Part shown: positions 1-64,000 of the stretch, in pieces
Numbering within the stretch: position 1 is the stretch's first letter
Layout: every line of letters starts with the position of its first letter
Assembly (NCBI RefSeq): GCF_018682675.1
Contig: NZ_JAFMTR010000042.1
Location: forward strand, 62,001-126,000
DNA: 64,000 nucleotides
Source: Sphingopyxis soli
GTDB lineage: Bacteria > Pseudomonadota > Alphaproteobacteria > Sphingomonadales > Sphingomonadaceae
Direction: 5' to 3'
Made by a program: the position numbers and the translations under genes
Notes under the pieces: generated by a model
Told to the model about the DNA's origin: nothing
Database searches by the model: none
What the model saw: only the letters and a program-made list of their open reading frames with translations

Positions 1-691
1 AGAGGTGGGCAAAGATCAGCGCGAGAATGCCGTTCTGCATCATCTTGCGAAGCACGTCACCGCGCAGCTCGCGCAGCTTGTTCTCGTCGACCATCTGGAA
101 GCCGCGATAGATGAATGGCTTGTCGTTTCCTTCGGGCTGGATCGCCACTTCGCCGTCCATCAACAGGTCGGCCTTTTTCAGTTCTTCGACGAACATGCTG
201 GTGCGCTGACCCGCTTCCTCGAAGGTGCGGCAGAATTCGAGCACCGAATTCACCGGCTCGGTCGGCTGGCCATCGGCGAACAGAGCGTCGCCTTCCTCGA
301 ACTTGCCGATCGCGGGCGAGGTCGGGTCGAAGCACAGCGACAGATCCTCGCTGTCGGGGTTGAGCCGCGCGAGCATGAAGGGATAGCGGCGGACATAGGC
401 CGGGACATAGACCGGATTGATCAGCTTGCCCTGGTCGTCGACGAAGACGTTGACGCCCTCGTTCAGGCCCATCAGCGCCAGCGGGACCGGGTTTTCGCCG
501 GACGAGAAGACGATGGGGAAATAGCGGCCGGCCGACACGAACTCGTCCGACGTCAGCGGAATGGCGTGCTGGCCGACCAGGAACTCCGCAGTGTCGAGGC
601 TACGTGCGTGATAATCGGCGTGATCGACGCTCGAGAGCGGAACGAGATCCTTGTAGAAAAGCGGCAGGTTGTTTGCGGGCGCAGTGGCCAT
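1..691 (-). CDS. SapC family protein (3' end outside window)
   Basis: The reverse strand reads an open frame from an ATG at 691 to the window edge, about 230 codons without a stop. The start reads MATAPANNLPLFYKDLVPLS, and the body contains YVPAYVRRYPFMLA and LCFDPTS, a pattern I recognise from the SapC family. SapC was named from a Campylobacter S-layer locus, but the role in sphingomonads is unknown; in this order the genes often sit near TonB-dependent receptors and tryptophan halogenases. There is no signal peptide. The C-terminus lies beyond the window, so full length cannot be judged. The family call is from remembered sequence pattern only. Confidence 0.75.
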   Translation of the reverse strand, partial: MATAPANNLPLFYKDLVPLSSVDHADYHARSLDTAEFLVGQHAIPLTSDEFVSAGRYFPIVFSSGENPVPLALMGLNEGVNVFVDDQGKLINPVYVPAYVRRYPFMLARLNPDSEDLSLCFDPTSPAIGKFEEGDALFADGQPTEPVNSVLEFCRTFEEAGQRTSMFVEELKKADLLMDGEVAIQPEGNDKPFIYRGFQMVDENKLRELRGDVLRKMMQNGILALIFAHL

Positions 692-800
692 GATCGAACT
701 CCGGCTACATGCCCCGGACCGTTCGGGGCAATGAATAATGGCGCGCCTTATTGGCCCGCGCCGCGCGGCGCAAGGGCGTTTGCACGGGATGCCCCGGCTA

Positions 801-2225
801 TCAGCCGATCAGTTTCCCGGGATTGAACAGGCCGGCCGGGTCGAGACCCGCCTTGACGGCCCTTAGCGCATGCAACCGCGCCGGACTGTCGAGCTCGGCC
901 AAAATGTCGCGTTTCATCTGTCCGATCCCGTGTTCGGCGGAAATCGACCCGCCGAGCTCGATGACATGCGAATAGACGGCGCGGCTGAGCGCCGCGCCAT
1001 GCTGCGCGAGCCACGCCTGGCCGTCGACGCCGGCGGGCGGCTGGACATGATGGTGGATATTGCCGTCGCCGAGATGGCCGAACGACGTCGTGCGAACCCC
1101 GGGGAACTCGGCGGCAAGGCGCGCCGGATTGTCGGCGATGAAGCGCGGCATGAGGTCAACCGGAACGCTGACGTCATGCTGGAGCGCCGGTCCTTCCGCA
1201 CGTTCGGCCTCCGAGATGGAATCGCGGAGCTTCCAGAAATCTTCGCTTTCGCGCTCGTTCTTCGCGAGGGCGACGTCGTCGATCAGGCCGGCGTCGAGCG
1301 CGGCCGCCAAAGTCGCCTCGAGCGGAACCGCAAGCGCCCCTTCATCGTCGCCCGCCAATTCGATCAGCGCATTCCAGGGCGCCGGATTGGCGAGCGGCGC
1401 ACGGGTCTGCGGAATGTGGCGCAGCACGGCGTCCAGGCTGCTTTTCGGCACGATCTCGAACCCTTCGAGCGCGTCGCCAACGCCGTCGTCGAGTTTGCGC
1501 AGCAGCGCCAGCGCGGCCTCGGGCGATTTGAGTCCGACCCACGCGGTCTGGCGCGCCGCGTTGGCGGGAATGAGATGCAGGCAAGCCGCGGTAACGATCC
1601 CCAAGGTCCCCTCGGCCCCGCAAAGCAGGTGGCGCAGGTCATAGCCGCGATTGTCCTTCTTCAGCGGCGCCAGTCCGTCGAAGATGCTGCCTTCGGGCAG
1701 GACGGCCTCGATCCCCGCGACAAGCGCGCGCATCGTGCCGTGGCGCAGGACCTGCGTGCCGCCGGCGTTGGTCGACACGAGCCCGCCGATCGTCGCCGAT
1801 CCCTTGCCGCCGAGCGTCAACGGGAAGCGCAGACCGACGTCGAGCGCCGCATGATGAAAATTCTCCAGAACCACGCCCGCTTCGGCGACGGCCGTCCGCG
1901 CCGCTGCATCAATCGAACGGATGCGGTTCATGCGCCGGAGGCTCAGCAGCAACTGATGTCCGCTGGCATCGGGCGTCGCGCCGCCCACCATGCCGCTGTT
2001 GCCGCCCTGCGGAACGATCGCGGCGCCCTCGGCGGCGCAGAGACGGACGATTTCGGCCACTTCGTCGGTCGATACCGGCGACAGCATCGCCGCAGCCTGT
2101 CCATGATATTTGCCGCGCCAGTCGGTAAGCCAGGGCGCCATGGCATCGGCATCGACGCTGAATCCCTTCGGTCCCAGCAGATCGGCCAGGGCTTGAAGCA
2201 ATCGGGGGGAGGGTGGGTGGCTCAC
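801..2225 (-). CDS. FAD-binding oxidoreductase, D-lactate / D-2-hydroxyglutarate dehydrogenase type
   Basis: This is a GlcD/VAO-family flavoenzyme that probably oxidises a D-2-hydroxy acid such as D-2-hydroxyglutarate or D-lactate. The N-terminal half has the FAD PP-loop region (PQGGNSGMVGG) and GLVSTNAGGTQVLRHG. The C-terminal half has the substrate and metal motif SFGHLGDGNIHHHVQPP and EHGIGQMK near the end. With the GTG at 2225 it is 474 aa, normal for the family. An in-frame ATG at 2279 would add 18 residues that do not look like the family N-terminus. No clear Shine-Dalgarno separates the two options. The exact substrate cannot be read from sequence. Confidence 0.88.
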   Translation of the reverse strand: MSHPPSPRLLQALADLLGPKGFSVDADAMAPWLTDWRGKYHGQAAAMLSPVSTDEVAEIVRLCAAEGAAIVPQGGNSGMVGGATPDASGHQLLLSLRRMNRIRSIDAAARTAVAEAGVVLENFHHAALDVGLRFPLTLGGKGSATIGGLVSTNAGGTQVLRHGTMRALVAGIEAVLPEGSIFDGLAPLKKDNRGYDLRHLLCGAEGTLGIVTAACLHLIPANAARQTAWVGLKSPEAALALLRKLDDGVGDALEGFEIVPKSSLDAVLRHIPQTRAPLANPAPWNALIELAGDDEGALAVPLEATLAAALDAGLIDDVALAKNERESEDFWKLRDSISEAERAEGPALQHDVSVPVDLMPRFIADNPARLAAEFPGVRTTSFGHLGDGNIHHHVQPPAGVDGQAWLAQHGAALSRAVYSHVIELGGSISAEHGIGQMKRDILAELDSPARLHALRAVKAGLDPAGLFNPGKLIG

Positions 2226-2409
2226 TTGCGCATATTTCCCGAAAAACGCCGTCCGACCGCCGGTCGGGGTCGACAGCAATTCATTTGATGTTCAATCATG
2301 GGCGCTAAAGGGGCGATGGACGAAGAAAGGCTTTTCGTCCAGCATCGATGCGGGAGACGCGGGTGAATGACAGCTTCGATCGGGGCGCCGGAAGGGCGGC
2401 AGTACGTTC

Positions 2410-2934
2410 GTGCTGACCCTTGCCGCCCTGTGGACGATGATGATGGCGCCCGTCGCCGAAGCCCCGGGACCGGGGCCCGAGCCCCTCTCGGTCGTCGCGA
2501 TGCCGTCACCGGAAGATTCGACCGCGTCCTTCTGGCAGATGGTGATCGAACAGCAGATCATCATCCGCGTTCCGGCGCAGCGATCTTCGCTCAACAATTT
2601 CTCGGCGCCCCCCGCCCCCGAAATGCGGCTGCGGCAGGCGCCCGTCGAGTGGAAGGAAAAGAAAGCGCCCAAATGCGTCGCGATGCGCAACATCCTCGGG
2701 ATGCAGGGGGCGCAGCGTGACAGCATCGACCTGATCACGAGGCAGAAACAGCGGCTTCGCGCGCAGCTTAACCGCGGTTGCCGTGCGCTGGACTTCTATG
2801 CCGGCTTTTACATGCAAGGCTCGAAAGACGGGCAGCTCTGCGAGGATCGCGACCAGATTCATGCCCGCACGGGCGCCAAGTGCGAGATCGACAAGTTTCG
2901 CCTGATGGTCCCCGTCGCGAAAAACGACGACTGA
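2410..2934 (+). CDS. Conserved-looking hypothetical secreted protein
   Basis: I do not recognise a domain. The 174-aa frame begins at a GTG with a short hydrophobic, alanine-rich leader (LTLAALWTMMMAPVAEA), which suggests export or a membrane anchor. The mature part is mixed and charged and contains four cysteines (KCVAM, GCRAL, QLCED, KCEID), which could form two disulfides in the periplasm. It lies alone between the divergent FAD enzyme and the co-directional DEAD-box helicase. The start is uncertain because no strong ribosome-binding site is visible. The amino-acid composition looks like a real gene and not a shadow, since the reverse frame is rich in Arg and Pro. Confidence 0.6.
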   Translation: MLTLAALWTMMMAPVAEAPGPGPEPLSVVAMPSPEDSTASFWQMVIEQQIIIRVPAQRSSLNNFSAPPAPEMRLRQAPVEWKEKKAPKCVAMRNILGMQGAQRDSIDLITRQKQRLRAQLNRGCRALDFYAGFYMQGSKDGQLCEDRDQIHARTGAKCEIDKFRLMVPVAKNDD

Positions 2935-3048
2935 TCAGCCGAATTGTCGGCCTTTTCTTGACTTTTCGCTGCTGTTTCCCCATTGGCCCCGCAGGATCGG
3001 CTGGCGTGGGACGCCGTGCTGAAACATTTTTCCGGACAGTTTGACCCT

Positions 3049-4407
3049 ATGAAATTTGCCGACCTCGGCCTTTCCGATGAACTTTTGCGCGCCGTGACCG
3101 AGTCCGGCTACGACGAACCTACCGCGATTCAGGCGGGCGCGATCCCGTCGGTTCTGATGATGCGCGACATGATCGGCATCGCCCAGACGGGCACGGGCAA
3201 GACCGCGTCCTTCGTGCTGCCGATGATCGACATCCTGGCGCACGGCCGCGCGCGCGCACTGATGCCGCGCTCGCTGATCCTCGAGCCGACGCGCGAGCTC
3301 GCCGCGCAGGTCGCGGAAAACTTTGAAAAATACGGCAAGTACCACAAGCTGTCGATGGCGCTGCTGATCGGCGGCGTCCAGATGGGCGACCAGATCAAGG
3401 CACTCGAAAAGGGCGTCGATGTCCTGATCGCAACGCCGGGCCGCCTGATGGACCTGTTCGAGCGCGGCAAGATCTTGCTCACCGGCTGCAACCTGCTGGT
3501 GATCGACGAAGCCGACCGGATGCTCGACATGGGTTTCATTCCGGACATCGAGAATATCTGCACGAAGCTGCCCGCGAATCGGCAGACTCTGCTTTTCTCG
3601 GCGACGATGCCGCCGCCGATCAAGAAGCTCGCCGACAAATTCCTGTCCAACCCGAAGACGATCGAGGTCGCTCGTCCTGCGAGCCGGAACGAGAATATCG
3701 AGCAGTTCGTCGTCAAGACGTCCGAACGCGGCAAGCGCGATGCGCTCCGCGGCCTGATCGAGTCGGAGGACATCGGCACTGCGATCATCTTCTGCAATCG
3801 CAAGACGACGGTGCGCGAACTCGCCAAGTCGCTTCAGCGTCACGGCTACAAGGCCGGAGAAATCCATGGCGACATGGACCAGTCGAGCCGCATCGCCGAG
3901 CTCGACCGCTTCAAGGCCGGGACGATCAACATCCTCGTCGCGTCGGACGTCGCCGCGCGCGGTCTCGACGTGAAGGGCGTCAGCCACGTCTTCAACTTCG
4001 ACGCGCCCTGGCATCCGGACGATTATGTCCACCGTATCGGCCGCACGGGCCGCGCCGGGGCGAAGGGGCGGGCATTCACGCTGATCACGCCGTCGGACGA
4101 CGAGGCGATCGACAATATCCAGAAGCTGACCGGCTATCAGATCCCGGTTCACGATACGGGCGCGCCTGAGGCCAGACCGGAACGGAACGCCGAAGAGCGC
4201 GAGCCGCGCCGCGGCCGTTCGGAACGCGGCGGGCGCCGCCCGGCAAAAGCCGACAAGGAACCCGCGCGCAGCGAAGAGAAGCGTGCGGCGCCGAAGAAGG
4301 AAGCAAGCCGGAAGCCCGCGCCCGCGTCGCGTCAGGATGACGATGGCCCCGACGACGGCTGGAACGGGCCGATGCCGGGCTTCCTGTCGGTGGGTTTCGG
4401 TAGCTGA
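3049..4407 (+). CDS. DEAD-box ATP-dependent RNA helicase (RhlE/CsdA-like)
   Basis: This cytoplasmic RNA helicase unwinds or remodels RNA, for example in ribosome assembly, mRNA decay or cold adaptation. All core motifs are visible: a Q-motif region (FADLGLSDELL ... PTAIQ), motif I AQTGTGKT at residues 45-52, PTRELA, GG, TPGR, DEAD at 153-156, SAT at 184-186, then ARGLDVKGV and HRIGRTGRAG in the second RecA lobe. The C-terminal 80 residues or so are a basic, low-complexity tail rich in Arg, Lys, Glu and Pro, typical of RhlE-type proteins and likely to bind RNA. The ATG at 3049 is preferred over a TTG at 2983 because the family starts just before the FxxLGL motif. Confidence 0.95.
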   Translation: MKFADLGLSDELLRAVTESGYDEPTAIQAGAIPSVLMMRDMIGIAQTGTGKTASFVLPMIDILAHGRARALMPRSLILEPTRELAAQVAENFEKYGKYHKLSMALLIGGVQMGDQIKALEKGVDVLIATPGRLMDLFERGKILLTGCNLLVIDEADRMLDMGFIPDIENICTKLPANRQTLLFSATMPPPIKKLADKFLSNPKTIEVARPASRNENIEQFVVKTSERGKRDALRGLIESEDIGTAIIFCNRKTTVRELAKSLQRHGYKAGEIHGDMDQSSRIAELDRFKAGTINILVASDVAARGLDVKGVSHVFNFDAPWHPDDYVHRIGRTGRAGAKGRAFTLITPSDDEAIDNIQKLTGYQIPVHDTGAPEARPERNAEEREPRRGRSERGGRRPAKADKEPARSEEKRAAPKKEASRKPAPASRQDDDGPDDGWNGPMPGFLSVGFGS

Positions 4408-4699
4408 TCCGCACGCCGAGCGGCAACCTGCCGCTTTTTCGGTGGATTCGTCCGACTGACCTGGATTTCAAAGTTCAGGAAAGTTCAGCCTCTTGCAGGT
4501 CCGACTTGCCTTGCTTCACGGACGCGTCGCGCCGGCCCCTGCACATCTGCGTAGACCGGGCTGCGATCGCGGCGTCCACATAGTCAAACAGCTGAGAGAA
4601 AAGCTGACACAGCGGGATAATGTAGGACAGCGTTTTTTTTGCGCCGCGAATGTCCGTTTCGGGGTGGCAAGTAGACGACTCACGCCCTAAGCTGAGATC
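4408..4699. other. Intergenic stretch without a supported gene
   Basis: This region of about 290 bp after the helicase has weaker coding character than its surroundings. A 65-codon frame at 4493-4690 has no recognisable content or ribosome-binding site. A run of eight T at 4633-4640 stands out but I see no convincing stem directly before it. Confidence 0.5.
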
Positions 4700-4999
4700 A
4701 TGGTCAAACAGGACCCGGAATACCTAAAAAATCAAAGCCGCCGAGGGCATGCGAAGTATCGCTGGTATCGTGCGTGTCTTAATGCGATCGCCGCCCTATG
4801 GGCGGGGTTATTCATTGTCCTATTCCTCGTCGCACTTGTCGATAAGGTGGCTACCTATGATTGGGGATTCGCCACTCACATGTGGAGCTTCTTGGGCTTT
4901 CTGACCATCGGAGTTTGCTTGTGGGCCGTTCAAAGGCTCATTTTAAAGCTTATGCTGGCCTACATTCGGCACACCTACGGCGCAGAGCCGACCAGCTAG
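4700..4999 (+). CDS. Small two-helix membrane protein, unknown function
   Basis: This 99-aa protein starts at an ATG and has a basic hydrophilic N-terminus (residues 1-24) followed by two hydrophobic segments, roughly residues 27-47 (AIAALWAGLFIVLFLVALVD) and 61-83 (MWSFLGFLTIGVCLWAVQ). I recognise no family. The base composition is visibly less GC-rich than the neighbouring genes, which hints at recent acquisition or relaxed selection. It is not in an operon: the helicase ends about 290 bp upstream and the next gene is convergent. Confidence that it is real rests on the coherent membrane topology. Confidence 0.55.
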   Translation: MVKQDPEYLKNQSRRGHAKYRWYRACLNAIAALWAGLFIVLFLVALVDKVATYDWGFATHMWSFLGFLTIGVCLWAVQRLILKLMLAYIRHTYGAEPTS

Positions 5000-5035
5000 C
5001 GCCGACAGCTTCCGGCCGTTTCCGGACACAGGAAC

Positions 5036-6052
5036 CTACAGCCGGACCAACATCTTGCCGATATTCGCGCCCGAGAAGAGTCCGAGGAAAGCCTCCGGTG
5101 CCGCTTCGATTCCGTCGTGCACGGTCTCGCGGATCGTCACTGCGCCGCTGGCGATCAGCCCGCCCATGTCGGCGTAGAATTCCTCCATGCATTCGATGAA
5201 CTGGTCGGTGTAGATGAAGCCTTCCATGCGGATACGCGCGGGGATCGAGCGGATGATGTACTTCATCTCCTGCGGTTTGCCGTCATTATAGACGTCGATC
5301 ATCCCGCAGATCGCGAAGCGTGCGAAATCATTGGCGACCGCAAAGGCCGCGTCGAGATGCTCGCCGCCGACATTGTCGAAATAGACGTCGATCCCCGGCT
5401 TTCCGAGCTTTTCTAGTGCCGCTGCGAGTTGGGGCAGCACTGGCCCCGCCTTGTAGTCGATCACGGCATCGGCGCCGAGATTCGACACCCATGCGCATTT
5501 CTGCGCGCCGCCCGCCGAGCCGATCACCGTCATTTCACGCGCCTTGGCGATCTGCACCACGGCCGAGCCCACCGCGCCTGCCGCGGCGGACACGAAAACC
5601 GTATCGCCCGGCTTCGCGGCTGCAACGCGGAGCAGGCCGATCCAGGCGGTGCCGCCGGTGAGGCCCATGTTGTGCAGGAAGGTCTGCGGCGACATGCCGC
5701 CCGCCAGCAACTCTGCGGGCAATTTGTTGGGCATCATGTCGAGCCCGATGATCCCGCCGTCGCGCCAGCCGCCCATGTGGAGGATCAGGTCGCCGGGCAC
5801 GAAGCCGTCCATCGTGCTTTCCAGCACCTCGCCGATTGCGCCGCCGGTCATCGGCTGATCGATCTGGAAACTCGCGGCATAGCTTTTGGCGTCGTTCATT
5901 CGCCCGCGCATATAGGGGTCGACCGACAGCCACAGGTTGCGGACGCGCAGCTGGTCGGCATCGAGCGGACCGTCGGGCAGCGCGCGGAGCGCGAAATTGT
6001 CCAGCGTCGGCAGCCCAATCGGACGACTGCTCAAATGCCATGCCCTGTTCAT
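5036..6052 (-). CDS. NADP-dependent oxidoreductase, MDR family (CurA/YncB, leukotriene B4 dehydrogenase type)
   Basis: This 338-aa medium-chain dehydrogenase/reductase lacks the zinc-binding cysteines of alcohol dehydrogenases. It probably reduces the double bond of an alpha,beta-unsaturated ketone or aldehyde with NADPH. Visible signatures are LSVDPYMRGRM near residue 50, the nucleotide-binding loop FVSAAAGAVGSAVVQIAK, the GSAGGAQKC segment, and YFDNVGGEHLDAA, all characteristic of the NADPH-dependent curcumin/alkenal double-bond reductase subfamily. The physiological substrate is unknown. It is a single gene; the tRNA-Ala gene begins divergently about 100 bp upstream. Confidence 0.9.
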   Translation of the reverse strand: MNRAWHLSSRPIGLPTLDNFALRALPDGPLDADQLRVRNLWLSVDPYMRGRMNDAKSYAASFQIDQPMTGGAIGEVLESTMDGFVPGDLILHMGGWRDGGIIGLDMMPNKLPAELLAGGMSPQTFLHNMGLTGGTAWIGLLRVAAAKPGDTVFVSAAAGAVGSAVVQIAKAREMTVIGSAGGAQKCAWVSNLGADAVIDYKAGPVLPQLAAALEKLGKPGIDVYFDNVGGEHLDAAFAVANDFARFAICGMIDVYNDGKPQEMKYIIRSIPARIRMEGFIYTDQFIECMEEFYADMGGLIASGAVTIRETVHDGIEAAPEAFLGLFSGANIGKMLVRL

Positions 6053-6152
6053 TGGAAATTCCCCAATTCCCCAATTTCATTCACGCCATGCGGGCAATCG
6101 TCAGAAAAGCCGTTGCCACTGTCAAGTCATGCCGTTAAGAGCCGCCCGTCGC

Positions 6153-6228
6153 GGGGCCGTAGCTCAGATGGGAGAGCGCTGCAATCGCACTGCAGAGGTC
6201 AGGGGTTCGATTCCCCTCGGCTCCACCA
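6153..6228 (+). tRNA. tRNA-Ala(CGC)
   Basis: The 76-nt gene folds as a full cloverleaf. The acceptor stem pairs GGGGCCG with CGGCTCC (one G-U). The D-arm contains TAGCTCAGATGGGAGAGC. The anticodon stem CTGCA/TGCAG encloses the loop ATCGCAC with anticodon CGC, which reads GCG (Ala). The T-arm GGGGTTCGATTCCCC is perfect, and the 3' CCA is encoded. The identity G3-U70 pair typical of tRNA-Ala is present. Confidence 0.96.
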
Positions 6229-6347
6229 GCGACCCTTTCCCCCGTCATTCGTCCTCCCTTGCCGCACCGACGGACGTCGCTCGCGCCTCACGCTCCTTGC
6301 CATGCGCGAAGGAAGCAGATCGCGGCGAGCGATCGCCCGCCCTGCGG

Positions 6348-7256
6348 TCAACCGGCGGGTGGAGCCGATGATTCGGTCCGCCTGGCATTCGCGCGCATCT
6401 GCTGACGCACCGCGGTCATGAAGCGGCTGCGCCAGAAGGCCAGGGCCAGGGCGAAGAGGATGCCCCAGGGGAGAATCGCCGCGCCCAGCGTCAGGACGAA
6501 GGTGAGGGCGGTGCTGCCGCTCCGCATCAGCGTCTCGCCCGCATTGGCAAAGGGATTTTCGTGGCCGATACCCGGCAGCCCGCCGTCGCTGACATAGTTG
6601 AATGCAACGCTCGTCCACGCAATGCGGGCCTCGCCGGTGCGGCGGCTCTGGCGTTCGTCGCCGATCTGGCCGCGTAGCTCGCTGATCTGCGCAAGGATTT
6701 CGGCGCGCTCGGCCTTGCCAAGACCGCCCGCTTTCAGTCGCTCCTCCAGGCGGGAAATTTCAGATTCGGAGCCTGCACTGCGCTGCTGGGAGGCGAGAAT
6801 TTCGGTGCCGACGTCCTCGCCCGCGACGCTGGCATCGGCGAGGACGCCCTCGGCCTTTTCGACGCTGGCGATCGCATCGGCGCCAAATTTGCGCGCAATG
6901 CCGGGTTCCAGCTTGAACCGGGTTTGCGCCTCGACGAGCTTTTCATCGCTGAGCTGGTATCGCACGTCGACGATACGGCAGCGCTGGACCCCGAGCGTCT
7001 CGCAGGCGGCGGCATGCTCTTCCTGAACTTTCGAGATGGATTTGTCGGCAAGGCGGAAGGTGTAGGTGTAGTCGAATGCGACCCCGGGCGCGGCTTCGAC
7101 GCCGATACGGGGGGTGCTGGCGGCGTCGGCGGAACCGCCTTCTGCGACGACGCTTTCGGCGGCGGGGCTGTCCGTCGTGGCGGCATTTTCGGCAGCCTCT
7201 TGAGAACAGCCGGCCAGGGCGAGCGCCATCGCGCCCGCTAAGAGCTTATTTCGCAT
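6348..7256 (-). CDS. DUF4349-like membrane-anchored lipoprotein
   Basis: This 302-aa protein is probably lipidated. It starts MRNKLLAGAMALALAGCSQ, a signal peptide with a lipobox LAGC, so Cys16 would be the lipidated residue. Residues of roughly 50-140 form a domain with a disulfide-like pair (AACETLGVQRC), followed by a coiled coil (SEISRLEERLKAGGLGKAERAEILAQISELR). A single transmembrane helix lies near the C-terminus (LTFVLTLGAAILPWGILFALALAFW) with a short basic tail. This order matches DUF4349 proteins, whose function is not established. It follows uvrD on the same strand with a 74-bp gap. Confidence 0.75.
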   Translation of the reverse strand: MRNKLLAGAMALALAGCSQEAAENAATTDSPAAESVVAEGGSADAASTPRIGVEAAPGVAFDYTYTFRLADKSISKVQEEHAAACETLGVQRCRIVDVRYQLSDEKLVEAQTRFKLEPGIARKFGADAIASVEKAEGVLADASVAGEDVGTEILASQQRSAGSESEISRLEERLKAGGLGKAERAEILAQISELRGQIGDERQSRRTGEARIAWTSVAFNYVSDGGLPGIGHENPFANAGETLMRSGSTALTFVLTLGAAILPWGILFALALAFWRSRFMTAVRQQMRANARRTESSAPPAG

Positions 7257-7330
7257 GCAAATTCTCCCAAAACGCGACTCGTTGATCGCAGGAGATGGCA
7301 TATCATAACTGATAAAGTTGACAATAGAAT

Positions 7331-9643
7331 TCAGGCTGCGCGGACGAAGCCGTCGAGAACCTTTTTGCTGCCTGCCTGGTCGAATTCGACGTCGAGCTTG
7401 TTGCCTTCGATGTCGACGATCTCGCCATAGCCGAATTTCTCGTGGAACACGCGCATGCCGATCGCGAGGTCCGAGCGCGGTTTGGCGCCGACCGAAGCGG
7501 CGGGCCCCTTTTCGCTCGGGGCAGGGGCGCGCGTGATGGTCGATGACGACGCGACGGCGCGTTGCCACGCGGGGCCGCGCGTCATCGTCCGTGCGGGATT
7601 GCGGTCTGCAACATGCGCGAAGGGATCACCCTGCGCCGACCAGTTGGCACGCCACAGGCTTTGTCCGCCGCCGAAGCTGTTCTCGCTTTCGACATGTTCG
7701 GGGGGGATTTCGGCGATGAAACGGCTGGGGATGCTGCTCATCCACTGGCCGTAGATGCGGCGGTTCGCGGCGTGATAGATGCTTGCGCGGTGGCGCGCGC
7801 GGGTGATCGCGACATAGGCGAGGCGGCGTTCCTCTTCGAGACTGGCGATGCCGCCTTCGTCCATCGACCGCTGCGACGGAAATACTCCGTCCTCCCAGCC
7901 GGCGAGGAAGACATGATCGAACTCGAGCCCCTTGGCGGCGTGGATCGTCATGATGGTGACGGTCTCGGCCTGATCGTCATTGTCGCGGTCCATGACGAGG
8001 CTGACATGCTCGAGAAAGGCTTCGAGCGACTCATAGTCTTCCATTGCCCGGACGAGTTCGGAGAGATTCTCCAGACGCCCCGCAGCCTCGGCGCTGCGGT
8101 CGGCTTGCAGCATCGCGGTATAGCCCGACTCGTCGAGAATGAGCTGGGTCAGCTCGGGGTGCGACAACTCGTTCGCCTTACCCTGCCAATTTCGCATCTG
8201 CGCGATGAAATTGGCGAGCTGGCGGCGGGCTTGCGGGGTCAGCTCGTCGGTTTCGGTGATCCGCGCCGCGGCATGGAACAGCGGTGCGCGCTCGATCCGG
8301 GCGAACTGGTGGATCCGTGCGAGCGCCTTGTCGCCAAGCCCGCGTTTGGGCACGTTGACGATGCGTTCGAACGCCAGATCGTCTGCCGGCGATTGCACGA
8401 GCCGCAGATAGGCGAGGGCATCGCGGATTTCGGCGCGTTCGTAGAAGCGGAAGCCGCCGACGATCCGGTAGGGCATACCGATCGCGATGAAGCGGTCTTC
8501 GAATTCGCGGGTCTGAAACTGTGCGCGGACGAGGATCGCAGTGCGATCGAGGCTGACCTTGCGATGCTGGAGCGTTTCCAGTTCCTCGCCGATCCGCCGC
8601 GCCTCTTCGGGGCCGTCCCAGACACCGACGACACGAACCTTGTCGCCCGCATCGAGATCGGTCCACAACGTCTTGCCGAGCCGGTCGCTGTTCTGCGCAA
8701 TCAGCGCCGAGGCGGCGGCGAGGATCTGCGGCGTCGAACGATAATTCTGTTCGAGCCGGATCACCGTCGCGCCGGGGAAGTCCTTCTCGAAACGGAGGAT
8801 GTTCGCGACCTCGGCGCCGCGCCACGAATAGATCGACTGGTCGTCGTCGCCGACGCAGCAGATATTCTTGCGCGCCTGCGCGAGCAGCCGCAGCCACAGA
8901 TACTGGCTGGCGTTGGTGTCCTGATATTCGTCGACGAGAATGTATTTGAACCGCTGTTGATAGTGTTCGAGCACGTCGCGGTGCGTCTTGAGGATCACCA
9001 GCATGTGGAGCAGCAGGTCACCGAAATCGCAGGCGTTGAGCGTTTTCAGCCGCGCCTGATAGAGGGCGTAGAAATGCCCCCCCTTGCCGTCGGCATAGGC
9101 CTCCTTGTCCGCCGCATCGAGATCGGCGGGGGTAAGGCCGCGGTTCTTCCACTTGTCGATCAGCCCCGCGAGCTGGCGCGCGGGCCAGCGCTTCTCGTCG
9201 AGCCCTTCCGCCTGGATGAGCTGTTTGAGCACCCGAAGCTGGTCGTCGGTATCGAGGATGGTGAAATTGCTCTGGAGGCCGACCAGTTCGGCGTGGCGCC
9301 GCAGCATCTTCGCGCAGATGCTGTGAAAGGTGCCGAGCCACGGCATCCCCTCGACCGCGTCGCCGATCATCCGCCCGATCCGCTCGCGCATCTCGCGCGC
9401 CGCCTTGTTCGTGAACGTGACCGCCAGGATTTCCGACGGCCAGGCGCGCCGCGTCGCGATGATATGCGCCAGCCGCGCGGTCAATGCGGCGGTCTTGCCC
9501 GTTCCGGCGCCCGCCAGCATCAGTACCGGGCCTTCGGTCGTCAGCACGGCCTGCCGTTGTGGGCCGTTGAGTCCCTGCAAATAGGGCGGATCCGACGGGT
9601 CGTGGCGGGTCAGGTCGGGCGTCGAGGCGGGGAGGTCGGTCAC
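7331..9643 (-). CDS. UvrD/PcrA-family ATP-dependent DNA helicase
   Basis: This is a superfamily 1A 3'-5' DNA helicase of 770 aa used in nucleotide excision repair, mismatch repair and fork maintenance. The Walker A AGAGTGKT is at residues 44-51, followed by motif Ia (VTFTNKAAREM), motif II (LVDEYQDTN), motif III (GDDDQSIYSWRGA), motif IV (RLEQNYRST), motif V (VTIMTIHAAKGLEFDHVF) and motif VI (RRLAYVAITRA). The C-terminal end (MRVFHEKFGYGEIVDIEGNKLDVEFDQAG) is the Tudor-like domain of PcrA/UvrD that contacts RNA polymerase in PcrA. PcrA and UvrD names both fit. Confidence 0.95.
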   Translation of the reverse strand: MTDLPASTPDLTRHDPSDPPYLQGLNGPQRQAVLTTEGPVLMLAGAGTGKTAALTARLAHIIATRRAWPSEILAVTFTNKAAREMRERIGRMIGDAVEGMPWLGTFHSICAKMLRRHAELVGLQSNFTILDTDDQLRVLKQLIQAEGLDEKRWPARQLAGLIDKWKNRGLTPADLDAADKEAYADGKGGHFYALYQARLKTLNACDFGDLLLHMLVILKTHRDVLEHYQQRFKYILVDEYQDTNASQYLWLRLLAQARKNICCVGDDDQSIYSWRGAEVANILRFEKDFPGATVIRLEQNYRSTPQILAAASALIAQNSDRLGKTLWTDLDAGDKVRVVGVWDGPEEARRIGEELETLQHRKVSLDRTAILVRAQFQTREFEDRFIAIGMPYRIVGGFRFYERAEIRDALAYLRLVQSPADDLAFERIVNVPKRGLGDKALARIHQFARIERAPLFHAAARITETDELTPQARRQLANFIAQMRNWQGKANELSHPELTQLILDESGYTAMLQADRSAEAAGRLENLSELVRAMEDYESLEAFLEHVSLVMDRDNDDQAETVTIMTIHAAKGLEFDHVFLAGWEDGVFPSQRSMDEGGIASLEEERRLAYVAITRARHRASIYHAANRRIYGQWMSSIPSRFIAEIPPEHVESENSFGGGQSLWRANWSAQGDPFAHVADRNPARTMTRGPAWQRAVASSSTITRAPAPSEKGPAASVGAKPRSDLAIGMRVFHEKFGYGEIVDIEGNKLDVEFDQAGSKKVLDGFVRAA

Positions 9644-9691
9644 GCGCGAACGATTAGGGAACAGCGACCGCGCTGTCCAGTGCGGGGACGC

Positions 9692-10561
9692 TCAGGCCAA
9701 CCGGTCACGAAGAGCAACGAGGTCGATGCCGGCGCCGGTCCGTTCGAGTTCATCGACCGTGGCGAGCGCCATCGCGCGATAGGCCGGGAGGAGCGTCGGA
9801 CAATCGGTGGCAAGCGCCGCGAGATGGCCTTCGATCGTCCGCCCGTCGCCGCGCAGCAGGGGGCCCGACAGGGCATCGAAACCGCGATCGAGGCCATTCT
9901 GCAGCGCCGCGCGGACCAGCGGCGCGAGCAGCGATGCCGGATCGTCGACGCCCGCGCGCACCAACGCGTGCGATGCGCCGGTGAGAAGCGTCACCAGATG
10001 GTTCGAGGCATGGCAAAGGGCGGCGTGGTAGAGCGTGCGCTGCGCTTCGGCGATTTCGATCGATACGCCGCCCAGCAGCGCAACGATGGCGCGCGCCTGC
10101 TCGGTGGCGCTTGCCGACGACCCCGTGACCGCAAATCGCGCTTGCGCCATTTGCGCCGCCTCTCGCTCGGGATGGCCTGTGAAGGTCATGGCGGGGTGAA
10201 CCGCTGCGGTCAGGGCACCCCGGTCACGGAGCGGTTCGAGAGTTGCTGCGCCGCTCCGCCCGCTGACGTGAAACACGAAGGTCGAGCTGTCTGCGACCAG
10301 CTCCCGCGCCAGCTCCCCGACAATGGCGGGGATCGCATCGTCGGAGACCGCGATGGCGATGACGTCGCAGTCGCTCGCCAGCCGGTCGAGCGACACCGCC
10401 ACTTCGCTGCCGGTCGCCGCCGAGGCGGCACCGAGTTTTTCCAACGACCTACCCCACATGAGCGGTGGCTCGATCGAATGGCTCGCCAGACCGAAAGCCA
10501 GCGCCTGCGCGACGCGTCCGGCGCCGATGACGCCGAACTGTTCGATGCGGGAACCTTCCAT
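9692..10561 (-). CDS. Rossmann-like / DUF2520 domain protein
   Basis: This 289-aa protein has an N-terminal dinucleotide-binding fold beginning FGVIGAGRVAQAL (GxGxxA loop, residues 9-21) and an all-helical C-terminal DUF2520 domain with LYHAALCHASNHLVTLL and GPLLRGDGRTIEGHL. The architecture resembles small NAD(P)-dependent dehydrogenases of the pyrroline-5-carboxylate reductase or ketopantoate type. The substrate is unknown, and in many genomes the family is linked to pantothenate genes. It lies 48 bp upstream of uvrD on the same strand and may share a transcript with it. The MFS gene diverges about 110 bp away. Confidence 0.85.
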   Translation of the reverse strand: MEGSRIEQFGVIGAGRVAQALAFGLASHSIEPPLMWGRSLEKLGAASAATGSEVAVSLDRLASDCDVIAIAVSDDAIPAIVGELARELVADSSTFVFHVSGRSGAATLEPLRDRGALTAAVHPAMTFTGHPEREAAQMAQARFAVTGSSASATEQARAIVALLGGVSIEIAEAQRTLYHAALCHASNHLVTLLTGASHALVRAGVDDPASLLAPLVRAALQNGLDRGFDALSGPLLRGDGRTIEGHLAALATDCPTLLPAYRAMALATVDELERTGAGIDLVALRDRLA

Positions 10562-10671
10562 GACGATGGTTTAGCGCGGCCGGCGATGCTTCGCCAATAT
10601 CGATACGCCTTGCGCCGCGGCTGCAAAGGGGCTCAAAGCGCGCCGGCACAGTTGGGGGAGGGACGTGGCCC

Positions 10672-11940
10672 ATGGATCTGGCACCTTATCGGACACATCG
10701 GCGCATCCTGACCGCGAGCCTGGTCGGCACTGCGGTCGAATTTTATGATTTCTACATCTACGGGACCGCCGCGGCGCTGGTGTTCGGGCCGCTGTTCTTT
10801 CCCACCGAATCGGCGTCGGCGCAGCTCCTGTACAGCTTCATGACCTTCGGCCTCGCCTTTTTTGCGCGTCCCGTCGGTGCCATCGTTTTCGGCCATTATG
10901 GCGACCGGATCGGGCGCAAATCGACGTTGGTCGCCTCGCTTATGCTGATGGGCGGATCGACGCTGCTGATCGCCTTCCTGCCGACCTATGCAATGGTGGG
11001 CTGGGTCGCGCCGCTGCTGCTCTGCCTGCTGCGTTTCGGACAGGGCTTCGGGCTTGGGGGCGAATGGGGCGGAGCGGCGCTGCTGGCGGTGGAAAACGCC
11101 CCGCCGGGCTGGCGCTCGCGGTTCGGCATGTTTCCGCAGCTTGGCGCGCCGGTCGGGTTCATCGCCGCGAACGGGCTGTTCCTGCTGCTCGGGCTCGGCC
11201 TCGGCGATGCGGACTTCGCAAGCTGGGGCTGGCGGGTTCCGTTCCTGTTTTCCGCGCTGCTCGTCGGACTGGGGCTGTGGGTACGCCTCAAGATCGGCGA
11301 AACGCCCGCCTTCGCCGAAGCGATTGAGCGGGACGCGCCGGTCGCCGTGCCGCTCGGCGAACTGTTCCGCCACCATCTTCTCCCGACGCTGGCGGGAACC
11401 TTTGCGGTCGTCGCCTGCTTTGCGATCTTCTATCTCGCGACCAGCTTTGCGCTGGCGCATGGCACCAGCAAACTCGGCTATCCCAAGGAGCAATTCCTGC
11501 TGATTCAGCTGGGCGCGATCCTGTTCATGGCGGCGGGGATCGTGTTCGCGGGGTATCGGAGCGACGTGTCGAGCGCGCAGCGCGTGCTGAGCCGGGGATG
11601 CGGCGCGACGATCCTCATCGGCTTTCTGTTCGGTCCGTCGCTCGCGTCGGGAAGCTGGCTGGTCATCTTTCTGGGACTCGCCGCCGCGCTGTTCGTGATG
11701 GGGCTTGTCTATGGCCCCCTCGGGAGCTGGCTGACCGAGCTGTTTCCTGTTCGCGTCCGCTATACGGGCGCCTCGGTCGCGTTCAACGCGGGCGGCATCC
11801 TGGGCGGCGCGATGGCGCCGATCGTTGCGCAGGCGCTCGCCGAATGGCGGGGCACGCCGGTGGTCGGGTTGTACCTGGCCCTCGCCGGCGTGGTGAGCTG
11901 GCTGGGCCTGCTGATGGTCCGCCGGTCTAAGCCGGCCTGA
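10672..11940 (+). CDS. MFS transporter, metabolite:H+ symporter (MHS) type
   Basis: This is an inner-membrane proton symporter of 422 aa with twelve predicted helices. The N-terminus (LVGTAVEFYDFYIYGTAAAL) and the loop GHYGDRIGRKSTL are signatures of the MHS group (ShiA, ProP, KgtP), and FGQGFGLGGEWGGA is the conserved helix-4/5 segment. Substrates in this group are organic acids, shikimate, betaine or similar; the sequence does not decide which. The gene is monocistronic. Its 3' end overlaps the convergent rsmD by 14 bp. Confidence 0.9.
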   Translation: MDLAPYRTHRRILTASLVGTAVEFYDFYIYGTAAALVFGPLFFPTESASAQLLYSFMTFGLAFFARPVGAIVFGHYGDRIGRKSTLVASLMLMGGSTLLIAFLPTYAMVGWVAPLLLCLLRFGQGFGLGGEWGGAALLAVENAPPGWRSRFGMFPQLGAPVGFIAANGLFLLLGLGLGDADFASWGWRVPFLFSALLVGLGLWVRLKIGETPAFAEAIERDAPVAVPLGELFRHHLLPTLAGTFAVVACFAIFYLATSFALAHGTSKLGYPKEQFLLIQLGAILFMAAGIVFAGYRSDVSSAQRVLSRGCGATILIGFLFGPSLASGSWLVIFLGLAAALFVMGLVYGPLGSWLTELFPVRVRYTGASVAFNAGGILGGAMAPIVAQALAEWRGTPVVGLYLALAGVVSWLGLLMVRRSKPA

Positions 11941-12469
11941 GCAGCGTCAGTTTCGCCTTGCCGACCTTGCGTATCGCATCGATTGCAAACCCTGCGACTT
12001 CGACGGCCTCCTTGTCGGCGGTCTCGATCGAGATCAGGCTGTCCGCGCCGACCCACCCAAGCCGGTTGAGCTTGTCGAGCGCGACGCTGCCCGCGCCGGT
12101 GCCATAGGGCGCGTCGAACAGCAGCAGGTCGAAGGGACGCGGGGCGGGCCCGAGAGCCAGAACCGAACCGGCCCGCACGTCGGCGCGCGGCGCCGCGCCG
12201 AGCGTTGCAAGATTCTTTCGGAGCGCATCTATGGCATCGCGATCCTGTTCGCCGAACAGGCAATGCGCCGCGCCGCGCGACAGGGCTTCGATCCCGAGCG
12301 CGCCCGATCCCGCGAACAGGTCGGCGACATGCAGCCCATCGAAGCTGCCGACGCGGCTCGCCAGCATCGAGAAAAGCGTTTCGCGCGTGCGGTCGGCGGT
12401 GGGACGCGTCGCATCATTCTTAGGCGCGAGCAGCTTGCGGCCGCGCCATTCACCCGAAATCACCCTCAT
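11927..12469 (-). CDS. rsmD: 16S rRNA (guanine(966)-N(2))-methyltransferase RsmD
   Basis: This SAM-dependent enzyme methylates the exocyclic amine of G966 in 16S rRNA in the small subunit. The ATG at 12469 starts MRVISGEWRGRKLLAPKN, the exact family N-terminus, giving 180 aa. The SAM-binding motif DLFAGSGALGIEALSRGA and the catalytic-loop motif LLLFDAPYGTG (DAPY in place of the more usual DPPY) are visible. The start overlaps the stop of the upstream pseudouridine synthase gene by 4 nt (ATGA), so translation is probably coupled. A longer frame upstream to 12658 overlaps that gene and is not needed. Confidence 0.94.
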   Translation of the reverse strand: MRVISGEWRGRKLLAPKNDATRPTADRTRETLFSMLASRVGSFDGLHVADLFAGSGALGIEALSRGAAHCLFGEQDRDAIDALRKNLATLGAAPRADVRAGSVLALGPAPRPFDLLLFDAPYGTGAGSVALDKLNRLGWVGADSLISIETADKEAVEVAGFAIDAIRKVGKAKLTLLRPA

Positions 12470-13314
12470 TTGTCGAGGCGCCGCCGGAACTGGAACAATT
12501 CGTCGCGCGGGACGATTTCGGCCTGCCCGACGTCGAGGTCGGCGATCGTGAACTGGCCGTACCGTGTGCGGATCAGGCGGCTGACTTGCAGCCCAAGATG
12601 TTCGAGGACGCGGCGCACTTCGCGGTTCTTGCCTTCGGTCAGCGTCAGCTCGATCCACTGGTTGCGCCCGGTACGGCGCTCGAGATTGGCGTCGATCTTG
12701 CCATAGCGGATGCCGTCGATTTCGATGCCCATGACCAGCTCTTCGAGCTGCTCCTGACTGATGTCGCCGAACGCGCGCGCGCGATACGTCCGCTCGACCC
12801 CGCTTGCGGGCAGCTCGAGCTGGCGCTTGAATTCGCCGTCGTTGGTCAGCAGCAACAGCCCCTCGGTATTATAGTCGAGGCGGCCGACCGGCATCAGTCG
12901 CGGCAGGCCCTTCGGCAGGATATCGTAGATCGTCTTGCGGCCCTTGGGGTCGCGCGCCGCGGTGAGGCAGCCCGACGGCTTGTGAAAGCGATAAAGGCGC
13001 GTCGAAACGGGTTTGGCGACCGGGTTGCCGTCGACGGTCAGCCCTTCGAGCGATGCCAGCAGCGGCGCAGGCTGCACGATGACCTCGCCATTGAGCGCGA
13101 TCCGGCCCTGTTCGATCATCCGTTCGACATCGCGGCGCGATCCGACGCCGGCGCGGGCGAGCAGCTTCGCAATGCGCTGCGGCCCGTCCTGGCGCTCGGG
13201 CTCGGCCTTCAATTTGCGCGGCGGTGCATCGGCGCGCGCGGCGCGGCGGCCGCGGGGGGCATCGGTCTTTGCGGCCGAACGGAGCGCGGAGCGGGGTGGG
13301 CGGCGGTCATTCAT
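12466..13314 (-). CDS. rluB: 23S rRNA pseudouridine synthase, RluB/RsuA family
   Basis: This 282-aa enzyme isomerises a uridine in rRNA to pseudouridine. An N-terminal basic tail leads into an S4 RNA-binding domain (RIAKLLARAGVGSRRDVERM), followed by the catalytic domain with PVGRLDYNTEGLLLLTNDG, in which the Asp of RLDYNTEG is the family catalytic residue. KNREVRRVLEHLGLQVSRLIR is typical of the RluB/RluE/RsuA branch. The ATG at 13314 is preferred over a GTG at 13350. It forms a two-gene rRNA modification operon with rsmD. RluB is the best name, but RsuA cannot be excluded without alignment. Confidence 0.9.
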   Translation of the reverse strand: MNDRRPPRSALRSAAKTDAPRGRRAARADAPPRKLKAEPERQDGPQRIAKLLARAGVGSRRDVERMIEQGRIALNGEVIVQPAPLLASLEGLTVDGNPVAKPVSTRLYRFHKPSGCLTAARDPKGRKTIYDILPKGLPRLMPVGRLDYNTEGLLLLTNDGEFKRQLELPASGVERTYRARAFGDISQEQLEELVMGIEIDGIRYGKIDANLERRTGRNQWIELTLTEGKNREVRRVLEHLGLQVSRLIRTRYGQFTIADLDVGQAEIVPRDELFQFRRRLDK

Positions 13315-13469
13315 CGGAACGGGGGCTGCTTTCTTGGCGTTACAGGCCACGCAACTGTGGCTTTGTGATCACGCTCATAGCCGGAAAAGTGTCGCTTCGT
13401 CGATGGCAAGCAGAAGCGATCTTGCAGGAAGGGACGGAGCGAGTCATGGCGACCCTAAAGGGAGTTTTT

Positions 13470-13907
13470 ATGCTCTTCGCGTCCCGCCCTACGTGCATCA
13501 AGCGCCTGCTGGTCATCGAGGATGATCCGCTGACGGCATTCGACAACGAGCATACGCTGAAACACAGCGGCTATGACGTCGTTGCGACGGTCGATTCGGG
13601 CGAAGCGGCGGTCGCGGTCATCGCCTCCGAACAGATCGATGCGCTGGTCCTGGACCTCGGCCTCGCCGGACATATGAGCGGCCGCGAAGTCGCCCGCATC
13701 GCCCGCGACCGCGGCATCGCGGTGCTGCTCGTCACCGGCCAATGCCCGGTCGATGCCGAAGAAATGGCGGTCGCCTGCCTCGGCAAGCCGCACAGCGCCG
13801 CCGCGCTTGTGTCCGCGCTGAAGGCGGTCGAGACGATGACCTGCAAGAACAAGACCCCCCGCAAGGTGAGCGGCCTGACGACCTTCTGGCGGCCCGAGGC
13901 GGCTTAG
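13470..13907 (+). CDS. Single-domain response regulator (receiver only)
   Basis: This 145-aa protein consists of one CheY-like receiver domain. The acidic pair (VIEDDPLT), the phospho-acceptor Asp in VLDLGLAGHMSG, the Thr of VLLVTGQ and the Lys of CLGKP are all present, so it should be phosphorylatable. There is no DNA-binding or enzymatic output domain, so it must act by protein contact or as a phosphate relay. The ATG at 13470 is chosen because AAAGGGAG lies 6 nt upstream; an ATG at 13446 is also in frame. No histidine kinase is adjacent, so the partner is unknown. Confidence 0.85.
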   Translation: MLFASRPTCIKRLLVIEDDPLTAFDNEHTLKHSGYDVVATVDSGEAAVAVIASEQIDALVLDLGLAGHMSGREVARIARDRGIAVLLVTGQCPVDAEEMAVACLGKPHSAAALVSALKAVETMTCKNKTPRKVSGLTTFWRPEAA

Positions 13908-14025
13908 GATACTCCTCCTTCACCGCGCGCTGGAGAATTAGCCGCTTCCAATTTTTCCGTGACCCTTTAGGCCTTGGCGAAAGGAACGAAGGGCCGCTGA
14001 CCATGCGGCCGACAAGGGGATCGCG

Positions 14026-15441
14026 ATGCAGCTAGGGCTCGACAGTGCAGTTTTGGTCGCGGTGCTCGCGATCATCGTCGGGCTCGCTTTCGTCATTCCC
14101 AGCTTTGCCCCGTATCGCAAGCCGATGCCGATCGTCGCCTTCCTGCTCGGCATCTCGAGCGGCTTTCCGCTCACCCTTCTGCTCGGAACGATGACCTTCT
14201 GGCTCTCGAAAGTCGGGATCGAAAAGTCGACCATCGGCTTCGCGATCGGTCTTACGACCCCGTACACGCTGAAATTCCTGTGGGCGCCGCTCGTCGACCG
14301 GCTGCCCTTGCCATTCCTCACCAGGACGTTCGGGCAGCGACGCGGCTGGCTGTTCTTCATTCAGGCCTTGCTCGTTGTCGCGATCTGGCAACTCGGGACA
14401 AGCAACCCGACGAACGATCATCTCGCGGCCTTCGCATTCTGGGCGATCGTCGTCGCCTTCCTGTCGGCGACGCAGGACATCGTGATCGACGCCTATCGCA
14501 TCGAGATATTGAGCGACGAGGAGCTGCCGCACGGCACCGCGATGAACCAGTTCGGCTATCGCACCGGCAATTTGATTGCGGGTGTCGGCACGATTGCGCT
14601 CGCGTCGCCCGAAGGGTTCAATCTTGGCTGGGCGTCTGCTTATGGCTTTACGGGGCTGGCTGTTTTGCCCGCGCTGCTCGGCGCGCTCTATGCCGGCCCG
14701 GGTCGCTTCGACCCGACCCGCGCTCGCGCCGCGGGACAGAGTTTCGGAAGCTGGCTGCAGGAGACGGTGATCAATCCGTTCCGCGAGTTTTTCAGGCGCC
14801 ACGGTGCCGTGCTCATCCTGCTGTTCGTTCTCGTTTACAAGGTCGGCGACGCGATGGGGCAGGGGATGCTCAATCCGATGATTGTCGAACTCGGCTTCAC
14901 CGACACCGAATTCGTCGCAATCAACAAAGGCGTCGGCTTTGTTGCGCTGATCGTAGGATCGGCGGTCGCCGCGCCCTTCATCGCGTGGCTCGGGATGGGT
15001 CGTGCGCTGCTCGTCTCGGGGCTCATGATGATGCTCAGCAACCTGCTCTTCGCCGTTCTGGCGGCGGCTGGCCATTCGCCGCTGATGCTCGCCGTCGCAG
15101 TCGGGACCGAGAATTTCACGAGCGGGATCGGGCTCACGGTCTTCGTGACCTATCTGTCGGGCCTCTCCAGCCTTGCCTACACGGCCACGCAATTCGCGTT
15201 GCTGTCGTCGTTCGCAGCCGTCGGTCGCACTTGGCTGGCGGCGCCCGGCGGCTATGTCGCGGAAGGGTTGGGCTGGGTCGGTTTCTGGCTGTTCACAGTG
15301 GTGATCGCAATTCCCGGGATGCTGCTTTTGTGGATACTCTGGAAGAAGGGCTTCGTCGTCCAGACGGTGCGCCAGCCCAGCACCGAGGATGACGGGCATG
15401 AGTTGGCACATCCCGAGCCGGACAAGCCGAAACCGGCTTGA
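14026..15441 (+). CDS. ampG: AmpG-family muropeptide MFS transporter
   Basis: This 471-aa inner-membrane permease imports GlcNAc-anhydroMurNAc muropeptides for cell-wall recycling, using proton motive force. Signatures are the start of helix 2 with GISSGFPLTLLLGTMTFWL, the segment YTLKFLWAPLVDRLPLPF, and LSATQDIVIDAYRIEIL, which is diagnostic of AmpG. About twelve to fourteen helices can be drawn. In organisms with an inducible AmpC-type enzyme, AmpG also feeds the inducing signal; no ampR or ampC is visible here. The gene is monocistronic and converges on folC. Confidence 0.92.
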   Translation: MQLGLDSAVLVAVLAIIVGLAFVIPSFAPYRKPMPIVAFLLGISSGFPLTLLLGTMTFWLSKVGIEKSTIGFAIGLTTPYTLKFLWAPLVDRLPLPFLTRTFGQRRGWLFFIQALLVVAIWQLGTSNPTNDHLAAFAFWAIVVAFLSATQDIVIDAYRIEILSDEELPHGTAMNQFGYRTGNLIAGVGTIALASPEGFNLGWASAYGFTGLAVLPALLGALYAGPGRFDPTRARAAGQSFGSWLQETVINPFREFFRRHGAVLILLFVLVYKVGDAMGQGMLNPMIVELGFTDTEFVAINKGVGFVALIVGSAVAAPFIAWLGMGRALLVSGLMMMLSNLLFAVLAAAGHSPLMLAVAVGTENFTSGIGLTVFVTYLSGLSSLAYTATQFALLSSFAAVGRTWLAAPGGYVAEGLGWVGFWLFTVVIAIPGMLLLWILWKKGFVVQTVRQPSTEDDGHELAHPEPDKPKPA

Positions 15442-15471
15442 GAGTGAGGGCAGGAATGCACCCGAATTGCG

Positions 15472-16812
15472 CTAGTCGGGGCGCTCGTCGTTGAGATCGA
15501 GCACAACGCCGGCAAGATACAGCGAACCGCAGATCAGGACGTTCCCGGTCGCGCGATGGTCGGCGATGTAACGAAGGGCTTCCGCGACGCCGCCGCACGG
15601 CTGCACATCGGTAATGCCGAGAGCCGACTGCGCCCAATGGCACAGATCCTCTGGTTCATGATGCTCATGGCCGGGGATCGGTACCGCCTGGAATGACGAA
15701 ATCTTGGGGGCGAAGGGACGAAGGAAGCCCGCCGCATCCTTGTTGCGAAGCAAGCCGCACACAATGTGCAGCGGCGCATGGGGTTCGAGCGCGCGCGCCA
15801 GTGCGACTCCCGCGTCGGGATTGTGGCCGCCGTCCAGCCAGACACCCGCTCCGTCCGGGAGGAGGCTCGTCAACGGCCCCTCGCGAAGCCATTGCATGCG
15901 CCCTGGCCAGAAGGCAGCGCCTACGCCCTTCGCAATGTCCGCCGCGCTCGGGCGGGGAGGCGGCGCGACATGAAGCATCGCTATCGCAAGGCCCGCGTTG
16001 CGCATCTGATGCGGGCCGGCCATTCGGGTCGCCAGAGGCGCGTCGACCGAACCCGACGACGATTGCCAGCGGAATCCATCGTCACGAGGTTCCACCGACC
16101 ACGCGTCGCCCTCCGAGAAGAGCACACCGCCAACCGCGGCTGCGCGTTCACGGACGATCTGCATGACGGTCGCCGGATAGCCGAGCGTAGCGAGAGCCGC
16201 GCCACGCTTGAATATCCCGGTTTTTTCCCAGGCGATGCGCTCGATCGCTTCCAGCGGCACACCATCCTCGGGCGCCAACAGGAACGCCTCATGGTCGATA
16301 CCGAGTGACGCGACGCCACAGACGGCGGGAGCGGGGATGATGTTGGTGGCGTCGAGACGGCCGCCGAGACCAACTTCGATGATGCAATCGTCAGCAGGAA
16401 CGCGCGAGAAAGCGAGAAACGCGGCCGCAGTCGTGACCTCGAAGAAGCTCGCCTGCAACCCTTCGGCCACGTCGAGCACCTCGGCGAGCAACGGCGCGAG
16501 CAGCGCGTCGTCGATCAGGGCCCCCGCAAGGCGGATACGCTCGTTGAAACGGACGAGATGCGGGCTGGTGTAGGCGTGGACGCGGCGCCCCTGCGCCTCA
16601 AGGATCGCGCGCAGAAAGGCGCAAGTCGACCCCTTGCCGTTGGTGCCCGCGACATGGAAGGTTCGCGGCAACCGGTTCTGCGGATCCCCGAGCCGACGGC
16701 AGAGTTCGGCAATGCGTTCGAGGCCCAGGACATCGCGGCCCGGCGACAATGCCCCAAGGCGGTCCAGCTGCGCCTGAACCGCAGGGTCGTCGGACCGGGC
16801 GAAGTCAGCCAT
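15472..16812 (-). CDS. folC: Bifunctional folylpolyglutamate synthase / dihydrofolate synthase
   Basis: FolC joins glutamate to dihydropteroate to make dihydrofolate and then extends the polyglutamate tail, using ATP in the cytoplasm. At 446 aa it is the usual size. It shows the Mur-ligase ATP loop (HVAGTNGKGSTCAFL), TSPHLVRFNERIRL, the metal and folate region (DCIIEVGLGGRLDATNII) and WLDGGHNPDAG in the C-terminal domain. It is the last gene of the lapA-to-folC operon, 19 bp downstream of accD, an arrangement common to many proteobacteria. Confidence 0.95.
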   Translation of the reverse strand: MADFARSDDPAVQAQLDRLGALSPGRDVLGLERIAELCRRLGDPQNRLPRTFHVAGTNGKGSTCAFLRAILEAQGRRVHAYTSPHLVRFNERIRLAGALIDDALLAPLLAEVLDVAEGLQASFFEVTTAAAFLAFSRVPADDCIIEVGLGGRLDATNIIPAPAVCGVASLGIDHEAFLLAPEDGVPLEAIERIAWEKTGIFKRGAALATLGYPATVMQIVRERAAAVGGVLFSEGDAWSVEPRDDGFRWQSSSGSVDAPLATRMAGPHQMRNAGLAIAMLHVAPPPRPSAADIAKGVGAAFWPGRMQWLREGPLTSLLPDGAGVWLDGGHNPDAGVALARALEPHAPLHIVCGLLRNKDAAGFLRPFAPKISSFQAVPIPGHEHHEPEDLCHWAQSALGITDVQPCGGVAEALRYIADHRATGNVLICGSLYLAGVVLDLNDERPD

Positions 16813-16831
16813 CGGAAGGGCCGTTTGAGGC

Positions 16832-17683
16832 TCAGGCGGCCTTTTCGGGCGCCAGATAGCCGATCAGGCGACCGAGCGTTTCGGGCAGGTCCTTGCGGTG
16901 GACCACCATGTCGATCATCCCGTGGTCGAGCAGATATTCGGCGCGCTGGAACCCTTCGGGCAGCTTTTCGCGGATCGTATTCTCGATCACGCGCTGGCCC
17001 GCGAAGCCGATCAGCGCGTTGGGTTCACTGATCTGGATGTCGCCGAGCATCGCATAGCTGGCGGTCACACCGCCGGTCGTCGGGTCGGTCAGCAGCACAA
17101 TATAGGGCAGGCCCGCCCGGCGGAGGCGCTGGAGCGCGACGGTCGCGCGCGGCATCTGCATCAGCGACAGCGTGCCTTCCTGCATTCGCGCGCCGCCCGC
17201 AGCGGTGATCGCGATATAGGGAACCCCGCGTTTGATCGCCTGTTCGACGCCCGCGACAAAGGCTTCGCCGACCGCGACGCCCATCGAGCCGCCCATGAAG
17301 GCGAAATCCTGGACGCCGATCACGACGCCTTGGCCCGAAATGCGACCGAACGCGTTCTTGTATGCGTCGCGGTCGCCGGTCTGCGCGCGCGCCGCCTTGA
17401 TGCGGTCGACATATTTCTTGGTATCGCGGAACTTCAGCGGATCCTCGGGCGCAGGTGGCGAGGCGATCGGTTCGTGCACGCCGCCGTCGAACAGCTGTGC
17501 AAAGCGCTCTTTCGCGCCGATGCGGTCGTGATGGTCGCAGCGCGGGCAGACGTTCAGATTGTCTTCCCATTCCTTGACGAACACCATCTGCTGGCACTGG
17601 CGGCATTTGTGCCAGAGATTGTCGGCGGTATCGCGCTTGGCGGTGAAGGGCAGGGCGTTGCGGACGCGGTCGAGCCAGCTCAT
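16832..17683 (-). CDS. accD: Acetyl-CoA carboxylase carboxyltransferase subunit beta
   Basis: AccD with AccA transfers the carboxyl group from biotin on AccB to acetyl-CoA, making malonyl-CoA for fatty acid synthesis. The 283-aa protein has the N-terminal four-cysteine zinc ribbon (CRQCQQM then CPRCDHH) and the carboxyltransferase core with [12 protein letters not shown] and SGGARMQEG-like [14 protein letters not shown]. The ATG at 17683 is preceded by AAGGAG and overlaps the trpA stop by 4 nt, so the two are translationally coupled. accA is not in the window. Confidence 0.96.
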
Positions 17684-18468
17684 GCGGCGATCTCCTTTGC
17701 GCCGTGGATAGCATCGGCGAGGGTGCGGGTGAAAGCCTCGACATGCGGCGCCGCGGCGTCGCCATGCTCGGCGATGATGTCGATGAGGGCCGATCCGACG
17801 ACGACGCCGTCGGCGACGCGCGCGATGGCGGCCGCCTGCTCGGGGGTGCGGACGCCGAAGCCGACTGCGACGGGAAGATCGGTCGCGGCCTTCAGCCGCG
17901 CGACGGCATCCTCGATGCTGGCTTGTGCCGCCTGCTGCTGGCCGGTGATGCCGGCGACCGAGACATAATAGAGGAAGCCGCTGGCGCCGCTGAGCACATC
18001 GGGCAGGCGCGCGGCGTCGGTTGTCGGCGTGGCGAGGCGAATGAGGTCGACGCCTGCCGCACGAAGCGCAGGGCCGAGTTCGGCATCCTCCTCCGAGGGA
18101 ATATCGACGCAAATGACGCCATCGAACCCGGCCTTCGCGCATTCGGCGGCGAACCATTCCGCGCCGCGGATCGTCATCGGGTTGGCATAACCCATCAGGA
18201 CAAGCGGCGTGTCGGGGTGGCGGCTGCGAAAATCTGCGGCGATCGCGAACAGGTCGGCGGTCGTCGTGCCCTTCGCCAAACTGCGGAGGTTCGCGGCCTG
18301 GATCGCGGGACCGTCGGCCATCGGATCGGTGAAGGGCATGCCGAGCTCGATCACATCGGCCCCGCCCGCGACGAGCGCGTCGAGGTTCGCCGCGGTGTCG
18401 CCGTCACCACCGGTGATGAAGGTGACGAGCACGGGACCTTTTGAAAAGGCCGAGGCGAAGCGAGTCAT
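17680..18468 (-). CDS. trpA: Tryptophan synthase subunit alpha
   Basis: TrpA cleaves indole-3-glycerol phosphate and channels indole to TrpB. The 262-aa TIM barrel has the catalytic Glu in [16 protein letters not shown] and the catalytic Asp in [13 protein letters not shown], and [10 protein letters not shown] in the phosphate-binding part. Its ATG overlaps the stop of the inserted DUF559 gene (ATGA), while the trpB stop lies about 425 bp upstream. In most genomes trpB and trpA touch directly; here a cassette separates them, so trpA expression now depends on read-through of two GC-rich hairpins and on coupling to the cassette gene. Confidence 0.96.
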
Positions 18469-18848
18469 ATAGCCCTCTCCCCTTCAGGGGAGAGGGTTGG
18501 GAGTGGGGCACGACCGACAAACAGCGCAAGCTGTTCCAGCACGCCTTCCATGTTCGTCATCACGTCCAAATTTGCAAATCTAATCACCCTGTAACCCTGT
18601 TCCTCGAAAAATACCGTCCGCGCCCGATCATAATCTTCCTGAAATCCATGCGTATCGCCATCGACCTCGACAACCACCATCGGATCTCTCGCCGAGACAT
18701 CCGCGATATACCGTCCAATAACCTTTTGTCGGCGAAACTTGATGCCGTGAAAGCGCTCGGCGCGGAGCTGGAACCAGAGGCGGAGTTCGGGTTCAGTCTG
18801 CTCGCGCCGCATCTTCTTCGCGAGTTCGATCAGCCGCCAGTCCCGCAT
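18465..18848 (-). CDS. DUF559 domain protein, Vsr-like PD-(D/E)XK nuclease fold
   Basis: This 127-aa protein belongs to DUF559, a family related to very-short-patch-repair (Vsr) endonucleases. The N-terminal segment (MRDWRLIELAKKMRREQTE) is followed by FRRQKVIGRYIADVSA (Asp50) and VVVEVDGDTHGFQ, in which Glu61 and Asp63 with His67 fit the catalytic D...ExD pattern, and then RVIRFANLDVM. Biochemical function of the family is poorly known. The gene sits in the trp operon between trpB and trpA, bounded by inverted repeats. The ATG at 18848 has GAGAGGGG upstream; an upstream in-frame extension would run through the repeat and is unlikely. Confidence 0.85.
   Translation of the reverse strand: MRDWRLIELAKKMRREQTEPELRLWFQLRAERFHGIKFRRQKVIGRYIADVSARDPMVVVEVDGDTHGFQEDYDRARTVFFEEQGYRVIRFANLDVMTNMEGVLEQLALFVGRAPLPTLSPEGERAI
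18469..18513 (+). repeat. Left terminal inverted repeat of the DUF559 cassette
   Basis: This 45-bp repeat starts ATAGCCC and contains the perfect palindrome at 18473-18496, with 10-bp arms CCCTCTCCCC and GGGGAGAGGG and a TTCA loop. It pairs with the copy at 18849-18893. It also encodes the C-terminal [13 protein letters not shown]-like tail of the DUF559 protein. Confidence 0.85.
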
Positions 18849-18893
18849 TCGTTCCCCTCTCCCACCCCTCTCCCCTGAAGGGGAGAGGGCTAT
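18849..18893 (-). repeat. Right terminal inverted repeat of the DUF559 cassette
   Basis: On the minus strand this copy differs from the left one at three positions (29, 36 and 41 of 45). Its palindrome is at 18866-18889 with a TGAA loop on the plus strand. The DUF559 ATG follows immediately at 18848, and the G-rich inner part of the repeat serves as its ribosome-binding site. Confidence 0.85.
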
Positions 18894-20113
18894 TATAGTG
18901 CCACCCCCAGCGCTTCCGCCACCGTGAAGATATCCTTGTCCCCCCGACCCGAGCAATTGACGATGATGATCTTGTCCTTGCCCAGCGTCGGCGCGATGCG
19001 TTCGGCGGCGGCGATCGCGTGCGCGCTTTCGAGCGCGGGGATGATGCCTTCGAGCTTGGTCAGCTTCTGGAAGCTCGCCAGCGCCTCGGCGTCGGTGACG
19101 GGTTCGTAGCGGACGCGGCCGATGTCGTGGAGCCAGCTATGTTCGGGGCCGATGCCCGGATAGTCCAGGCCCGCCGAGATGCTGTGCGCCTCGGTGATCT
19201 GGCCGTCCTCGTCCTGCAGCAGATAGGTCTTGTTGCCGTGGAGAATACCGGGGCGGCCGCCCGCGAGGCTCGCGGCGTGCTTGCCGTCCAGCCCTTCGCC
19301 GGCGGCTTCAACGCCGACAATCTCTACCTCGGCATCGTCGAGGAAGGGGTGGAACAATCCGATGGCATTCGATCCGCCGCCGACGGGGGCGATCAGCATG
19401 TCGGGCAGGCGGCCTTCGGCTTCGAGAATTTGCGCCTTGGCTTCGTCGCCGATCACCGACTGGAAATCGCGAACAAGCTCGGGATAGGGGTGCGGGCCCG
19501 CGACGGTGCCGATGATATAGAAGGTGTCGTGGACGTTCGCGACCCAATGGCGCAGCGCCTCGTTCATCGCGTCCTTCAGCGTCTTCGCGCCGCTCTCGAC
19601 CGCGACGACTTCGGCGCCGAGCAATTTCATGCGGAACACGTTCGGCTGCTGCCGCGCGACGTCGACCGCGCCCATGAAGATGGTGCAGGGCAGGCCGAAC
19701 AGCGCGGCGACGGTCGCGGTCGCGACGCCATGCTGCCCCGCGCCGGTCTCGGCGATGATCTTCGTCTTGCCCATCCGCTTCGCGAGCAGAATCTGGCCGA
19801 TGCAATTGTTGATCTTGTGCGCGCCGGTGTGGTTCAGATCCTCGCGCTTCAGATAGATTTTCGCGCCGCCGAGATGGTCGGTCAGCCGCTCGGCGAACCA
19901 CAGCGGGCTGGGACGGCCGACATAATGTTTCAGCAGATAGTCGAACTCGGCCTTGAACGCCGGATCGGCCTGTGCCGCACGATAGTGACGCTCGAGGTCG
20001 AGGATCAGCGGCATCAGCGTTTCGGCAACATAGCGGCCGCCGAACTGGCCGAAATGGCCGCGCTCGTCGGGTCCGGTGCGAAAGCTGTTCGGGAGGGTCG
20101 TCGTCTCAGTCAT
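18893..20113 (-). CDS. trpB: Tryptophan synthase subunit beta
   Basis: TrpB is a PLP enzyme that condenses indole with serine to make tryptophan and forms an alpha2-beta2 complex with TrpA. The 406-aa protein shows the PLP lysine in [26 protein letters not shown], the phosphate-binding loop GGGSNAIG and [17 protein letters not shown] 20113 is preferred because GGAA lies 6 nt upstream; ATGs at 20119 and 20125 are also in frame. The stop codon touches the right inverted repeat of the DUF559 cassette. Confidence 0.96.
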
Positions 20114-20210
20114 GATCATTTCCATCGGCAAGGTTGGAGCACGCGCTTCGAGATAGTCTCAAGCGATCAGCGCCATCGTTTGCCGATAGCCGTAACGGAG
20201 GCGAGCCGTG

Positions 20211-20843
20211 TCAACATGCGGCGACCGCTTTAAGGAAAGCTGCGATCTTGTCCACATCCTTGACGCCCGGTGCACTTTCGACGCCCGAGGAAACGTCGAC
20301 GAGCGGCGCGCCGGTCTCCGCGATCGCTTGTCCGACATTGTCCGGGGTCAACCCGCCGGCAATCCCCCAGTCCATGTTATGGCGGTGGTTCGCGAGCAGC
20401 GACCAGTCGAACCGCGTTCCCGTGCCACCCGGCATCGCCGCCGCAGGGGCGTCGAAGAGGATGCGATCGGCGATGCCGCGATATTTCTGCATGCGATCCA
20501 GCGTGTCGGCGTCCTTGAGGCCGATCGCCTTCCATATCTGTGCCGGAACGAGTTGCTTCACGCGCGCGAGCCATTCGGGGGTTTCGGTGCCGTGGAACTG
20601 GATGATGTCGGGACGAACCTTGGACAGCGCCTCGCCGGTCAGCTGTTGCGAGGCGTTGACGAGCAGCAGCGCGACCTTGACCTTGCCCTGCGCGCGCTGG
20701 CGTAATTGGGCCGCGAGATCGAGCGCGACATGGCGCGGGCTCGGCTCATAATGGACAAGGCCGATATGGGTCGCGCCGAGGCGAATGGCGGCATCGACCG
20801 TTTCGGGCGTCGACAGCCCGCAAATCTTCACCAGCGGCGGCAT
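20211..20843 (-). CDS. trpF: Phosphoribosylanthranilate isomerase
   Basis: TrpF converts N-(5-phosphoribosyl)anthranilate to the deoxyribulose phosphate intermediate of tryptophan synthesis. The 210-aa TIM barrel starts MPPLVKICGLSTPETVDAAI, with the catalytic Cys in KICG, and shows IIQFHGTETPEWL, FDWSLLA and IAGGLTPDNV. It lies 10 bp downstream of pyrF and about 100 bp upstream of trpB on the same strand. The other trp genes (trpE, D, C, G) are not in the window, which is usual for this order where trpFBA is a separate block. Confidence 0.95.
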   Translation of the reverse strand: MPPLVKICGLSTPETVDAAIRLGATHIGLVHYEPSPRHVALDLAAQLRQRAQGKVKVALLLVNASQQLTGEALSKVRPDIIQFHGTETPEWLARVKQLVPAQIWKAIGLKDADTLDRMQKYRGIADRILFDAPAAAMPGGTGTRFDWSLLANHRHNMDWGIAGGLTPDNVGQAIAETGAPLVDVSSGVESAPGVKDVDKIAAFLKAVAAC

Positions 20844-20853
20844 GGGATACTTT

Positions 20854-21528
20854 CTAGAGCGTCGCTTCAATCTCGCGCGCGGCGAGGTCGGGGTCGGCCG
20901 ACTGGCTGATCGGGCGGCCGACGACGAGGATCGAGGCGCCATCGGACATGGCCTGGGCGGGCGTGACCACCCGTTTCTGGTCGCCGACCTTGCCGTTCGC
21001 CGGGCGCACGCCGGGGACGACGAAGAAGCCGCCGGGCCAGACCTTGCGTGCCAGCTTCACCTCGCGGCCCGAGCAGACGATGCCGTCGAGCCCGGATTCG
21101 CGCGCCAGCCTGGCCAGGCGGACGACCTGATCGTCGGGGCTGCCTGCGACGCCGATGTCTTCAAGATCGGGGGCGTCGAGGCTGGTGAGGACGGTCACCG
21201 CGACAACCTTGGTGTTGAGCCCCGCCACGGCCTTGGCCTCTTCCATCATCGCGCGGCCACCAGAGGCGTGAACGGTCAGGATCGCGGGCTCGAGCGGTCG
21301 CAGCGCCTGGATCGCCTTGGCCACGGTGTTCGGAATGTCGTGCAGCTTGAGGTCGAGAAAGATCGGCAGCCCGAATTTCGCCATTTCATGCACGCCATGA
21401 TGACCGTTGGCGCAGAAGAATTCGAGCCCCAGCTTGAGCCCGCCGACATGATGCCGCACCTTTTGCGCCAGCGTCAGCGCGGCGTCGAGATGCGGGGTGT
21501 CGATCGCGAGGTAGATCGGGGAGGTCAT
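20854..21528 (-). CDS. pyrF: Orotidine 5'-phosphate decarboxylase
   Basis: PyrF decarboxylates OMP to UMP, the last step of de novo pyrimidine synthesis. The 224-aa protein starts MTSPIYLAIDTPHLDAAL and carries the catalytic signature FLDLKLHDIPNTVAKA (Lys and Asp tetrad), VHASGGRAMM and VVPGVRPANGKVGDQKR. The start ATG overlaps the stop of the upstream LapA-domain gene by 4 nt. A longer frame to 21939 would overlap lapA fully and is rejected. Confidence 0.95.
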   Translation of the reverse strand: MTSPIYLAIDTPHLDAALTLAQKVRHHVGGLKLGLEFFCANGHHGVHEMAKFGLPIFLDLKLHDIPNTVAKAIQALRPLEPAILTVHASGGRAMMEEAKAVAGLNTKVVAVTVLTSLDAPDLEDIGVAGSPDDQVVRLARLARESGLDGIVCSGREVKLARKVWPGGFFVVPGVRPANGKVGDQKRVVTPAQAMSDGASILVVGRPISQSADPDLAAREIEATL

Positions 21529-21869
21529 GGAATATCCAGTGGCAGGGTGGGGGAGTTGGTGCCGCTTGCCGGGGGTGTCGCAGCGGGGGCCGGCGCCGGT
21601 TCGACCGGTCGATTGGCGAGCGCGCGCATGTCCGCAAGCTGCCGCTCGCTCGTGTCGAGCCGGCGCTTCATCGACCAGCGCGTGGTGCGAAGAGCGATCC
21701 ACATCGGCACGCTGCCGATCAGGAAGGCGGCAAGGATCAGGACGGGGAGTTTCGTATCGAGCACCTGGCCCGGCCAGATCGTGACCGTCACCGGGATCCA
21801 GTTCGCCATCGCGAATATCACCAGCACTGCGGTCAGCAGCACCCAGATGATCGTCCGCAAGGTCCCCAT
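21525..21869 (-). CDS. LapA-domain inner-membrane protein
   Basis: This 114-aa protein has two transmembrane helices, roughly residues 6-26 (IIWVLLTAVLVIFAMANWIP) and 43-62 (VLILAAFLIGSVPMWIAL), then a basic cytoplasmic segment with a short coiled coil (RRLDTSERQLADMRALANR) and a Pro/Ala-rich tail. This matches the lipopolysaccharide assembly protein A (LapA/YciS) domain family; in enterics LapA works with LapB on LPS synthesis control. No lapB is visible. It is the first gene of the pyrF-trp-accD-folC operon and is translationally coupled to pyrF. Confidence 0.8.
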   Translation of the reverse strand: MGTLRTIIWVLLTAVLVIFAMANWIPVTVTIWPGQVLDTKLPVLILAAFLIGSVPMWIALRTTRWSMKRRLDTSERQLADMRALANRPVEPAPAPAATPPASGTNSPTLPLDIP

Positions 21870-21962
21870 TCGCTTCGCTCCTTCGCTGGCCTGTCCCGAC
21901 CCTATGACAGATTGCCGCGGGTTTCCAGTCCCTCGCCAAGCATCGTCATCGCGGCGAAGGGC

Positions 21963-23273
21963 TCAGCCGAATACCCGGTCAAAGATCGTGTCGACCTGTT
22001 TCATATGATAGCCGAGATCGAACAATTCGGTCAGTTGTTCGGCCGACAGGCGGGCCGTCACATCGGCATCGGCCTTGAGCAGTTCGAGCAGCGAAAGCTG
22101 TCCGTCCGATTCCCAGACCTTCATCGCGTTGCGCTGGACGAGCGCGTAGCTGTCCTCGCGGCTCGCGCCCGCCTGCGTCAGGGCGAGCAGGACACGCTGC
22201 GAGTGGACGAGGCCGCCCATGCGGTCGAGATTCTTCTGCATCCGTTCGGGATAGACGAGCAGCTTGTCGACGACCCCGATCAGGCGCGCGAGCGCGAAGT
22301 CGAGCGTGATCGTCGCGTCGGGACCGATGAAGCGCTCGACCGACGAGTGGCTGATATCGCGTTCGTGCCAAAGCGCGACATTCTCCATCGCGGGGATCGC
22401 GGCGCTGCGGACCATGCGCGCAAGGCCGGTCAGATTTTCGGTCAGCACCGGGTTGCGCTTGTGCGGCATTGCGGACGAACCCTTCTGGCCCGGCGAGAAA
22501 TATTCCTCGGCCTCCAGCACTTCGGTGCGCTGGAGGTGGCGGACCTCGACCGCCAGACGCTCGATCGACGAAGCGATCACGCCGAGCACGGCGAAGAACA
22601 TCGCGTGACGATCGCGCGGGATGACCTGCGTCGAGACGGCCTCGATCTCAAGACCGAGCTTCGCGGCGACATGCGCTTCGACGCGCGGGTCGATATTGGC
22701 GAAGGTGCCGACGGCGCCCGAGATGGCGCAGGTCGCGATCTCGGCGCGCGCGGCGACGAGGCGGGCCTTGCAGCGGGAGAATTCGGCATAGGCCTCGGCG
22801 AGCTTCAGCCCGAAGGTGACCGGTTCGGCGTGGATGCCGTGGCTGCGGCCGATCGTCGGCGTGAGTTTGTGCTCATAGGCGCGGCGCTTGATCGCCGCGA
22901 GCAGCGCGTCGAGGTCGGCGAGCAGGATGTCGGCCGCCTGGCTGAGCTGCACCGCGAAGCAGGTGTCGAGCACATCGCTCGAGGTCATGCCCTGATGCAT
23001 GAAGCGCGCTTCATCGCCGACATTTTCGGCGACCCACGTAAGGAAGGCGATCACGTCATGCTTGGTAACGGCCTCGATCGCGTCGATCGCCTCGACGTCG
23101 ATTTTGGGATTGGTGGCCCACCAGTCCCACAACGCCTTGGCGGCGGATTTCGGAACGGTTCCCAGTTCGGCAAGCGCGTCGGTGGCATGCGCCTCGATCT
23201 CGAACCAGATGCGAAAGCGATTCTCGGGCGACCAGATAGCCGTCATGTCGGGCCGAGCGTAACGCGGAACCAT
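21963..23273 (-). CDS. purB: Adenylosuccinate lyase
   Basis: PurB catalyses two beta-eliminations in purine synthesis, SAICAR to AICAR and adenylosuccinate to AMP, releasing fumarate. The 436-aa protein begins MVPRYARPDMTAIWSPENR and carries the fumarase-superfamily signature GSSAMPHKRNP, plus MTSSDVLDTCFAVQL and GRSHGIHAEPVTFG. The ATG at 23273 is preceded by AAGGGAAGGAA. It is upstream of lapA on the same strand with a gap of about 90 bp. The EF-hand gene diverges 198 bp away. Confidence 0.96.
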   Translation of the reverse strand: MVPRYARPDMTAIWSPENRFRIWFEIEAHATDALAELGTVPKSAAKALWDWWATNPKIDVEAIDAIEAVTKHDVIAFLTWVAENVGDEARFMHQGMTSSDVLDTCFAVQLSQAADILLADLDALLAAIKRRAYEHKLTPTIGRSHGIHAEPVTFGLKLAEAYAEFSRCKARLVAARAEIATCAISGAVGTFANIDPRVEAHVAAKLGLEIEAVSTQVIPRDRHAMFFAVLGVIASSIERLAVEVRHLQRTEVLEAEEYFSPGQKGSSAMPHKRNPVLTENLTGLARMVRSAAIPAMENVALWHERDISHSSVERFIGPDATITLDFALARLIGVVDKLLVYPERMQKNLDRMGGLVHSQRVLLALTQAGASREDSYALVQRNAMKVWESDGQLSLLELLKADADVTARLSAEQLTELFDLGYHMKQVDTIFDRVFG

Positions 23274-23471
23274 TGAAATTCCTTCCCTTTATGTCGCTTC
23301 GTCGCAAATCGGCAGCGGATCCGCGACGGGGCGCCCCCTAGCAGGGCCGGGGCGTTTAGCCAATCGCGGCGGCCGCGCAACTTCCCCGAAGCCCGCGCGG
23401 TTAATCCTGCGCCCCTTCCCAAAGGCGCTCGATCGCACCCGCTGGTCGGCCGCCGCTACAGGAGAATCATC

Positions 23472-23909
23472 ATGTTGAAGCAAGCCCTTTTGATCGGCGC
23501 TGCCGTGGTCAGTTTCCCGGCGCTGGCCCAGAATACGCCCCCTGCCGACCCCACAGCGCCGCCGCCGACCGAGCAGACGGATCCGGCCGCGCCTGCTCCC
23601 GATAGCACTCCGCCCGCCGGTGAGGCCGCCAAGCCCGCACCATCGGGCACGGCCGCGACGCCCGCGCAGATAGCGCAGATCGTCGATCGCGAGTTCGCGT
23701 CCTATGACGGAGACAAGAGCAGTGACCTCAACCAGTCGGAATTCGCGGCCTGGATGAAGAAGCTGCGCACCGCGACCGAACCGTCGATCGATCCCGAATC
23801 GGAGCAGGTCAAGACCTGGATCGGCCAGGCTTGGGCAGCGGCGGATGCCGACAAGTCGGGCGCAGTCAGCAAGGAGGAACTGACCGGTTTCCTGTCGCGC
23901 GGCGCCTGA
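23472..23909 (+). CDS. Exported EF-hand calcium-binding protein
   Basis: This 145-aa protein starts with a signal peptide (MLKQALLIGAAVVSFPALAQ, cleavage probably after ALA), then a Pro/Ala/Thr-rich low-complexity spacer up to about residue 65. Two EF-hand loops follow: YDGDKSSDLNQSEF and AADADKSGAVSKEEL, each with the expected acidic ligands and a terminal Glu. It is therefore probably periplasmic and calcium-binding. Small EF-hand proteins of this layout are common in sphingomonads, but their job is not known. AGGAG lies just upstream of the ATG. Confidence 0.85.
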   Translation: MLKQALLIGAAVVSFPALAQNTPPADPTAPPPTEQTDPAAPAPDSTPPAGEAAKPAPSGTAATPAQIAQIVDREFASYDGDKSSDLNQSEFAAWMKKLRTATEPSIDPESEQVKTWIGQAWAAADADKSGAVSKEELTGFLSRGA

Positions 23910-23980
23910 TTTTCAGAGCGGTTAGCGATGGAGCGTTGCAGCCGTCGGAGAGATCCGGCGGCTGCTTCGCCCTGGGCAGG

Positions 23981-24394
23981 TCATGCCGCGCGCGGCGGCT
24001 GCAGGACTGCACGGATGGTGAGCGCGCGTTCCTGTCCATCGCGGTCCGGCCAGAGGATCGCGCTGCCGGTACGCAATCCGATCAACCCGGCGCCGACCGG
24101 CGTGAGGATGGAAATGCGCCCCGTCGAGATATCGGCATCGGAAGGATAGACGAGGCGCACGCTGCGAACGGCGCCGCTCGCCGCATCGACGAAATCGACC
24201 TCGCTGTTCATCGTCACCACGTCGCGCGGGACGTGACGTTCCTTGTGGATTGTCGCGCGGCCGATCTCGCGGAGCAGAAGCTCGCTGACTTGCGGCATGC
24301 GCTTTTCGACCCCGATCGCGAGGTCGGTGAGCGCGTCGGCCTCACGATCGATCATGTGGACGGGCGGCTTTCTGACGGCCTTTGCGTTGGTCAT
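23981..24394 (-). CDS. rnk: Rnk-type nucleoside diphosphate kinase regulator (GreA/GreB C-terminal fold)
   Basis: This 137-aa protein has a short N-terminal helical region (HMIDREADALTDLAIG) and a C-terminal GreA/GreB-like FKBP fold with VTMNSEVDFVD and VRLVYPSDADISTGRISILTPVG split by the characteristic GRISILTPVGAGLIGL motif. Rnk-type proteins bind RNA polymerase but lack the long GreA coiled coil, so they cannot stimulate transcript cleavage. In Pseudomonas and E. coli Rnk was described as affecting nucleoside diphosphate kinase levels. The gene stands alone. Confidence 0.85.
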   Translation of the reverse strand: MTNAKAVRKPPVHMIDREADALTDLAIGVEKRMPQVSELLLREIGRATIHKERHVPRDVVTMNSEVDFVDAASGAVRSVRLVYPSDADISTGRISILTPVGAGLIGLRTGSAILWPDRDGQERALTIRAVLQPPRAA

Positions 24395-24603
24395 GGGGAT
24401 GCTTTCAGCAGAATGGATGACGGGCGCCCGGAAGGCGTCCCATCTGGAAATCTCGGAATTTTCACCCCGGGCTGCCGGGGCGTGGCGCGCCGGAACCCGG
24501 GGCTAGATGCCCGCGAGAAGCTGTCCCCCATGGTGGCGGAAGCGAAGATGGTGCTGCCGAATCTGCATGGCCCGATGATGTGCCGCCCGCGCGGACAAGT
24601 AAA

Positions 24604-24623
24604 GCCTGCTGGCTATAGCAGGC
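24604..24623 (-). terminator. Possible weak terminator at the end of radC
   Basis: On the minus strand GCCTGCT and AGCAGGC pair across a 6-nt loop at the radC stop, followed by a broken T tract (TTTACTT). The stem overlaps the last codons of radC. The T tract is poor, so function is uncertain. Confidence 0.35.
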
Positions 24624-25302
24624 CGAGCCCGCGAAGGCTGCGATGTTCGGCGCCGCCGATGATGATATGATCGTGCAGGACGATTCCGAGCTTGCCCGCG
24701 GCCCCCGCAAGCTCGCGCGTGATCGCGATGTCCTGTCGGCTCGGCTCCGGATTGCCGCTCGGATGATTGTGGACCACGATGATCGCCGCCGCGCCGAGCT
24801 CGAGGCCGCGCTTCACGACCTCGCGGACATAGATCGCCGACTGGTCGATGGAGCCCTCGCTCGCCACCTCGTCGCGGATCAGCATGTTGCGCGAGTTGAG
24901 ATAGAGTATGCGTACGCGCTCGATATCGATCGGCCCCATGTCGGCGCGCAGCCAGTCGAGCAGGGCGTCCCAACTGGACAGCAGGGGTTTCTCGCGGAAC
25001 TCGCCCTTCAGCATCCGCAGGCTCGTCGCCTGGACGATTTTCAGCGCAGCGACGGCGGTGTCGCCCATGCCGCTGACACGGCGAAGCGATTCGGGATCGG
25101 CGCTTGCCAGCTGGGCCAGCGAACCGAATTCATGGAGCAGCGCTTTGGCCAGCGGCTTCGTGTCGCGGCGCGGGATCGCGAGCGCGAGCAGATATTCGAC
25201 CAGCTCGTAATCGGCCATGCTGTCCGGATCGTTCAGCAGACGGGTTCGCAGGCGCGCGCGGTGGCCGCTGTGGTCGGGACGGGGTGCGGGTGCATCGGCC
25301 AT
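24613..25302 (-). CDS. radC: RadC-family JAMM/JAB protein
   Basis: This 229-aa protein has an N-terminal helix-hairpin-helix-like region (LRRVSGMGDTAVAALKIVQ) and a C-terminal JAB metallo-isopeptidase-like domain with VVHNHPSGNPEPSRQDI, the HxH...D zinc motif. The RadC name comes from a historical DNA-repair assignment that was later withdrawn; current knowledge does not give a confirmed function. ATG 25302 fits the usual N-terminus; an in-frame ATG at 25344 would add 14 residues. Confidence 0.92.
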   Translation of the reverse strand: MADAPAPRPDHSGHRARLRTRLLNDPDSMADYELVEYLLALAIPRRDTKPLAKALLHEFGSLAQLASADPESLRRVSGMGDTAVAALKIVQATSLRMLKGEFREKPLLSSWDALLDWLRADMGPIDIERVRILYLNSRNMLIRDEVASEGSIDQSAIYVREVVKRGLELGAAAIIVVHNHPSGNPEPSRQDIAITRELAGAAGKLGIVLHDHIIIGGAEHRSLRGLGLL

Positions 25303-25498
25303 GGCGCGGGCATAACCAGCTTGTGGGGCGCACTCAACGGACATAAGGTTCGCGGTCTATGGCTACGTCCCGATTATTGCAGCCAATTGCGCCATTCTGG
25401 CGTTATCTGGCGGGCAGGGACGGGCCTGTTGGGGCGCATGAGGAAAAGAGCATAAGCGTCGTGACGTCATCCGCCACCATAGCCGCTCCGGTTTTGGC

Positions 25499-28400
25499 AT
25501 GACCGCCGGGGAAGCGGCGCCGCGACGGCGGCTGCATATCCGCAGGATTCTTTTCAAGAAGCGCTGGATGACGACGGGCGCCGTCGTCGCGCTTGCGGCG
25601 GTGGCGTGGATGGCGCGCGAACCGATCGCCGACAGGATCATTCGCGACCAGTTCGACAGTCGCGGCATTCCTGCCCGTTACACGATCGACAGGATCGGCT
25701 TCGGCTCCGAACAATTGTCCCATCTGGTTATCGGCGATCCGGCGCATCCCGACCTGACGGCCACCCGGGTGGAGGTGCGTATCGGCTACGGCTGGTCGGG
25801 ACCCTATGTGTCGGGCGTCGTCGCCGACGGCGTTCGTCTCTATGGTCGCTTCGTCGACGGGCAATTGTCGCTGGGTTCGCTGGACAAGTTCCGCGACCCG
25901 ACCGACACCACGCCCTTCGCCTTGCCCGACCTGCGGGTGAGCGTTGCCGATGCCCGCGCGCGGGTCGAAACCCCGTGGGGCAATGTTGGCGCCGTGCTGA
26001 ACGGCAGCGGCAACCTGCGCCGGGATTTTTCGGGCAAGCTGGCCCTCGTGGCGCCGCGGATCGCCGCCGGCGGCTGTTCGGCGCGTGATGCGAGCTTTTA
26101 TGGCACGGTCGACGTGCGGAATGTGCGACCGCGGCTCAACGGGCCGTTGCGCGGCGCCTCGCTCAGCTGCGCCGACGGCCGCGTCAGCGCCGTGTCGCCG
26201 CAGATCGCGCTCGATGTGTCGCTCTCCGAAGACCTGCGAAGCTGGCGTGGCACGGCGGACGCGAGCATCGCGAAACTTGCGGCAGGGGCGATTGCGGCCG
26301 ACCGGCTCGGCGTCAACGCCGCGTTCAGCGGCACCACCGACCGGACCACAATCGACGTCGACGCAGCGATGGCCGGGCTTCATGGCGAAGCGTTTGCGGC
26401 GCGCGGCGTCACGCTGACCGCGAAGGGCATCGTCGGCAAACAGGCTCCGACGATCGAAGGCCGCGTCCGCTTTTCAAAGGCAAGCGGCAGCGCCGCGCTT
26501 CGCCGGTCGATCGTCGATCGCGCCGAAGAATGGTCCGGAAGCCCGGTCGGCCCGCTGGCCAGCCGCGCGGCAAAGGCACTTGCGGCCATGCTCGCCGATA
26601 CGAGCGGCGAAACGGCCTTCGCATTGAAGGGGGCAGGCGCCGAGGCGCGAATCGACCTGCTGGCGCCAAGGCTGACGAGCGCCAGCGGCGGGCGCTTCAT
26701 CGGCAGCGAAGGCAGCCGGATCGGCTATCTTTTCGGGGCGCCCAAACCCGCAGTGATCGCAAAAGGGAGCTGGACCTTCGGCGGCGGCGATCTGCCGTCG
26801 GGGTTACTGACGCTCGATCGGAGCGCCGACGGGACGGTCAGCGGTCTCGCGCGCTTCGACGCCTATGCGGCCGAAGGCGCCCGGCTTGCGCTCGACCCGG
26901 TCCGCTTTTCCGGGAAGCCCGGCGGTCCGTTGCGCTTCGCGACACGGGCGGAGCTTTCGGGGCCGATCGGCGATGGCCGCGTCGACCGGTTGAGCATCCC
27001 GCTCGCCGGTGCGCTCGCTCCGACAGGCAATTTTGCGCTCAACCGAGGCTGCACTCGCATCGGCGCCGACCGGGTTGCCCTATCGGGGTTCCGGCTCGAC
27101 AAGACGATTATGGACCTGTGCAGCCGCCCGGACGCGCCGCTCCTGAGCGCCGGTCGGGGCGGCCTGCGCGGCGCAATCCGCCTTCCGGGAATCAGGCTTC
27201 GCGGGGCCAGCGGTTCCTCTCCCGTCGCCTTCGATGCCCGCAGTGCCGAGATCGATCTCGCCACGATGCGCTGGGCGGTCGCACTCGCCGACGTCCGGCT
27301 CGGGCAGGGCGACAGCGTGACGCGTTTTGCGGCGCGGCGGATTGCCGGACGGAGCGCGCCACACGGCATGACGGGAGAATTGACCGGAGCGAGCGGGAAA
27401 ATCGGTGCTGTCCCGCTCGAAATGAGCGAAATCGACGGTCGCTGGCGCTGGGCCGGCGGCGCGCTGACGCTAGACGGCGGGCTGGCGCTTGCCGACGCCG
27501 AAGAGGTCGACCGGTTCGAGCCGCTCGTCAGCCGCGACGCCAGTCTGCGGTTCGCTGGCGGCGTGATCGATGCAACCGCGGGTTTCAGCGAACGAAGGAC
27601 GGGGACGAAGATACTCGACACCGTGATTCGGCACCGACTGGGCGATGGCACCGGCTCGGCCGATCTTCTGGTGCGCGAGCTCCGCTTCGGCGACGGTTTC
27701 CAACCCGACCAGCTCACGCATCTGGCGCTGGGTGTCGTTGCGAATGTCCAAGGGGCGGTCGTCGGGGACGGGCATATCGAATGGACCGCCGACGGTGTGA
27801 AGAGCCGCGGTACCTTCGCCACGGCGAATACCAATCTGGCGGCCGCCTTCGGTCCCGTCACCGGCCTGACCACAACCCTGACCTTCGACGATCTGCTCGG
27901 CCTGAAGACCGCGCCGCGACAAAAGGCGCAGGTGAGGGAGATCAATCCCGGTATTCCCGTAATCGACGGCGAGATCGAATATGAGCTGCTCGGCGACAAC
28001 CGGGTGCGGATCGAGGGCGGCCGCTGGCCCTTTGCCGGCGGCGAATTGATCCTCCATCCGACGACGCTGAATTTCGCCGCCGACCAGCCGCGGCGGCTGT
28101 CGTTCGACGTCGTCGGCGTAGAGGCCGCAGTGTTCCTGCAGAATTTCGGTTTCGACAACATCAACGCGACCGGCAAGTTCGACGGCACGCTGCCCGTCGA
28201 ATTCGACGGGCTCGGCGGACGGATCGTCGACGGGCGGATCGACGCGCGCGACGGTGGCGGCACGCTTGCCTATGTCGGCGAGCTGTCTAACCACAATCTC
28301 GGTACGATCGCGAATTTTGCCTTTGGCGCGCTGCGCAGCCTCAAATATGACGATCTGACGATCACGCTGAACGGAGACCTCGACGGCGAAATGGTGACCG

Positions 28401-28657
28401 ATATCCGTTTTGGCGGTTTGGGGCAGGGCGCGGGGGCAACCCGCAATTTCCTGACCAACCAGATCGCCAAAATCCCTCTCGTGTTCAACGTTAAGGTAAC
28501 GGGCCCGTTCCGGCAGCTCGTCACCTCCGCCAAGGGACTCTACGATCCCACGGTTTGGATCGAACAGAATCTGACCCAGTTGATCCAGCAACAGGAAGCG
28601 GCCACGGCAGGTCAACCGAACCCTGTTCAGCCCCCAGAAAGCGAGCCCGTGCAATGA
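25499..28657 (+). CDS. ydbH: YdbH-family AsmA-like intermembrane lipid transport protein
   Basis: YdbH with TamB and YhdP forms the group of bridge-like proteins that carry phospholipids from the inner to the outer membrane. The 1052-aa protein has a basic N-terminus, one transmembrane anchor at about residues 25-42 (MTTGAVVALAAVAWMA), and a very long repetitive beta-rich periplasmic part. The conserved C-terminal YdbH domain includes IEWTADGVKSRGTF, NPGIPVIDGEIEYEL, GRWPFAGGELILHP and GQGAGATRNFLTNQIAK. It overlaps the downstream ynbE start by 4 nt. The ATG start lies about 150 bp from the divergent radC gene. Confidence 0.88.
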   Translation: MTAGEAAPRRRLHIRRILFKKRWMTTGAVVALAAVAWMAREPIADRIIRDQFDSRGIPARYTIDRIGFGSEQLSHLVIGDPAHPDLTATRVEVRIGYGWSGPYVSGVVADGVRLYGRFVDGQLSLGSLDKFRDPTDTTPFALPDLRVSVADARARVETPWGNVGAVLNGSGNLRRDFSGKLALVAPRIAAGGCSARDASFYGTVDVRNVRPRLNGPLRGASLSCADGRVSAVSPQIALDVSLSEDLRSWRGTADASIAKLAAGAIAADRLGVNAAFSGTTDRTTIDVDAAMAGLHGEAFAARGVTLTAKGIVGKQAPTIEGRVRFSKASGSAALRRSIVDRAEEWSGSPVGPLASRAAKALAAMLADTSGETAFALKGAGAEARIDLLAPRLTSASGGRFIGSEGSRIGYLFGAPKPAVIAKGSWTFGGGDLPSGLLTLDRSADGTVSGLARFDAYAAEGARLALDPVRFSGKPGGPLRFATRAELSGPIGDGRVDRLSIPLAGALAPTGNFALNRGCTRIGADRVALSGFRLDKTIMDLCSRPDAPLLSAGRGGLRGAIRLPGIRLRGASGSSPVAFDARSAEIDLATMRWAVALADVRLGQGDSVTRFAARRIAGRSAPHGMTGELTGASGKIGAVPLEMSEIDGRWRWAGGALTLDGGLALADAEEVDRFEPLVSRDASLRFAGGVIDATAGFSERRTGTKILDTVIRHRLGDGTGSADLLVRELRFGDGFQPDQLTHLALGVVANVQGAVVGDGHIEWTADGVKSRGTFATANTNLAAAFGPVTGLTTTLTFDDLLGLKTAPRQKAQVREINPGIPVIDGEIEYELLGDNRVRIEGGRWPFAGGELILHPTTLNFAADQPRRLSFDVVGVEAAVFLQNFGFDNINATGKFDGTLPVEFDGLGGRIVDGRIDARDGGGTLAYVGELSNHNLGTIANFAFGALRSLKYDDLTITLNGDLDGEMVTDIRFGGLGQGAGATRNFLTNQIAKIPLVFNVKVTGPFRQLVTSAKGLYDPTVWIEQNLTQLIQQQEAATAGQPNPVQPPESEPVQ

Positions 28658-28869
28658 CGATGATCGAAAATGACAAAAGGAGGCCGATGATCGGGCGGCG
28701 GTTCGTTGCGATGTTGATGGGAGCGGCGGCGCTTGGCGGCTGTGTCCAGATCGAAACGCCCGACAAGCCGATCGAAATCAACCTCAACATCAACATCAAG
28801 CAGGAAATTGTGTACAAGCTTGATGGAGATGCCAAAAAGCTGATTGAGCAGAATAGCGGAATATTCTGA
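28654..28869 (+). CDS. ynbE: YnbE-family outer-membrane lipoprotein
   Basis: This 71-aa lipoprotein has a short signal peptide ending in the lipobox LGGC (MIGRRFVAMLMGAAALGGC), then VQIETPDKPIEINLNINIKQ, the alternating-hydrophobic strand typical of YnbE, and a short C-terminal helix. In E. coli YnbE partners with the C-terminus of YdbH at the outer membrane, and YdbL controls the assembly. The ATG at 28654 overlaps the ydbH stop; an internal ATG (MIGRR) is an alternative start that leaves a more typical signal peptide. Gene order ydbH-ynbE-ydbL is the same as in enterics. Confidence 0.9.
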   Translation: MTMIENDKRRPMIGRRFVAMLMGAAALGGCVQIETPDKPIEINLNINIKQEIVYKLDGDAKKLIEQNSGIF

Positions 28870-28879
28870 CGAGATAGGA

Positions 28880-29281
28880 ATGACGATGCTGAAACTGGGA
28901 CAACCGGCGGGATGGGCAACGGCGGCATTAGCCGTGACGGCAGCGGTGGCGCTGGCGGTGCCTTCCGCCATGGCGCAGCGCGACCCGGCTTATGAGGCGG
29001 CGCGTTCGGCGGGACAGATCGGCGAGCAGCCCGACGGCTATCTGGGCTTTGTCACCAGTCCGACCCCCGCAGTGCGCGACATGGTCAACGACATCAACAT
29101 CAAGCGCAAGGCGGCCTACACCAGCGGGGCGCCGGCAGGCAGCACGGTCGAGCAATTCGCGTTCGTCACCGGTTGCAACCTGATCGCCAAGACGCGCCCG
29201 GGCGAAAAGTACAAGGCGCCCGATGGCCGCTGGCTGACCCGCGACAGCGGCGCGCCGGTGCGGGATTCGCGCTGCCCGTAA
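28880..29281 (+). CDS. ydbL: YdbL-family (DUF1318) periplasmic protein
   Basis: This 133-aa exported protein has a signal peptide (WATAALAVTAAVALAVPSAMAQ) and the DUF1318 core with RSAGQIGEQPDGYLGFV, VNDINIKRKAAY and VEQFAFVTGCNLI. In E. coli YdbL modulates the YdbH-YnbE interaction. ATG 28880 or the ATG at 28886 can serve as the start. The gene ends before a strong terminator, so ydbH-ynbE-ydbL is likely one transcript. Confidence 0.9.
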   Translation: MTMLKLGQPAGWATAALAVTAAVALAVPSAMAQRDPAYEAARSAGQIGEQPDGYLGFVTSPTPAVRDMVNDINIKRKAAYTSGAPAGSTVEQFAFVTGCNLIAKTRPGEKYKAPDGRWLTRDSGAPVRDSRCP

Positions 29282-29415
29282 GATGATGGATTGCAAGGCG
29301 GCCTGCGGGCCGCAGATGCCGCCGCGCCCCTAAACGCGGCGGCATTTTTGCGCGTGACAGCCAAGCATTGACTTAATCGGGCGGCGTTCCTAAACGGACC
29401 GCGCCTTAGGGGTCT

Positions 29416-29438
29416 CCCGAATTTTCGGGCCTTTTTTT
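29416..29438 (+). terminator. Rho-independent terminator after ydbL
   Basis: CCCGA and TCGGG pair across the loop ATTT and are followed by CC and seven T residues. It lies 135 bp after ydbL and 50 bp before atpI, separating the lipid-transport operon from the ATP synthase operon. Confidence 0.75.
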
Positions 29439-29487
29439 GTAGGCAGAGGCGAAGGATTTCGCCTCTGTTTCAGGAGGATGGCGGAGA

Positions 29488-29808
29488 ATGACGGAGAATG
29501 TCAGCGATCCGGAACCAGCTTCGGAGGATTCGCGCCTGGTCTCGCTCGAAGAGCGATTGGACCGGGCCGAAGCCGCAGAAGCGAAACGGACCGCGGTGAA
29601 CGCCGGACCGGAATCCGATGCCAATTACCGGCTCGGCAACCGCGTTCTGGCCGAACTGCTGGGCGGATTGATCGGTGGCGGGCTATTCGGCTGGCTGATC
29701 GATCGCTTCGCGGACACGTCGCCCTGGGGTTTGTTGGTGATGCTGTTCCTCGGGATCGTCGTGGCGTTCAGGAACATCATTCGCCTGACATCGACGCCCC
29801 GCAAATAG
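29488..29808 (+). CDS. atpI: ATP synthase protein I (AtpI/AtpZ-like)
   Basis: AtpI helps assemble the c-ring of F0 and may carry magnesium ions. The 106-aa protein has a charged N-terminal half (EERLDRAEAAEAKR) and two transmembrane helices in the C-terminal half (LLGGLIGGGLFGWLIDRF and WGLLVMLFLGIVVAF), the family layout. It is the first gene of the F0 operon, 68 bp ahead of atpB. AGGAGG lies upstream of the ATG. Confidence 0.88.
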   Translation: MTENVSDPEPASEDSRLVSLEERLDRAEAAEAKRTAVNAGPESDANYRLGNRVLAELLGGLIGGGLFGWLIDRFADTSPWGLLVMLFLGIVVAFRNIIRLTSTPRK

Positions 29809-29876
29809 CGGGTCGCAAACGGAAATTTCCGCGGGACGGCCGAATGCGCCGCCCCGCAATGCGCGTGGAGTGAAGA

Positions 29877-30662
29877 GTGGCGGCGGAATCCGGCAAGATC
29901 GACCCGATGCACCAGTTCGAGGTGACCCCGCTCGGCGGCGGTTTCAACCTTGGCGGGCATGAAGTGTTCTTCACCAACAGCGCGCTGTGGATGGTGATCG
30001 CGGCGGTCGTTCTGGGCCTCTTCATGTGGGGCGGGATGCGCCGCCAACTGATCCCGGGCCGCTGGCAGGTCGCAGTCGAAAGCTTCACCGGCTTCATCTC
30101 GAACATGATGACCGCGAACATCGGAACCGAGGGGCGCAAATATACGCCTTACGTCTTCTCGCTGTTCATGTTCATCCTGTTCTGCAACCTGCTCGGCATG
30201 TTGCCGCTCGGGGTGCTCGGCGTGCATCCCTTCACGGTAACGAGTCACATCGCGATCACCGGCGTTCTGGCGCTGTTGTCCTTCTCGATCGTCCTCGTCG
30301 TCGGCTTCTGGCGCCATGGCCTGCACTTCTTCTCGCTGTTCGTGCCGCACGGTACGCCGCTGCCGATGATTCCCTTCATCGCGGTGATCGAGTTCATCTC
30401 CTTCATGATCCGTCCGTTCAGCCTCGGCCTGCGTCTTTTCGTCGCGATGACCGCGGGCCACGTGCTGCTGAAGGTGCTGTCGGGCTTCGTGATCAACGGT
30501 TTCAACGCTGACAATCTGGTGATCGGTTCGGTCGTGTCGGTGCTCAGCTTCACCCTGATGATCGGCATCAGCGCGCTCGAACTGCTCGTCGCCGGCATCC
30601 AGGCCTATGTTTTCGCCCTGTTGACCTCGCTGTACATCAACGACGCGGTCAACCTTCACTAA
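29877..30662 (+). CDS. atpB: F0F1 ATP synthase subunit A
   Basis: Subunit a forms the two proton half-channels next to the c-ring. The 261-aa membrane protein starts at GTG (MAAESGKIDPMHQFEVTPLGG) and has five to six helices. The essential arginine lies in RPFSLGLRLFVAMTAGH, and NLLGMLPLGVLGVHPFT and LELLVAGIQAYVFALL-like segments (ALELLVAGIQAYVFALLTSL) are conserved. It follows atpI and precedes atpE by 41 bp. The alphaproteobacterial habit of splitting F0 and F1 operons explains the absence of F1 genes nearby. Confidence 0.96.
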   Translation: MAAESGKIDPMHQFEVTPLGGGFNLGGHEVFFTNSALWMVIAAVVLGLFMWGGMRRQLIPGRWQVAVESFTGFISNMMTANIGTEGRKYTPYVFSLFMFILFCNLLGMLPLGVLGVHPFTVTSHIAITGVLALLSFSIVLVVGFWRHGLHFFSLFVPHGTPLPMIPFIAVIEFISFMIRPFSLGLRLFVAMTAGHVLLKVLSGFVINGFNADNLVIGSVVSVLSFTLMIGISALELLVAGIQAYVFALLTSLYINDAVNLH

Positions 30663-30703
30663 TTTCGTTTATCAACAAACGCTTACACCCAAGGAGTAGT
30701 AAA

Positions 30704-30931
30704 ATGGACGCAGAAGCAGCAAAGCTGATCGGTGCAGGTCTCGCCGCTATCGGTGCCGGCATGGCCGCCATCGGCGTGGGTAACGTCTTCGGCAGCTTCC
30801 TCGAAAGCGCACTGCGCAACCCCGCGGCGGCCGACGGCCAGCAGGGCCGCCTGTTCATCGGCTTCGCCGCTGCCGAACTTCTCGGCCTGCTGGCGTTCGT
30901 CGTCGCGATGATCCTGCTGTTCGTCGTCTGA
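30704..30931 (+). CDS. atpE: F0F1 ATP synthase subunit C
   Basis: Subunit c is the rotating proteolipid. The 75-aa protein has two helices separated by a polar loop (ALRNPAAADGQQ). The proton-binding carboxylate is Glu58 in FIGFAAAELLGLLAF; Glu instead of Asp is normal in alphaproteobacteria. The glycine-rich first helix (GAGLAAIGAGMAAIGVG) is typical. A strong Shine-Dalgarno AAGGAG sits 7 nt upstream, in line with the high stoichiometry of this subunit. Confidence 0.97.
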   Translation: MDAEAAKLIGAGLAAIGAGMAAIGVGNVFGSFLESALRNPAAADGQQGRLFIGFAAAELLGLLAFVVAMILLFVV

Positions 30932-31011
30932 TTTCGACGATCGGGTGATGCCGGCTCTTCGGGGTCGGCGTCTCCATCTTGCAGGTTTTCAAATTCTAAG
31001 GTTCGCCTTCC

Positions 31012-31512
31012 ATGCCCCAGATAGCCCAGCTCACCGCTGACAATTGGTATCTTGCCTCGCAGCTCTTCTGGCTGCTGGTCGTGTTTGCCGGCATTTATGC
31101 CGTGATCGGCCGTGGCATGCTGCCCAAGATCGAAGCGACGGTTGACGCGCGCGACCGCAAGGTTGCCGACGATCTGGCGGCGGCGAAGGCGGCCCATGCC
31201 GCTGCCGACGCGCTGGAAGAAACCTATCGCCAGCAAAGCGACGCCAGCCGCGCCGCGGCGCAGAAGGCGGTTGCCGACGCGAAGGACAAGGCGGCGAAGG
31301 ACGCCGAAAAGCGCCTCGCGAAAATCGACGCCGAGCTTGGCGAGAAGCTCTCGGCAGCCGAAACCGAGGTCGCCGCTGCCCGCACGTCGGCGATGGCGGA
31401 AATCGAATCGGTCGCGGCCGAAGCAGCAAGCGACCTCGTCGCCAAGCTGTCGGGTACGAAGGTCGCGGCGGCGGATGCCAAGGCGGCAGTGAAGGCGGTG
31501 CTTCATGGCTAA
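31012..31512 (+). CDS. atpF2: F0F1 ATP synthase subunit B' (second stator subunit)
   Basis: This 166-aa protein has one N-terminal transmembrane helix (WYLASQLFWLLVVFAGIYAVI) and a long Ala/Glu/Lys-rich coiled coil. Alpha- and cyanobacteria have two diverged b subunits, b and b', that form a heterodimeric stator. This is the first of the two and overlaps the next gene by 8 nt, so their translation is coupled, which would favour equal amounts. Confidence 0.93.
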   Translation: MPQIAQLTADNWYLASQLFWLLVVFAGIYAVIGRGMLPKIEATVDARDRKVADDLAAAKAAHAAADALEETYRQQSDASRAAAQKAVADAKDKAAKDAEKRLAKIDAELGEKLSAAETEVAAARTSAMAEIESVAAEAASDLVAKLSGTKVAAADAKAAVKAVLHG

Positions 31513-32047
31513 TTTCAGTCTCATCCTGTCCGAAGCCGCAGGCGAAGCACACGCCGATCCGACGGCGTTCGGGCTGGACGCGACCGTCTGGGTTTCGATC
31601 GCGATGCTCGTATTCCTGGGCATCCTTGTCTGGAAGAAGGTGCCTGCCGCGCTCGGCGCCATGCTCGACGGCAAGATCGCCGAGATTTCCAAGCAGCTGA
31701 AGGAAGCCGAACAGCTCCGCCTCGACGCGGAGTCGCTGAAGGCCGAATATGAAGCCAAGCTCGCCCGCGCGGCGAAGGAAGCCGACGAAATGCGCGCCCG
31801 CGCGGACGCCGAAGCCGAAGCGCTGGTCGCCAAGGCGAAGGAAGACGCGACTGCGCTGATCGCGCGCCGCAAGCAGATGGCCGAAGACCGTATCGCCGCG
31901 GCCGAAGCCAATGCCCTCGCCGAAGTTCGCACCGCAGCCGCAAAGGCAGCGACCGACGCAGCGGCGAAGCTGATCGCGGACAAGCATGATGCGAAGGCCG
32001 ATAAGGCGCTGATCGACGACGCGATCGCGGCGGTCGCGAAGGGCTGA
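31505..32047 (+). CDS. atpF: F0F1 ATP synthase subunit B
   Basis: This 180-aa stator subunit has a transmembrane helix after an extended N-terminus (TVWVSIAMLVFLGILVWKKVP), followed by a long coiled coil (KQLKEAEQLRLDAESLKAEYE). It pairs with subunit b' and reaches up to F1 delta. It is the last gene of the operon and is followed 26 bp later by a strong terminator. Confidence 0.94.
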   Translation: MANFSLILSEAAGEAHADPTAFGLDATVWVSIAMLVFLGILVWKKVPAALGAMLDGKIAEISKQLKEAEQLRLDAESLKAEYEAKLARAAKEADEMRARADAEAEALVAKAKEDATALIARRKQMAEDRIAAAEANALAEVRTAAAKAATDAAAKLIADKHDAKADKALIDDAIAAVAKG

Positions 32048-32072
32048 GCCTCTCGATATCGCAGAGACAAGG

Positions 32073-32099
32073 CGCCCGCGGATTTCCGCGGGCGTTTTC
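32073..32099 (+). terminator. Rho-independent terminator after the F0 operon
   Basis: A perfect 9-bp stem (CGCCCGCGG with CCGCGGGCG) around the loop ATTT is followed by TTTTCTT. It ends the atpI-B-E-F'-F transcript just before the convergent GST gene. Confidence 0.88.
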
Positions 32100-32750
32100 T
32101 TATACCTGTCGTGCGGCCACTTCGGCGGCCCATGCTTTGGTTCCCGGGCAACCGTCCATCGCGCGCGCATAAGCTTTCCGCGCCGTGGTACGGGCCACAT
32201 AGGCCTTTTCGGGGTCCGAGAGCGTGAAGCAGCCGGTACGCTGAGCGAATTCGAGGGCGTAGGTGATCGAAATATCGGCGGCGGTGAAGCTGTCGCCCGC
32301 GATATAGGCCGATCGCGCGAGCTGGCGCCGCACCAGATCGAGGCGACTCTCGAACGTTCCCAGCGCCCAGCCAGTGGTCCAGTTCGTCTTCTCGGCCTCC
32401 GGGGCCAGGATATTGGTCGCGACGATGGCGTTGATCGCACCGGCCAAACCCGCTTCGCCCATCACAAGAAATTGCAGATAGGCCGGATAATCGGGATCGG
32501 ACGGGGCCGGCGCGAGTGGCGACGGCCCATGCCGCGCGAGCAGATACTCCATAATGGCGATGGATTCGACCATCACCGTGTCGCCGTCGACGATTGCCGG
32601 AATGAATCCGGCGGGATTGATCGCCAGGAACTCGGCGTCATTCTCGATGCCGGAGAGCAGGTCGACCTGTCGCACGCGATAGGGAAGGCCCATTTCCTCG
32701 AGGAGCCAGACGACCCGAAACCCCCGGCCTTCGCCATAGACAGTGATCAT
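32100..32750 (-). CDS. Glutathione S-transferase family protein
   Basis: This 216-aa cytoplasmic protein has an N-terminal thioredoxin-like domain (ITVYGEGRGFRVVWLLEEMG, then NPAGFIPAIVDGDTVMVESIAIMEYL) in which the cis-Pro and the ES pair of the glutathione site are visible, and an all-helical C-terminal domain (YIAGDSFTAADISITYAL, the N-capping motif). Substrate is unknown; sphingomonads carry many GSTs. The catalytic residue is not the Cys-type CPxC. It is followed 11 bp upstream by an SDR gene on the same strand. Confidence 0.9.
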   Translation of the reverse strand: MITVYGEGRGFRVVWLLEEMGLPYRVRQVDLLSGIENDAEFLAINPAGFIPAIVDGDTVMVESIAIMEYLLARHGPSPLAPAPSDPDYPAYLQFLVMGEAGLAGAINAIVATNILAPEAEKTNWTTGWALGTFESRLDLVRRQLARSAYIAGDSFTAADISITYALEFAQRTGCFTLSDPEKAYVARTTARKAYARAMDGCPGTKAWAAEVAARQV

Positions 32751-32761
32751 ATCTTATGTCC

Positions 32762-33481
32762 TCAGAACCGGATCATGATCCGCCGGGCCAGCGCCGGTGA
32801 GACGCTGTGGACCAGTTGTAATATCTTCACCATCCCGGCGTTGACCTCGCTTTTGCCGGTGCGAATGCCGTGGACGATCTCGGCGGCGCAGTCGGCGGCG
32901 CTCATCTTCTTGCCGCTGCGCCCCGCGGTCATGTTGGTTTCGACGACGGGCGGCAGGGCCTCGATCACGCGGACATTGCTGTCCTTCAGCAGGTGCCGGA
33001 TCGCCTGTGTGTAGCTGCGCAGCCCCGCCTTGGTCGCGCAATAGATCGAACCGCCCGCGCGCGGCGCGATCGCCAGACCCGACGTGACGTTGACGATCGC
33101 CGCTTCGGGCTGCGCACGCAATATTGGCAGCAACCGGGTGCAGAGCGCGATCGGTGCATCGAGGTTGGTGCGGATACAGTGCGCGGCGCTGTCGAGCGTG
33201 TCGGGCCGGTCGAGCTCATAGTCGCTGCCGACCCCGGCGTTGTTGACGAGGACCGCCAGCGACTTGCCCGCCACGCCGTCGACGGCCGCATCGACGCCTT
33301 CCGTAGTCGACAGATCGCCCGCGATCGTCCCGAAGCCGAGCGACGCCATCGCCTGCAATTTCGCGGCCGAGCGCCCGGTGACGATCACCTCGGCCCCCGC
33401 CCCCTGCAATTGCAGCGCGATCTCGCGCCCGATCCCGTCGCTGCCGCCTGTAACCAAAGCGATTTTGCCGCGAACATCCAT
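32762..33481 (-). CDS. SDR-family oxidoreductase
   Basis: This 239-aa classical short-chain dehydrogenase has the cofactor loop TGGSDGIG at residues 11-18, NNAGVG in the central fold and the active-site pair Ser (NVTSGLA) and YxxxK (IYCATKAG). The TGRSAAKLQ stretch after strand 2 suggests NADPH preference. The substrate is unknown; the DltE-like C-terminus resembles uncharacterised cytosolic SDRs. The ATG at 33481 has GGGAGGGG upstream. It probably forms a pair with the GST gene. Confidence 0.9.
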   Translation of the reverse strand: MDVRGKIALVTGGSDGIGREIALQLQGAGAEVIVTGRSAAKLQAMASLGFGTIAGDLSTTEGVDAAVDGVAGKSLAVLVNNAGVGSDYELDRPDTLDSAAHCIRTNLDAPIALCTRLLPILRAQPEAAIVNVTSGLAIAPRAGGSIYCATKAGLRSYTQAIRHLLKDSNVRVIEALPPVVETNMTAGRSGKKMSAADCAAEIVHGIRTGKSEVNAGMVKILQLVHSVSPALARRIMIRF

Positions 33482-33551
33482 TTGCCCCTCCCGCGCTGTT
33501 TTACCTTGGACACTATGGCGGGTCGCATCGTCCTCGCCTACATGCAAAATC

Positions 33552-35486
33552 ATGGTTCGCCCGAACGCTCCCGACCGATTCAACGAAGAGAAATCCGCCT
33601 ATGTCGTCCGCGGCGACGGCGAGGGGGCCGACAAGCCCGACCTCGAACGCGGCGCCGAGGTGATCCGCGGCGTCGTGCGTAAGCTGCCGGTCCGTCCCGG
33701 CGTGTATCGGATGCTCGATGCGCGCGGCGAGGTGCTGTACGTCGGCAAGGCGCGCGCGCTCAAGAACCGCGTCACCAACTATACGCAGGTCGCGCGGCTA
33801 CCGCAGCGGCTTCAGCGCATGGTGGCGCAGACGCGCGCGATGGAGATCGTCACCACCAACAGCGAGGCCGAGGCGCTGCTGCTCGAGGCGCAGCTGATCA
33901 AACGCTATCGCCCGCCGTACAACGTTTTGCTCCGCGACGACAAAAGCTTCCCCTTCATCCTGCTCCGCACCGACCATGATTTCCCGCGCGTCCAGAAGCA
34001 TCGCGGCGCGCGGCGGGCCAAGGGGCGCTATTACGGCCCGTTTGCGAGCGCCGGATCGGTCGGGCGCACGCTCAACGCGCTCCAGAAGACCTTCCTGCTG
34101 CGAAGCTGTACCGACAGCTTCTTTGCGAACCGGTCGCGCCCCTGCCTGCTCTACCAGATCCGCCGCTGCTCGGCGCCGTGCGTCGATCGCATCTCCAAAG
34201 AGGATTATGCCGGGCTGGTGAGCGACGCCCAGGATTTCCTCGAAGGCCGCTCGACCGCGGTGCAAAAGCGGCTTGGCGATGCCATGACCAAGGCGGCCGA
34301 GGCGATGGATTTCGAGCAGGCGGCGGTGCTTCGCGACCGGCTGAAGGCGCTGACTTTCATTCAGGGAACGCAGTCGGTCCACGCCGACGGATTGGGAGAC
34401 GCGGACGTCTTTGCGCTCGCGGCGAAGGGCGGACAGCTTTGCATCGCGGGCTTCTTTATCCGCGGCGGCCAGAATTGGGGGCATCGCAGTTTCTTCCCTG
34501 CGCACATCGCGAGTGTGCCGGAGAGCGAGGTGCTCGAAAGCTTTTTGATGCAATTCTATGAAGGCGTGCCGCCGCCGAAGCTGATCCTCGTCGATCGTGA
34601 ACCCGACGAGGCAGATCTGCTGGCCGAGGCGCTCGGTGAAATCGCCGGCCGCAAGGTCGAGATCAGCGTACCGCAGCGCGGCAACCGCAAGCGGCTGCTC
34701 GAACAGGCTGTGCGCAACGCGGGCGAGGAACTCGACCGGCGGCTTGCCGAAAGCAGCACGCAGGCGAAGCTGGGGCGCGAGCTGGCAGAGCTGTTCGACC
34801 TCGACGAGCCCCCGCAGCGCATCGAAATCTATGACAACAGCCATATCCAGGGCACCAACGCGCTCGGCGCGATGGTCGTCGCGGGGCCGGAGGGCTGGAT
34901 CAAGGGCGCGTACCGCAAGTTCAACATCAAGCGCGCGGAGACGCAGCCGGGCGACGATTTCGCGATGATGCGCGAGGTGTTCCAGCGCCGCTTCGCGCGG
35001 GCGATCGAGGAAGACCCCGAACGTTCCAAGGGCGAATGGCCCGATCTGGTGCTGATCGACGGCGGCAAGGGGCAGGTGTCGGCGGCGGGGTCGGTCCTCG
35101 CGGAGCTTGGCATCGACGACCTGCCTTATGTCGGGGTGGCCAAGGGGCCGGACCGCAATGCCGGGCGCGAGACCTTCTATTTGCCCGATGGGCGCGAATT
35201 CACCTTGCCGACGAACAATGCCGTGCTTTTCTATATCCAGCGGCTGCGCGACGAGGCGCACCGCTTCGCGATCGGCGCGCACCGCCAGAAGCGGGCGAAG
35301 GCGATGGGCAGTTCGCCGCTCGACGAGGTGCCGGGCATCGGCCCGGCGCGCAAGAAGGCGCTGCTGATGCACTTCGGCACCACGCGCGCGATCCGCAGCG
35401 CGAGTCTGGAGGATCTGCAGAAGGCGCCGGGCGTGAGCGCCGGCGTCGCGCAGGCGGTCTATGATTTTTATAATCCGGGAAGTTGA
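33552..35486 (+). CDS. uvrC: Excinuclease ABC subunit C
   Basis: UvrC makes both incisions in nucleotide excision repair. The 644-aa protein has an N-terminal GIY-YIG nuclease domain ([20 protein letters not shown]), a cysteine cluster ([13 protein letters not shown]), the UVR motif ([17 protein letters not shown]) that binds UvrB, the RNase H-like endonuclease domain ([20 protein letters not shown] with [11 protein letters not shown]) and two C-terminal helix-hairpin-helix motifs ([26 protein letters not shown]). The ATG at 33552 starts [14 protein letters not shown]; longer in-frame starts run into the SDR gene and are rejected. Confidence 0.96.
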
Positions 35487-35497
35487 GGGAGAGAGGC

Positions 35498-35890
35498 ATG
35501 GATTTCGCCGCAACGATGCCGCTCGCGGGAACGCTGGGCGTCTCGATCCACGAAGGCAGCAAGGACCGGGTCGCGGGCAAACTCCCGGTGAGGCCGGAGA
35601 TCTGCACCGCAGGCAACATCGTCCACGGCGGCGCGATCATGGCCTTCGCGGACTGCCTCGGTGCGGTCGGGGCGTTCCTGACCCTGCCCGAGGGTGCCAC
35701 GGGGACGACGACGATCGAGAGCAAGACCAATTTTCTCGGCGGTGGTCCGGTTGGCGCGGTCCTCGTCGGCGAGGCAATCCCGGTAAAGATCGGCAAGCGC
35801 CTGTCGGTCTGGCAGACCCGCATCCGAACCGAAGAAGGCGCCGAGGTTGCGCTGGTGACGCAAACGCAGATGGTGCTTTGGCCAGCCTGA
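35498..35890 (+). CDS. PaaI-type hotdog thioesterase
   Basis: This 130-aa hotdog-fold protein contains the PaaI/YbgC-like helix motif [22 protein letters not shown], split here as [16 protein letters not shown], and the strand [13 protein letters not shown]. It probably hydrolyses an acyl- or aryl-CoA ester; the exact substrate is unknown. GGGAGAG precedes the ATG at 35498. It lies 11 bp after uvrC and overlaps the recO start, forming a compact operon of unrelated functions. Confidence 0.85.
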
Positions 35891-36615
35891 CCGCCGATGC
35901 GATCGTCTGCGCGGTGCGCGCGCATGGCGAGCATGGCGCGATCCTGCGCGCGCTGACGCAGGAGGCGGGGCTCGTTGCCGGTTATGTCCGCGGCGGGCGG
36001 TCGCGGCGGCTTCGACCGATCCTGATACCGGGCAATCTCGTTGCGCTCGATCTTCGCGCGCGAACCGAGGAACAGCTTGGCGGTGCGACGGTTGAACTGC
36101 TGCAGAGCCGTGCGCCCCTGCTGGCCGAACCGCTGGCGGCGGCGTCGATCGATTGGGCGACGAGCCTGACCGCCGCGACGCTGCCCGAAAGCCAGCCCTA
36201 TCCCGTGCTCCATGCGGCGCTTTCCGCGCTTCTCGATGCAATCGGCGTGGCGTCGTCGGCCCGCCAATGGGCGGCCGCCTTGGCGCGGTACGAGCTGTTG
36301 CTGCTCGCCGAACTCGGCTTTGGCCTCGACCTTGAACAATGCGTGGTGACGGGCGCGCTCGACGACCTCGCCTTCGTAAGCCCCAAGTCGGGCGGGGCGG
36401 TCAGCGTCGGCGCGGCGCAAGGCTATGAAGGGCGACTTTTTCGACTGCCACGCTTCCTGCGCGGCGTCGACGCCAGCCCTTCGATGGCCGATGTGCTCGA
36501 CGCGCTGACCATCACAGGCCATTTCCTCGCCCGCGACGTCCTCGACGGGCGCAACCGTGACTTGCTGACCGTAAGAGAAAGATTGGTCGACCGGCTGGGC
36601 AGGGCGGTTGCGTGA
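35878..36615 (+). CDS. recO: DNA repair protein RecO
   Basis: RecO anneals single strands and, with RecR, loads RecA at gaps. The 245-aa protein has the N-terminal OB-fold region ([20 protein letters not shown], then [13 protein letters not shown]) and the C-terminal helical domain. The zinc-type cysteines of some RecO proteins are not seen. No ATG fits; the TTG at 35878 overlaps the thioesterase 3' end by 13 nt and gives the expected N-terminus, so translation is probably coupled. Confidence 0.88.
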
Positions 36616-36663
36616 GGCGTCGCCGCTGTCTAAGCGGCTGGCGGGACACGAAAGGGCGAAGCA

Positions 36664-37710
36664 TTGAAAATCCTGCTGTTGGCCGGCGACGGTATCGGCC
36701 CGGAAATCATGGCGGAAGCCGAGAAGGTGATCGCGGCGCTTGCCCTGCCGGTGATGCTCGATCGCGCGCTTGTCGGGGGCGCTGCTTATCAAGCGGTCGG
36801 CCATCCGCTGCCGCGCGAAACGCTGGCGAAGGCGAAAGCTGCCGACGCGATTCTCTTCGGCGCCGTCGGCGATCCGCGCTTCGACGCTGTGGAACGCCAC
36901 CTGCGCCCCGAACAGGCGATCCTGGGACTGCGGTCGGAGCTTGGGCTGTTTGCCAACCTTCGCCCCGCGAAACTGTTCCCGGGGCTGGAGGGCAGTTCGG
37001 CGCTGCGTCCCGAAATCGCCTCGGCGATCGACCTGCTGATCGTTCGCGAGCTCAACGGCGACGTCTATTTCGGCGAGAAGGGCACGCGCAAGACGGCAAG
37101 CGGCGAGCGCGAAGGCTATGACGTCATGTCGTACAGCGAGAGCGAAGTACGGCGCATCGCGCATGTCGCCTTCCGTGCGGCGCAAGGACGCCGCAAGCGC
37201 CTGTGCTCGGTCGACAAGGCAAATGTGCTCGAAACCTCGCAGCTGTGGCGCGACGTCGTGATCGAAGTCGCGGAGGACTATCCCGACGTCGAGCTCAGCC
37301 ATATGTATGTCGACAATGCCGCGATGCAGCTGGTGCGCAATCCCGGCCAGTTCGATGTGGTCGTGACCGGCAATCTGTTCGGCGACATTCTGTCGGATCA
37401 GGCGTCGATGTGCGTGGGGTCGATCGGGCTGCTCGCATCGGCGTCGCTTGGTGAAGGAACGAGGGGGCTTTACGAGCCGATCCACGGCAGCGCGCCCGAC
37501 ATCGCGGGGAAGGGGATCGCCAACCCGCTGGCGATGATCCTGTCGCTCGCAATGCTGCTCCGCCATTCGGGCGACGACGAAGCCAATGCCGCACGGATCG
37601 AGTCCGCGGTGGCGAGGGTGCTTGCCGACGGCTGCCGCGGCGCCGATCTGGGCGGCAATATGGGCACCGCGGCCCTGGGTGACGCGGTCGTTGCCGCGCT
37701 GACGAACTAG
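36664..37710 (+). CDS. leuB: 3-isopropylmalate dehydrogenase
   Basis: LeuB oxidises and decarboxylates 3-isopropylmalate in leucine synthesis with NAD. The 348-aa protein starts at TTG ([22 protein letters not shown]) and shows [45 protein letters not shown], the metal-binding [21 protein letters not shown] and [18 protein letters not shown]. leuA, leuC and leuD are not adjacent. It precedes metZ by 16 bp. Confidence 0.96.
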
Positions 37711-37726
37711 TTTTACGGACGAGGAC

Positions 37727-38932
37727 ATGAAAAAGACCACGGGTTTCGATCGCAGCAAGACAAGGAACTGGCATCCGGCAACGCAGGCCGTGCGCGGCGG
37801 CACCTGGCGCAGCGAACATGGCGAGACGTCGGAGGCGCTCTTCCTGACGTCCGGCTACACTTATGACAGCGCCGAAGAGGTCGCGGCGCGCTTTGCCGGC
37901 GAAGCGCCGGGCATGACCTATTCGCGGCTGCAGAACCCGACCGTTGCGATGCTCGAGGAACGGATCGCGCTGATGGAGGGCGCCGAGGCGTGTCGTGCGC
38001 AGGCGACGGGGATGGCGGCGATGACGACGGCACTGCTGTGCCAATTGTCCGCGGGCGACCATATCGTCGCCGGCAAGGCCGCGTTCGGATCGTGCCGCTG
38101 GCTGGTCGACAGCCTGTGCCCGCGCTTCGGGATCGAGACGACCGTCGTCGACGGCCGCGACAATGATGCGTGGGAAAAGGCGATCAGACCGAACACCAAG
38201 GTCTTCTTTTTCGAGACTCCGGCCAATCCGACGATGGATATCGTCGACATGAAGCATGTCTGCGCGCTCGCGAAGGCGCATGGCATCACGACCGTTGTCG
38301 ACAATGCGTTCGCCACTGCCGTGCTCCAGCGGCCGCTCGAGTTCGGCGCCGACGTCGTCGCTTACTCGGCGACCAAGTTGATGGACGGGCAGGGCCGTGT
38401 TCTCGCCGGCGCCGTTTGCGGGAGCGAGAAGTTCATCAACGATGTGCTGCTGCCGTTCCAGCGCAACACCGGGCCGAACCTGTCGCCGTTCAACGCGTGG
38501 GTGGTGCTGAAAGGACTCGAGACGCTCGATCTTCGCGCCCGGCGCCAATCGGAAAACGCGCTCGCGGTCGGCAAGTTCGTCGAGAGCCGCGTTCCGCGCA
38601 TCCTGCACCCCGGCCTGGCCAGCCACCCGCAGCATAATCTGGCGATGAGCCAGATGGAGGCGTGCGGCCCGATCTTCTCGTTCGTCCTTGAAGACCGCGC
38701 GCAGGCCATGGCGATGCTCGACGCGCTCGAACTCGTCGATATCAGTAACAATATCGGCGACGCGGTCAGCCTTTGCTGCCATCCCGCATCGACCACCCAC
38801 TATAGCGTCAGCGCCGAAGCACGCGCGGACATGGGCGTCGTCGAGGGAATGCTGCGCATCAACATCGGCCTCGAAGATCCGCGCGATGTGATCGCCGATC
38901 TGGACCAGGCATTGACCAAGGTCGGGCTTTAG
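37727..38932 (+). CDS. metZ: O-succinylhomoserine sulfhydrylase
   Basis: MetZ is a PLP enzyme that makes homocysteine directly from O-succinylhomoserine and sulfide. The 401-aa Cys/Met-metabolism family protein has YSRLQNPTVAMLEERIALMEG, FFFETPANPTMDIVDM, VVDNAFATAVLQRPLEFGADV and the PLP lysine in SATKLMDGQGRVLAG. The N-terminus (WHPATQAVRGGTWRSEHGETSE) is typical of MetZ in alphaproteobacteria and Pseudomonas. A role as O-acetylhomoserine enzyme cannot be fully excluded. Confidence 0.93.
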   Translation: MKKTTGFDRSKTRNWHPATQAVRGGTWRSEHGETSEALFLTSGYTYDSAEEVAARFAGEAPGMTYSRLQNPTVAMLEERIALMEGAEACRAQATGMAAMTTALLCQLSAGDHIVAGKAAFGSCRWLVDSLCPRFGIETTVVDGRDNDAWEKAIRPNTKVFFFETPANPTMDIVDMKHVCALAKAHGITTVVDNAFATAVLQRPLEFGADVVAYSATKLMDGQGRVLAGAVCGSEKFINDVLLPFQRNTGPNLSPFNAWVVLKGLETLDLRARRQSENALAVGKFVESRVPRILHPGLASHPQHNLAMSQMEACGPIFSFVLEDRAQAMAMLDALELVDISNNIGDAVSLCCHPASTTHYSVSAEARADMGVVEGMLRINIGLEDPRDVIADLDQALTKVGL

Positions 38933-38943
38933 GCGACTTTGTG

Positions 38944-39351
38944 ATGGAGATGATCGACTCCTTCTTCCCTTTCTCGGCCACCACGGGGCCGATCACCGTG
39001 CGGGTGTCGGTCAGCTATCTGCCCGAGCAGTCGCACCCGGCGCTCAGTCGCTGGTTCTGGGCCTATCATGTCCGGATCGAGAATCATGGCGAGGTGGCCG
39101 CCCAACTGCTCACCCGTCACTGGCGGATCAGCGACGGGCGCGGCCAGATCAGCGAGGTCGAGGGGGAGGGCGTCGTCGGTGAACAGCCGCTGATCCTGCC
39201 CGGCGGCGCGTTCGACTATGTTTCCGGTTGTCCGCTGCCGACCCCCGATGGGTCGATGGTCGGCAGCTATACGATGGAGATGGGCGACGAATCGCAGATG
39301 CTCGTTGCCATTCCGCACTTTCCGCTCGTGGCGCCTGCGACCGCGTCGTGA
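38944..39351 (+). CDS. apaG: ApaG (DUF525) protein
   Basis: ApaG is a 135-aa immunoglobulin-like fold protein annotated as a Co2+/Mg2+ efflux factor from genetic data in Salmonella; its molecular action is not settled. Signatures are ITVRVSVSYLPEQSHP, FWAYHVRIENHGEVAAQLLTRHW, ISDGRGQISEVEGEGVVGEQP and PTPDGSMVGSYTM. The ATG at 38944 is preferred to the GTG immediately before it. The stop overlaps the GTG start of the following LysR gene by 4 nt. Confidence 0.94.
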   Translation: MEMIDSFFPFSATTGPITVRVSVSYLPEQSHPALSRWFWAYHVRIENHGEVAAQLLTRHWRISDGRGQISEVEGEGVVGEQPLILPGGAFDYVSGCPLPTPDGSMVGSYTMEMGDESQMLVAIPHFPLVAPATAS

Positions 39352-40139
39352 AGCGCACCCACCTGCCACTCAACGCGCTTCGCGTTTTCGACGCCGCTGC
39401 CCGGCATCTGAGCTTCACCCGCGCCGCCGACGAGCTTGCCGTGACTCCTGCGGCCGTCGGCCAGCAGATCAGAGCGCTCGAGGATATGCTTGGCGTGGTG
39501 CTGTTCCGCCGCACGCCGAAGGGGCTCGAGCTGACGGGTGAGGCGAATGCCGGCCTCGACGCGCTGCGCCAGGGCTTCCTGCAGTTCGAGGAATCGGTGC
39601 GCGCCATGCAGGCCGGACAATCGTCGCAGTCGCTGACGATTGCGGCGCCGCGCGACCTCACCGCAAAATGGCTTGCGCCCCGGCTCGCGCGCTACAGCCA
39701 GCAGGCACCCGATGTGCGCTTCACGCTCGTGTCGGCCGATGGCGGAATCGATTTCACCGAAGCCAACCTCGACCTTGCAATCTTCTGGACCGACGGGGCC
39801 GGCGACCATGAGGGCGTGCCGCTCGCCGACGCGTTGATGGTGACTGTCGCCGGGCCCGGCAGCGACAGCGACACGCGCATCGCCTGGCCCGGATGCCCGG
39901 TCGACGAGGGCGAGCCGGCGTTGCGCCTCGGCGATGCGGGGCTTGCGATCGACGCGGCAGCCAACGGTCTGGGTTATGCCAACGTCCCGGCGATGCTGGC
40001 CGAGGGCGATATCGCGGCTGGCCGCGTCCGGCTGGTGCGCGAAGCCTTTGCGGTCAAGCGCGGCTATTGGCTCGTCGCCCCGACCCCGCAGTGGCGCCAG
40101 ACCAAGGTCAAGGCGCTCGTCGCCGCGCTGACGTCCTGA
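39348..40139 (+). CDS. LysR-family transcriptional regulator, GcvA-like
   Basis: This 263-aa regulator has an N-terminal winged helix (NALRVFDAAARHLSFTRAADEL, then VTPAAVGQQIRALEDML) and a shorter than usual co-inducer domain. RHLSFTRAADELAVTPAAV is the GcvA/AmpR-like subgroup signature. GTG 39348 is chosen because it overlaps the apaG stop (GTGA) and gives the family N-terminus. LysR genes usually sit divergent to their target; here it is co-directional with apaG, so the target is unclear. The adjacent convergent beta-lactamase-like gene begins far away and is not an obvious target, even though AmpR belongs to the same subgroup. Confidence 0.88.
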   Translation: MKRTHLPLNALRVFDAAARHLSFTRAADELAVTPAAVGQQIRALEDMLGVVLFRRTPKGLELTGEANAGLDALRQGFLQFEESVRAMQAGQSSQSLTIAAPRDLTAKWLAPRLARYSQQAPDVRFTLVSADGGIDFTEANLDLAIFWTDGAGDHEGVPLADALMVTVAGPGSDSDTRIAWPGCPVDEGEPALRLGDAGLAIDAAANGLGYANVPAMLAEGDIAAGRVRLVREAFAVKRGYWLVAPTPQWRQTKVKALVAALTS

Positions 40140-41465
40140 TCATTTGGCGGCGAGCGCCAGCAGGCGCGTCACCAGTCCGACCAGCCGGTCGGTTTCGACA
40201 TTGGCCTCCGGATTGTTCCAGCTGGCGGTCACGACGAGCCATTTGCCGTCCGACTTGCGCTGGCCGAGCAGGCTCATCGACAACACGCCGTTTTCGGATC
40301 CGCCCTTGTAGCCGAGGTAGCGCCACGGCTCTGCCGCGACCGGCCCGACGCCGTTGTTGATCGCCATCGCCGCCATCACCGGCGCCGAATTGCGCCGGCG
40401 CAGATCGGCCATCAGCCGCGCGATGTCGCGCGGCGAAGCGAACCATTCCAGTTCGCCGATGAATCGCGGCCCCGCCGTAAAGCTGACGCCGTCGACATTG
40501 GCGAGGGTCAGCCGGTCCGCATTGGCATCGATCAGCCTGCGCTGCGCCTTGTCGTCCGCGCCGATGAAGGCTGCACGTTCGACAGCGAAATTATTGCCCT
40601 TGAGCGCAAAGGCCTCGACGGTCGAGAGGAAGGGGATATTGCGCGAGGGTTCGCTGTGCCCCGCCGCTCGCATCCGCGCCTCTATCGCGTCGCGGCCGAG
40701 AAGATGGAGCAAGGTATCCGCCGCGCCATTGTCGCTCACCGAAATCATCCAGTTCGCCAGCGTCTGCAGCGTGACGGGCGCGTCCTTCGGCCAGTTCGCC
40801 GTGGCGACCGAGGAGAAGCTGGGATGCGAGAGGGGGACGACGTCGCTCCAGCGCCGCTTGCCCGTCGCGATCTGGGCGGCAAGCTCATTCAGGATATAGA
40901 GTTTGAAGGTCGAACCGACCGCATATTGCCGGTCGGCGTTCGCGCTCGCGATTGTCCGGATGGCATCGCCGTCGATTTCGGCGACCAGAAAGCCCGTGGC
41001 GCCCGGCAGGCCCGCAAGATCGGCGGCAATGCGATGGAAGTTGTCACCGTCGACCGCAAAGCCCGTAATCAGCAGGCCGGTAACGCGCTCGTCGGCGCTC
41101 GCCCCGACATCGAGCCTGACTGTCGCCGTCCCCTTCTCGAACCGAAGCTGGAGCGTTCCCGAGCGGCCGTCCGCCGATTGCACGGACTCGACGCTTAGGG
41201 CGCGCCCATATTGCGCGATGAGGCTCCCGGTGATCGCTGCGAACCGGGACTGTGGAACCTCGGCCCGGAACGCGGGTGCAAAATAGTCGTCATATGCCAT
41301 GTTGCCGGCGACAACATCGGGCAATTGCGCGGCCCGGCGCTCGAACGCGGTGGTCGTCGGAGCGGTCTGCTCAGCCGCAGTCTGCGCCGATGTTGACAGC
41401 GGCAACAGCGCGCAAGCCAGCGCCGCCGTCGCAAGGGAAAGGCGGCGATGCAGCGACGCGCGCAT
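40140..41465 (-). CDS. Exported serine hydrolase related to class A beta-lactamases
   Basis: This 441-aa protein has a signal peptide (RRLSLATAALACALLPLSTSAQ). An N-terminal domain of about 130 residues resembles the Cpe/ORF12-like hydrolase leader, followed by a penicilloyl-serine transferase fold with STFK at residues 185-188, SDN at 244-246 and KGG at 387-389. All three class A motifs are intact. The long extra N-terminal domain makes it unlike classical small class A enzymes, so hydrolysis of beta-lactams is possible but unproven. An esterase or peptidase role is the alternative. The gap to parE is 1 nt. Confidence 0.85.
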   Translation of the reverse strand: MRASLHRRLSLATAALACALLPLSTSAQTAAEQTAPTTTAFERRAAQLPDVVAGNMAYDDYFAPAFRAEVPQSRFAAITGSLIAQYGRALSVESVQSADGRSGTLQLRFEKGTATVRLDVGASADERVTGLLITGFAVDGDNFHRIAADLAGLPGATGFLVAEIDGDAIRTIASANADRQYAVGSTFKLYILNELAAQIATGKRRWSDVVPLSHPSFSSVATANWPKDAPVTLQTLANWMISVSDNGAADTLLHLLGRDAIEARMRAAGHSEPSRNIPFLSTVEAFALKGNNFAVERAAFIGADDKAQRRLIDANADRLTLANVDGVSFTAGPRFIGELEWFASPRDIARLMADLRRRNSAPVMAAMAINNGVGPVAAEPWRYLGYKGGSENGVLSMSLLGQRKSDGKWLVVTASWNNPEANVETDRLVGLVTRLLALAAK

Positions 41466-41466
41466 T

Positions 41467-43446
41467 TCAGGCGTCGATCGACGCCTCGTCCAGCGTCGCG
41501 GCATTCGCCTGGATGAACTGGAAGCGATGCTCGGGATGCTTGCCCATCAATCGGTCGACGAGATCCTTCACGCCCTGACGCTCCTCATACTCCTGCGGAA
41601 GCGTGACTTTGAGCAGCGAGCGCGTTGCCGGGTCCATCGTCGTTTCCTTGAGCTGGTTCGGATTCATCTCGCCAAGACCCTTGAAACGTCCCACGTCGAC
41701 CTTTTTCCCTTTGAAAATCGTCGCTTCCAGCTCCGCCCGGTGTGCGTCATCGCGCGCGTAGGCCGAAGTCGCTCCCGCCGTCAGCCGATAGAGCGGCGGC
41801 TGCGCCAGATAGACATGCCCATTGCGCACGATGTCGGGCATTTCCTGGAAGAAGAAGGTCATCAGCAAGGTCGCGATGTGGGCGCCGTCGACATCGGCAT
41901 CGGTCATGATGACGATCTTGTCATAGCGGAGCCGGTCGGCGTCGCAATCCTTGCGCATTCCGCAGCCAAGCGCGAGCGCGAGGTCGGCGATTTCCTGATT
42001 GGCGCGGATCTTGTCGGCGCTGGCGCTGGCGACATTCAGGATCTTGCCACGGATCGGCAGGATGGCCTGCGTCTTGCGGTCGCGCGCCTGCTTGGCGCTA
42101 CCACCCGCGCTATCGCCTTCGACAATAAATAATTCAGTGCCTTCCGGTCCATCGTTCGCACAGTCGGTGAGCTTTCCGGGCAGACGCAGCTTGCGGCCGC
42201 TCGTCGCGGTCTTGCGCTTGACCTCACGCTCGGCCTTGCGCTTCAGGCGCTCGTCCATCCGTTCGAGGATCAGCCCGAGCAACGCGCGGCCGCGATCCAT
42301 ATTGTCCGACAGGAAATGGTCGAAATGGTCGCGCACCGCATTTTCGGTGAAACGCGCGGCTTCCGGGCTCGAAAGCCGGTCTTTCGTCTGGCTCTGAAAC
42401 TGCGGATCACGGATGAACACCGACAGCATCATCTCGCCGCCGTTGAACACGTCCTCGGCGGTGATCTGCGCCGCTTTTTTCTGCCCGATCAGCTCGCCGA
42501 AAGCGCGCAGCCCCTTGGTCAGCGCGGCCCGCAACCCCGCCTCATGCGTGCCACCGGCAGGGGTGGGGATCGTGTTGCAATACCAGCTATAGCTGCCGTC
42601 CGACCACAGTGGCCAGGCGATCGCCCATTCGGCGCGCCCCTGCTCGCCGGGAAAATCCTGCCGCCCGACGAAGGGTTCGGCGGTCGCGCATTCGCGCGTC
42701 CCGATCTGCTCCTTCAAATGGTCGGCAAGGCCGCCGGGGAACTGGAATATCGCCTCGGCCGGGGTGTCATCGCCGATCAGCTCGGGCGCGCATTTCCAGC
42801 GGATCTCGACGCCCGCGAACAGATAGGCCTTCGACCGCGCCATCCGGTACAGGCGCTGCGGCTTGAAGCGGCCATGCTCGCCAAAGATCGCGGGGTCGGG
42901 GACGAACGACACGCTGGTGCCGCGGCGGTTCGGGGTAGGGCCGAGCTCCTCGAGCGAGCCTTGCGGAACGCCTTGCGAAAAACACTGTCTGTACAATTGC
43001 CTGGATCGCGCAACTTCGATCGTGGTTTCAATCGACAGCGCGTTCACCACACTGACCCCTACCCCGTGGAGACCGCCCGACGTGGCATAGGCCTTGCCCT
43101 CGAACTTGCCGCCCGAATGGAGCATGGTCATGATGACCTCGAGCGCCGATTTGCCGGGGAATTTCGGGTGCGGGTCGACCGGCATCCCGCGGCCGTTGTC
43201 GATTACCGTCAGGCGGTTGCCGACATCGAGAATGACCTCGATACGCGTCGCATGGCCGGCGACGGCTTCGTCCATGCTGTTGTCGATGACTTCGGCCGCC
43301 AGGTGGTGGAGCGCCCGCTCGTCGGTACCACCGATGTACATGCCCGGACGGCGGCGGACAGGTTCGAGCCCTTCCAGAACCTCGATCTGCGAGGCGTTGT
43401 AGCTTTCGGTCGCGGGCTGGTTGCTGTCGAACAAATCGTGACTCAT
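41467..43446 (-). CDS. parE: DNA topoisomerase IV subunit B
   Basis: ParE is the ATPase subunit of the type II topoisomerase that decatenates sister chromosomes. The 659-aa protein has the GHKL ATP site (EVIDNSMDEAVAGHA, DNGRGMPVD, GGLHGVGVSVVNALS), the transducer domain and the TOPRIM domain with LFIVEGDSAGGSAKQARDR and VMTDADVDGAHIATLLMTFF. The short length and lack of a GyrB-type insert support ParE over GyrB, as does the C-terminus MGKHPEHRFQFIQANA. ATG 43446 is the start. parC is not in the window. Confidence 0.95.
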   Translation of the reverse strand: MSHDLFDSNQPATESYNASQIEVLEGLEPVRRRPGMYIGGTDERALHHLAAEVIDNSMDEAVAGHATRIEVILDVGNRLTVIDNGRGMPVDPHPKFPGKSALEVIMTMLHSGGKFEGKAYATSGGLHGVGVSVVNALSIETTIEVARSRQLYRQCFSQGVPQGSLEELGPTPNRRGTSVSFVPDPAIFGEHGRFKPQRLYRMARSKAYLFAGVEIRWKCAPELIGDDTPAEAIFQFPGGLADHLKEQIGTRECATAEPFVGRQDFPGEQGRAEWAIAWPLWSDGSYSWYCNTIPTPAGGTHEAGLRAALTKGLRAFGELIGQKKAAQITAEDVFNGGEMMLSVFIRDPQFQSQTKDRLSSPEAARFTENAVRDHFDHFLSDNMDRGRALLGLILERMDERLKRKAEREVKRKTATSGRKLRLPGKLTDCANDGPEGTELFIVEGDSAGGSAKQARDRKTQAILPIRGKILNVASASADKIRANQEIADLALALGCGMRKDCDADRLRYDKIVIMTDADVDGAHIATLLMTFFFQEMPDIVRNGHVYLAQPPLYRLTAGATSAYARDDAHRAELEATIFKGKKVDVGRFKGLGEMNPNQLKETTMDPATRSLLKVTLPQEYEERQGVKDLVDRLMGKHPEHRFQFIQANAATLDEASIDA

Positions 43447-43615
43447 GACATGGCTATACGGGTCCATAAAGGCCGCTGGCAAGCGCGCTTTTCATGGCGC
43501 AACGGCCCGATTTCGAGGGCTCGGTTCATCGCGTTTTCGACACGGCGATGAAACCGGTGCATCCTCCGCGGGTTTCTCCACCGACTGCAAAGTCATTCAA
43601 AAAGTGGAGAATAAT

Positions 43616-44455
43616 ATGAAATCTACAGCTCTCCTCGCTGCTTCGGCGGCGGTTCTGATGGCTGCGCCCGCCATGGCGCAGGAAACCGGCGGCCGTGACA
43701 AGGCGCAGGACTTCAACGGCGCCTATGTCACGATCGGCGGCGGTGCCACGCTGCAGGGCAGCGATCGCGGCGAGACGCTGGTCTTCGACACGGATCGCGA
43801 CGGCGCCTACGGCGATACGGTCACCACGGCGGCTGGCGCAAACGCATTCTCGCCGGGTTTCTGCAACGGCGCCGCGACCGGCACCGCGAACATCGGGTGT
43901 CGCAACGACAAGGACGGGCCCGGGTTCTTCGGCCGCATCGGTGTCGACCAGCGCATGGGCAATTTTGTCCTGGGCGCGCTCTTGGAGGGCGGCCACAGCG
44001 TCGCCCGCGATAGCGTCAGCGGCTTTTCGACGACCCCCGCCAGCTATACCATGAGCCGTGAGGCCGACTATCAGGGCAGTCTCCGCCTGCGGGCGGGTTA
44101 TACCCCCGGCGGCGGTGCGCTCTTTTATGTGACCGGCGGTCCGGCTTATGCGCGGCTGGACAACAAGTTCGCAACGACCAACGCGGCAAATAGCTTCGCA
44201 GACAACGGAAAGACCAATGGCTGGGGTTATGCCGCCGGCGGCGGTGCCGAAATCATGGTCACGAACAACATCGCGGTCGGCCTGGAATATCTCTACACCG
44301 ACCTCAAAGACGATGATTATATCGTGAATGTCAGCCCCGGCACCGCACCGCCGACAAATCCCTTCCTGCTCGATAGCGGCGGCACGGACATCCAGCGCAG
44401 CGGTTCGCATTTTCGTACGCACAGCGTGCGCGGGACGTTGAGCTTCCGCTTCTGA
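43616..44455 (+). CDS. Outer-membrane beta-barrel porin-like protein
   Basis: This 279-aa protein has a signal peptide (MKSTALLAASAAVLMAAPAMA) and a beta-barrel of roughly eight strands ending in the aromatic C-terminus GTLSFRF, the sorting signal for BamA. Segments such as FNGAYVTIGGGATLQG, GSLRLRAGYTPGGG and AVGLEYLYTDLKDD resemble Omp25/OmpA-like opacity barrels of alphaproteobacteria. Function is probably structural. GGAG lies 8 nt before the ATG. A terminator follows. Confidence 0.88.
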   Translation: MKSTALLAASAAVLMAAPAMAQETGGRDKAQDFNGAYVTIGGGATLQGSDRGETLVFDTDRDGAYGDTVTTAAGANAFSPGFCNGAATGTANIGCRNDKDGPGFFGRIGVDQRMGNFVLGALLEGGHSVARDSVSGFSTTPASYTMSREADYQGSLRLRAGYTPGGGALFYVTGGPAYARLDNKFATTNAANSFADNGKTNGWGYAAGGGAEIMVTNNIAVGLEYLYTDLKDDDYIVNVSPGTAPPTNPFLLDSGGTDIQRSGSHFRTHSVRGTLSFRF

Positions 44456-44477
44456 TCCCTCGGAAAGCGGATAGGGA

Positions 44478-44508
44478 GGCGCCGGATCGTGTGGGCTCCG
44501 GCGCCTTT
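44478..44508 (+). terminator. Rho-independent terminator after the barrel gene
   Basis: A 9-bp stem GGCGCCGGA/TCCGGCGCC with a 10-nt loop is followed by TTTCGCTT. It lies 22 bp after the stop and just before the convergent thioesterase gene, so it may serve both directions, although the T tract is short. Confidence 0.7.
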
Positions 44509-44515
44509 CGCTTGT

Positions 44516-44944
44516 TCAGGACTGGTTCGGCGCGGCGAAAATCGCGAAATTGCCATTTGCGCTGCTGACCAGCTTGCCGTCCTGATAGAGCCGGGCATCG
44601 ATATTGGCGACGCGCTTGCCCCGATGCAGCACCTCGGCCTCGCAGGTCAGCCGCCCCTCGACGACGCGCGCATGGTAGTTGAACTTGATTTCCAGCGTTG
44701 CGCACCATCGATCGTCGGGGAGCAGGCTGGTGATCGCACCGCCCATCGCTGAATCCGCGAGGCTATAGGCAACCCCGCCGTGCGCCGCGCCCTGCGGGTT
44801 GAAGTGCCGCTCGCGGTCGATGTCGATCGCCATCACGCAGCGGCCGTCGCCGCGCTCGACCAACTCCAGGCCGAGCGCGCGCGCGAAGTGGAAATCCTGC
44901 CCGAACGGCTTCACGGGTACCGTCTTAACGAACCCGGGGACCAC
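44516..44944 (-). CDS. PaaI-family hotdog thioesterase
   Basis: This 142-aa hotdog protein contains HFNPQGAAHGGVAYSLADSAM, seen here as FNPQGAAHGGVAYSLAD, the PaaI active-site motif, and LEIKFNYHARVVEG. In phenylacetate catabolism PaaI removes dead-end hydroxyphenylacetyl-CoA; no other paa genes are visible, so the substrate is open. The only suitable start is GTG 44944, which overlaps the end of gcrA by 20 nt, suggesting translational coupling. Confidence 0.85.
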   Translation of the reverse strand: MVPGFVKTVPVKPFGQDFHFARALGLELVERGDGRCVMAIDIDRERHFNPQGAAHGGVAYSLADSAMGGAITSLLPDDRWCATLEIKFNYHARVVEGRLTCEAEVLHRGKRVANIDARLYQDGKLVSSANGNFAIFAAPNQS

Positions 44945-45611
44945 CGAAGGGGGCAGGCGGGGGCGGACGGCGCGTGCCGCGCGGCAGTTGCGCCTGATAG
45001 GCGCGGCCGCAATGCTCCACGCAGTAGGGGAAGCCGGGGTTCACCGCGACGCCGCAGAAGTGAAAGTCGGGCTCGCCCGGATGCCCCATCGGCCAGCGGC
45101 AGATGCGGTCATTGAGGTCGAGCAGGCTCGTCTTGTCCGCGATCTCGGGGCTCGGCTTCGCGGGCACCAGTCGGCGCGGCGGCGCGGGCGGGATCGGCGC
45201 CTGCTGGTCGCCGGGGCCCTGGCGAATGAAGCCGCCGGGGCCGATCGAGACGATGCGCGGCGCATCGGGCTTCGGCGGCGCTTCGGAGCTATCCTCGTCC
45301 GATGCCTCGACGACGGGCTTTGGTTCCGGCTTCGGCATCGGGGCGGCCGGACGAGGCGCGACAGGCGCAGCAGCGCGGGGCGCAGGCGGCGCGGGCGAGG
45401 CAGGCTTGGGTGCGGCGGGCGCCTTGACGGGCTTCGCGACCTTTTCGGTCGCCTTCACCGGCGACGGGCGCGACTTCAGGCCCAGACGATGCGCCTTGCC
45501 GATCACCGCATTGCGGCTGACCCCGCCGAGTTCATCGGCGATCTGGCTGGCGGTCAGACCCTTTTCCCACATGCTGCGCAGCTGCTCGATGCGCTCATCG
45601 GTCCATGACAT
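44925..45611 (-). CDS. gcrA: GcrA family cell-cycle regulator
   Basis: GcrA is an alphaproteobacterial factor that binds sigma70-RNA polymerase and activates promoters carrying methylated GANTC sites made by CcrM. The 228-aa protein has the N-terminal HTH (SWTDERIEQLRSMWEKGL, then ASQIADELGGVSRNAVIGKA), a long Pro/Ala-rich linker (residues of about 55-150) and the C-terminal polymerase-binding region with CRWPMGHPGEPDFHFCG and YCVEHCGRAYQ. The linker is longer than in Caulobacter (173 aa overall there). CcrM is not in the window. Confidence 0.94.
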   Translation of the reverse strand: MSWTDERIEQLRSMWEKGLTASQIADELGGVSRNAVIGKAHRLGLKSRPSPVKATEKVAKPVKAPAAPKPASPAPPAPRAAAPVAPRPAAPMPKPEPKPVVEASDEDSSEAPPKPDAPRIVSIGPGGFIRQGPGDQQAPIPPAPPRRLVPAKPSPEIADKTSLLDLNDRICRWPMGHPGEPDFHFCGVAVNPGFPYCVEHCGRAYQAQLPRGTRRPPPPAPFGGPRVR

Positions 45612-45736
45612 GTTTCAATTCCTCATCATTCCACGCAAAGGGCGTCGGGCGATCCGTGGCGCCGATCCTTTTGGGGACCGTTGCCCGTCGCTGCCCAGCT
45701 TGCGGTAAGATCGGGGAGGCGATAGGCGAGAACGCC

Positions 45737-46609
45737 ATGAACGACCAGCCCCAAATTTCGCGATCCGACTCGAACAACAACGCCGCAGCACCGGCCTTTG
45801 CCGAACCCGGCGTCCCGCATATCCGGACGCTGAACGTGCCCGGCCTGCAGGCTCTATATGTCAAGGAGGTGCGGCGTTTTTTCAAGGTCCAGCTCCAGAC
45901 AATCTGGGCTCCGGCGGTAACGACCCTTCTTTTTCTGGTCATTTTCACCGTTGCGCTGGGCGGCGCGGGGCGGAAAGTCATCGGCGTTCCCTTCGCCGAC
46001 TTCATTGCGCCGGGGCTGATCATGATGGCGATGCTGCAGAACAGCTTCGCCAATTCGAGCTTCTCGCTGCTCGTCGGCAAGATACAGGGCACGATCGTCG
46101 ATTATCTGATGCCGCCGCTCGGCGTCGGCGAGCTGGTCACCGCGCTGATCGGCGCCGCAGTCACCCGCGCGATCCTCGTCGGCTTTGCGCTGTGGCTCGC
46201 GATGCTCCTCTGGCCGGGGGTGCATGTCGGACCCGACCACCTGTGGGCGGTCGCTCTGTTCGGCGTACTCGGCGCGATGATGCTCGGTTTTCTGGGCCTC
46301 ATCACGTCGGTCTGGGCCGAAAAGTTCGATCACGCCGCTGCGGTGACCAATTTTGTCGTCACGCCGCTCGCGCTGCTGTCGGGCACTTTCTATTCGGTCG
46401 ATCGCCTCGCGCCGTGGTTTCAGGGCGTCGCGCACGCAAATCCCGTCTATTATGCGATCATGGGTTTTCGTTTCGGCTTCATAGGGACCGTCGACTCGAC
46501 TCTCGCCCATCCCGTGCTGACCGCAGCGCTGGTGCTGGTCGCGACGAACATCGTGCTGGGCGTGATTACCTATCGCCTGCTCGTGTCGGGATGGAAGCTG
46601 AAGGCCTGA
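45737..46609 (+). CDS. ABC-2 type transporter permease
   Basis: This 290-aa protein has a soluble N-terminus and six membrane helices with ABC-2 features: YVKEVRRFFKVQLQTIWAP before helix 1, and ALLSGTFYSVDRLAPWFQ and ANPVYYAIMGFRFG in the second half. ABC-2 permeases export drugs, polysaccharides or lipids. No ATPase gene lies next to it within the window, so the partner must be elsewhere or the cognate gene is distant. ATG 45737 follows a region without strong ribosome-binding site; an upstream in-frame extension exists but looks unlike the family. Confidence 0.85.
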   Translation: MNDQPQISRSDSNNNAAAPAFAEPGVPHIRTLNVPGLQALYVKEVRRFFKVQLQTIWAPAVTTLLFLVIFTVALGGAGRKVIGVPFADFIAPGLIMMAMLQNSFANSSFSLLVGKIQGTIVDYLMPPLGVGELVTALIGAAVTRAILVGFALWLAMLLWPGVHVGPDHLWAVALFGVLGAMMLGFLGLITSVWAEKFDHAAAVTNFVVTPLALLSGTFYSVDRLAPWFQGVAHANPVYYAIMGFRFGFIGTVDSTLAHPVLTAALVLVATNIVLGVITYRLLVSGWKLKA

Positions 46610-46630
46610 CGCGCCTCCAATACCGCTCGA

Positions 46631-47017
46631 TCAGTGCCGGTGGATCGAACGGACGCGGTAACGTCCCTTCGCCATCCCGTCGAACAGCACCTCGATCTGC
46701 GGATGATCGACCGGACCCTGTTCGGAATCGCCGACCAGATTCTGCTGGCTGACATAGGCGATGTAGGATGAATCCTCATTTTCGGCGAGCAGGTGGTAAA
46801 AGGGCTGCTCCTTCGCCGGGCGGATCGCCTCGGGGATAGCCTCATACCATTCGTCGCTGTTCGAAAAGACCGGATCGACATCGAACACGACGCCGCGAAA
46901 GTCGAACAGGCGGTGACGGACGATATCGCCGGGGGCGAAGCGCGCGCGTTCGATGAGCGGGGCGGCAACGAGAGGGGGAATCTGGCCCGGCGAACCGGAA
47001 GGTGTCTTTGACGTCAT
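46631..47017 (-). CDS. hspQ: HspQ (hemimethylated DNA-binding / YccV) protein
   Basis: This 128-aa protein has the YccV/HspQ core: RFAPGDIVRHRLFDFRGVVF, DPVFSNSDEWYE, QPFYHLLAENEDSSYIAYV and VEVLFDG-like IEVLFDGMAKGRY. In E. coli HspQ binds hemimethylated oriC DNA and modulates Lon degradation. Alphaproteobacterial versions are common and usually single genes. In the ancestral arrangement it probably lay directly downstream of tRNA-Ser(CGA), from which the island now separates it. Confidence 0.92.
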   Translation of the reverse strand: MTSKTPSGSPGQIPPLVAAPLIERARFAPGDIVRHRLFDFRGVVFDVDPVFSNSDEWYEAIPEAIRPAKEQPFYHLLAENEDSSYIAYVSQQNLVGDSEQGPVDHPQIEVLFDGMAKGRYRVRSIHRH

Positions 47018-47251
47018 ATCGTCAATCTATGGCTATTCACGGCCGTTTCAAGTCCGTTACACGGGCAGGTACCGCGGCGGGCCGATTCCGGCCCTGTGAC
47101 GGGGACTACAGATGCGTTGGCCGTTCGGGCTGGCTTGCTCCCTCGGCCTTCGCCCGACCGGTTCGGGTTTGCGGGCCGTCTTGACCCAAAGGCTGCACCC
47201 GCCGTCCCGGTGCATCCGGGGCGGCGTTGGCGATTGGTCAAAAACAGGGAA
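47018..47251. other. Intergenic DNA at the left edge of the island
   Basis: This 234-bp chromosomal stretch between hspQ and attL shows no gene I can support. It should be the original downstream region of tRNA-Ser(CGA), so the terminator or processing signal of that tRNA may lie here. No clear hairpin with a T tract was found. Confidence 0.5.
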
Positions 47252-47271
47252 AAATGGAGGAGAGTGAGGGA
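47252..47271 (+). repeat. attL, copy of the tRNA-Ser 3' end
   Basis: The 20-bp AAATGGAGGAGAGTGAGGGA is identical to 59320-59339. On the minus strand it is the 3' terminus of tRNA-Ser. The remainder of a tRNA is absent here, so this copy is not a functional gene. Confidence 0.92.
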
Positions 47272-47412
47272 ACCTAACTCTCAGTCCGCCATGTATTTTG
47301 ACAGACCGCGATAGCATAGGCTTGTAAGGGATTTTTGCCGCCCTATACTCCGTGACAGTCCGCGACGGTCGCTCACAATCCGAGCGATAATGTGGGAACG
47401 ATTGGGGTAACG

Positions 47413-48666
47413 ATGGCGAAGCTGACAGCCAAGACGATCCAGACGGCAAAGCCGGGGCGCCATGCCGATGGCAGCGGCCTGTATCTGCTCGTCAAACCGA
47501 CAGGCGCCCGATCGTGGGTGCTTCGCGTTCAGGTCAATGGCCAGCGTCGGGACATCGGCATGGGTGCGGTTGAACTGTCCCCGCTCGCGCTGCGCTCCGA
47601 CATCGGCGACGACATACCGCTGGAGGAAAAGGCGAGGCTCACGCTGGCCGAGGCCCGCGAGCTGTCAGCCCGGTTACGTAACGCGGCCAAGGCGGGACGT
47701 GACCCGGCCGCCGAACGTAAGAAGGATCGCAAACCGCCGCCGTCGTTCAAAGACGCGACCATCGCGACCCACAAGGCACAGAAGAAATCGCACAGCTGGT
47801 CCGACAAGACTGCCGACGCCTTTCTGTCGTCGCTCGAAACCCATGCTTACCCGACGCTCGGCAAGATGCGCGTCGATCTGGTCGAGGCTGAGCATGTCGC
47901 CAACGCGCTCGCACCGATTTGGACGACGAAGCCCGATATGGCGAAAAAGGTCCGGCAGCGCATCGCGACTGTGCTGGACTACTCCAAGGCGATGAACTGG
48001 CGAACGACCGAGGCCCCGCGCAAGGCCGTCGGGGCGCTTACCGGCAAGACGAAGAAGGGCGGCAACTTCCCGGCGATGCCTTACGCCGACGTGCCTGCCT
48101 ATTTCCGCAGCCTGATGGACGACACGCCGACCAAGGGGCGCCTCGGGCTGATGCTCGCGATTGCGACTGTCGCGCGCTCTATCGAGGTCCGAGAGGGGTG
48201 CTGGGGGCATGTCGCGGCAGAAAAGAGAAACTGGAATCGGCCCGCCGAGCTGATGCGAAAGAACAACGAGGCCCATACCGTCACGCTCAACGACGCGGCG
48301 CTGTGGGTTCTGGAGCGCATCGCAGAGGTTTCCGACTCGTCGAAGCCCGACGCGCTGCTGCTGCCGAACGGGAAGGGCAAGCCCATCTCGGACATGACGA
48401 TTAGCAAGGTCATGCGCGATGCGGGCCTGACTTATGTACCGCACGGCTTCCGCTCCAGCTTTCGGGATTGGGCCGCCGAGCAGCATCCCGAGATACCGGA
48501 CCCGGTTGCCGAGGCCGCGCTATCGCATAGCGTCCCCGATGCCGTGATTGCCGCCTACAAGCGAACCAAGTTTCTCGAAATGCGCCGAACGCTGCTGGAC
48601 CACTGGTCCGCTTTCATTCTCAGCGATCGGACAAACGTCGTTCAGCTTGCCGACCGGCGAGCGTGA
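47413..48666 (+). CDS. int: Tyrosine integrase, P4/Arm-DUF4102 type
   Basis: This 417-aa site-specific recombinase should catalyse integration and excision at the tRNA-Ser att site. The N-terminal arm-binding domain (LTAKTIQTAKPGRHADGSGL, LVKPTGARSWVLRVQ, LTLAEARELSARL) is DUF4102, followed by a core-binding SAM-like domain (WSDKTADAFLSSLETHAYP) and the catalytic domain. The catalytic Arg is in ATVARSIEV, the HxxR box is HGFRSSFRDW, the next His is in LSHSVPD and the nucleophile is the Tyr of AAYKRTKFL. The box I surrounding is slightly unusual but all catalytic residues are present, so it is probably active. ATG 47413. Confidence 0.95.
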   Translation: MAKLTAKTIQTAKPGRHADGSGLYLLVKPTGARSWVLRVQVNGQRRDIGMGAVELSPLALRSDIGDDIPLEEKARLTLAEARELSARLRNAAKAGRDPAAERKKDRKPPPSFKDATIATHKAQKKSHSWSDKTADAFLSSLETHAYPTLGKMRVDLVEAEHVANALAPIWTTKPDMAKKVRQRIATVLDYSKAMNWRTTEAPRKAVGALTGKTKKGGNFPAMPYADVPAYFRSLMDDTPTKGRLGLMLAIATVARSIEVREGCWGHVAAEKRNWNRPAELMRKNNEAHTVTLNDAALWVLERIAEVSDSSKPDALLLPNGKGKPISDMTISKVMRDAGLTYVPHGFRSSFRDWAAEQHPEIPDPVAEAALSHSVPDAVIAAYKRTKFLEMRRTLLDHWSAFILSDRTNVVQLADRRA

Positions 48667-48758
48667 GCAGGCGAGGCGGCTAGGGTCGCTCCCGAACGGC
48701 TGGCTTCCGCCCGGCCTGCCGCCTCGTTTCAGCCTGCGGACACCCTACGGAGGGGTGC

Positions 48759-49361
48759 ATGAGTGACGACAGTGATTGGGTGCGTTCAAGGGCCGCGTTG
48801 GCATTGCTGCTGGCCGCGGGCCTTGAGCAATGGGTGATCCTGCAAAAGCTGCGCTTCGCGCTCGCGAATGGCGTCGTGCGAGGCCGTGCCCAAGTCGCCA
48901 TCATGGGGCCGGATCATTTTCATGACTGGGATGCTCCGCCGGGAGCGTGGGGCGCGGACATAATGGTCAGCACGCTAAGTCTGCGTCTCGACGAATACTC
49001 TGCGCAGACCGGCGCAACGCCGGGTTTCACGGGTGCCGTAAAGCTAGCTGGCTTATCGTTTCACAGCGGCGATCTTCGCTCATTCTTCGAACTTGCCGAC
49101 ACCGTGGCGACCACCAGCGCCGCGCGTCCAGCCAGGGGGCAAAGTCGCGCTGGCCGAAAGGCGGGGCAGTTTACCTATTTGAGTGACGCCGGTATCGTTG
49201 AGAGGGCCATAGCGATTTGCGATCAAGAGCGCCTGCCGCTGGCTAAGGCCATCACGCGCCTGCTTCCGGAAATCGAGCCGCGCCACTTGGAGGACGCTTC
49301 CAAAAAGCGCCGCATCCGCAATAAGGTCTTGGAAATCCGCCCCGATCTTAGCGGAGACTGA
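48759..49361 (+). CDS. Hypothetical island protein
   Basis: I do not recognise a family in this 200-aa protein. It starts MSDDSDWVRSRAALALLLAA after GGAGGGG and has a middle part with HFHDWDAPPGAWGAD, a basic linker (ARPARGQSRAGRKAG), and a helical C-terminus with many Arg/Lys (LPEIEPRHLEDASKKRRIRN) that might bind nucleic acid. It lies between the integrase and the excisionase-like gene, where regulators or excision factors are usual in such elements. Confidence 0.6.
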   Translation: MSDDSDWVRSRAALALLLAAGLEQWVILQKLRFALANGVVRGRAQVAIMGPDHFHDWDAPPGAWGADIMVSTLSLRLDEYSAQTGATPGFTGAVKLAGLSFHSGDLRSFFELADTVATTSAARPARGQSRAGRKAGQFTYLSDAGIVERAIAICDQERLPLAKAITRLLPEIEPRHLEDASKKRRIRNKVLEIRPDLSGD

Positions 49362-49465
49362 TTTCTTTCCATTTGTTTCTATTTCCCGCTCTGTGGCGGG
49401 ATTCGCGCGCCGCCTAACTCCATGAACGACCCGCACAGACCGTGTCGGGCCACATGGAGATTGTC

Positions 49466-49672
49466 ATGCAAGACACGTTGGCTATCAAGCCGCTCGCCGT
49501 CGCGCCAAAAGACGGCTTCGCGATGATCGGCGTCAGCAAGTCGAAGGGTTGGGACATGATCGCCAATCGCGAGCTTGAGGCGTTCAAGGTCGGTCGCGTC
49601 ACCCGGATCACCGTTGCCAGCATCGAGGCCTATATTGCCCGCCAGCTCGCCGCCCGCGCGGTAGCAGCGTGA
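49466..49672 (+). CDS. Excisionase-like helix-turn-helix protein (AlpA/Xis type)
   Basis: This 68-aa protein has a MerR/Xis-like winged helix: FAMIGVSKSKGWDMIANREL, EAFKVGRVTRITVASIEAYI. This fold is typical of excisionases and AlpA-like regulators of integrases. It probably directs excision of the island or represses the neighbouring promoter. ATG 49466 has GGAG 6 nt upstream; an earlier in-frame ATG at 49454 is possible. After it there are about 220 bp with no supported gene, containing an imperfect hairpin (GAGCCGCCCC and GGGACGGCTC) at about 49712-49741. Confidence 0.8.
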   Translation: MQDTLAIKPLAVAPKDGFAMIGVSKSKGWDMIANRELEAFKVGRVTRITVASIEAYIARQLAARAVAA

Positions 49673-49890
49673 ACAATGATGCATCCGCAAGGGCGACGGC
49701 CCCCTAAACGATTGAGCCGCCCCGATAGCGCGGGACGGCTCGAAACCCTAAAGCTGGCAGGCGTTGGGTTCCATCCGAATAGCTGTTCCGAAGCGTGGTT
49801 GCAACGGTTCTCGCATGGCTGGCGCCGGTCGCGTCCTCTGTGGAAGCGGCTCGCTTACCCGTCCCGGATGCTTCGGCAGGGGAGGTTGGC

Positions 49891-50097
49891 ATGACCCTGC
49901 CGCAACCATTCCAGTCGGTGCGTGCTGCGGCGCTCGCGGTCCTCAACGATCATGCGGACGGCTTGACGTGGAAGGCGGGGGCGTTCCTCGGCCAGTGCTG
50001 CGTTGCCGACCGCGACCTCTCGGAGAAACAGCGCTCTTGGCTGGGGTCGATCCTCGCCCGTGCTGGTCTGCCCGATCTGGCGGAGCAAGCGAAATGA
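49891..50097 (+). CDS. Small phage-type hypothetical protein
   Basis: This 68-aa protein has a strong ribosome-binding site GGGGAGG. It is mostly helical, with AALAVLNDHADGLTWKAGAFL and LSEKQRSWLGSILARAGLPD, the latter a pattern I associate with small proteins near phage replication genes, though no function is known. A GTG at 49795 would add 32 residues but lacks a ribosome-binding site. The stop overlaps the next start by 4 nt (ATGA), opening a coupled block of four genes that ends in the RepA-like ATPase. Confidence 0.65.
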   Translation: MTLPQPFQSVRAAALAVLNDHADGLTWKAGAFLGQCCVADRDLSEKQRSWLGSILARAGLPDLAEQAK

Positions 50098-50468
50098 ACG
50101 ACAACGATCTCCCCAAGTATCCCAAGGGGGCTGGCTACCGCGATGACGAAGCCAGCAGGGATGGCGCTCGCAAGGTGAACAGTGATGGCTCGCGCAAGAG
50201 CCAGTCCGATTTCGCTTTGGCGCTGGTCGAGGCTGCCGGACCTGCCGGCATTATCGCGGACACGATCTTCGCCGCTCCTGACGCTCCATTCTCGGCGCTG
50301 GCTCTCTGCCGCGCACGGCTGAGCGAATTGAAGAAGCTCGGGAAGATTGCCAAATCCGGCGAACGCCGCCTCGGCTTGTCCGGTATCGCGGTCAACGTCT
50401 GGGTTGCAGCGCGTTACGTGACGGAGCAAGACGGTCAGGGCGACTTATTCGGGAGCGAGGCGGCATGA
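50094..50468 (+). CDS. Hypothetical protein with possible winged-helix domain
   Basis: This 124-aa protein has a polar N-terminus (NDNDLPKYPKGAGYRDDEA) and a second half with AGIIADTIFAAPDAPFSALALC, seen as ADTIFAAPDAPFSALALCRA, then RLSELKKLGKIAKSGERRLG, a layout like the winged-helix repressors and replication accessory proteins. The assignment to a winged helix is a guess from helix-turn-helix-strand spacing. It overlaps both neighbours by 4 nt, so it is translated as part of the coupled block. Confidence 0.6.
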   Translation: MNDNDLPKYPKGAGYRDDEASRDGARKVNSDGSRKSQSDFALALVEAAGPAGIIADTIFAAPDAPFSALALCRARLSELKKLGKIAKSGERRLGLSGIAVNVWVAARYVTEQDGQGDLFGSEAA

Positions 50469-50680
50469 ACGATCCCGCTCCCGCCATCGTGATCGGCAAG
50501 GGCGGCGGGTTTTTCCGCGTCGTCTTTCGAGAATCAACCCTCTCGCCTTCCGACTTCAACCGACCCGGCACCTATACCGCCCACAGCGCAGCGTGGGATG
50601 CTGCCCGCCTTCTCGCAAAGGCAACTGGCTGGCCGGTGATCGATGAGACGAAAGAGGGCGGCAATGTCCCTGCTCGATGA
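50465..50680 (+). CDS. Small hypothetical protein
   Basis: This 71-aa protein is unrecognised. It starts MNDPAPAIVIGKGGGFFRVV, has a central segment SDFNRPGTYTAHSAAWDAAR and a charged tail. The start overlaps the previous stop by 4 nt and its end overlaps the next gene by 17 nt. The tight packing supports it being real. Confidence 0.6.
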   Translation: MNDPAPAIVIGKGGGFFRVVFRESTLSPSDFNRPGTYTAHSAAWDAARLLAKATGWPVIDETKEGGNVPAR

Positions 50681-51224
50681 TTGCAACCGCGCCGTGTTCA
50701 ACGTCCGCCAGCCGCACATAGACTATCTGCTGGGCCTCGGGGCGACCCCTGAGGCAATTGCAACCCTTGGATATCGGCAGCCGCCTTTCGGTGTTGAGCG
50801 CATCGACGTGGACGATGCTGGGCGATGGTGGCCCGAACCTGAGGGGAAGCCAGCCCTTATCGTGCCAGTGTTCGAGCGTGGCGAGATGATCGACATCGTT
50901 GCCTTTCGCTCGTCGGCCTCGGCTCGTTGGTGGTGGCGTATCGGCTGCGGCTCGATCCTCGGCGCCGATCTGCTCAACGACGTTTGGCCAATTGGTCCGC
51001 TTCGGATCGTCTCGACGCCGTTGCAATGGCTGTGCGAGGGCGGGAATGCTGTCTGCATTCTGGATTGGTCCTGCCCCGACTATGAGCTGTCACCCATGCG
51101 CGACCGCGAGGCCTTGGCCTGCGATAGTCCGATGCTGGCCGCTCGTCTCCGCAAGCGCCTTTCGCAGCCACGCAAGGTTCCTCCGATTTCCGTGATGACA
51201 GGAGGCGCCCGTGACGCTGCGTAG
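50664..51224 (+). CDS. Hypothetical protein preceding the RepA-like ATPase (primase-associated position)
   Basis: This 186-aa protein lies directly before the ATPase and overlaps its start by 14 nt. The first part (HIDYLLGLGATPEAIATLGY) resembles a small N-terminal zinc-less primase-type helix bundle, and ALIVPVFERGEMIDIVAFRS and CGSILGADLLNDVWP are folded-looking strands. In phage-like elements this slot often holds a primase fragment or a Toprim protein, but I cannot see a Toprim acidic motif with certainty. AGAGGGCGG precedes the ATG at 50664. Confidence 0.55.
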   Translation: MSLLDDCNRAVFNVRQPHIDYLLGLGATPEAIATLGYRQPPFGVERIDVDDAGRWWPEPEGKPALIVPVFERGEMIDIVAFRSSASARWWWRIGCGSILGADLLNDVWPIGPLRIVSTPLQWLCEGGNAVCILDWSCPDYELSPMRDREALACDSPMLAARLRKRLSQPRKVPPISVMTGGARDAA

Positions 51225-52506
51225 TCTCGCCGATGAAATAGACGGGCGTCCGTTCGCCAGTGACACCGAATCCGGCGCGAAGGTCGCTCGCCTCAAGCCG
51301 ATCAGCGCAACGCCGTTCGGCTGGCCTGATCCGCGATCTATTCCGACACGGCCTTGGCTCATGGGCCATTGGCTGCTTGCCGGGGAAGTCACCGCGATCA
51401 TCGCCCCCGGCGGGACCGGCAAGAGCACGATCGGCAATGCCATTGCCTTGTCGCTCGCCTCGGGCCAACCCTTGCTCGGGAAGCCTCTCCACCGTGGAGC
51501 GCAGGCGGCATGGATCTACAATCTGGAGGACGCCCAGGACGAACTGGACAGGCAGATTTCTGCCGCTGCCCTGTTCTACGGAATATCGCCCGATGATTGC
51601 GCCGGCCGCCTGCTGGTGGATAGCGGATTGGATCAGCCGCTGTGTACCGCGAAAGAGGACCAGTCAGGATTCCTTCTCGCGGAGGATGTCTTTCAGCAAC
51701 TCACGGCCACGATCCGTGCCCGAAAGATTGCCGTGGTGACCGTCGATCCGTTCGTGTCGAGCCACATGGTTTCGGAGAACAACAACGGCGCTATCGACGG
51801 TATCGCCAAGCGTTGGAAGCGCCTCGCGAAGGAGACCGGATGCGCGGTGGTGCTGGTCCACCATACCAAGAAGCTCGGGGGGCGTGAGGTTACGGCGGAA
51901 GATGGTCGCGGGGCCGTCGCTCTGCGCGATGCTGCTCGCGTCGTGCTGCCGCTCAATCCCATGGGCGATAGGGAGGCGGAGGAACTTGGGATCAACGATC
52001 CGGCATTGCGCCGGTCACTGGTCCGCATCGACACCGGGAAAGCCAACCGCGCTCCGGCCGATGCCGCGACGTGGATCAAACTGGAAAGCCAGAGCCTCGA
52101 TAATGGCAAGGATGGGTCGCCAGCCGATTTCGTCGGTGTCGCCACGCTATGGGAAAAGCCTGATGCATTTGATGGCCTTTCGGCATGGCATCTCTACGAG
52201 GTCCAGCAGCGCCTTAAGGATGGGGAATGGCGGGATAGCGTTCAAGCCAAGGATTGGGCGGGGCATGTCGTCGCCGAAGTCGTTGGTCTCTCAGCCGAGC
52301 GCGACAAGGGAAGGATCAAGGCCTTGCTTCGGTCGTGGATCGGGAGTGGGGCCCTCGCTATCGATCGGCACACCGATGGTAAGGGGAATCTCCGCCCGTT
52401 CGTCATCGTCGGCAATGAGCTTAATCCTGCCGAGCTTGGGCCTCGCCCCCACCTTGAAAAGTGTGGTGGGGAAAGTGTGGAAAGTGGGGGCGGCGTCCTC
52501 TCGTGA
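51211..52506 (+). CDS. RepA-like AAA ATPase / replicative helicase
   Basis: This 431-aa protein has a RecA-type ATPase core with Walker A APGGTGKST (residues of about 68-76), Walker B KIAVVTVDPFVS, and VVLVHHTKK, the layout of plasmid RSF1010 RepA and of phage-encoded AAA_25 helicases. Its C-terminal part may be a winged helix (LRSWIGSGALAIDRHTDGKG). Such hexameric 5'-3' helicases start replication of small plasmids and satellites. GTG 51211 follows AGGAGG, with 5-nt spacing. It is the last gene of the coupled block and is followed by a G/C-rich hairpin and a repeat region. Confidence 0.82.
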   Translation: MTLRSLADEIDGRPFASDTESGAKVARLKPISATPFGWPDPRSIPTRPWLMGHWLLAGEVTAIIAPGGTGKSTIGNAIALSLASGQPLLGKPLHRGAQAAWIYNLEDAQDELDRQISAAALFYGISPDDCAGRLLVDSGLDQPLCTAKEDQSGFLLAEDVFQQLTATIRARKIAVVTVDPFVSSHMVSENNNGAIDGIAKRWKRLAKETGCAVVLVHHTKKLGGREVTAEDGRGAVALRDAARVVLPLNPMGDREAEELGINDPALRRSLVRIDTGKANRAPADAATWIKLESQSLDNGKDGSPADFVGVATLWEKPDAFDGLSAWHLYEVQQRLKDGEWRDSVQAKDWAGHVVAEVVGLSAERDKGRIKALLRSWIGSGALAIDRHTDGKGNLRPFVIVGNELNPAELGPRPHLEKCGGESVESGGGVLS

Positions 52507-52512
52507 CGATCT

Positions 52513-52558
52513 CCCCACCACCCCCACCCCCCTTTAGAAGGGGGTGGGTGGTGGGGGT
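52513..52558 (+). repeat. Large C/G-strand hairpin after the RepA-like gene
   Basis: A C-rich arm (CCCCACCACCC ... CCCCCCTT) and a G-rich arm (AAGGGGGTGGG ... TGGTGGGGG) form a near-perfect stem of about 18-20 bp with small bulges around a TAG loop. No T tract follows, so it may be a strand-asymmetric structure (G-rich transcript structure, or quadruplex on the plus strand) instead of an ordinary terminator. Confidence 0.55.
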
Positions 52559-52595
52559 GAGGATTTCCGTGGTCAGGCTGCTATTGCCGAAGGTT

Positions 52596-52910
52596 GAATT
52601 TTTTCAGGCAGTCATAGCCGGTTGATCGCGTCGGTTTGAATTTGCGGCACGTATCGCGTGCGGGAGTTATGAGAGCAATACGCGCGGGCGCGCGTTATAG
52701 CTGATCCAGAATTTTGTCAGGCAGTATGTGTCTGGTAATTTTGTCAGTCCAATGCGCGCGCGCGCGTTAAGTTATAGATGCAAGAGAACCGGAAAAAACC
52801 TGAAACGGAGCGCTAAGATTGCACTGAGGGTCGAGCCGGGTTTGCGACACGTATTGCGCGCGCGTTATAGCGAGGTTGGCAACTACGCACGGGCGCGTCT
52901 CATTATAGCT
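52596..52910 (+). repeat. Repeat-rich, gene-free region: candidate origin of the island
   Basis: Two kinds of direct repeat are visible in this gene-free 315 bp. GAATTTTTTCAGGCAGT (52596-52612) recurs as GAATTTTGTCAGGCAGT (52709-52725) with a third partial copy (52737-52747). TTTGCGGCACGTATCGCG (from 52641) recurs as TTTGCGACACGTATTGCG (from 52839). TTATAG occurs at 52695, 52770, 52863 and 52901, mostly just after a long GCGCGC run. The arrangement after a RepA-like helicase gene resembles iterons. Spacing is irregular, so a regulatory role is also possible. Confidence 0.5.
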
Positions 52911-52926
52911 GGAGAGGGCGGGCGGC

Positions 52927-53265
52927 ATGTCGGAAGCGGGCGGATGGATCGACTACCTCATTGCCAGCGACGATCCTGCGGATAGGGCATTGCTCAATGA
53001 GTTTCGCGACCGGGCATGGGCTTATGGCCAGCTCATGCAATTCATCTGCGCCGATCCCGCGAACATCAACAATGAAACCGCTGCGCGCATGGATGAGGCA
53101 CAGGAGGCGGAGAATAATCTACAGGCTCGCATCCACGCTCGGGCGCTGGTTCTCCGCGATGCTGGACAGCCGCCATGCGATGAGGCGGCGTTCAAGGCTT
53201 GGCGGGCATCGTGGGTGCCGCTTGCCTCGCATGTCGCGAACGACGGCCCGCTACCTCGGGTCTAA
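52927..53265 (+). CDS. Hypothetical helical protein
   Basis: This 112-aa protein has no recognised family. It is predicted mostly helical (WIDYLIASDDPADRALLNEF, then RDRAWAYGQLMQFICADP, ARMDEAQEAENNLQARIHAR). GGAGAGG lies about 12 nt before the ATG. It directly follows the repeat region and is convergent with the acyltransferase gene, so it could be the last gene of the rightward replication module. Confidence 0.6.
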   Translation: MSEAGGWIDYLIASDDPADRALLNEFRDRAWAYGQLMQFICADPANINNETAARMDEAQEAENNLQARIHARALVLRDAGQPPCDEAAFKAWRASWVPLASHVANDGPLPRV

Positions 53266-53301
53266 CGTGCGTGCGCCGTGCTTCCTCGCGACTCACCGGC
53301 T

Positions 53302-54456
53302 CTAGACCCGTGCAGCATCCATAGCGAAGGGCTGGCCTTTAGCGGTCGCCAGCCGATGCCCGATCCGGATCATAGGTTTCTCGATTAGGTGAAGGCTCAA
53401 CAAGGCGCATGCAACGGCCGCCACGATGTTGATCGGGAAATCTTGTAGTACCGTGAGCGAAGATGACAGCCATTCGTCCTCAACGAGAAAGAGCTGTTGG
53501 TAGAGGTATAGGCTGTACGAGAGGCGGCCAACCCATCGAAATGGCGGGCTTTCGAGCAGGCGCCCCATCCAACCGCCGGGATTCACGACCGTGAATATGA
53601 TCGCGGAGACGATCAGCAGAAATTGGACGTCGATCAGGAAGAGGTTGACCTTCCAGTCGAAGGCTTGTCGCAGCATTGCCACCGATAAGGCGCAGACGAC
53701 TAGGCCGAATCCCAGAAGTGGCGCCCATTTGCCCGAGAGGTGTTTGACGATGCGCGCGCGCCATTCGGGATCGGCGAACAGCAGGGCGAGCGCAACCCCG
53801 AATAGCAGGCTGTCTGCGTTCGTGTCTGTGCGTCCCCAGAAGAGCGCGCTGTCCGTGTAGGTGATCTGATACTTGAACGCGATGGCGCGCCACAGCGCCA
53901 CGCCCGCTATCGTCGCTACCACAAGCACAAGGCGATGCGACGACTGCCTGAGCAGGATGAATGCAAGCGGCCAGATGAAATAGAAATGCTCTTCGACCGC
54001 TAGCGACCAGAAATGCATGACATAATAGCTGCGCGGCGCTTCCGAATAGTTCGCCATGAACAGCAGCGTATGAACCCAACGCGTCGGATCGACTTCGATA
54101 AATTGAAGCGTCCCGAGCAGGCCCGCAATCGCGAGGAATGTAAGCGCGGCGGGCAGGATGCGAAAGCATCGCCGGATGTAGAAGGAGCGCAACGACGCGG
54201 AACCCCGCGCATCCTCTTCGTTGATGAGGTTGGTCGTAATGAGGAAGCCGCTCAGACAGAAGAATATCTGAACCCCGAGCAGGCCCACGCCAGAGCCTGG
54301 ATCGAAGTGAACGCCGGCCGGGGCAAGGGCTCGCGTGATCGAGTCCGCTCCATGCAGCAGCATGACGAGTCCGATCGCGACTGCACGCCAGCCATCGAGC
54401 GTCGGAATATGTCTCCGCACAGGATTGATGCCCCCCATCGCCGCGCTAAATCGCAT
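53302..54456 (-). CDS. OafA/YrhL-type acyltransferase 3
   Basis: This 384-aa inner-membrane protein has about ten helices and the acyltransferase-3 signatures IPTLDGWRAVAIGLVMLLHG, with the His of LLHG, FFCLSGFLITTNLI, RSFYIRRCFRILPA and FWSLAVEEHFYFIWPL. The family O-acetylates surface polysaccharides such as O-antigen, and phage or island copies change serotype and block phage adsorption. There is no C-terminal SGNH domain. ATG 54456 is chosen; an upstream TTG at 54492 is possible. It is transcribed against the replication module, as expected for cargo. Confidence 0.88.
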   Translation of the reverse strand: MRFSAAMGGINPVRRHIPTLDGWRAVAIGLVMLLHGADSITRALAPAGVHFDPGSGVGLLGVQIFFCLSGFLITTNLINEEDARGSASLRSFYIRRCFRILPAALTFLAIAGLLGTLQFIEVDPTRWVHTLLFMANYSEAPRSYYVMHFWSLAVEEHFYFIWPLAFILLRQSSHRLVLVVATIAGVALWRAIAFKYQITYTDSALFWGRTDTNADSLLFGVALALLFADPEWRARIVKHLSGKWAPLLGFGLVVCALSVAMLRQAFDWKVNLFLIDVQFLLIVSAIIFTVVNPGGWMGRLLESPPFRWVGRLSYSLYLYQQLFLVEDEWLSSSLTVLQDFPINIVAAVACALLSLHLIEKPMIRIGHRLATAKGQPFAMDAARV

Positions 54457-54522
54457 CGTGGCCACGCCTCGGCAAGCCTGATATCGCGCCAAACTGGTTC
54501 GGAATGAAACGGGGTTGGCGAT

Positions 54523-55074
54523 ATGGGGTGGCTCACGGTTCTCGACTATGTGCTGGCGTTTATCGCGTGCGGGATGGCGGCGCTGTCCGACCAGCGGAAC
54601 GCGCGGTTCTGGGCGGTGTTATGCCTGTTGATGCTGCTGCTCGGCGCCGCGAAGGCAACGGCCGCCGACCTGTTGCTCGCCGACCTGATCCGCGAACCGA
54701 TACGCGACAGCGCCCTATACGGGGACCGACAGGGCTACCAAGAGGTCGCCATCGCAGGAATGTTTGCCGTCGCCGCGGCGGCTGGCGCATTGTTGCTCTA
54801 TCGGAAACGCGCCGCCAGGTTGCCGATCAGGCTCGCTGCTTTTGCCAGTGTCGGCCTGATCGCCTTCATCGCTGTCCGGTCGGCATCGCTGCATCAGGTC
54901 GATGCCTTGCTAGGGATCAGGCTTCTCGGACTTTCGGCGAACGCCGCCATCGAGAACGCTGCGATCATCGTGATCGCGCTCTGCGCGGCGATTCGCGTCG
55001 CGCCGGGTTGGAAAGGCGGACCAGCCCGGACTAGCCCGGAAGGGGTAGCAACATCGCGTCGCTCCAACCGTTAA
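54523..55074 (+). CDS. Hypothetical multi-helix membrane protein
   Basis: This 183-aa protein has no family I recognise. Five hydrophobic stretches can be seen: WLTVLDYVLAFIACGMAAL, FWAVLCLLMLLLGAA, VAIAGMFAVAAAAGALLLY, LAAFASVGLIAFIAVRSA and AAIIVIALCAAIRVAP. The N-terminal loop after helix 1 has SDQRNAR. It diverges from the acyltransferase with a 66-bp gap, so the two may share a control region and a function in envelope modification; this is speculative. Confidence 0.6.
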   Translation: MGWLTVLDYVLAFIACGMAALSDQRNARFWAVLCLLMLLLGAAKATAADLLLADLIREPIRDSALYGDRQGYQEVAIAGMFAVAAAAGALLLYRKRAARLPIRLAAFASVGLIAFIAVRSASLHQVDALLGIRLLGLSANAAIENAAIIVIALCAAIRVAPGWKGGPARTSPEGVATSRRSNR

Positions 55075-55139
55075 ATAGTCAACCTCGTCTCGCGGGTGCG
55101 ACTCCGCGAGGCGGGGCCCCGCCAGCCAGATTTACCAAT

Positions 55140-55174
55140 AAAAACGCCCCCGCCAACATGATCGCGGCGGGGGC
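55140..55174 (-). terminator. Rho-independent terminator of the leftward cascade
   Basis: On the minus strand a perfect 9-bp stem (GCCCCCGCC with GGCGGGGGC, 11-nt loop, 55146-55174) is followed directly by GTTTTTATTGG. It lies about 210 bp after the last gene of the cascade and would end its transcript. Confidence 0.75.
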
Positions 55175-55190
55175 AGTAGGAAGGTTTGGG

Positions 55191-55221
55191 CACAGTGGCT
55201 AGGGTCGCAAAAGCCACTGTG
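55191..55221 (-). repeat. Perfect 10-bp hairpin next to the terminator
   Basis: CACAGTGGCT (55191-55200) and AGCCACTGTG (55212-55221) pair perfectly around an 11-nt loop. No T tract follows on either strand, so it is not a simple terminator. It could be a protein-binding site or part of a small structured RNA. Confidence 0.55.
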
Positions 55222-55255
55222 TCCGAACGCCTTACCGGGTCCGGGAGCGCTAGAC

Positions 55256-55271
55256 ATTGATCCCGATCAAT
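55256..55271 (+). promoter_or_regulatory. Short dyad, possible operator
   Basis: ATTGATC and GATCAAT form a perfect 7-bp inverted repeat with a 2-bp spacer, the size of a phage repressor or regulator half-site pair. It lies between convergent transcripts, where an operator is not expected, so the purpose is unclear. Confidence 0.3.
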
Positions 55272-55381
55272 TAAAGGCCAAATTACTTTAGCCTGTGCCA
55301 GTTCGGGGCGGTGGACCGACGACGCAGAATGGGCAGCGAGCCGAAACCCGCTGCCCGCTTAAGGTTGGGATTCCCAACCTT

Positions 55382-55540
55382 TCAACTGACCTTGTAGCGC
55401 GTCGGCTGGCCTCCCTTCTGTGCTGGCAGGATGATTTCGCCCACGTCCTCGCCGTCGTTGCAGGCGATCAGGCGAATGGGCTTGCTGTCGATATGGCGGG
55501 TGAGCGCGGGCCGCCCTTTGCGCTGTGGTCGGGCGTTCAT
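55382..55540 (-). CDS. Cascade gene 6, small hypothetical protein
   Basis: This 52-aa protein starts MNARPQRKGRPALTRHIDSK and continues with a strand-rich middle (IRLIACNDGEDVGEIILP) and a basic tail ending TRYKVS. I do not recognise it. Its ATG overlaps the stop of the previous cascade gene by 4 nt. It is the last gene before the terminator at 55140-55174. The sequence composition and the overlap pattern support it as real. Confidence 0.55.
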   Translation of the reverse strand: MNARPQRKGRPALTRHIDSKPIRLIACNDGEDVGEIILPAQKGGQPTRYKVS

Positions 55541-55872
55541 GCTGCCGCCCTCGGCTGCACGGCCTCAATCGCACGACGGAGCAATTCGAGAGCCTGCCGC
55601 GGATCGCCGTTGGCATTCCGCAATGCGCGCTCCTCAAGCGAGACGGTGCGCCTCCGGTCGCCGATCTTGTGGACCTGACCGGCTTTGTAGGCAGCCCGCC
55701 AATTCCGCATGAAGTCGTCACAGCGAAGAGTGACCGACCGACCGGCCTCCCTGCCGCGCCGCAAGTCATCAACAAGACGGGGATCGCGGACCACCATGCG
55801 GCCAAAGACGCTCGGGGGCATGTCCGCCTCTCGGAGAAAGGCGTTGATGCGCTTGACGAGGGCCGCGCTCAT
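55537..55872 (-). CDS. Cascade gene 5, hypothetical protein
   Basis: This 111-aa protein starts MSAALVKRINAFLREADMPP and contains VFGRMVVRDPRLVDDLRRGR, a pattern like a lambda-Cro type helix-turn-helix in which a recognition helix precedes DPRLVDDLRRG, then SLEERALRNANGDPRQALEL. The DPxLVxxLRxGR pattern is seen in small phage- and plasmid-encoded DNA-binding proteins, so a regulator is possible. Its ATG overlaps the stop of gene 4 by 4 nt. Confidence 0.6.
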   Translation of the reverse strand: MSAALVKRINAFLREADMPPSVFGRMVVRDPRLVDDLRRGREAGRSVTLRCDDFMRNWRAAYKAGQVHKIGDRRRTVSLEERALRNANGDPRQALELLRRAIEAVQPRAAA

Positions 55873-56243
55873 ACAAGTCCCCGCCGCTGCAACACGGTCC
55901 ATATCAGATGCTGTGTCAGTGGGTCGGCCAGCGCCAGCTCTATCAGGGTGAGGGCCTGATTGCTGGAAACGACGTTCCCGCGAAGTTCTGCAACCTGTTC
56001 GGGTTCGAGGATTTGAACAAGCCCCAGCCTGACCGCCAATTCGGCTCGCATCGGCAAATTCTCCACCATGAAATCCGCCAGCCTCTCGGCCTTTATGACG
56101 GCCTCGCGGTTGTGGTGCAGCGGGAAGTCGAACAGCCCCTGCTCCCTGCGAAGCGCGCTGCCCGCGCGGCGCTGCTCCTTCCACCGGCCATTTTTGACCT
56201 TGTGCGACGCTGCTGTGGGCAGCTTCACGACGGCGGCGCTCAT
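55869..56243 (-). CDS. Cascade gene 4, hypothetical protein
   Basis: This 124-aa protein is unrecognised. It begins MSAAVVKLPTAASHKVKNGR with a basic N-terminus, then FDFPLHHNREAVIKAERLAD, then helical ELAVRLGLVQILEPEQVAEL and a C-terminal helix. It might bind nucleic acid by its basic N-terminus. The start overlaps the stop of gene 3 by 4 nt, and the common beginning MSA recurs in three neighbours. Confidence 0.55.
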   Translation of the reverse strand: MSAAVVKLPTAASHKVKNGRWKEQRRAGSALRREQGLFDFPLHHNREAVIKAERLADFMVENLPMRAELAVRLGLVQILEPEQVAELRGNVVSSNQALTLIELALADPLTQHLIWTVLQRRGLV

Positions 56244-56563
56244 CCGAACCACCCCGCGGGGGTCACGTCCCGCTCCAGCTCGTCGCCGTTATATTCGATG
56301 TCCTCGTCATAACCGCTACCCGGGTCAGAGATTGGGCAACCGGGGCCGTCGTGGTGAGAGCCGCTGAAATCATCTTCGCCGCCCGTGTGGTCGGTTTCCT
56401 CGGGCTCTAGGTCGGTGTCGCCGTCGGCCTCGTCCATGCGATCGATGAGGGTTTGGACAAGGCGCTCAAGGTGCGGACGCGGCAGCGACGGGATGAGCGC
56501 AAGGGCGATGTCGGCGGGGAGCTGCGAAACCCCCCGACCGAACCGAATGGTAAGCGCGCTCAT
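56240..56563 (-). CDS. Cascade gene 3, acidic-tailed hypothetical protein
   Basis: This 107-aa protein has a hydrophobic/basic N-terminal half (SALTIRFGRGVSQLPADIAL, PHLERLVQTLIDRMD) and a strongly acidic C-terminal half rich in Asp and Glu (ADGDTDLEPEETDHTGGEDD) with Gly. Acidic mimic-like tails occur in phage anti-restriction and DNA-mimic proteins, but no motif settles this. Its ATG overlaps the stop of gene 2 by 4 nt. Confidence 0.55.
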   Translation of the reverse strand: MSALTIRFGRGVSQLPADIALALIPSLPRPHLERLVQTLIDRMDEADGDTDLEPEETDHTGGEDDFSGSHHDGPGCPISDPGSGYDEDIEYNGDELERDVTPAGWFG

Positions 56564-56679
56564 TTCAGCACACGGAAGGCAAGATCGACGGTCTGGATCG
56601 TGAACCATGAGGCCGCGAGGCAGACAATCCAGCAAACGAGCGTCGTCCAGCCGCTGGGTTCGGTACGACGGGCGCTCAT
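56560..56679 (-). CDS. Cascade gene 2, single-helix membrane peptide
   Basis: This 39-aa frame starts MSARRTEPSGWTTLVCWIV and has one hydrophobic helix (WTTLVCWIVCLAASWFTIQ) flanked by a basic N-terminus and a short tail ending RVLK, so it would sit as a single-pass inner-membrane peptide. It could be a lysis or toxin-like peptide, or a small phage membrane protein. The start and stop each overlap the neighbour by 4 nt. Confidence 0.5.
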   Translation of the reverse strand: MSARRTEPSGWTTLVCWIVCLAASWFTIQTVDLAFRVLK

Positions 56680-56744
56680 TTGCCCTGCTCCGTCGCGTTC
56701 GACAGGATGCGGACGCCCTTGGCCCGCATATAGGCCTTGAGCAT
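56676..56744 (-). CDS. Cascade gene 1, very short leader peptide (uncertain)
   Basis: This 22-aa frame (MLKAYMRAKGVRILSNATEQ plus two residues) has GGGGGGAGCGGAC before its ATG and overlaps the next ATG by 4 nt. In-frame codons continue upstream to about 56850 without stop but would overlap the truncated phage gene on the other strand. It might be the remnant of a longer gene cut by the same event that truncated the virion gene, or a leader that couples translation. Confidence 0.35.
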   Translation of the reverse strand: MLKAYMRAKGVRILSNATEQGK

Positions 56745-56759
56745 GTCCGCTCCCCCCGG

Positions 56760-57554
56760 AACGACGCCGAGCGCAGCGACGCGCGCATCCGTTCTCGCGT
56801 TCCCGGCCTGTCCGATGACCTCTTGCCCAAGCGCGATATTTGGGGGCGTCCGATCACGGGCGAGGGCGGTATCGGGCCTGACATTGTTTCGCCGATCTGG
56901 ACCTCAACAGCGAAGAACGATCCTATTACGCGCGAAGTTCTGCGCGCTGGTGGGGCTATCTCCGTTCCCCAAAAGGGTGACCTCACGCCGCAGCAGTATG
57001 ACAAGCTGCTTGAGACGCGCGGCCCGATTGCGCGTCGCTGGCTCGGGGAGTTGTTCGGGACGCCGGAGTATCGCGCCATGTCGGCGGACGATCAGGCTGA
57101 GGAAATTCGCAAGACGATGGCGAAGGCCACCAAGGCAGCGAAGGCAAATATCTTCGGCGGGGAGCCAGTGCCGGATTCACGCCCCGAGAGCTACAAGAAG
57201 GGGGAACCCCGGTTCAGCAGCAAGGTCCAGCCGATCATCAAGGGCAATCTCCCGCTCGGCATCCGTGACCGGGTCCAGAACTTGGATGGTTCGCTATCGA
57301 CGGTGCGCACCATGTCCATCGGGACCGATGATGGCGAGGTGCTGATTCCGACCGTCATCGGTGGGCGCGTCGTGTCGGACGCCGAGGCGATCCGACATTA
57401 TGAGCGTACCGGCGAGAATTTCGGTACTTTCGCGACGCCGGCCGATGCGACGGCCTACGCGGAAACGCTGCATCGCTATCATGAAAGACTGCTCGATCGC
57501 TCCGAAGCGCAGTCTGCGCCAGCGATCCCGAGCGGGTGGGAATTAGCGGAGTAG
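56760..57554 (+). pseudogene. 5'-truncated phage virion-associated (large polyvalent type) protein
   Basis: The frame is open through 57554 but the recognisable part begins abruptly at about 56784 with IRSRVPGLSDDLLPKRDIWG. This motif and the C-terminal NLDGSLSTVRTMSIGTDDGE, VLIPTVIGGRVVSDAEAIRH, RTGENFGTFATPADATAYAE belong to C-terminal domains of very long phage internal virion or polyvalent proteins that are normally over 1000 aa. Only about 260 residues remain and no start codon fits. It is therefore a truncated relic of a tailed phage. Its upstream part was probably removed when the leftward cascade was joined to it. Confidence 0.72.
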
Positions 57555-57614
57555 GCTTCTGCTCTTGCCGCCTCGCCGCAAGCCGCGCTACCCCTGATAA
57601 AACAGGAGAGCGTG

Positions 57615-58097
57615 ATGGAGCGAGAACAGGCTGGCCTTCCGCCATATTTCGATACGAACCGTCGTGACTATGAAGGTCATATGGCCGAGGTCGCTCAGCG
57701 TTTACAGTTCCAGCACGATTTCGCGCAATCGGCGCTCAAGACGTTGGTCCTCGTCAATGGGGGAGCGATAATCGCGCTGTTCACGTTCTTGGGCCATGAA
57801 CGTGCGGCGTTCGATCTCCTGTGGCTCAAGCGGTCGTTCGCCGCTTTTGCGGCCGGTCTTGGGCTAGCGATGTTCGCATATTTTGGGGCATTTTACTCCC
57901 AGGCGAATTATATGACCGCCGTGTACCAGCAGGCCATCAACTCGCGCTCCGCGATGGCTGCGCTAGATCTGCGAGAAGACGAGGAGCCAGCGGAGCGCTG
58001 GGGCACCATCTTTCTCAGGGTTGGGGTCGGGTCGGCTTTATTAGCGCTTGCAGCCTTTGTCGGCGGTTCCGTCTGCGCCCTCGTCGGCCTTGTCTGA
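57615..58097 (+). CDS. Hypothetical membrane protein with helical soluble start
   Basis: This 160-aa protein has a hydrophilic N-terminus (residues 1-33), and four hydrophobic stretches: TLVLVNGGAIIALFTFLG, FAAFAAGLGLAMFAYFGAFY, and, near the C-terminus, [25 protein letters not shown] precedes the GTG/ATG pair at 57612/57615; ATG is chosen. Function is unknown, but small membrane proteins of this layout with a cytoplasmic helix are found beside abortive infection and phage genes. Confidence 0.65.
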   Translation: MEREQAGLPPYFDTNRRDYEGHMAEVAQRLQFQHDFAQSALKTLVLVNGGAIIALFTFLGHERAAFDLLWLKRSFAAFAAGLGLAMFAYFGAFYSQANYMTAVYQQAINSRSAMAALDLREDEEPAERWGTIFLRVGVGSALLALAAFVGGSVCALVGLV

Positions 58098-58162
58098 TAC
58101 TGCCAGTCGTTGAGATGGCCGCGCACCGTCGATTGGATCGTGGATTCGCGCACGATCACGGG

Positions 58163-58540
58163 TCAGGGGCAACCTATATATTTCTTAATCTTTCGGGGTG
58201 TCTGGATGGACGCGCATATGCCGTTTGCAATTCGCAGGAAGGTTTGGCCGTTCATGTCGTCCTTCACTGTGAAATGGTTTCCGGCGATACCGTTTGCCAG
58301 CGCAGCCTGAGGGACGATTTGAGCCTTCCTGTAAAAGACATAGGACTCTTTGGTCAGCCAAGAGTGTTCGTGCGGCTGAATGGTACAAGCTGGGTCGCAA
58401 AGGTTGTTCACCTTCGTGCATATCGAGACAATCAACTGCTCGCCATTGGCGTCGGGATCGGTGCAAACCACGTGCAAATGCTTGCGATTTGGATCGTGCG
58501 ATGGCCCCGACGGAATAAGTACCGTCCCCTTTTTATGCAT
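58163..58540 (-). CDS. Putative toxin partner of the Panacea antitoxin (SH3-like barrel candidate)
   Basis: This 125-aa protein starts MHKKGTVLIPSGPSHDPNRK, continues HLHVVCTDPDANGEQLIVSI and DPACTIQPHEHSWLTKESYV, then YRKAQIVPQAALANGI. The beta-rich start with G-V-L-I-P and a VxxTDP turn resembles MazF/PemK-type barrels, but catalytic residues cannot be assigned. It lies 4 bp downstream of the Panacea-domain gene in one operon, which is the usual place for the toxin of such pairs. The toxin role is an inference from context. Confidence 0.6.
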   Translation of the reverse strand: MHKKGTVLIPSGPSHDPNRKHLHVVCTDPDANGEQLIVSICTKVNNLCDPACTIQPHEHSWLTKESYVFYRKAQIVPQAALANGIAGNHFTVKDDMNGQTFLRIANGICASIQTPRKIKKYIGCP

Positions 58541-58544
58541 CGAC

Positions 58545-59105
58545 TTAGGCTAGCTTGACCATCAGGTGAGCGATCCGGGCATGATCATCAATCATCGCCG
58601 ATTGCGCCACTGCATTCTCCACACCGACCATCGACATGATCCGCTCTAAAGGAATCGTTTCTGAGCTGCCGTGCGGGTCTTCCCATTCAGGCACGTTTTC
58701 ACGCCGGTGAGTCCAATCCACAATATCCCACTTGCCCATATGGCCGAATTTTTCCCACACGGCATCGAGGCACTGAATATCGGCTTCGCTCAGTTCATCC
58801 AGATCGTCGTCGGTCACGTCGGCTTTGACGGCGAGCTGATGGTTCGCTCGATCTTCCAGAAATGCAGACCAGCCACAGGCATCAAGGTCACGTTCGCCGT
58901 TGATGTGCGAATAGGTGACAGAGTTTACCGGGCCGTGCGGCATTGAGACTCGGCGCTCATCCAAAATGGGCGCCCCAAAAGTCGTGATGCTTTCGCGGTC
59001 GGCGAGGTAAACCAGTTTGATCGCCTTCAGCACATCAAGTGTCCGGTTCGGAACCTTGCACGCAAGGTAAGCGATAACCTGTGCTGCCTTTACCGGATTA
59101 TACAT
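58545..59105 (-). CDS. Panacea-domain (SocA/DUF4065) antitoxin
   Basis: This 186-aa protein has the Panacea domain (DUF4065, SocA/GepA-like): AAQVIAYLACKVPNRTLDVL, KAIKLVYLADRESITTFGAP, DERRVSMPHGPVNSVTYSHI and the helical part with WEKFGHMGKWDIVDWTH and ETIPLERIMSMVG. Panacea antitoxins neutralise toxins of many unrelated folds, and in Caulobacter SocA delivers SocB to ClpXP. Codon and base use look less GC-rich than the chromosome, consistent with transfer. Gene order antitoxin-toxin is normal. Confidence 0.85.
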   Translation of the reverse strand: MYNPVKAAQVIAYLACKVPNRTLDVLKAIKLVYLADRESITTFGAPILDERRVSMPHGPVNSVTYSHINGERDLDACGWSAFLEDRANHQLAVKADVTDDDLDELSEADIQCLDAVWEKFGHMGKWDIVDWTHRRENVPEWEDPHGSSETIPLERIMSMVGVENAVAQSAMIDDHARIAHLMVKLA

Positions 59106-59162
59106 CTGGTTCCTCCGGGCGCTAATAGCGCCCCACTGCCGGGGGGGTATATGCCTGCGGCC

Positions 59163-59182
59163 CTAAAATTGCACTAAAATTG
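59163..59182 (-). promoter_or_regulatory. Tandem 9-bp repeat upstream of the Panacea pair
   Basis: CTAAAATTG occurs at 59163-59171 and again at 59174-59182, an 11-bp period that places both on the same DNA face, about 60-80 bp upstream of the antitoxin start. It is the most A/T-rich stretch of this intergenic region and could be an operator or promoter of the toxin-antitoxin operon. Confidence 0.35.
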
Positions 59183-59319
59183 ATATCAGACTCACGCTGA
59201 ACGATCACTGAGCCAAAACGCCGCTCAGGACTTCAAGAAATCCTTATGTGGTATCGAATGAGGGAACGATTTGAACCAGCGGGTCGAAACGCCAGCGTTT
59301 TCAATCCACTAAGGGAAGG

Positions 59320-59339
59320 AAATGGAGGAGAGTGAGGGA
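59320..59339 (+). repeat. attR, overlapping the tRNA-Ser 3' end
   Basis: This is the second 20-bp copy of AAATGGAGGAGAGTGAGGGA, covering the last 17 nt of the intact tRNA-Ser gene and 3 bp beyond. The identical left copy is at 47252-47271. Confidence 0.92.
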
Positions 59340-59412
59340 TTCGAACCCTCGGTACCGTTGCCGGCACTTCGCATTTCGAGTGCGACGCTTTCGACCACTC
59401 AGCCAACTCTCC
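59323..59412 (-). tRNA. tRNA-Ser(CGA)
   Basis: The 90-nt gene folds with acceptor stem GGAGAGT/ACTCTCC, anticodon stem TCGCA/TGCGA around loop CTCGAAA (anticodon CGA, reads TCG), a long variable arm typical of serine tRNAs and T-arm GAGGGTTCGAATCCCTC. CCA is encoded. Position 73 is T, whereas tRNA-Ser usually has G73; SerRS depends mainly on the long arm, so function is expected. The 3' end is the attachment site of the island. Confidence 0.96.
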
Positions 59413-59503
59413 TCGCTGAGAGGAGACGCCCCTAGCGGCGGCCGCCGAGTCTTGCAACCCTCTCGTCACAAAATCGTCGGCCGCCATCTGCGTCCGCAAT
59501 GTA

Positions 59504-62500
59504 TCAGGGTTTATCGGCCTCCCACCAATAGGGCTGCCGCTTGCGTGTCCCTGTGCCGACCTCGTCCATCGTCAGCGGATCGTAGAGCCGTCCGCCGAGC
59601 ATGACGCGATGGATTTTCTCGGTATTGCGGATGTCCTGCGTCGGATCGGCGTCGAGAATCAGCAGATCGGCGAGCTTGCCGACCTCGAGAGAGCCAACAT
59701 CCTTTGCATAGCCCAGCGATGTCGCCGGCATGATCGTCGCGGCGCGCAAGGCATCGATATTGCTCCAGCCGCCGCGCACGAAGGACCAGATTTCCCAATG
59801 CGCGCCGAGCCCCGCCTGCTGGCCATGCGCCCCGATCGAGACCATGCGGCCGGTATCGGCGATTTTCTTCGCCTCGCGGGCACTGTCGTCGTCGACATAG
59901 TCGCCCTCGGGCGCGATCACGCGGCGCTTGTTGTTCGCGGCGAGTTCCGCAGGCGGCGCGTGGCGCGAAAGGATCGGCTGCTCCCATACATTGGTGTGGG
60001 CGCGCCAATAGGGGTCGCCCGCAGGTCCGCCATAGGTCACGACAAGCGTCGGCGTGTAGTCGGTCCTGGTCTGACCCCAGAGCTGTACCAGATCCTTGTA
60101 GAAGGTGTGGAGCGGGATGTTGTGCTCGACGGTCGAATTGCCGTCCTGAATGAGCGTGACGTCCATCGTGTAGAGCGAGCCGCCCTCGGGCACGACCTCC
60201 ATGCCTTCGGCCTGCGCCGCCTTCACAACCATCTGGCGCTGCTCGCGGCGCGGCTGGTTGTAATTCTTGACGCTGTGCGCACCCTGCGCCTTCAGGCGGC
60301 GGACATGCGCGAGCGCATCCTCATAACTGTTGATTTCGGCATAGATACCAGCCGCCTTCGCCCCATAGATGATCTCGCCGGTCGAGAAGATGCGCGGCGC
60401 GAGAATTAACCCTGCACGCTGCATTTCGGACGACACGAAAATCTCCGAGGCGCGCGACGAAGGGTTGTGGCTGGTCGTCGTCCCCATCGCGAGGTTGACG
60501 ATTTCCGACCAGTTATGCTGCGGCACCAGCTCGTCGTCGCCATGCGGTCCGTGGGCATGAGCGTCGACGAAGCCGGGGACGATCGTCTTGCCGGTCGCAT
60601 CGACCGTTACGGCGTTCGCGGGCACCTGCACTCGGACGGTGTCCGCAGAGCCGACGAACTCGATCCGGTCGTTCTCGATGACGATCAGCCCGTTGTCGAT
60701 GATGCCGCCGTCCTTGTCGGCCATGGTGACGATCTTTGCGCCGGTGATGACGACGGTGCCTTTCGGCTTTGATGCGGCCTGCGTCATCGCGAGCGACACG
60801 CCGTCGGTCGGCGGCGTGAATTCGGGCGCCTTGTCGTCGGTCGGCGCGTTGGCGAAGAAGCTGCCGAGATCGGCGCTGAACAGCGTTGCGCCGCGGCTCC
60901 AGTGCAGGCGGCTGCCGCCGTTCGACCAGTGGATATAGTCGGCGCCGCTGCCGCTGACGCGCGTCACCGGGAGCGCGCCGCTCTTGGTCCCGAGCGACAC
61001 ATCCTGTCCGCCCGGCATCAGCGGCGTGACATAGGCGTCGTAATTCTGCCGGAAGGCGAGGGTGCGGCCATCGGGCGACACTTCATAGTCGCTGACGAGT
61101 TCGCCGCTGGCGTGGACGCGCCTGTCCTGCCCGTGCAGATCGGTCGAGACAAGCTGATTCTTGCCGTCGGCCGACGCGATCATGAAGATGCGGTCGCTGG
61201 CGGCGCCGAACTGTGGCTTCGCGCCGTTGTCGCTCACGCGTTCGGCCGCGCCGCCGCTTACCGCGATACGGTAGATGCCGGGATTCTCGCCCCAGCGTTC
61301 CGACCGGAGGCCGCCGCCCGAGCGCTTTTCAAACGCGATCAGCTTGCCGTCGGGCGAGAAGCGTGGCTCGGCATAGTGGCCGGGGCTGGCCGTGATCTTG
61401 CGCGACGATCCGCCGCCCCGTCCGACGATGTGGATTTCGCCAAGCCCGGCGTCGGTCCAGCGCACGAACACAATAGATTTGCCGTCGTGCGACCAGCTGG
61501 GCCACAGTTCGAACGCATTGTCCTTCGCGGCAGTCAGGCGTCGCGCGGTTCCGCCGGCTGCAGGCTTGATCCACAGTTTGCCGAGCGTTTCGAAGACGAC
61601 GGTGCTTCCATCGGGCGACACTTCGGCCCAGCGCGGCATTTTCGTCTCGAAGCTGTCGGGCGCGACCTCGACCGCCGGGTGGGTCGCATCGATGATGACC
61701 CGGTCGTCGCTGATGCTGAACGGGATGATCCGCGCCTCGCCGCCCGCGCTGCTCACGCGGCGGAGCTTGCCTCCGGCCCAGAAGACGACGTCCTGGCTGT
61801 CGGGTGTCCAGCTCATATTCGGATAGACGCCGGTCACCGCCCAGGTCTCCTGCACATCCTGGTCGAGCGCGTCATAGAGCTTCTTCTCGGCGCCCGAGGC
61901 GAGGTCTTTCACATAGAGCTTCGATTGCGTTCCCTCGCGGCGGACATAGGCGAGCTTCTTGCCATCGGGCGACGGGGAGGGGCGCACGGCGCCGCCGGGG
62001 CCAGCTGCCACGGTCGTGACCTCGCCATCGTTCAGGTCGTAGCGCTCGATGTGGAACAGGTCGCCGTTGCTGTCCTGTGCATATTCGAAGATCGGTCCCG
62101 GCGTGACGTTGCGCGTGTAATAAACCCCGTTGCCGTCGGGCGCGAAGGTCGGTTCGCCAAGTTCCTTCTGATGACGTTCGCTGGGTTTCTTGACCAGCGG
62201 CACGCCCGCGCCGCCCGAGACGTGATACATCCAGACCTCGCCGGTGCCGAGCGAGCGACCGGTGGTGAAATGCTTCTTCGCGACGATGAACTGCCCGTCG
62301 GGGCTCCAGCTCGGCTGGTTGAGCAGGCGGAACTCTTCCTTGCTGAGCTGGCGCTTGTCGCTGCCGTCGCGGTTCATCAGCCAGATATTGTCGCCGCCGC
62401 CGCGGTCCGAGACGAAGGCGATACGCTTGCCGTCGGGCGAGAAACGCGGCTGATGCTCATAGGCAAGCCCTTCGGCGATCCGCGTCGGCGTGCCCCCCTC

Positions 62501-62737
62501 GATCGGCATGGTATAGATGTCGCCGAGCAGGTCGAAGGCAATGGTGCGCCCGTCGGGCGCAACGTCGACGTTCATCCAGCTGCCCTCGTCGACCGCGATC
62601 GGCACCTTGTGCGTCGTCATGCCGGGAGGGGCGTTGACGTCCCACTTTTCGGGCTGGGCATCGGCGGGAGCAGCCTGCGCCCATGCCGAAGTCGAGCAGG
62701 CCAATGCCGCCGTGAAGGCGAGTGCGAAGCGCGCCAT
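59504..62737 (-). CDS. Exported amidohydrolase fused to a TolB/Tricorn-like propeller
   Basis: This 1077-aa protein has a signal peptide (MARFALAFTAALACSTSAWA) and a first half of about 600 residues made of PD40/WD40-like repeats (RFSPDGKRIAFVSDRGGGDN, SWSPDGQFIVAKKHF, EVSPDGSTVVFETLG). The second half is a metal-dependent amidohydrolase: VPGFVDAHAHGPHGDDE with the HxH metal site, SVKNYNQPRREQ whose Lys may be carboxylated, NSTVEHNIPLHTF with a His ligand, and LEVGKLADLLILDADP. Likely a periplasmic peptidase-like or cyclic-amide hydrolase; the substrate is unknown. Such fusions are common in sphingomonads. Confidence 0.92.
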   Translation of the reverse strand: MARFALAFTAALACSTSAWAQAAPADAQPEKWDVNAPPGMTTHKVPIAVDEGSWMNVDVAPDGRTIAFDLLGDIYTMPIEGGTPTRIAEGLAYEHQPRFSPDGKRIAFVSDRGGGDNIWLMNRDGSDKRQLSKEEFRLLNQPSWSPDGQFIVAKKHFTTGRSLGTGEVWMYHVSGGAGVPLVKKPSERHQKELGEPTFAPDGNGVYYTRNVTPGPIFEYAQDSNGDLFHIERYDLNDGEVTTVAAGPGGAVRPSPSPDGKKLAYVRREGTQSKLYVKDLASGAEKKLYDALDQDVQETWAVTGVYPNMSWTPDSQDVVFWAGGKLRRVSSAGGEARIIPFSISDDRVIIDATHPAVEVAPDSFETKMPRWAEVSPDGSTVVFETLGKLWIKPAAGGTARRLTAAKDNAFELWPSWSHDGKSIVFVRWTDAGLGEIHIVGRGGGSSRKITASPGHYAEPRFSPDGKLIAFEKRSGGGLRSERWGENPGIYRIAVSGGAAERVSDNGAKPQFGAASDRIFMIASADGKNQLVSTDLHGQDRRVHASGELVSDYEVSPDGRTLAFRQNYDAYVTPLMPGGQDVSLGTKSGALPVTRVSGSGADYIHWSNGGSRLHWSRGATLFSADLGSFFANAPTDDKAPEFTPPTDGVSLAMTQAASKPKGTVVITGAKIVTMADKDGGIIDNGLIVIENDRIEFVGSADTVRVQVPANAVTVDATGKTIVPGFVDAHAHGPHGDDELVPQHNWSEIVNLAMGTTTSHNPSSRASEIFVSSEMQRAGLILAPRIFSTGEIIYGAKAAGIYAEINSYEDALAHVRRLKAQGAHSVKNYNQPRREQRQMVVKAAQAEGMEVVPEGGSLYTMDVTLIQDGNSTVEHNIPLHTFYKDLVQLWGQTRTDYTPTLVVTYGGPAGDPYWRAHTNVWEQPILSRHAPPAELAANNKRRVIAPEGDYVDDDSAREAKKIADTGRMVSIGAHGQQAGLGAHWEIWSFVRGGWSNIDALRAATIMPATSLGYAKDVGSLEVGKLADLLILDADPTQDIRNTEKIHRVMLGGRLYDPLTMDEVGTGTRKRQPYWWEADKP

Positions 62738-62877
62738 TTAATTATCCCCTGTTGAAATTTGCAGCGACCATATGATTTGCCGCGCCACATGCAAGGGACT
62801 GGTTTCAACGAAGAACTGGCACGGTCGACGGGCGACTGCTAGCGCGGTCGAAACATGGAAAAATCGGGAGAGCTGAT

Positions 62878-64000
62878 GTGCCGCTGACGGGAATAAGGGT
62901 ACTCGATTTCGGCCGCTACATCGCGGGCCCGTATTGCGCGGCATTGCTCGGCGATTATGGTGCCGACGTCATCCGCATCGAGGCGCCCGGCGGCAACGAC
63001 GATCGCTACACCGTCCCGGTCGCGGAGGACGGATCTGGCGCGATGTTCATGCAGATGAACCGCGGCAAGCGGTGCCTGAGCCTGAAGCCCGGAAGCCCCG
63101 AGGGCCGCGAGATCGTCCGGCGGCTCGTCGAAACCGCCGATGTCGTCGTCGCCAACCTGCCGCACGATGCGCTCGTCAAGCTCGGCCTCGACTATGACAG
63201 CCTGTCGGCGATCAATCCGCGCATCATCCTCGCGACCGCATCGGCATTCGGTAGCGACGGGCCGCTCGCAAAAAATGTCGGTTTCGATGCGGTTGGGCAG
63301 GCGATGTCGGGGTCGGTGCATCTGACCGGCACGCCCGACCAGCCTTATCGCGCGCAGGTCAATTTCGTCGATTTCGGCACCGCGCTCCACACCGCGTTCG
63401 GCGTTATGGTTGCACTGCGCGAACGCGAGACGACGGGGAAGGGGCAGTGCGTGTCCGGGTCACTGCTCGGCACCGCGCTTGCGATGACCAATTCGCTGAC
63501 GATCGACCATGCGCTGAACGGCATCGAACGGCAGCCGATCGGCAATCGCAGCTTCAGTTCGGGGCCGACCGACATATTCCGCACCCGCGATGGCTGGATC
63601 GTCACCCAGATTGTCGGCGGTAGCATCTTCGCGCGATGGGCCGGGCTGATGGGTCGGCCCGAACTGGTCGATGACCCGCGCTACGCCAGCGATATTCTGC
63701 GCGGCGACAATGGCGAGGAGCTGAGCGTCATCATGCAGCAATGGTGCATCGACCGCACCAGCAGCGACGCAATCGCGGAGCTTGGCGCCGCGCGCGTGCC
63801 CGCAGCGCCCGTGTTGCGGTCCAGCGAGGTGCTGGCGCAGCCGCAGGTCAGGGCGATGGCGCTCGTCGAGCCGGTTTCCTATCCCGGCGCAGCCCGGGAC
63901 ATTCCGATGATCCGGGCGCCGATAGATCTGTCGGGAAGCGCCAAGGCCGATCCCGCACGCGCCCCGCGCGTCGGCGAGCACAGCGATATGATACTCGCCG
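62878..64000 (+). CDS. Family III CoA-transferase (CaiB/BaiF type), 3' end outside window
   Basis: The gene starts at GTG 62878 with GGGAG 8 nt upstream and runs open to the window edge (374 codons). It shows GIRVLDFGRYIAGPYCAALL, GADVIRIEAPGGND, MNRGKRCLSLKPGSPEGREI and VNFVDFGTALHTAFGVMVAL, where the Asp of FVDFGTA matches the catalytic Asp of formyl-CoA and carnitine CoA-transferases. RSSEVLAQPQVRAM is the conserved C-terminal part. It moves CoA between carboxylic acids; substrate unknown. Only the last few residues should be missing. Confidence 0.92.
   Translation, partial: MPLTGIRVLDFGRYIAGPYCAALLGDYGADVIRIEAPGGNDDRYTVPVAEDGSGAMFMQMNRGKRCLSLKPGSPEGREIVRRLVETADVVVANLPHDALVKLGLDYDSLSAINPRIILATASAFGSDGPLAKNVGFDAVGQAMSGSVHLTGTPDQPYRAQVNFVDFGTALHTAFGVMVALRERETTGKGQCVSGSLLGTALAMTNSLTIDHALNGIERQPIGNRSFSSGPTDIFRTRDGWIVTQIVGGSIFARWAGLMGRPELVDDPRYASDILRGDNGEELSVIMQQWCIDRTSSDAIAELGAARVPAAPVLRSSEVLAQPQVRAMALVEPVSYPGAARDIPMIRAPIDLSGSAKADPARAPRVGEHSDMILA

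Follow-up and report, generated by a model that had tools for sequence, protein, structure and literature searches.

The boxC, PIT and TM repeats form an old, unexplained class scattered through bacterial chromosomes. According to the part of PMC4666352 available to us, triplex formation by the E. coli motif was reported in vitro, whereas footprinting in vivo gave no support for a stable one. In that earlier survey no mobility genes turned up in the neighbourhood of the repeats, which are linked to genome instability, and neither DUF559 nor ycjD is mentioned in the available part. Another class of repeats, the CGTC-tagged REPs found mostly in alphaproteobacteria, has been reported without dedicated transposase (Di Nocera 2013; PMC3733652, available in part). 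As for DUF559 proteins, Caulobacter VsrA, which is SOS-linked and genetically linked to the methyltransferase ScmA, was assigned by its authors to mismatch repair, a role predicted from structure and genetics; the words palindrom, transpos and inverted repeat are absent from the part of that paper available (PMC12907096). Our literature search (DUF559, REPIN/RAYT, ycjD/boxC, triplex, GGGAGAGGG), whose scope excluded preprints and most subscription journals, gave, among the papers listed, no title or start of abstract linking DUF559 to these repeats.

Here we analysed a 64 kb stretch of a Sphingopyxis genome (the window), in which a DUF559 gene bounded by two inverted repeats lies between trpB and trpA. 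Its features are the following:

18465..18848, minus strand: gene of the DUF559 (PF04480) nuclease, 127 aa from an ATG start (profile match, AlphaFold2 model, Foldseek)
18849..18893, minus strand: upstream repeat arm, of intrastrand-triplex type, reaching the trpB stop (45 nt; complementarity to the second arm 93%)
18866..18889, unstranded: 11-bp hairpin of the upstream repeat (repeat and hairpin search)
18854..18865, minus strand: purine tail GTGGGAGAGGGG of the upstream repeat, mirroring the purine arm of the hairpin, putative third strand (mirror score 11; none of 30 shuffles as high)
18469..18513, plus strand: downstream repeat arm, inverted copy, coding for the last residues of the protein (repeat search)
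18473..18496, unstranded: 11-bp hairpin of the downstream repeat (repeat and hairpin search)
18497..18508, plus strand: purine tail TTGGGAGTGGGG belonging to the downstream repeat (mirror score 7; none of 30 shuffles as high)
18893..20131, minus strand: neighbouring trpB, whose TAA stop lies at the unit's edge (ORF and gene calls)
17680..18468, minus strand: trpA, neighbour, start overlapping the DUF559 stop (ORF and gene calls)

The near-identical 45-bp inverted repeats claimed by the first-pass annotation were recovered as arms of 45 nt each (18469-18513 and 18849-18893), 93% complementary and separated by 335 nt. The perfect hairpin proposed in each of them is also present (18473-18496 and 18866-18889), its stem being 11 bp long, with a 2-nt loop, instead of the 10 bp announced. 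Allowing up to 3 mismatches, the hairpin pattern has two matches in the 64 kb window and none in 100 shuffles; a chance repeat was ruled out with shuffled sequence and sham units. The purine tail mirroring the stem is a feature that this annotation did not contain. As it had stated, the ends of the unit meet the neighbouring genes, trpB ending at 18893 and trpA starting at 18468. The ORF 18465-18956 (minus strand) matches PF04480 (E=1.4e-33). The DUF559 ATG at 18848 lies 5 nt beyond the purine tail of the upstream repeat, in which GGAGAGGGG is the likely ribosome-binding site. The downstream repeat supplies the last codons (13 residues) and the TGA stop overlaps the trpA ATG. The suggested use of one repeat as ribosome-binding site (likely), of the other as last codons and of a stop shared with trpA is thus borne out. 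The operon could tolerate the insertion because the repeats would provide this ribosome-binding site and preserve the stop/start overlap with trpA.

DUF559 still carries in Pfam the name ‘protein of unknown function’. The AlphaFold2 model of the window protein (mean pLDDT 86.3) matches in Foldseek 3hrl, 3r3p, which is the catalytic domain of I-Bth0305I (second-best match, E 7.2e-4), and Vsr (1vsr, 1cw0; E 0.027). Across 33 DUF559 sequences, D50, D63, H67 and R90 are invariant and E21, E61 and D74 nearly so. Family, predicted fold and conserved acidic residues fit a DUF559/Vsr-like PD-(D/E)XK nuclease, and we assign the window protein to this group. Median dN/dS values range from 0.075 to 0.108 in five DUF559 groups and, as judged from the sequences compared, purifying selection acts on the gene, which is mostly inherited vertically at fixed sites.

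Are such repeats a general property of DUF559 genes? Counting a flanking inverted repeat at a score of 34 or more, we found it at 72 of the 79 DUF559 genes of Sphingopyxis (19 site groups) vs 2 of 199 sham units. Among named loci the figures are 67/72 vs 0/138 sham (one of 73 loci, L229, was excluded for its short flank); the majority of these 72 are orthologues, and outside that clade 16 of 20 are flanked. For 69 Pseudomonadota loci, 29 being best matches and 40 hand-picked from the match list, the repeats flank 44 vs 0/57 sham. Loci below the threshold amount to 25 of these 69 and 7 of the 79 Sphingopyxis genes. Of five cyanobacterial or deinococcal plasmid copies, picked as outside Pseudomonadota from 38 matching plasmid records, three pass the threshold and the other two score 27 and 29 (no sham set). 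Two of six loci on viral contigs encode a DUF559-like stretch, and four match only the repeat-encoded tail. At non-homologous sites, protein and repeat similarity correlate (rho 0.43, 0/2000 permutations; the 7 of 79 Sphingopyxis genes scoring below 34 excluded), and DUF559 subclades mostly have their own repeat type. The window unit is, on these comparisons, one case of a general DUF559-repeat pattern. Since DUF559, the one gene family examined for flanking paired triplex repeats, lies between or beside the same kind of repeat in most loci, it is a candidate enzyme for spreading them.

The hairpin is present at 137 of 158 DUF559 flanks, and the tail side faces the gene in all 137. The mirror score of the tails averages 6.6 vs 3.1 after shuffling (p=1.6e-23); taken individually, 49 of the 137 tails beat all 30 shuffles. 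The window repeats, each a purine/pyrimidine hairpin with a mirrored purine tail behind it, fit the predicted intrastrand triplex motif.

The same repeats exist elsewhere as solo copies, as the annotation had asked to verify, and as gene-free inverted doublets (71-121 bp); doublet presence differs between strains and species. Among listed places in 7 of 60 genomes, inverted pairs of type VI within 1 kb are hairpin-outward in 34/34 cases (two places with matches on both strands were excluded, as were several contigs holding one place each). Their hairpin starts are spaced by 71-121 bp in 30 pairs and by 397-405 bp in the other four, all of which hold DUF559 sequence. Type IV hairpins number 2,133 in 60 genomes, far above the number of DUF559 genes. 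With shared ancestry left in, genomes that have the cognate gene show more hairpins (p=0.0013 for type IV, p=5e-5 for type VI); type VI counts do not follow type IV gene presence (p=0.6), and type IV counts also differ by type VI gene presence (p=0.04). Some genomes carry repeats and lack a close cognate gene: type VI matches occur in G029 (57) and G031 (47), where no DUF559 match reaches 70% identity, and G007, which lacks DUF559, has 23 type IV hairpins.

The gene itself is more sedentary. Excluding L185, L219, L228 and loci outside the type IV clade, the type IV gene occupies one site in 46/49 loci across several genera and lies elsewhere in 3; a highly mobile nuclease cassette was rejected on this basis. 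Of the two readings first offered, the small element moved by its own nuclease lacks support as far as frequent cassette movement is concerned, the short gene-free doublet being the part that varies, whereas the repeat-gene pair in the style of REP/RAYT agrees with repeats that flank DUF559 systematically and exist also as doublets and solo copies. The junction of relatives, where an empty site was also to be looked for, lacks the unit in most of those compared: 50 of 58 trpA genomes gave a resolved trpB-trpA junction, 5 with the unit, 14 with a plain stop/start overlap and 31 with other sequence. Filled and empty sites, whose flanks have diverged, displayed no clear target-site duplication. 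The supposed targeting of gene junctions lacks support too, two doublets of the window genome lying in frame inside genes.

In E. coli the DUF559 gene is ycjD, located about 168 bp from the boxC copy TMECO 9; both repeats of its pair have decayed and stand on the same side of the gene. The median number of boxC places is 20 in 37 ycjD-positive records vs 3 in 22 ycjD-negative ones (sampled genomes, uncorrected for lineage; one of 60 rows, a 655 kb record, excluded). Five doublet sites were retrieved and four searched across all genomes: doublets are present or absent according to the strain, and in two strains they have collapsed to single hairpins.

On balance we favour, slightly beyond even chances, a gene-repeat system resembling RAYT/REPIN: its enzyme would be DUF559, a small PD-(D/E)XK nuclease of Vsr fold, its substrate the intrastrand-triplex repeats, and doublets of these would be copied by break repair. 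The nuclease would recognize the folded repeat, in single-stranded or extruded DNA, and cut or nick it; repair of the break would then copy doublets to new places, with no clear target-site duplication and often with a few bases replaced. The non-autonomous doublets would be what moves, and the unit carrying the gene would be their source, by analogy with REPINs and RAYT, to which neither the enzyme nor the DNA motif is related. The wider proposal, that DUF559 nucleases are the dedicated replicators of boxC/PIT/TM across bacteria, a selfish gene-repeat class using a lone Vsr-fold nuclease that recognizes a folded or triplex DNA end and of which YcjD/boxC is the E. coli form, might be right or wrong with equal probability.

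DUF559 could on the contrary be a guardian of the host, which cuts or trims triplex repeats that block replication, its own flanking repeats serving for autoregulation or marking its origin and repeats spreading otherwise. Purifying selection and long inheritance at one site (46/49) resemble a host function, the collapsed doublets of the two E. coli strains are what nuclease processing would allow, and the SOS link of the Caulobacter protein (PMC12907096, in its available part) points in the same direction. Yet a guardian should reduce repeat numbers, while gene-bearing genomes have more, and autoregulation leaves unexplained a subclade-specific repeat type on both sides; we hold this reading to be rather unlikely. 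It is improbable, more so than the guardian, that another enzyme, e.g. a Y1/RAYT transposase or an IS, moves the repeats, with DUF559 enclosed by two of them as a passenger. A Y1_Tnp is present in 11 of the 60 genomes of the genus, with somewhat more repeats there (medians 60 vs 26 for type IV, p=0.10; 11 vs 4 for type VI, p=0.096), but 49 lack it, including the window genome and the two richest in both counted hairpin types (G055 and G051), and that one family recurs across several phyla, enclosed by repeats of different types, is not expected of a passenger. RAYT-driven REPs were rejected for the window genome, which has no Y1_Tnp.

The repeats would be incidental if DUF559 were an endonuclease of Vsr type acting on mismatches from deaminated methylcytosine, the role proposed for Caulobacter VsrA. 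We find this as doubtful as the passenger: Vsr is among the fold matches (E 0.027) and VsrA is linked to ScmA, but the VsrA role was itself predicted from structure and genetics (PMC12907096, available in part), and incidental repeats would yield neither 72/79 vs 2/199 nor subclade-specific repeats. Finally, repeats acting only as expression signals (ribosome-binding site, translational coupling, termination) suited to small genes at operon junctions would agree with the likely ribosome-binding site and stop/start overlap of the window unit, and the available part of an Enterobacter genome paper presumed termination for about 100 such palindromes (PMC2869309). However, the 2,133 type IV hairpins in 60 genomes far outnumber DUF559 genes, doublets vary between strains, and PIT elements had neither promoter nor terminator activity in earlier work cited in the accessible part of PMC4666352, which makes this last reading very improbable.

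Joining DUF559 and boxC/PIT/TM gives each of them a testable role, and in E. coli K-12 this comes down to one gene (ycjD) and strain-variable doublets. The old repeat class would gain a candidate spreader. If true, this would add a class of mobile elements whose enzyme belongs to none of the generally known HUH, DDE or serine/tyrosine types, and would allow the SOS response that Caulobacter VsrA causes to be read differently.

How does the DUF559 system compare with described ones? Its likeness to REPIN/RAYT concerns a gene between inverted palindromic repeats, gene-free doublets, a repeat type matched to gene lineage and a mostly vertical gene. Inverted flanking repeats and gene-free doublets elsewhere were both found. 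The RAYT side of this likeness is described in part in PMC3733652. The enzyme differs, an HUH Y1 protein there and a PD-(D/E)XK nuclease of Vsr fold here: the protein encoded between the repeats is PF04480, not a Y1 HUH transposase. So does the DNA, with GTAG-tagged REPs there and purine/pyrimidine hairpins with a mirror tail here; neither window copy has GTAG at the base of its hairpin. CGTC-tagged REPs, whose 8-9 bp stems begin with A/T pairs and which bear the CGTC tag, are also unlike the window repeats (PMC3733652, in its available part). The homing endonuclease I-Bth0305I is alike in the fold of its catalytic domain, but homing implies an intron or intein interrupting the recognition site, whereas the window unit lies between two intact genes. 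Vsr and Caulobacter VsrA share the fold of the window protein, and VsrA has a DUF559 domain too; Vsr, however, goes with a partner methyltransferase and with TG mismatches, while the neighbours of the window gene are trpB and trpA. On the DNA side, boxC/PIT/TM has the same hairpin and mirror purine tail, with inverted pairs also described (PMC4666352, in its available part); the window repeats are a Sphingopyxis variant.

In the window, a DUF559 gene, assigned by profile match (PF04480, E=1.4e-33), sits between trpB and trpA, and the edges of its unit are inverted 45-nt repeats, 93% complementary, each carrying an 11-bp hairpin. The likely ribosome-binding site lies inside the upstream repeat, the last residues of the protein are encoded by the downstream one, and the TGA of the gene overlaps the trpA ATG. 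The first-pass annotation had described this anatomy, from gene, repeats and position to ribosome-binding site and repeat-encoded end, and it is borne out. Each repeat consists of the hairpin GGGGAGAGGG followed by a purine tail GGGAGAGGGG mirroring the purine arm; the hairpin pattern gave 0 matches in 100 shuffles of the window.

The genome of origin (G000; 3.63 Mb, 99.99% complete) matches this hairpin at 22 places with at most 3 mismatches, and at 0 places with a reversed-pattern control. Sixteen of the 22 form eight doublets, short gene-free pairs spaced 71-112 bp start to start (seven of the eight were inspected and are inverted), four form two pairs around DUF559 genes (393 and 397 bp) and two are solitary. 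The genome holds seven DUF559 genes, all with repeats nearby by eye and six with a strong inverted pair by score, locus L020 being the exception; no Y1 transposase was found in it. Two DUF559 copies have an internal stop, L021 (G000 C59) and G008 C1:969641-969952, and L021 still shows strong inverted repeats at both edges.

We take the association of DUF559 with such repeats to be real. DUF559 is present in 52 of 60 Sphingopyxis genomes (G handles; L handles are loci read out), with 79 genes taken from 76 loci, and an inverted flanking repeat scoring at least 34 accompanies 72 of the 79 genes; among 199 sham units taken out of those loci, 2 have one. By single linkage the 72 flanked genes fall into 19 site groups and are therefore not 72 independent cases. 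Protein and repeat similarity correlate at unrelated sites (rho 0.43, 0 of 2000 permutations; 250 same-site pairs of 2,556 left out). Protein groups mostly carry one repeat type apiece; one six-member group is divided between two related types, and the type IV hairpin is common to two groups. Some DUF559 matches lie within much longer open frames, which may be fusions or simply GC-rich stretches free of stops: G036, G038, G019, G055 (~420 aa) and G042 C50 (682 aa).

The association extends to other taxa. A scan across named genomes with one type IV protein as query yielded 73 loci. Repeats are present at 67 of the 72 usable loci and at none of 138 sham units; a single clade of orthologues makes up most of the loci, and outside it 16 of 20 pass, including Rhizobium, Azospirillum, Reyranella, Omnitrophica and LCP-89. 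In a sample of the phylum Pseudomonadota, 108 of 299 genomes carry DUF559, and 44 of the 69 loci read (27/40 alpha, 17/29 other) show repeats versus 0 of 57 sham units. Among five plasmid copies, read with no sham set, those of Deinococcus (98), Pseudanabaena (128) and one Picosynechococcus (34) reach threshold and the remaining two (29 and 27) fall under it.

A purine/pyrimidine hairpin was recognized in 137 of 158 flanks, and its tail side faces the gene in all 137. Mirror scores exceed those of shuffled tails overall (p=1.6e-23), 49 of 137 individually beating all 30 shuffles, and some types display by eye a second hairpin within the loop between arm and tail. At L254, L259 and L308, DUF559-adjacent repeats have a C-rich tail outside the hairpin, the reverse of the usual orientation. 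The DUF559-flanking repeat is the intrastrand triplex motif, formerly boxC or PIT. An earlier survey reports this motif in >260 genomes, gives a list of 23 copies for E. coli MG1655 and states that mobility functions were not found near the copies (PMC4666352).

For type VI, listed places in 7 genomes, paired within 1 kb, gave 34 inverted pairs, hairpin-outward in 34/34, plus 2 same-strand neighbours; spacing is 71-121 bp in 30 pairs and 397-405 bp in 4, and all four long pairs coincide with DUF559 matches (one partial). These size classes are the pattern of a gene-bearing unit and its short derivatives. Hairpins number 0-150 per genome for type IV (2,133 over 60 genomes) and 0-97 for type VI, both strands summed. 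They are more numerous where the cognate gene is present (type IV p=0.0013, type VI p=5e-5), the second protein group with the type IV hairpin not being treated as cognate, and fewer in the 8 genomes without DUF559 (p=8e-5 and 0.005); type VI counts show no relation to the type IV gene (p=0.6) and type IV counts weakly track the type VI gene (p=0.04), all values being uncorrected for ancestry. G029 and G031 (type VI) and G007 (type IV) are exceptions. Y1_Tnp occurs in 11 of the 60 genomes, with a non-significant repeat excess.

E. coli offers a parallel. YcjD is a DUF559 protein (E 1.4e-49), although the PF04480 scan left the E. coli control genome without a match. In MG1655 ycjD lies between fabI and sapF, ~168 bp from the boxC copy TMECO 9; a second, decayed repeat copy adjoins the 3' end of the gene, and no copy was seen towards sapF. 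This interval is covered to at least 80% in 3,362 of 5,426 genomes. The place of the fepB-entC doublet reaches that coverage in 2,752, and sampled shorter rows lack 186 bp (two aligned); the alx-sstT, hrpB-mrcB and ygfF-gcvP doublet sites are likewise strain-variable, and two strains have a doublet reduced to a single hairpin. Among 60 records evenly spaced down a ranking, one fragment excluded, a ycjD-plus-boxC query found 13-29 places (median 20, the ycjD place counted) in 37 records with ycjD versus 1-15 (median 3) in 22 without (p=2e-10), lineage being a confounder. In strain ST95-32, which lacks ycjD, the genes after fabI are a TetR-type regulator and an efflux gene in place of ycjD and sapF (L321).

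Comparison of sites points to different histories for units and doublets. At trpB-trpA, resolved at 50 junctions among 58 genomes with trpA, the DUF559 unit occupies 5 (G000, G004, G022, G033, G009), 14 have an overlapping stop/start and 31 other sequence. Of these 31, the junction in G041 carries a decayed solo hairpin, and short hairpin remnants stand 5' of trpA in G049, G002 and, weakly, G056 (L057, L337, L339), adjoining an inverted CGTCATCCCGGACTTGATCCGGGATC repeat pair; G038, G050 and G047 (L338, L344, L345) have a different REP-like pair of ~208 bp at the same junction. Repeats of a style similar to the CGTCATCCCGGACTTGATCCGGGATC pair occur at an nrdA-nrdB-like junction in L170, L172, L176 and L177. 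The copies of G000, G009 and G033, the only three of the five in the protein grouping, cluster together, and a single old insertion with losses afterwards is likely. The type IV clade has one common site in 46 of 49 loci (Sphingopyxis, Sphingomonas, Sphingobium, Novosphingobium, others), where the neighbouring genes read as carA-like and dnaG-like, and 45 of 48 loci tie directly to locus L178 on both flanks; the gene-bearing unit therefore moves rarely. In Sphingomonas L198, L224 and L226 (one flank only), it carries the same repeats but lies next to accD-like and folC-like genes. Median dN/dS is 0.075-0.108 in five DUF559 groups.

Two window-genome doublets lie in frame within a glyS-like and a ligase-like gene (named by reading), whose frames stay open through. 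The former is absent in 8 of 9 aligned relatives and present in G049; the latter is absent in 10 of 10. The in-frame doublets at L014 and L005 (G000 C104, C49) add ~35 and ~26 residues, and L003 is likewise open through its doublet. At a third site, L007, the 11 aligned relatives hold a shorter hairpin-like stretch in its place and so offer no plainly empty counterpart. Filled/empty alignments of window-genome doublet sites, whose flanks have diverged, gave no clear target-base duplication, and the bases seemingly replaced at insertions number from a few to several tens.

The model of the window protein (mean pLDDT 86.3) matches the DUF559 structure 3hrl (E 8e-8), I-Bth0305I (7e-4) and, lower down, Vsr (0.027), Toxoplasma mitoribosomal proteins ranking between the last two. 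Caulobacter VsrA, which carries DUF559, is required for the SOS response when a cytosine methyltransferase is missing (PMC12907096), so that a family member can, on that account, harm DNA in the living cell. From these observations together we lean, if slightly, towards DUF559 driving the spread of the triplex repeats. Membership tests ruled out the unit as a homing endonuclease and as a RAYT/REPIN system, the pairing of a Y1-transposase gene with REP doublets; an IS/MITE pair is a possible classification. Though not a member, the DUF559-repeat system, with a putative action on its repeats, works in a manner like that of RAYT/REPIN.
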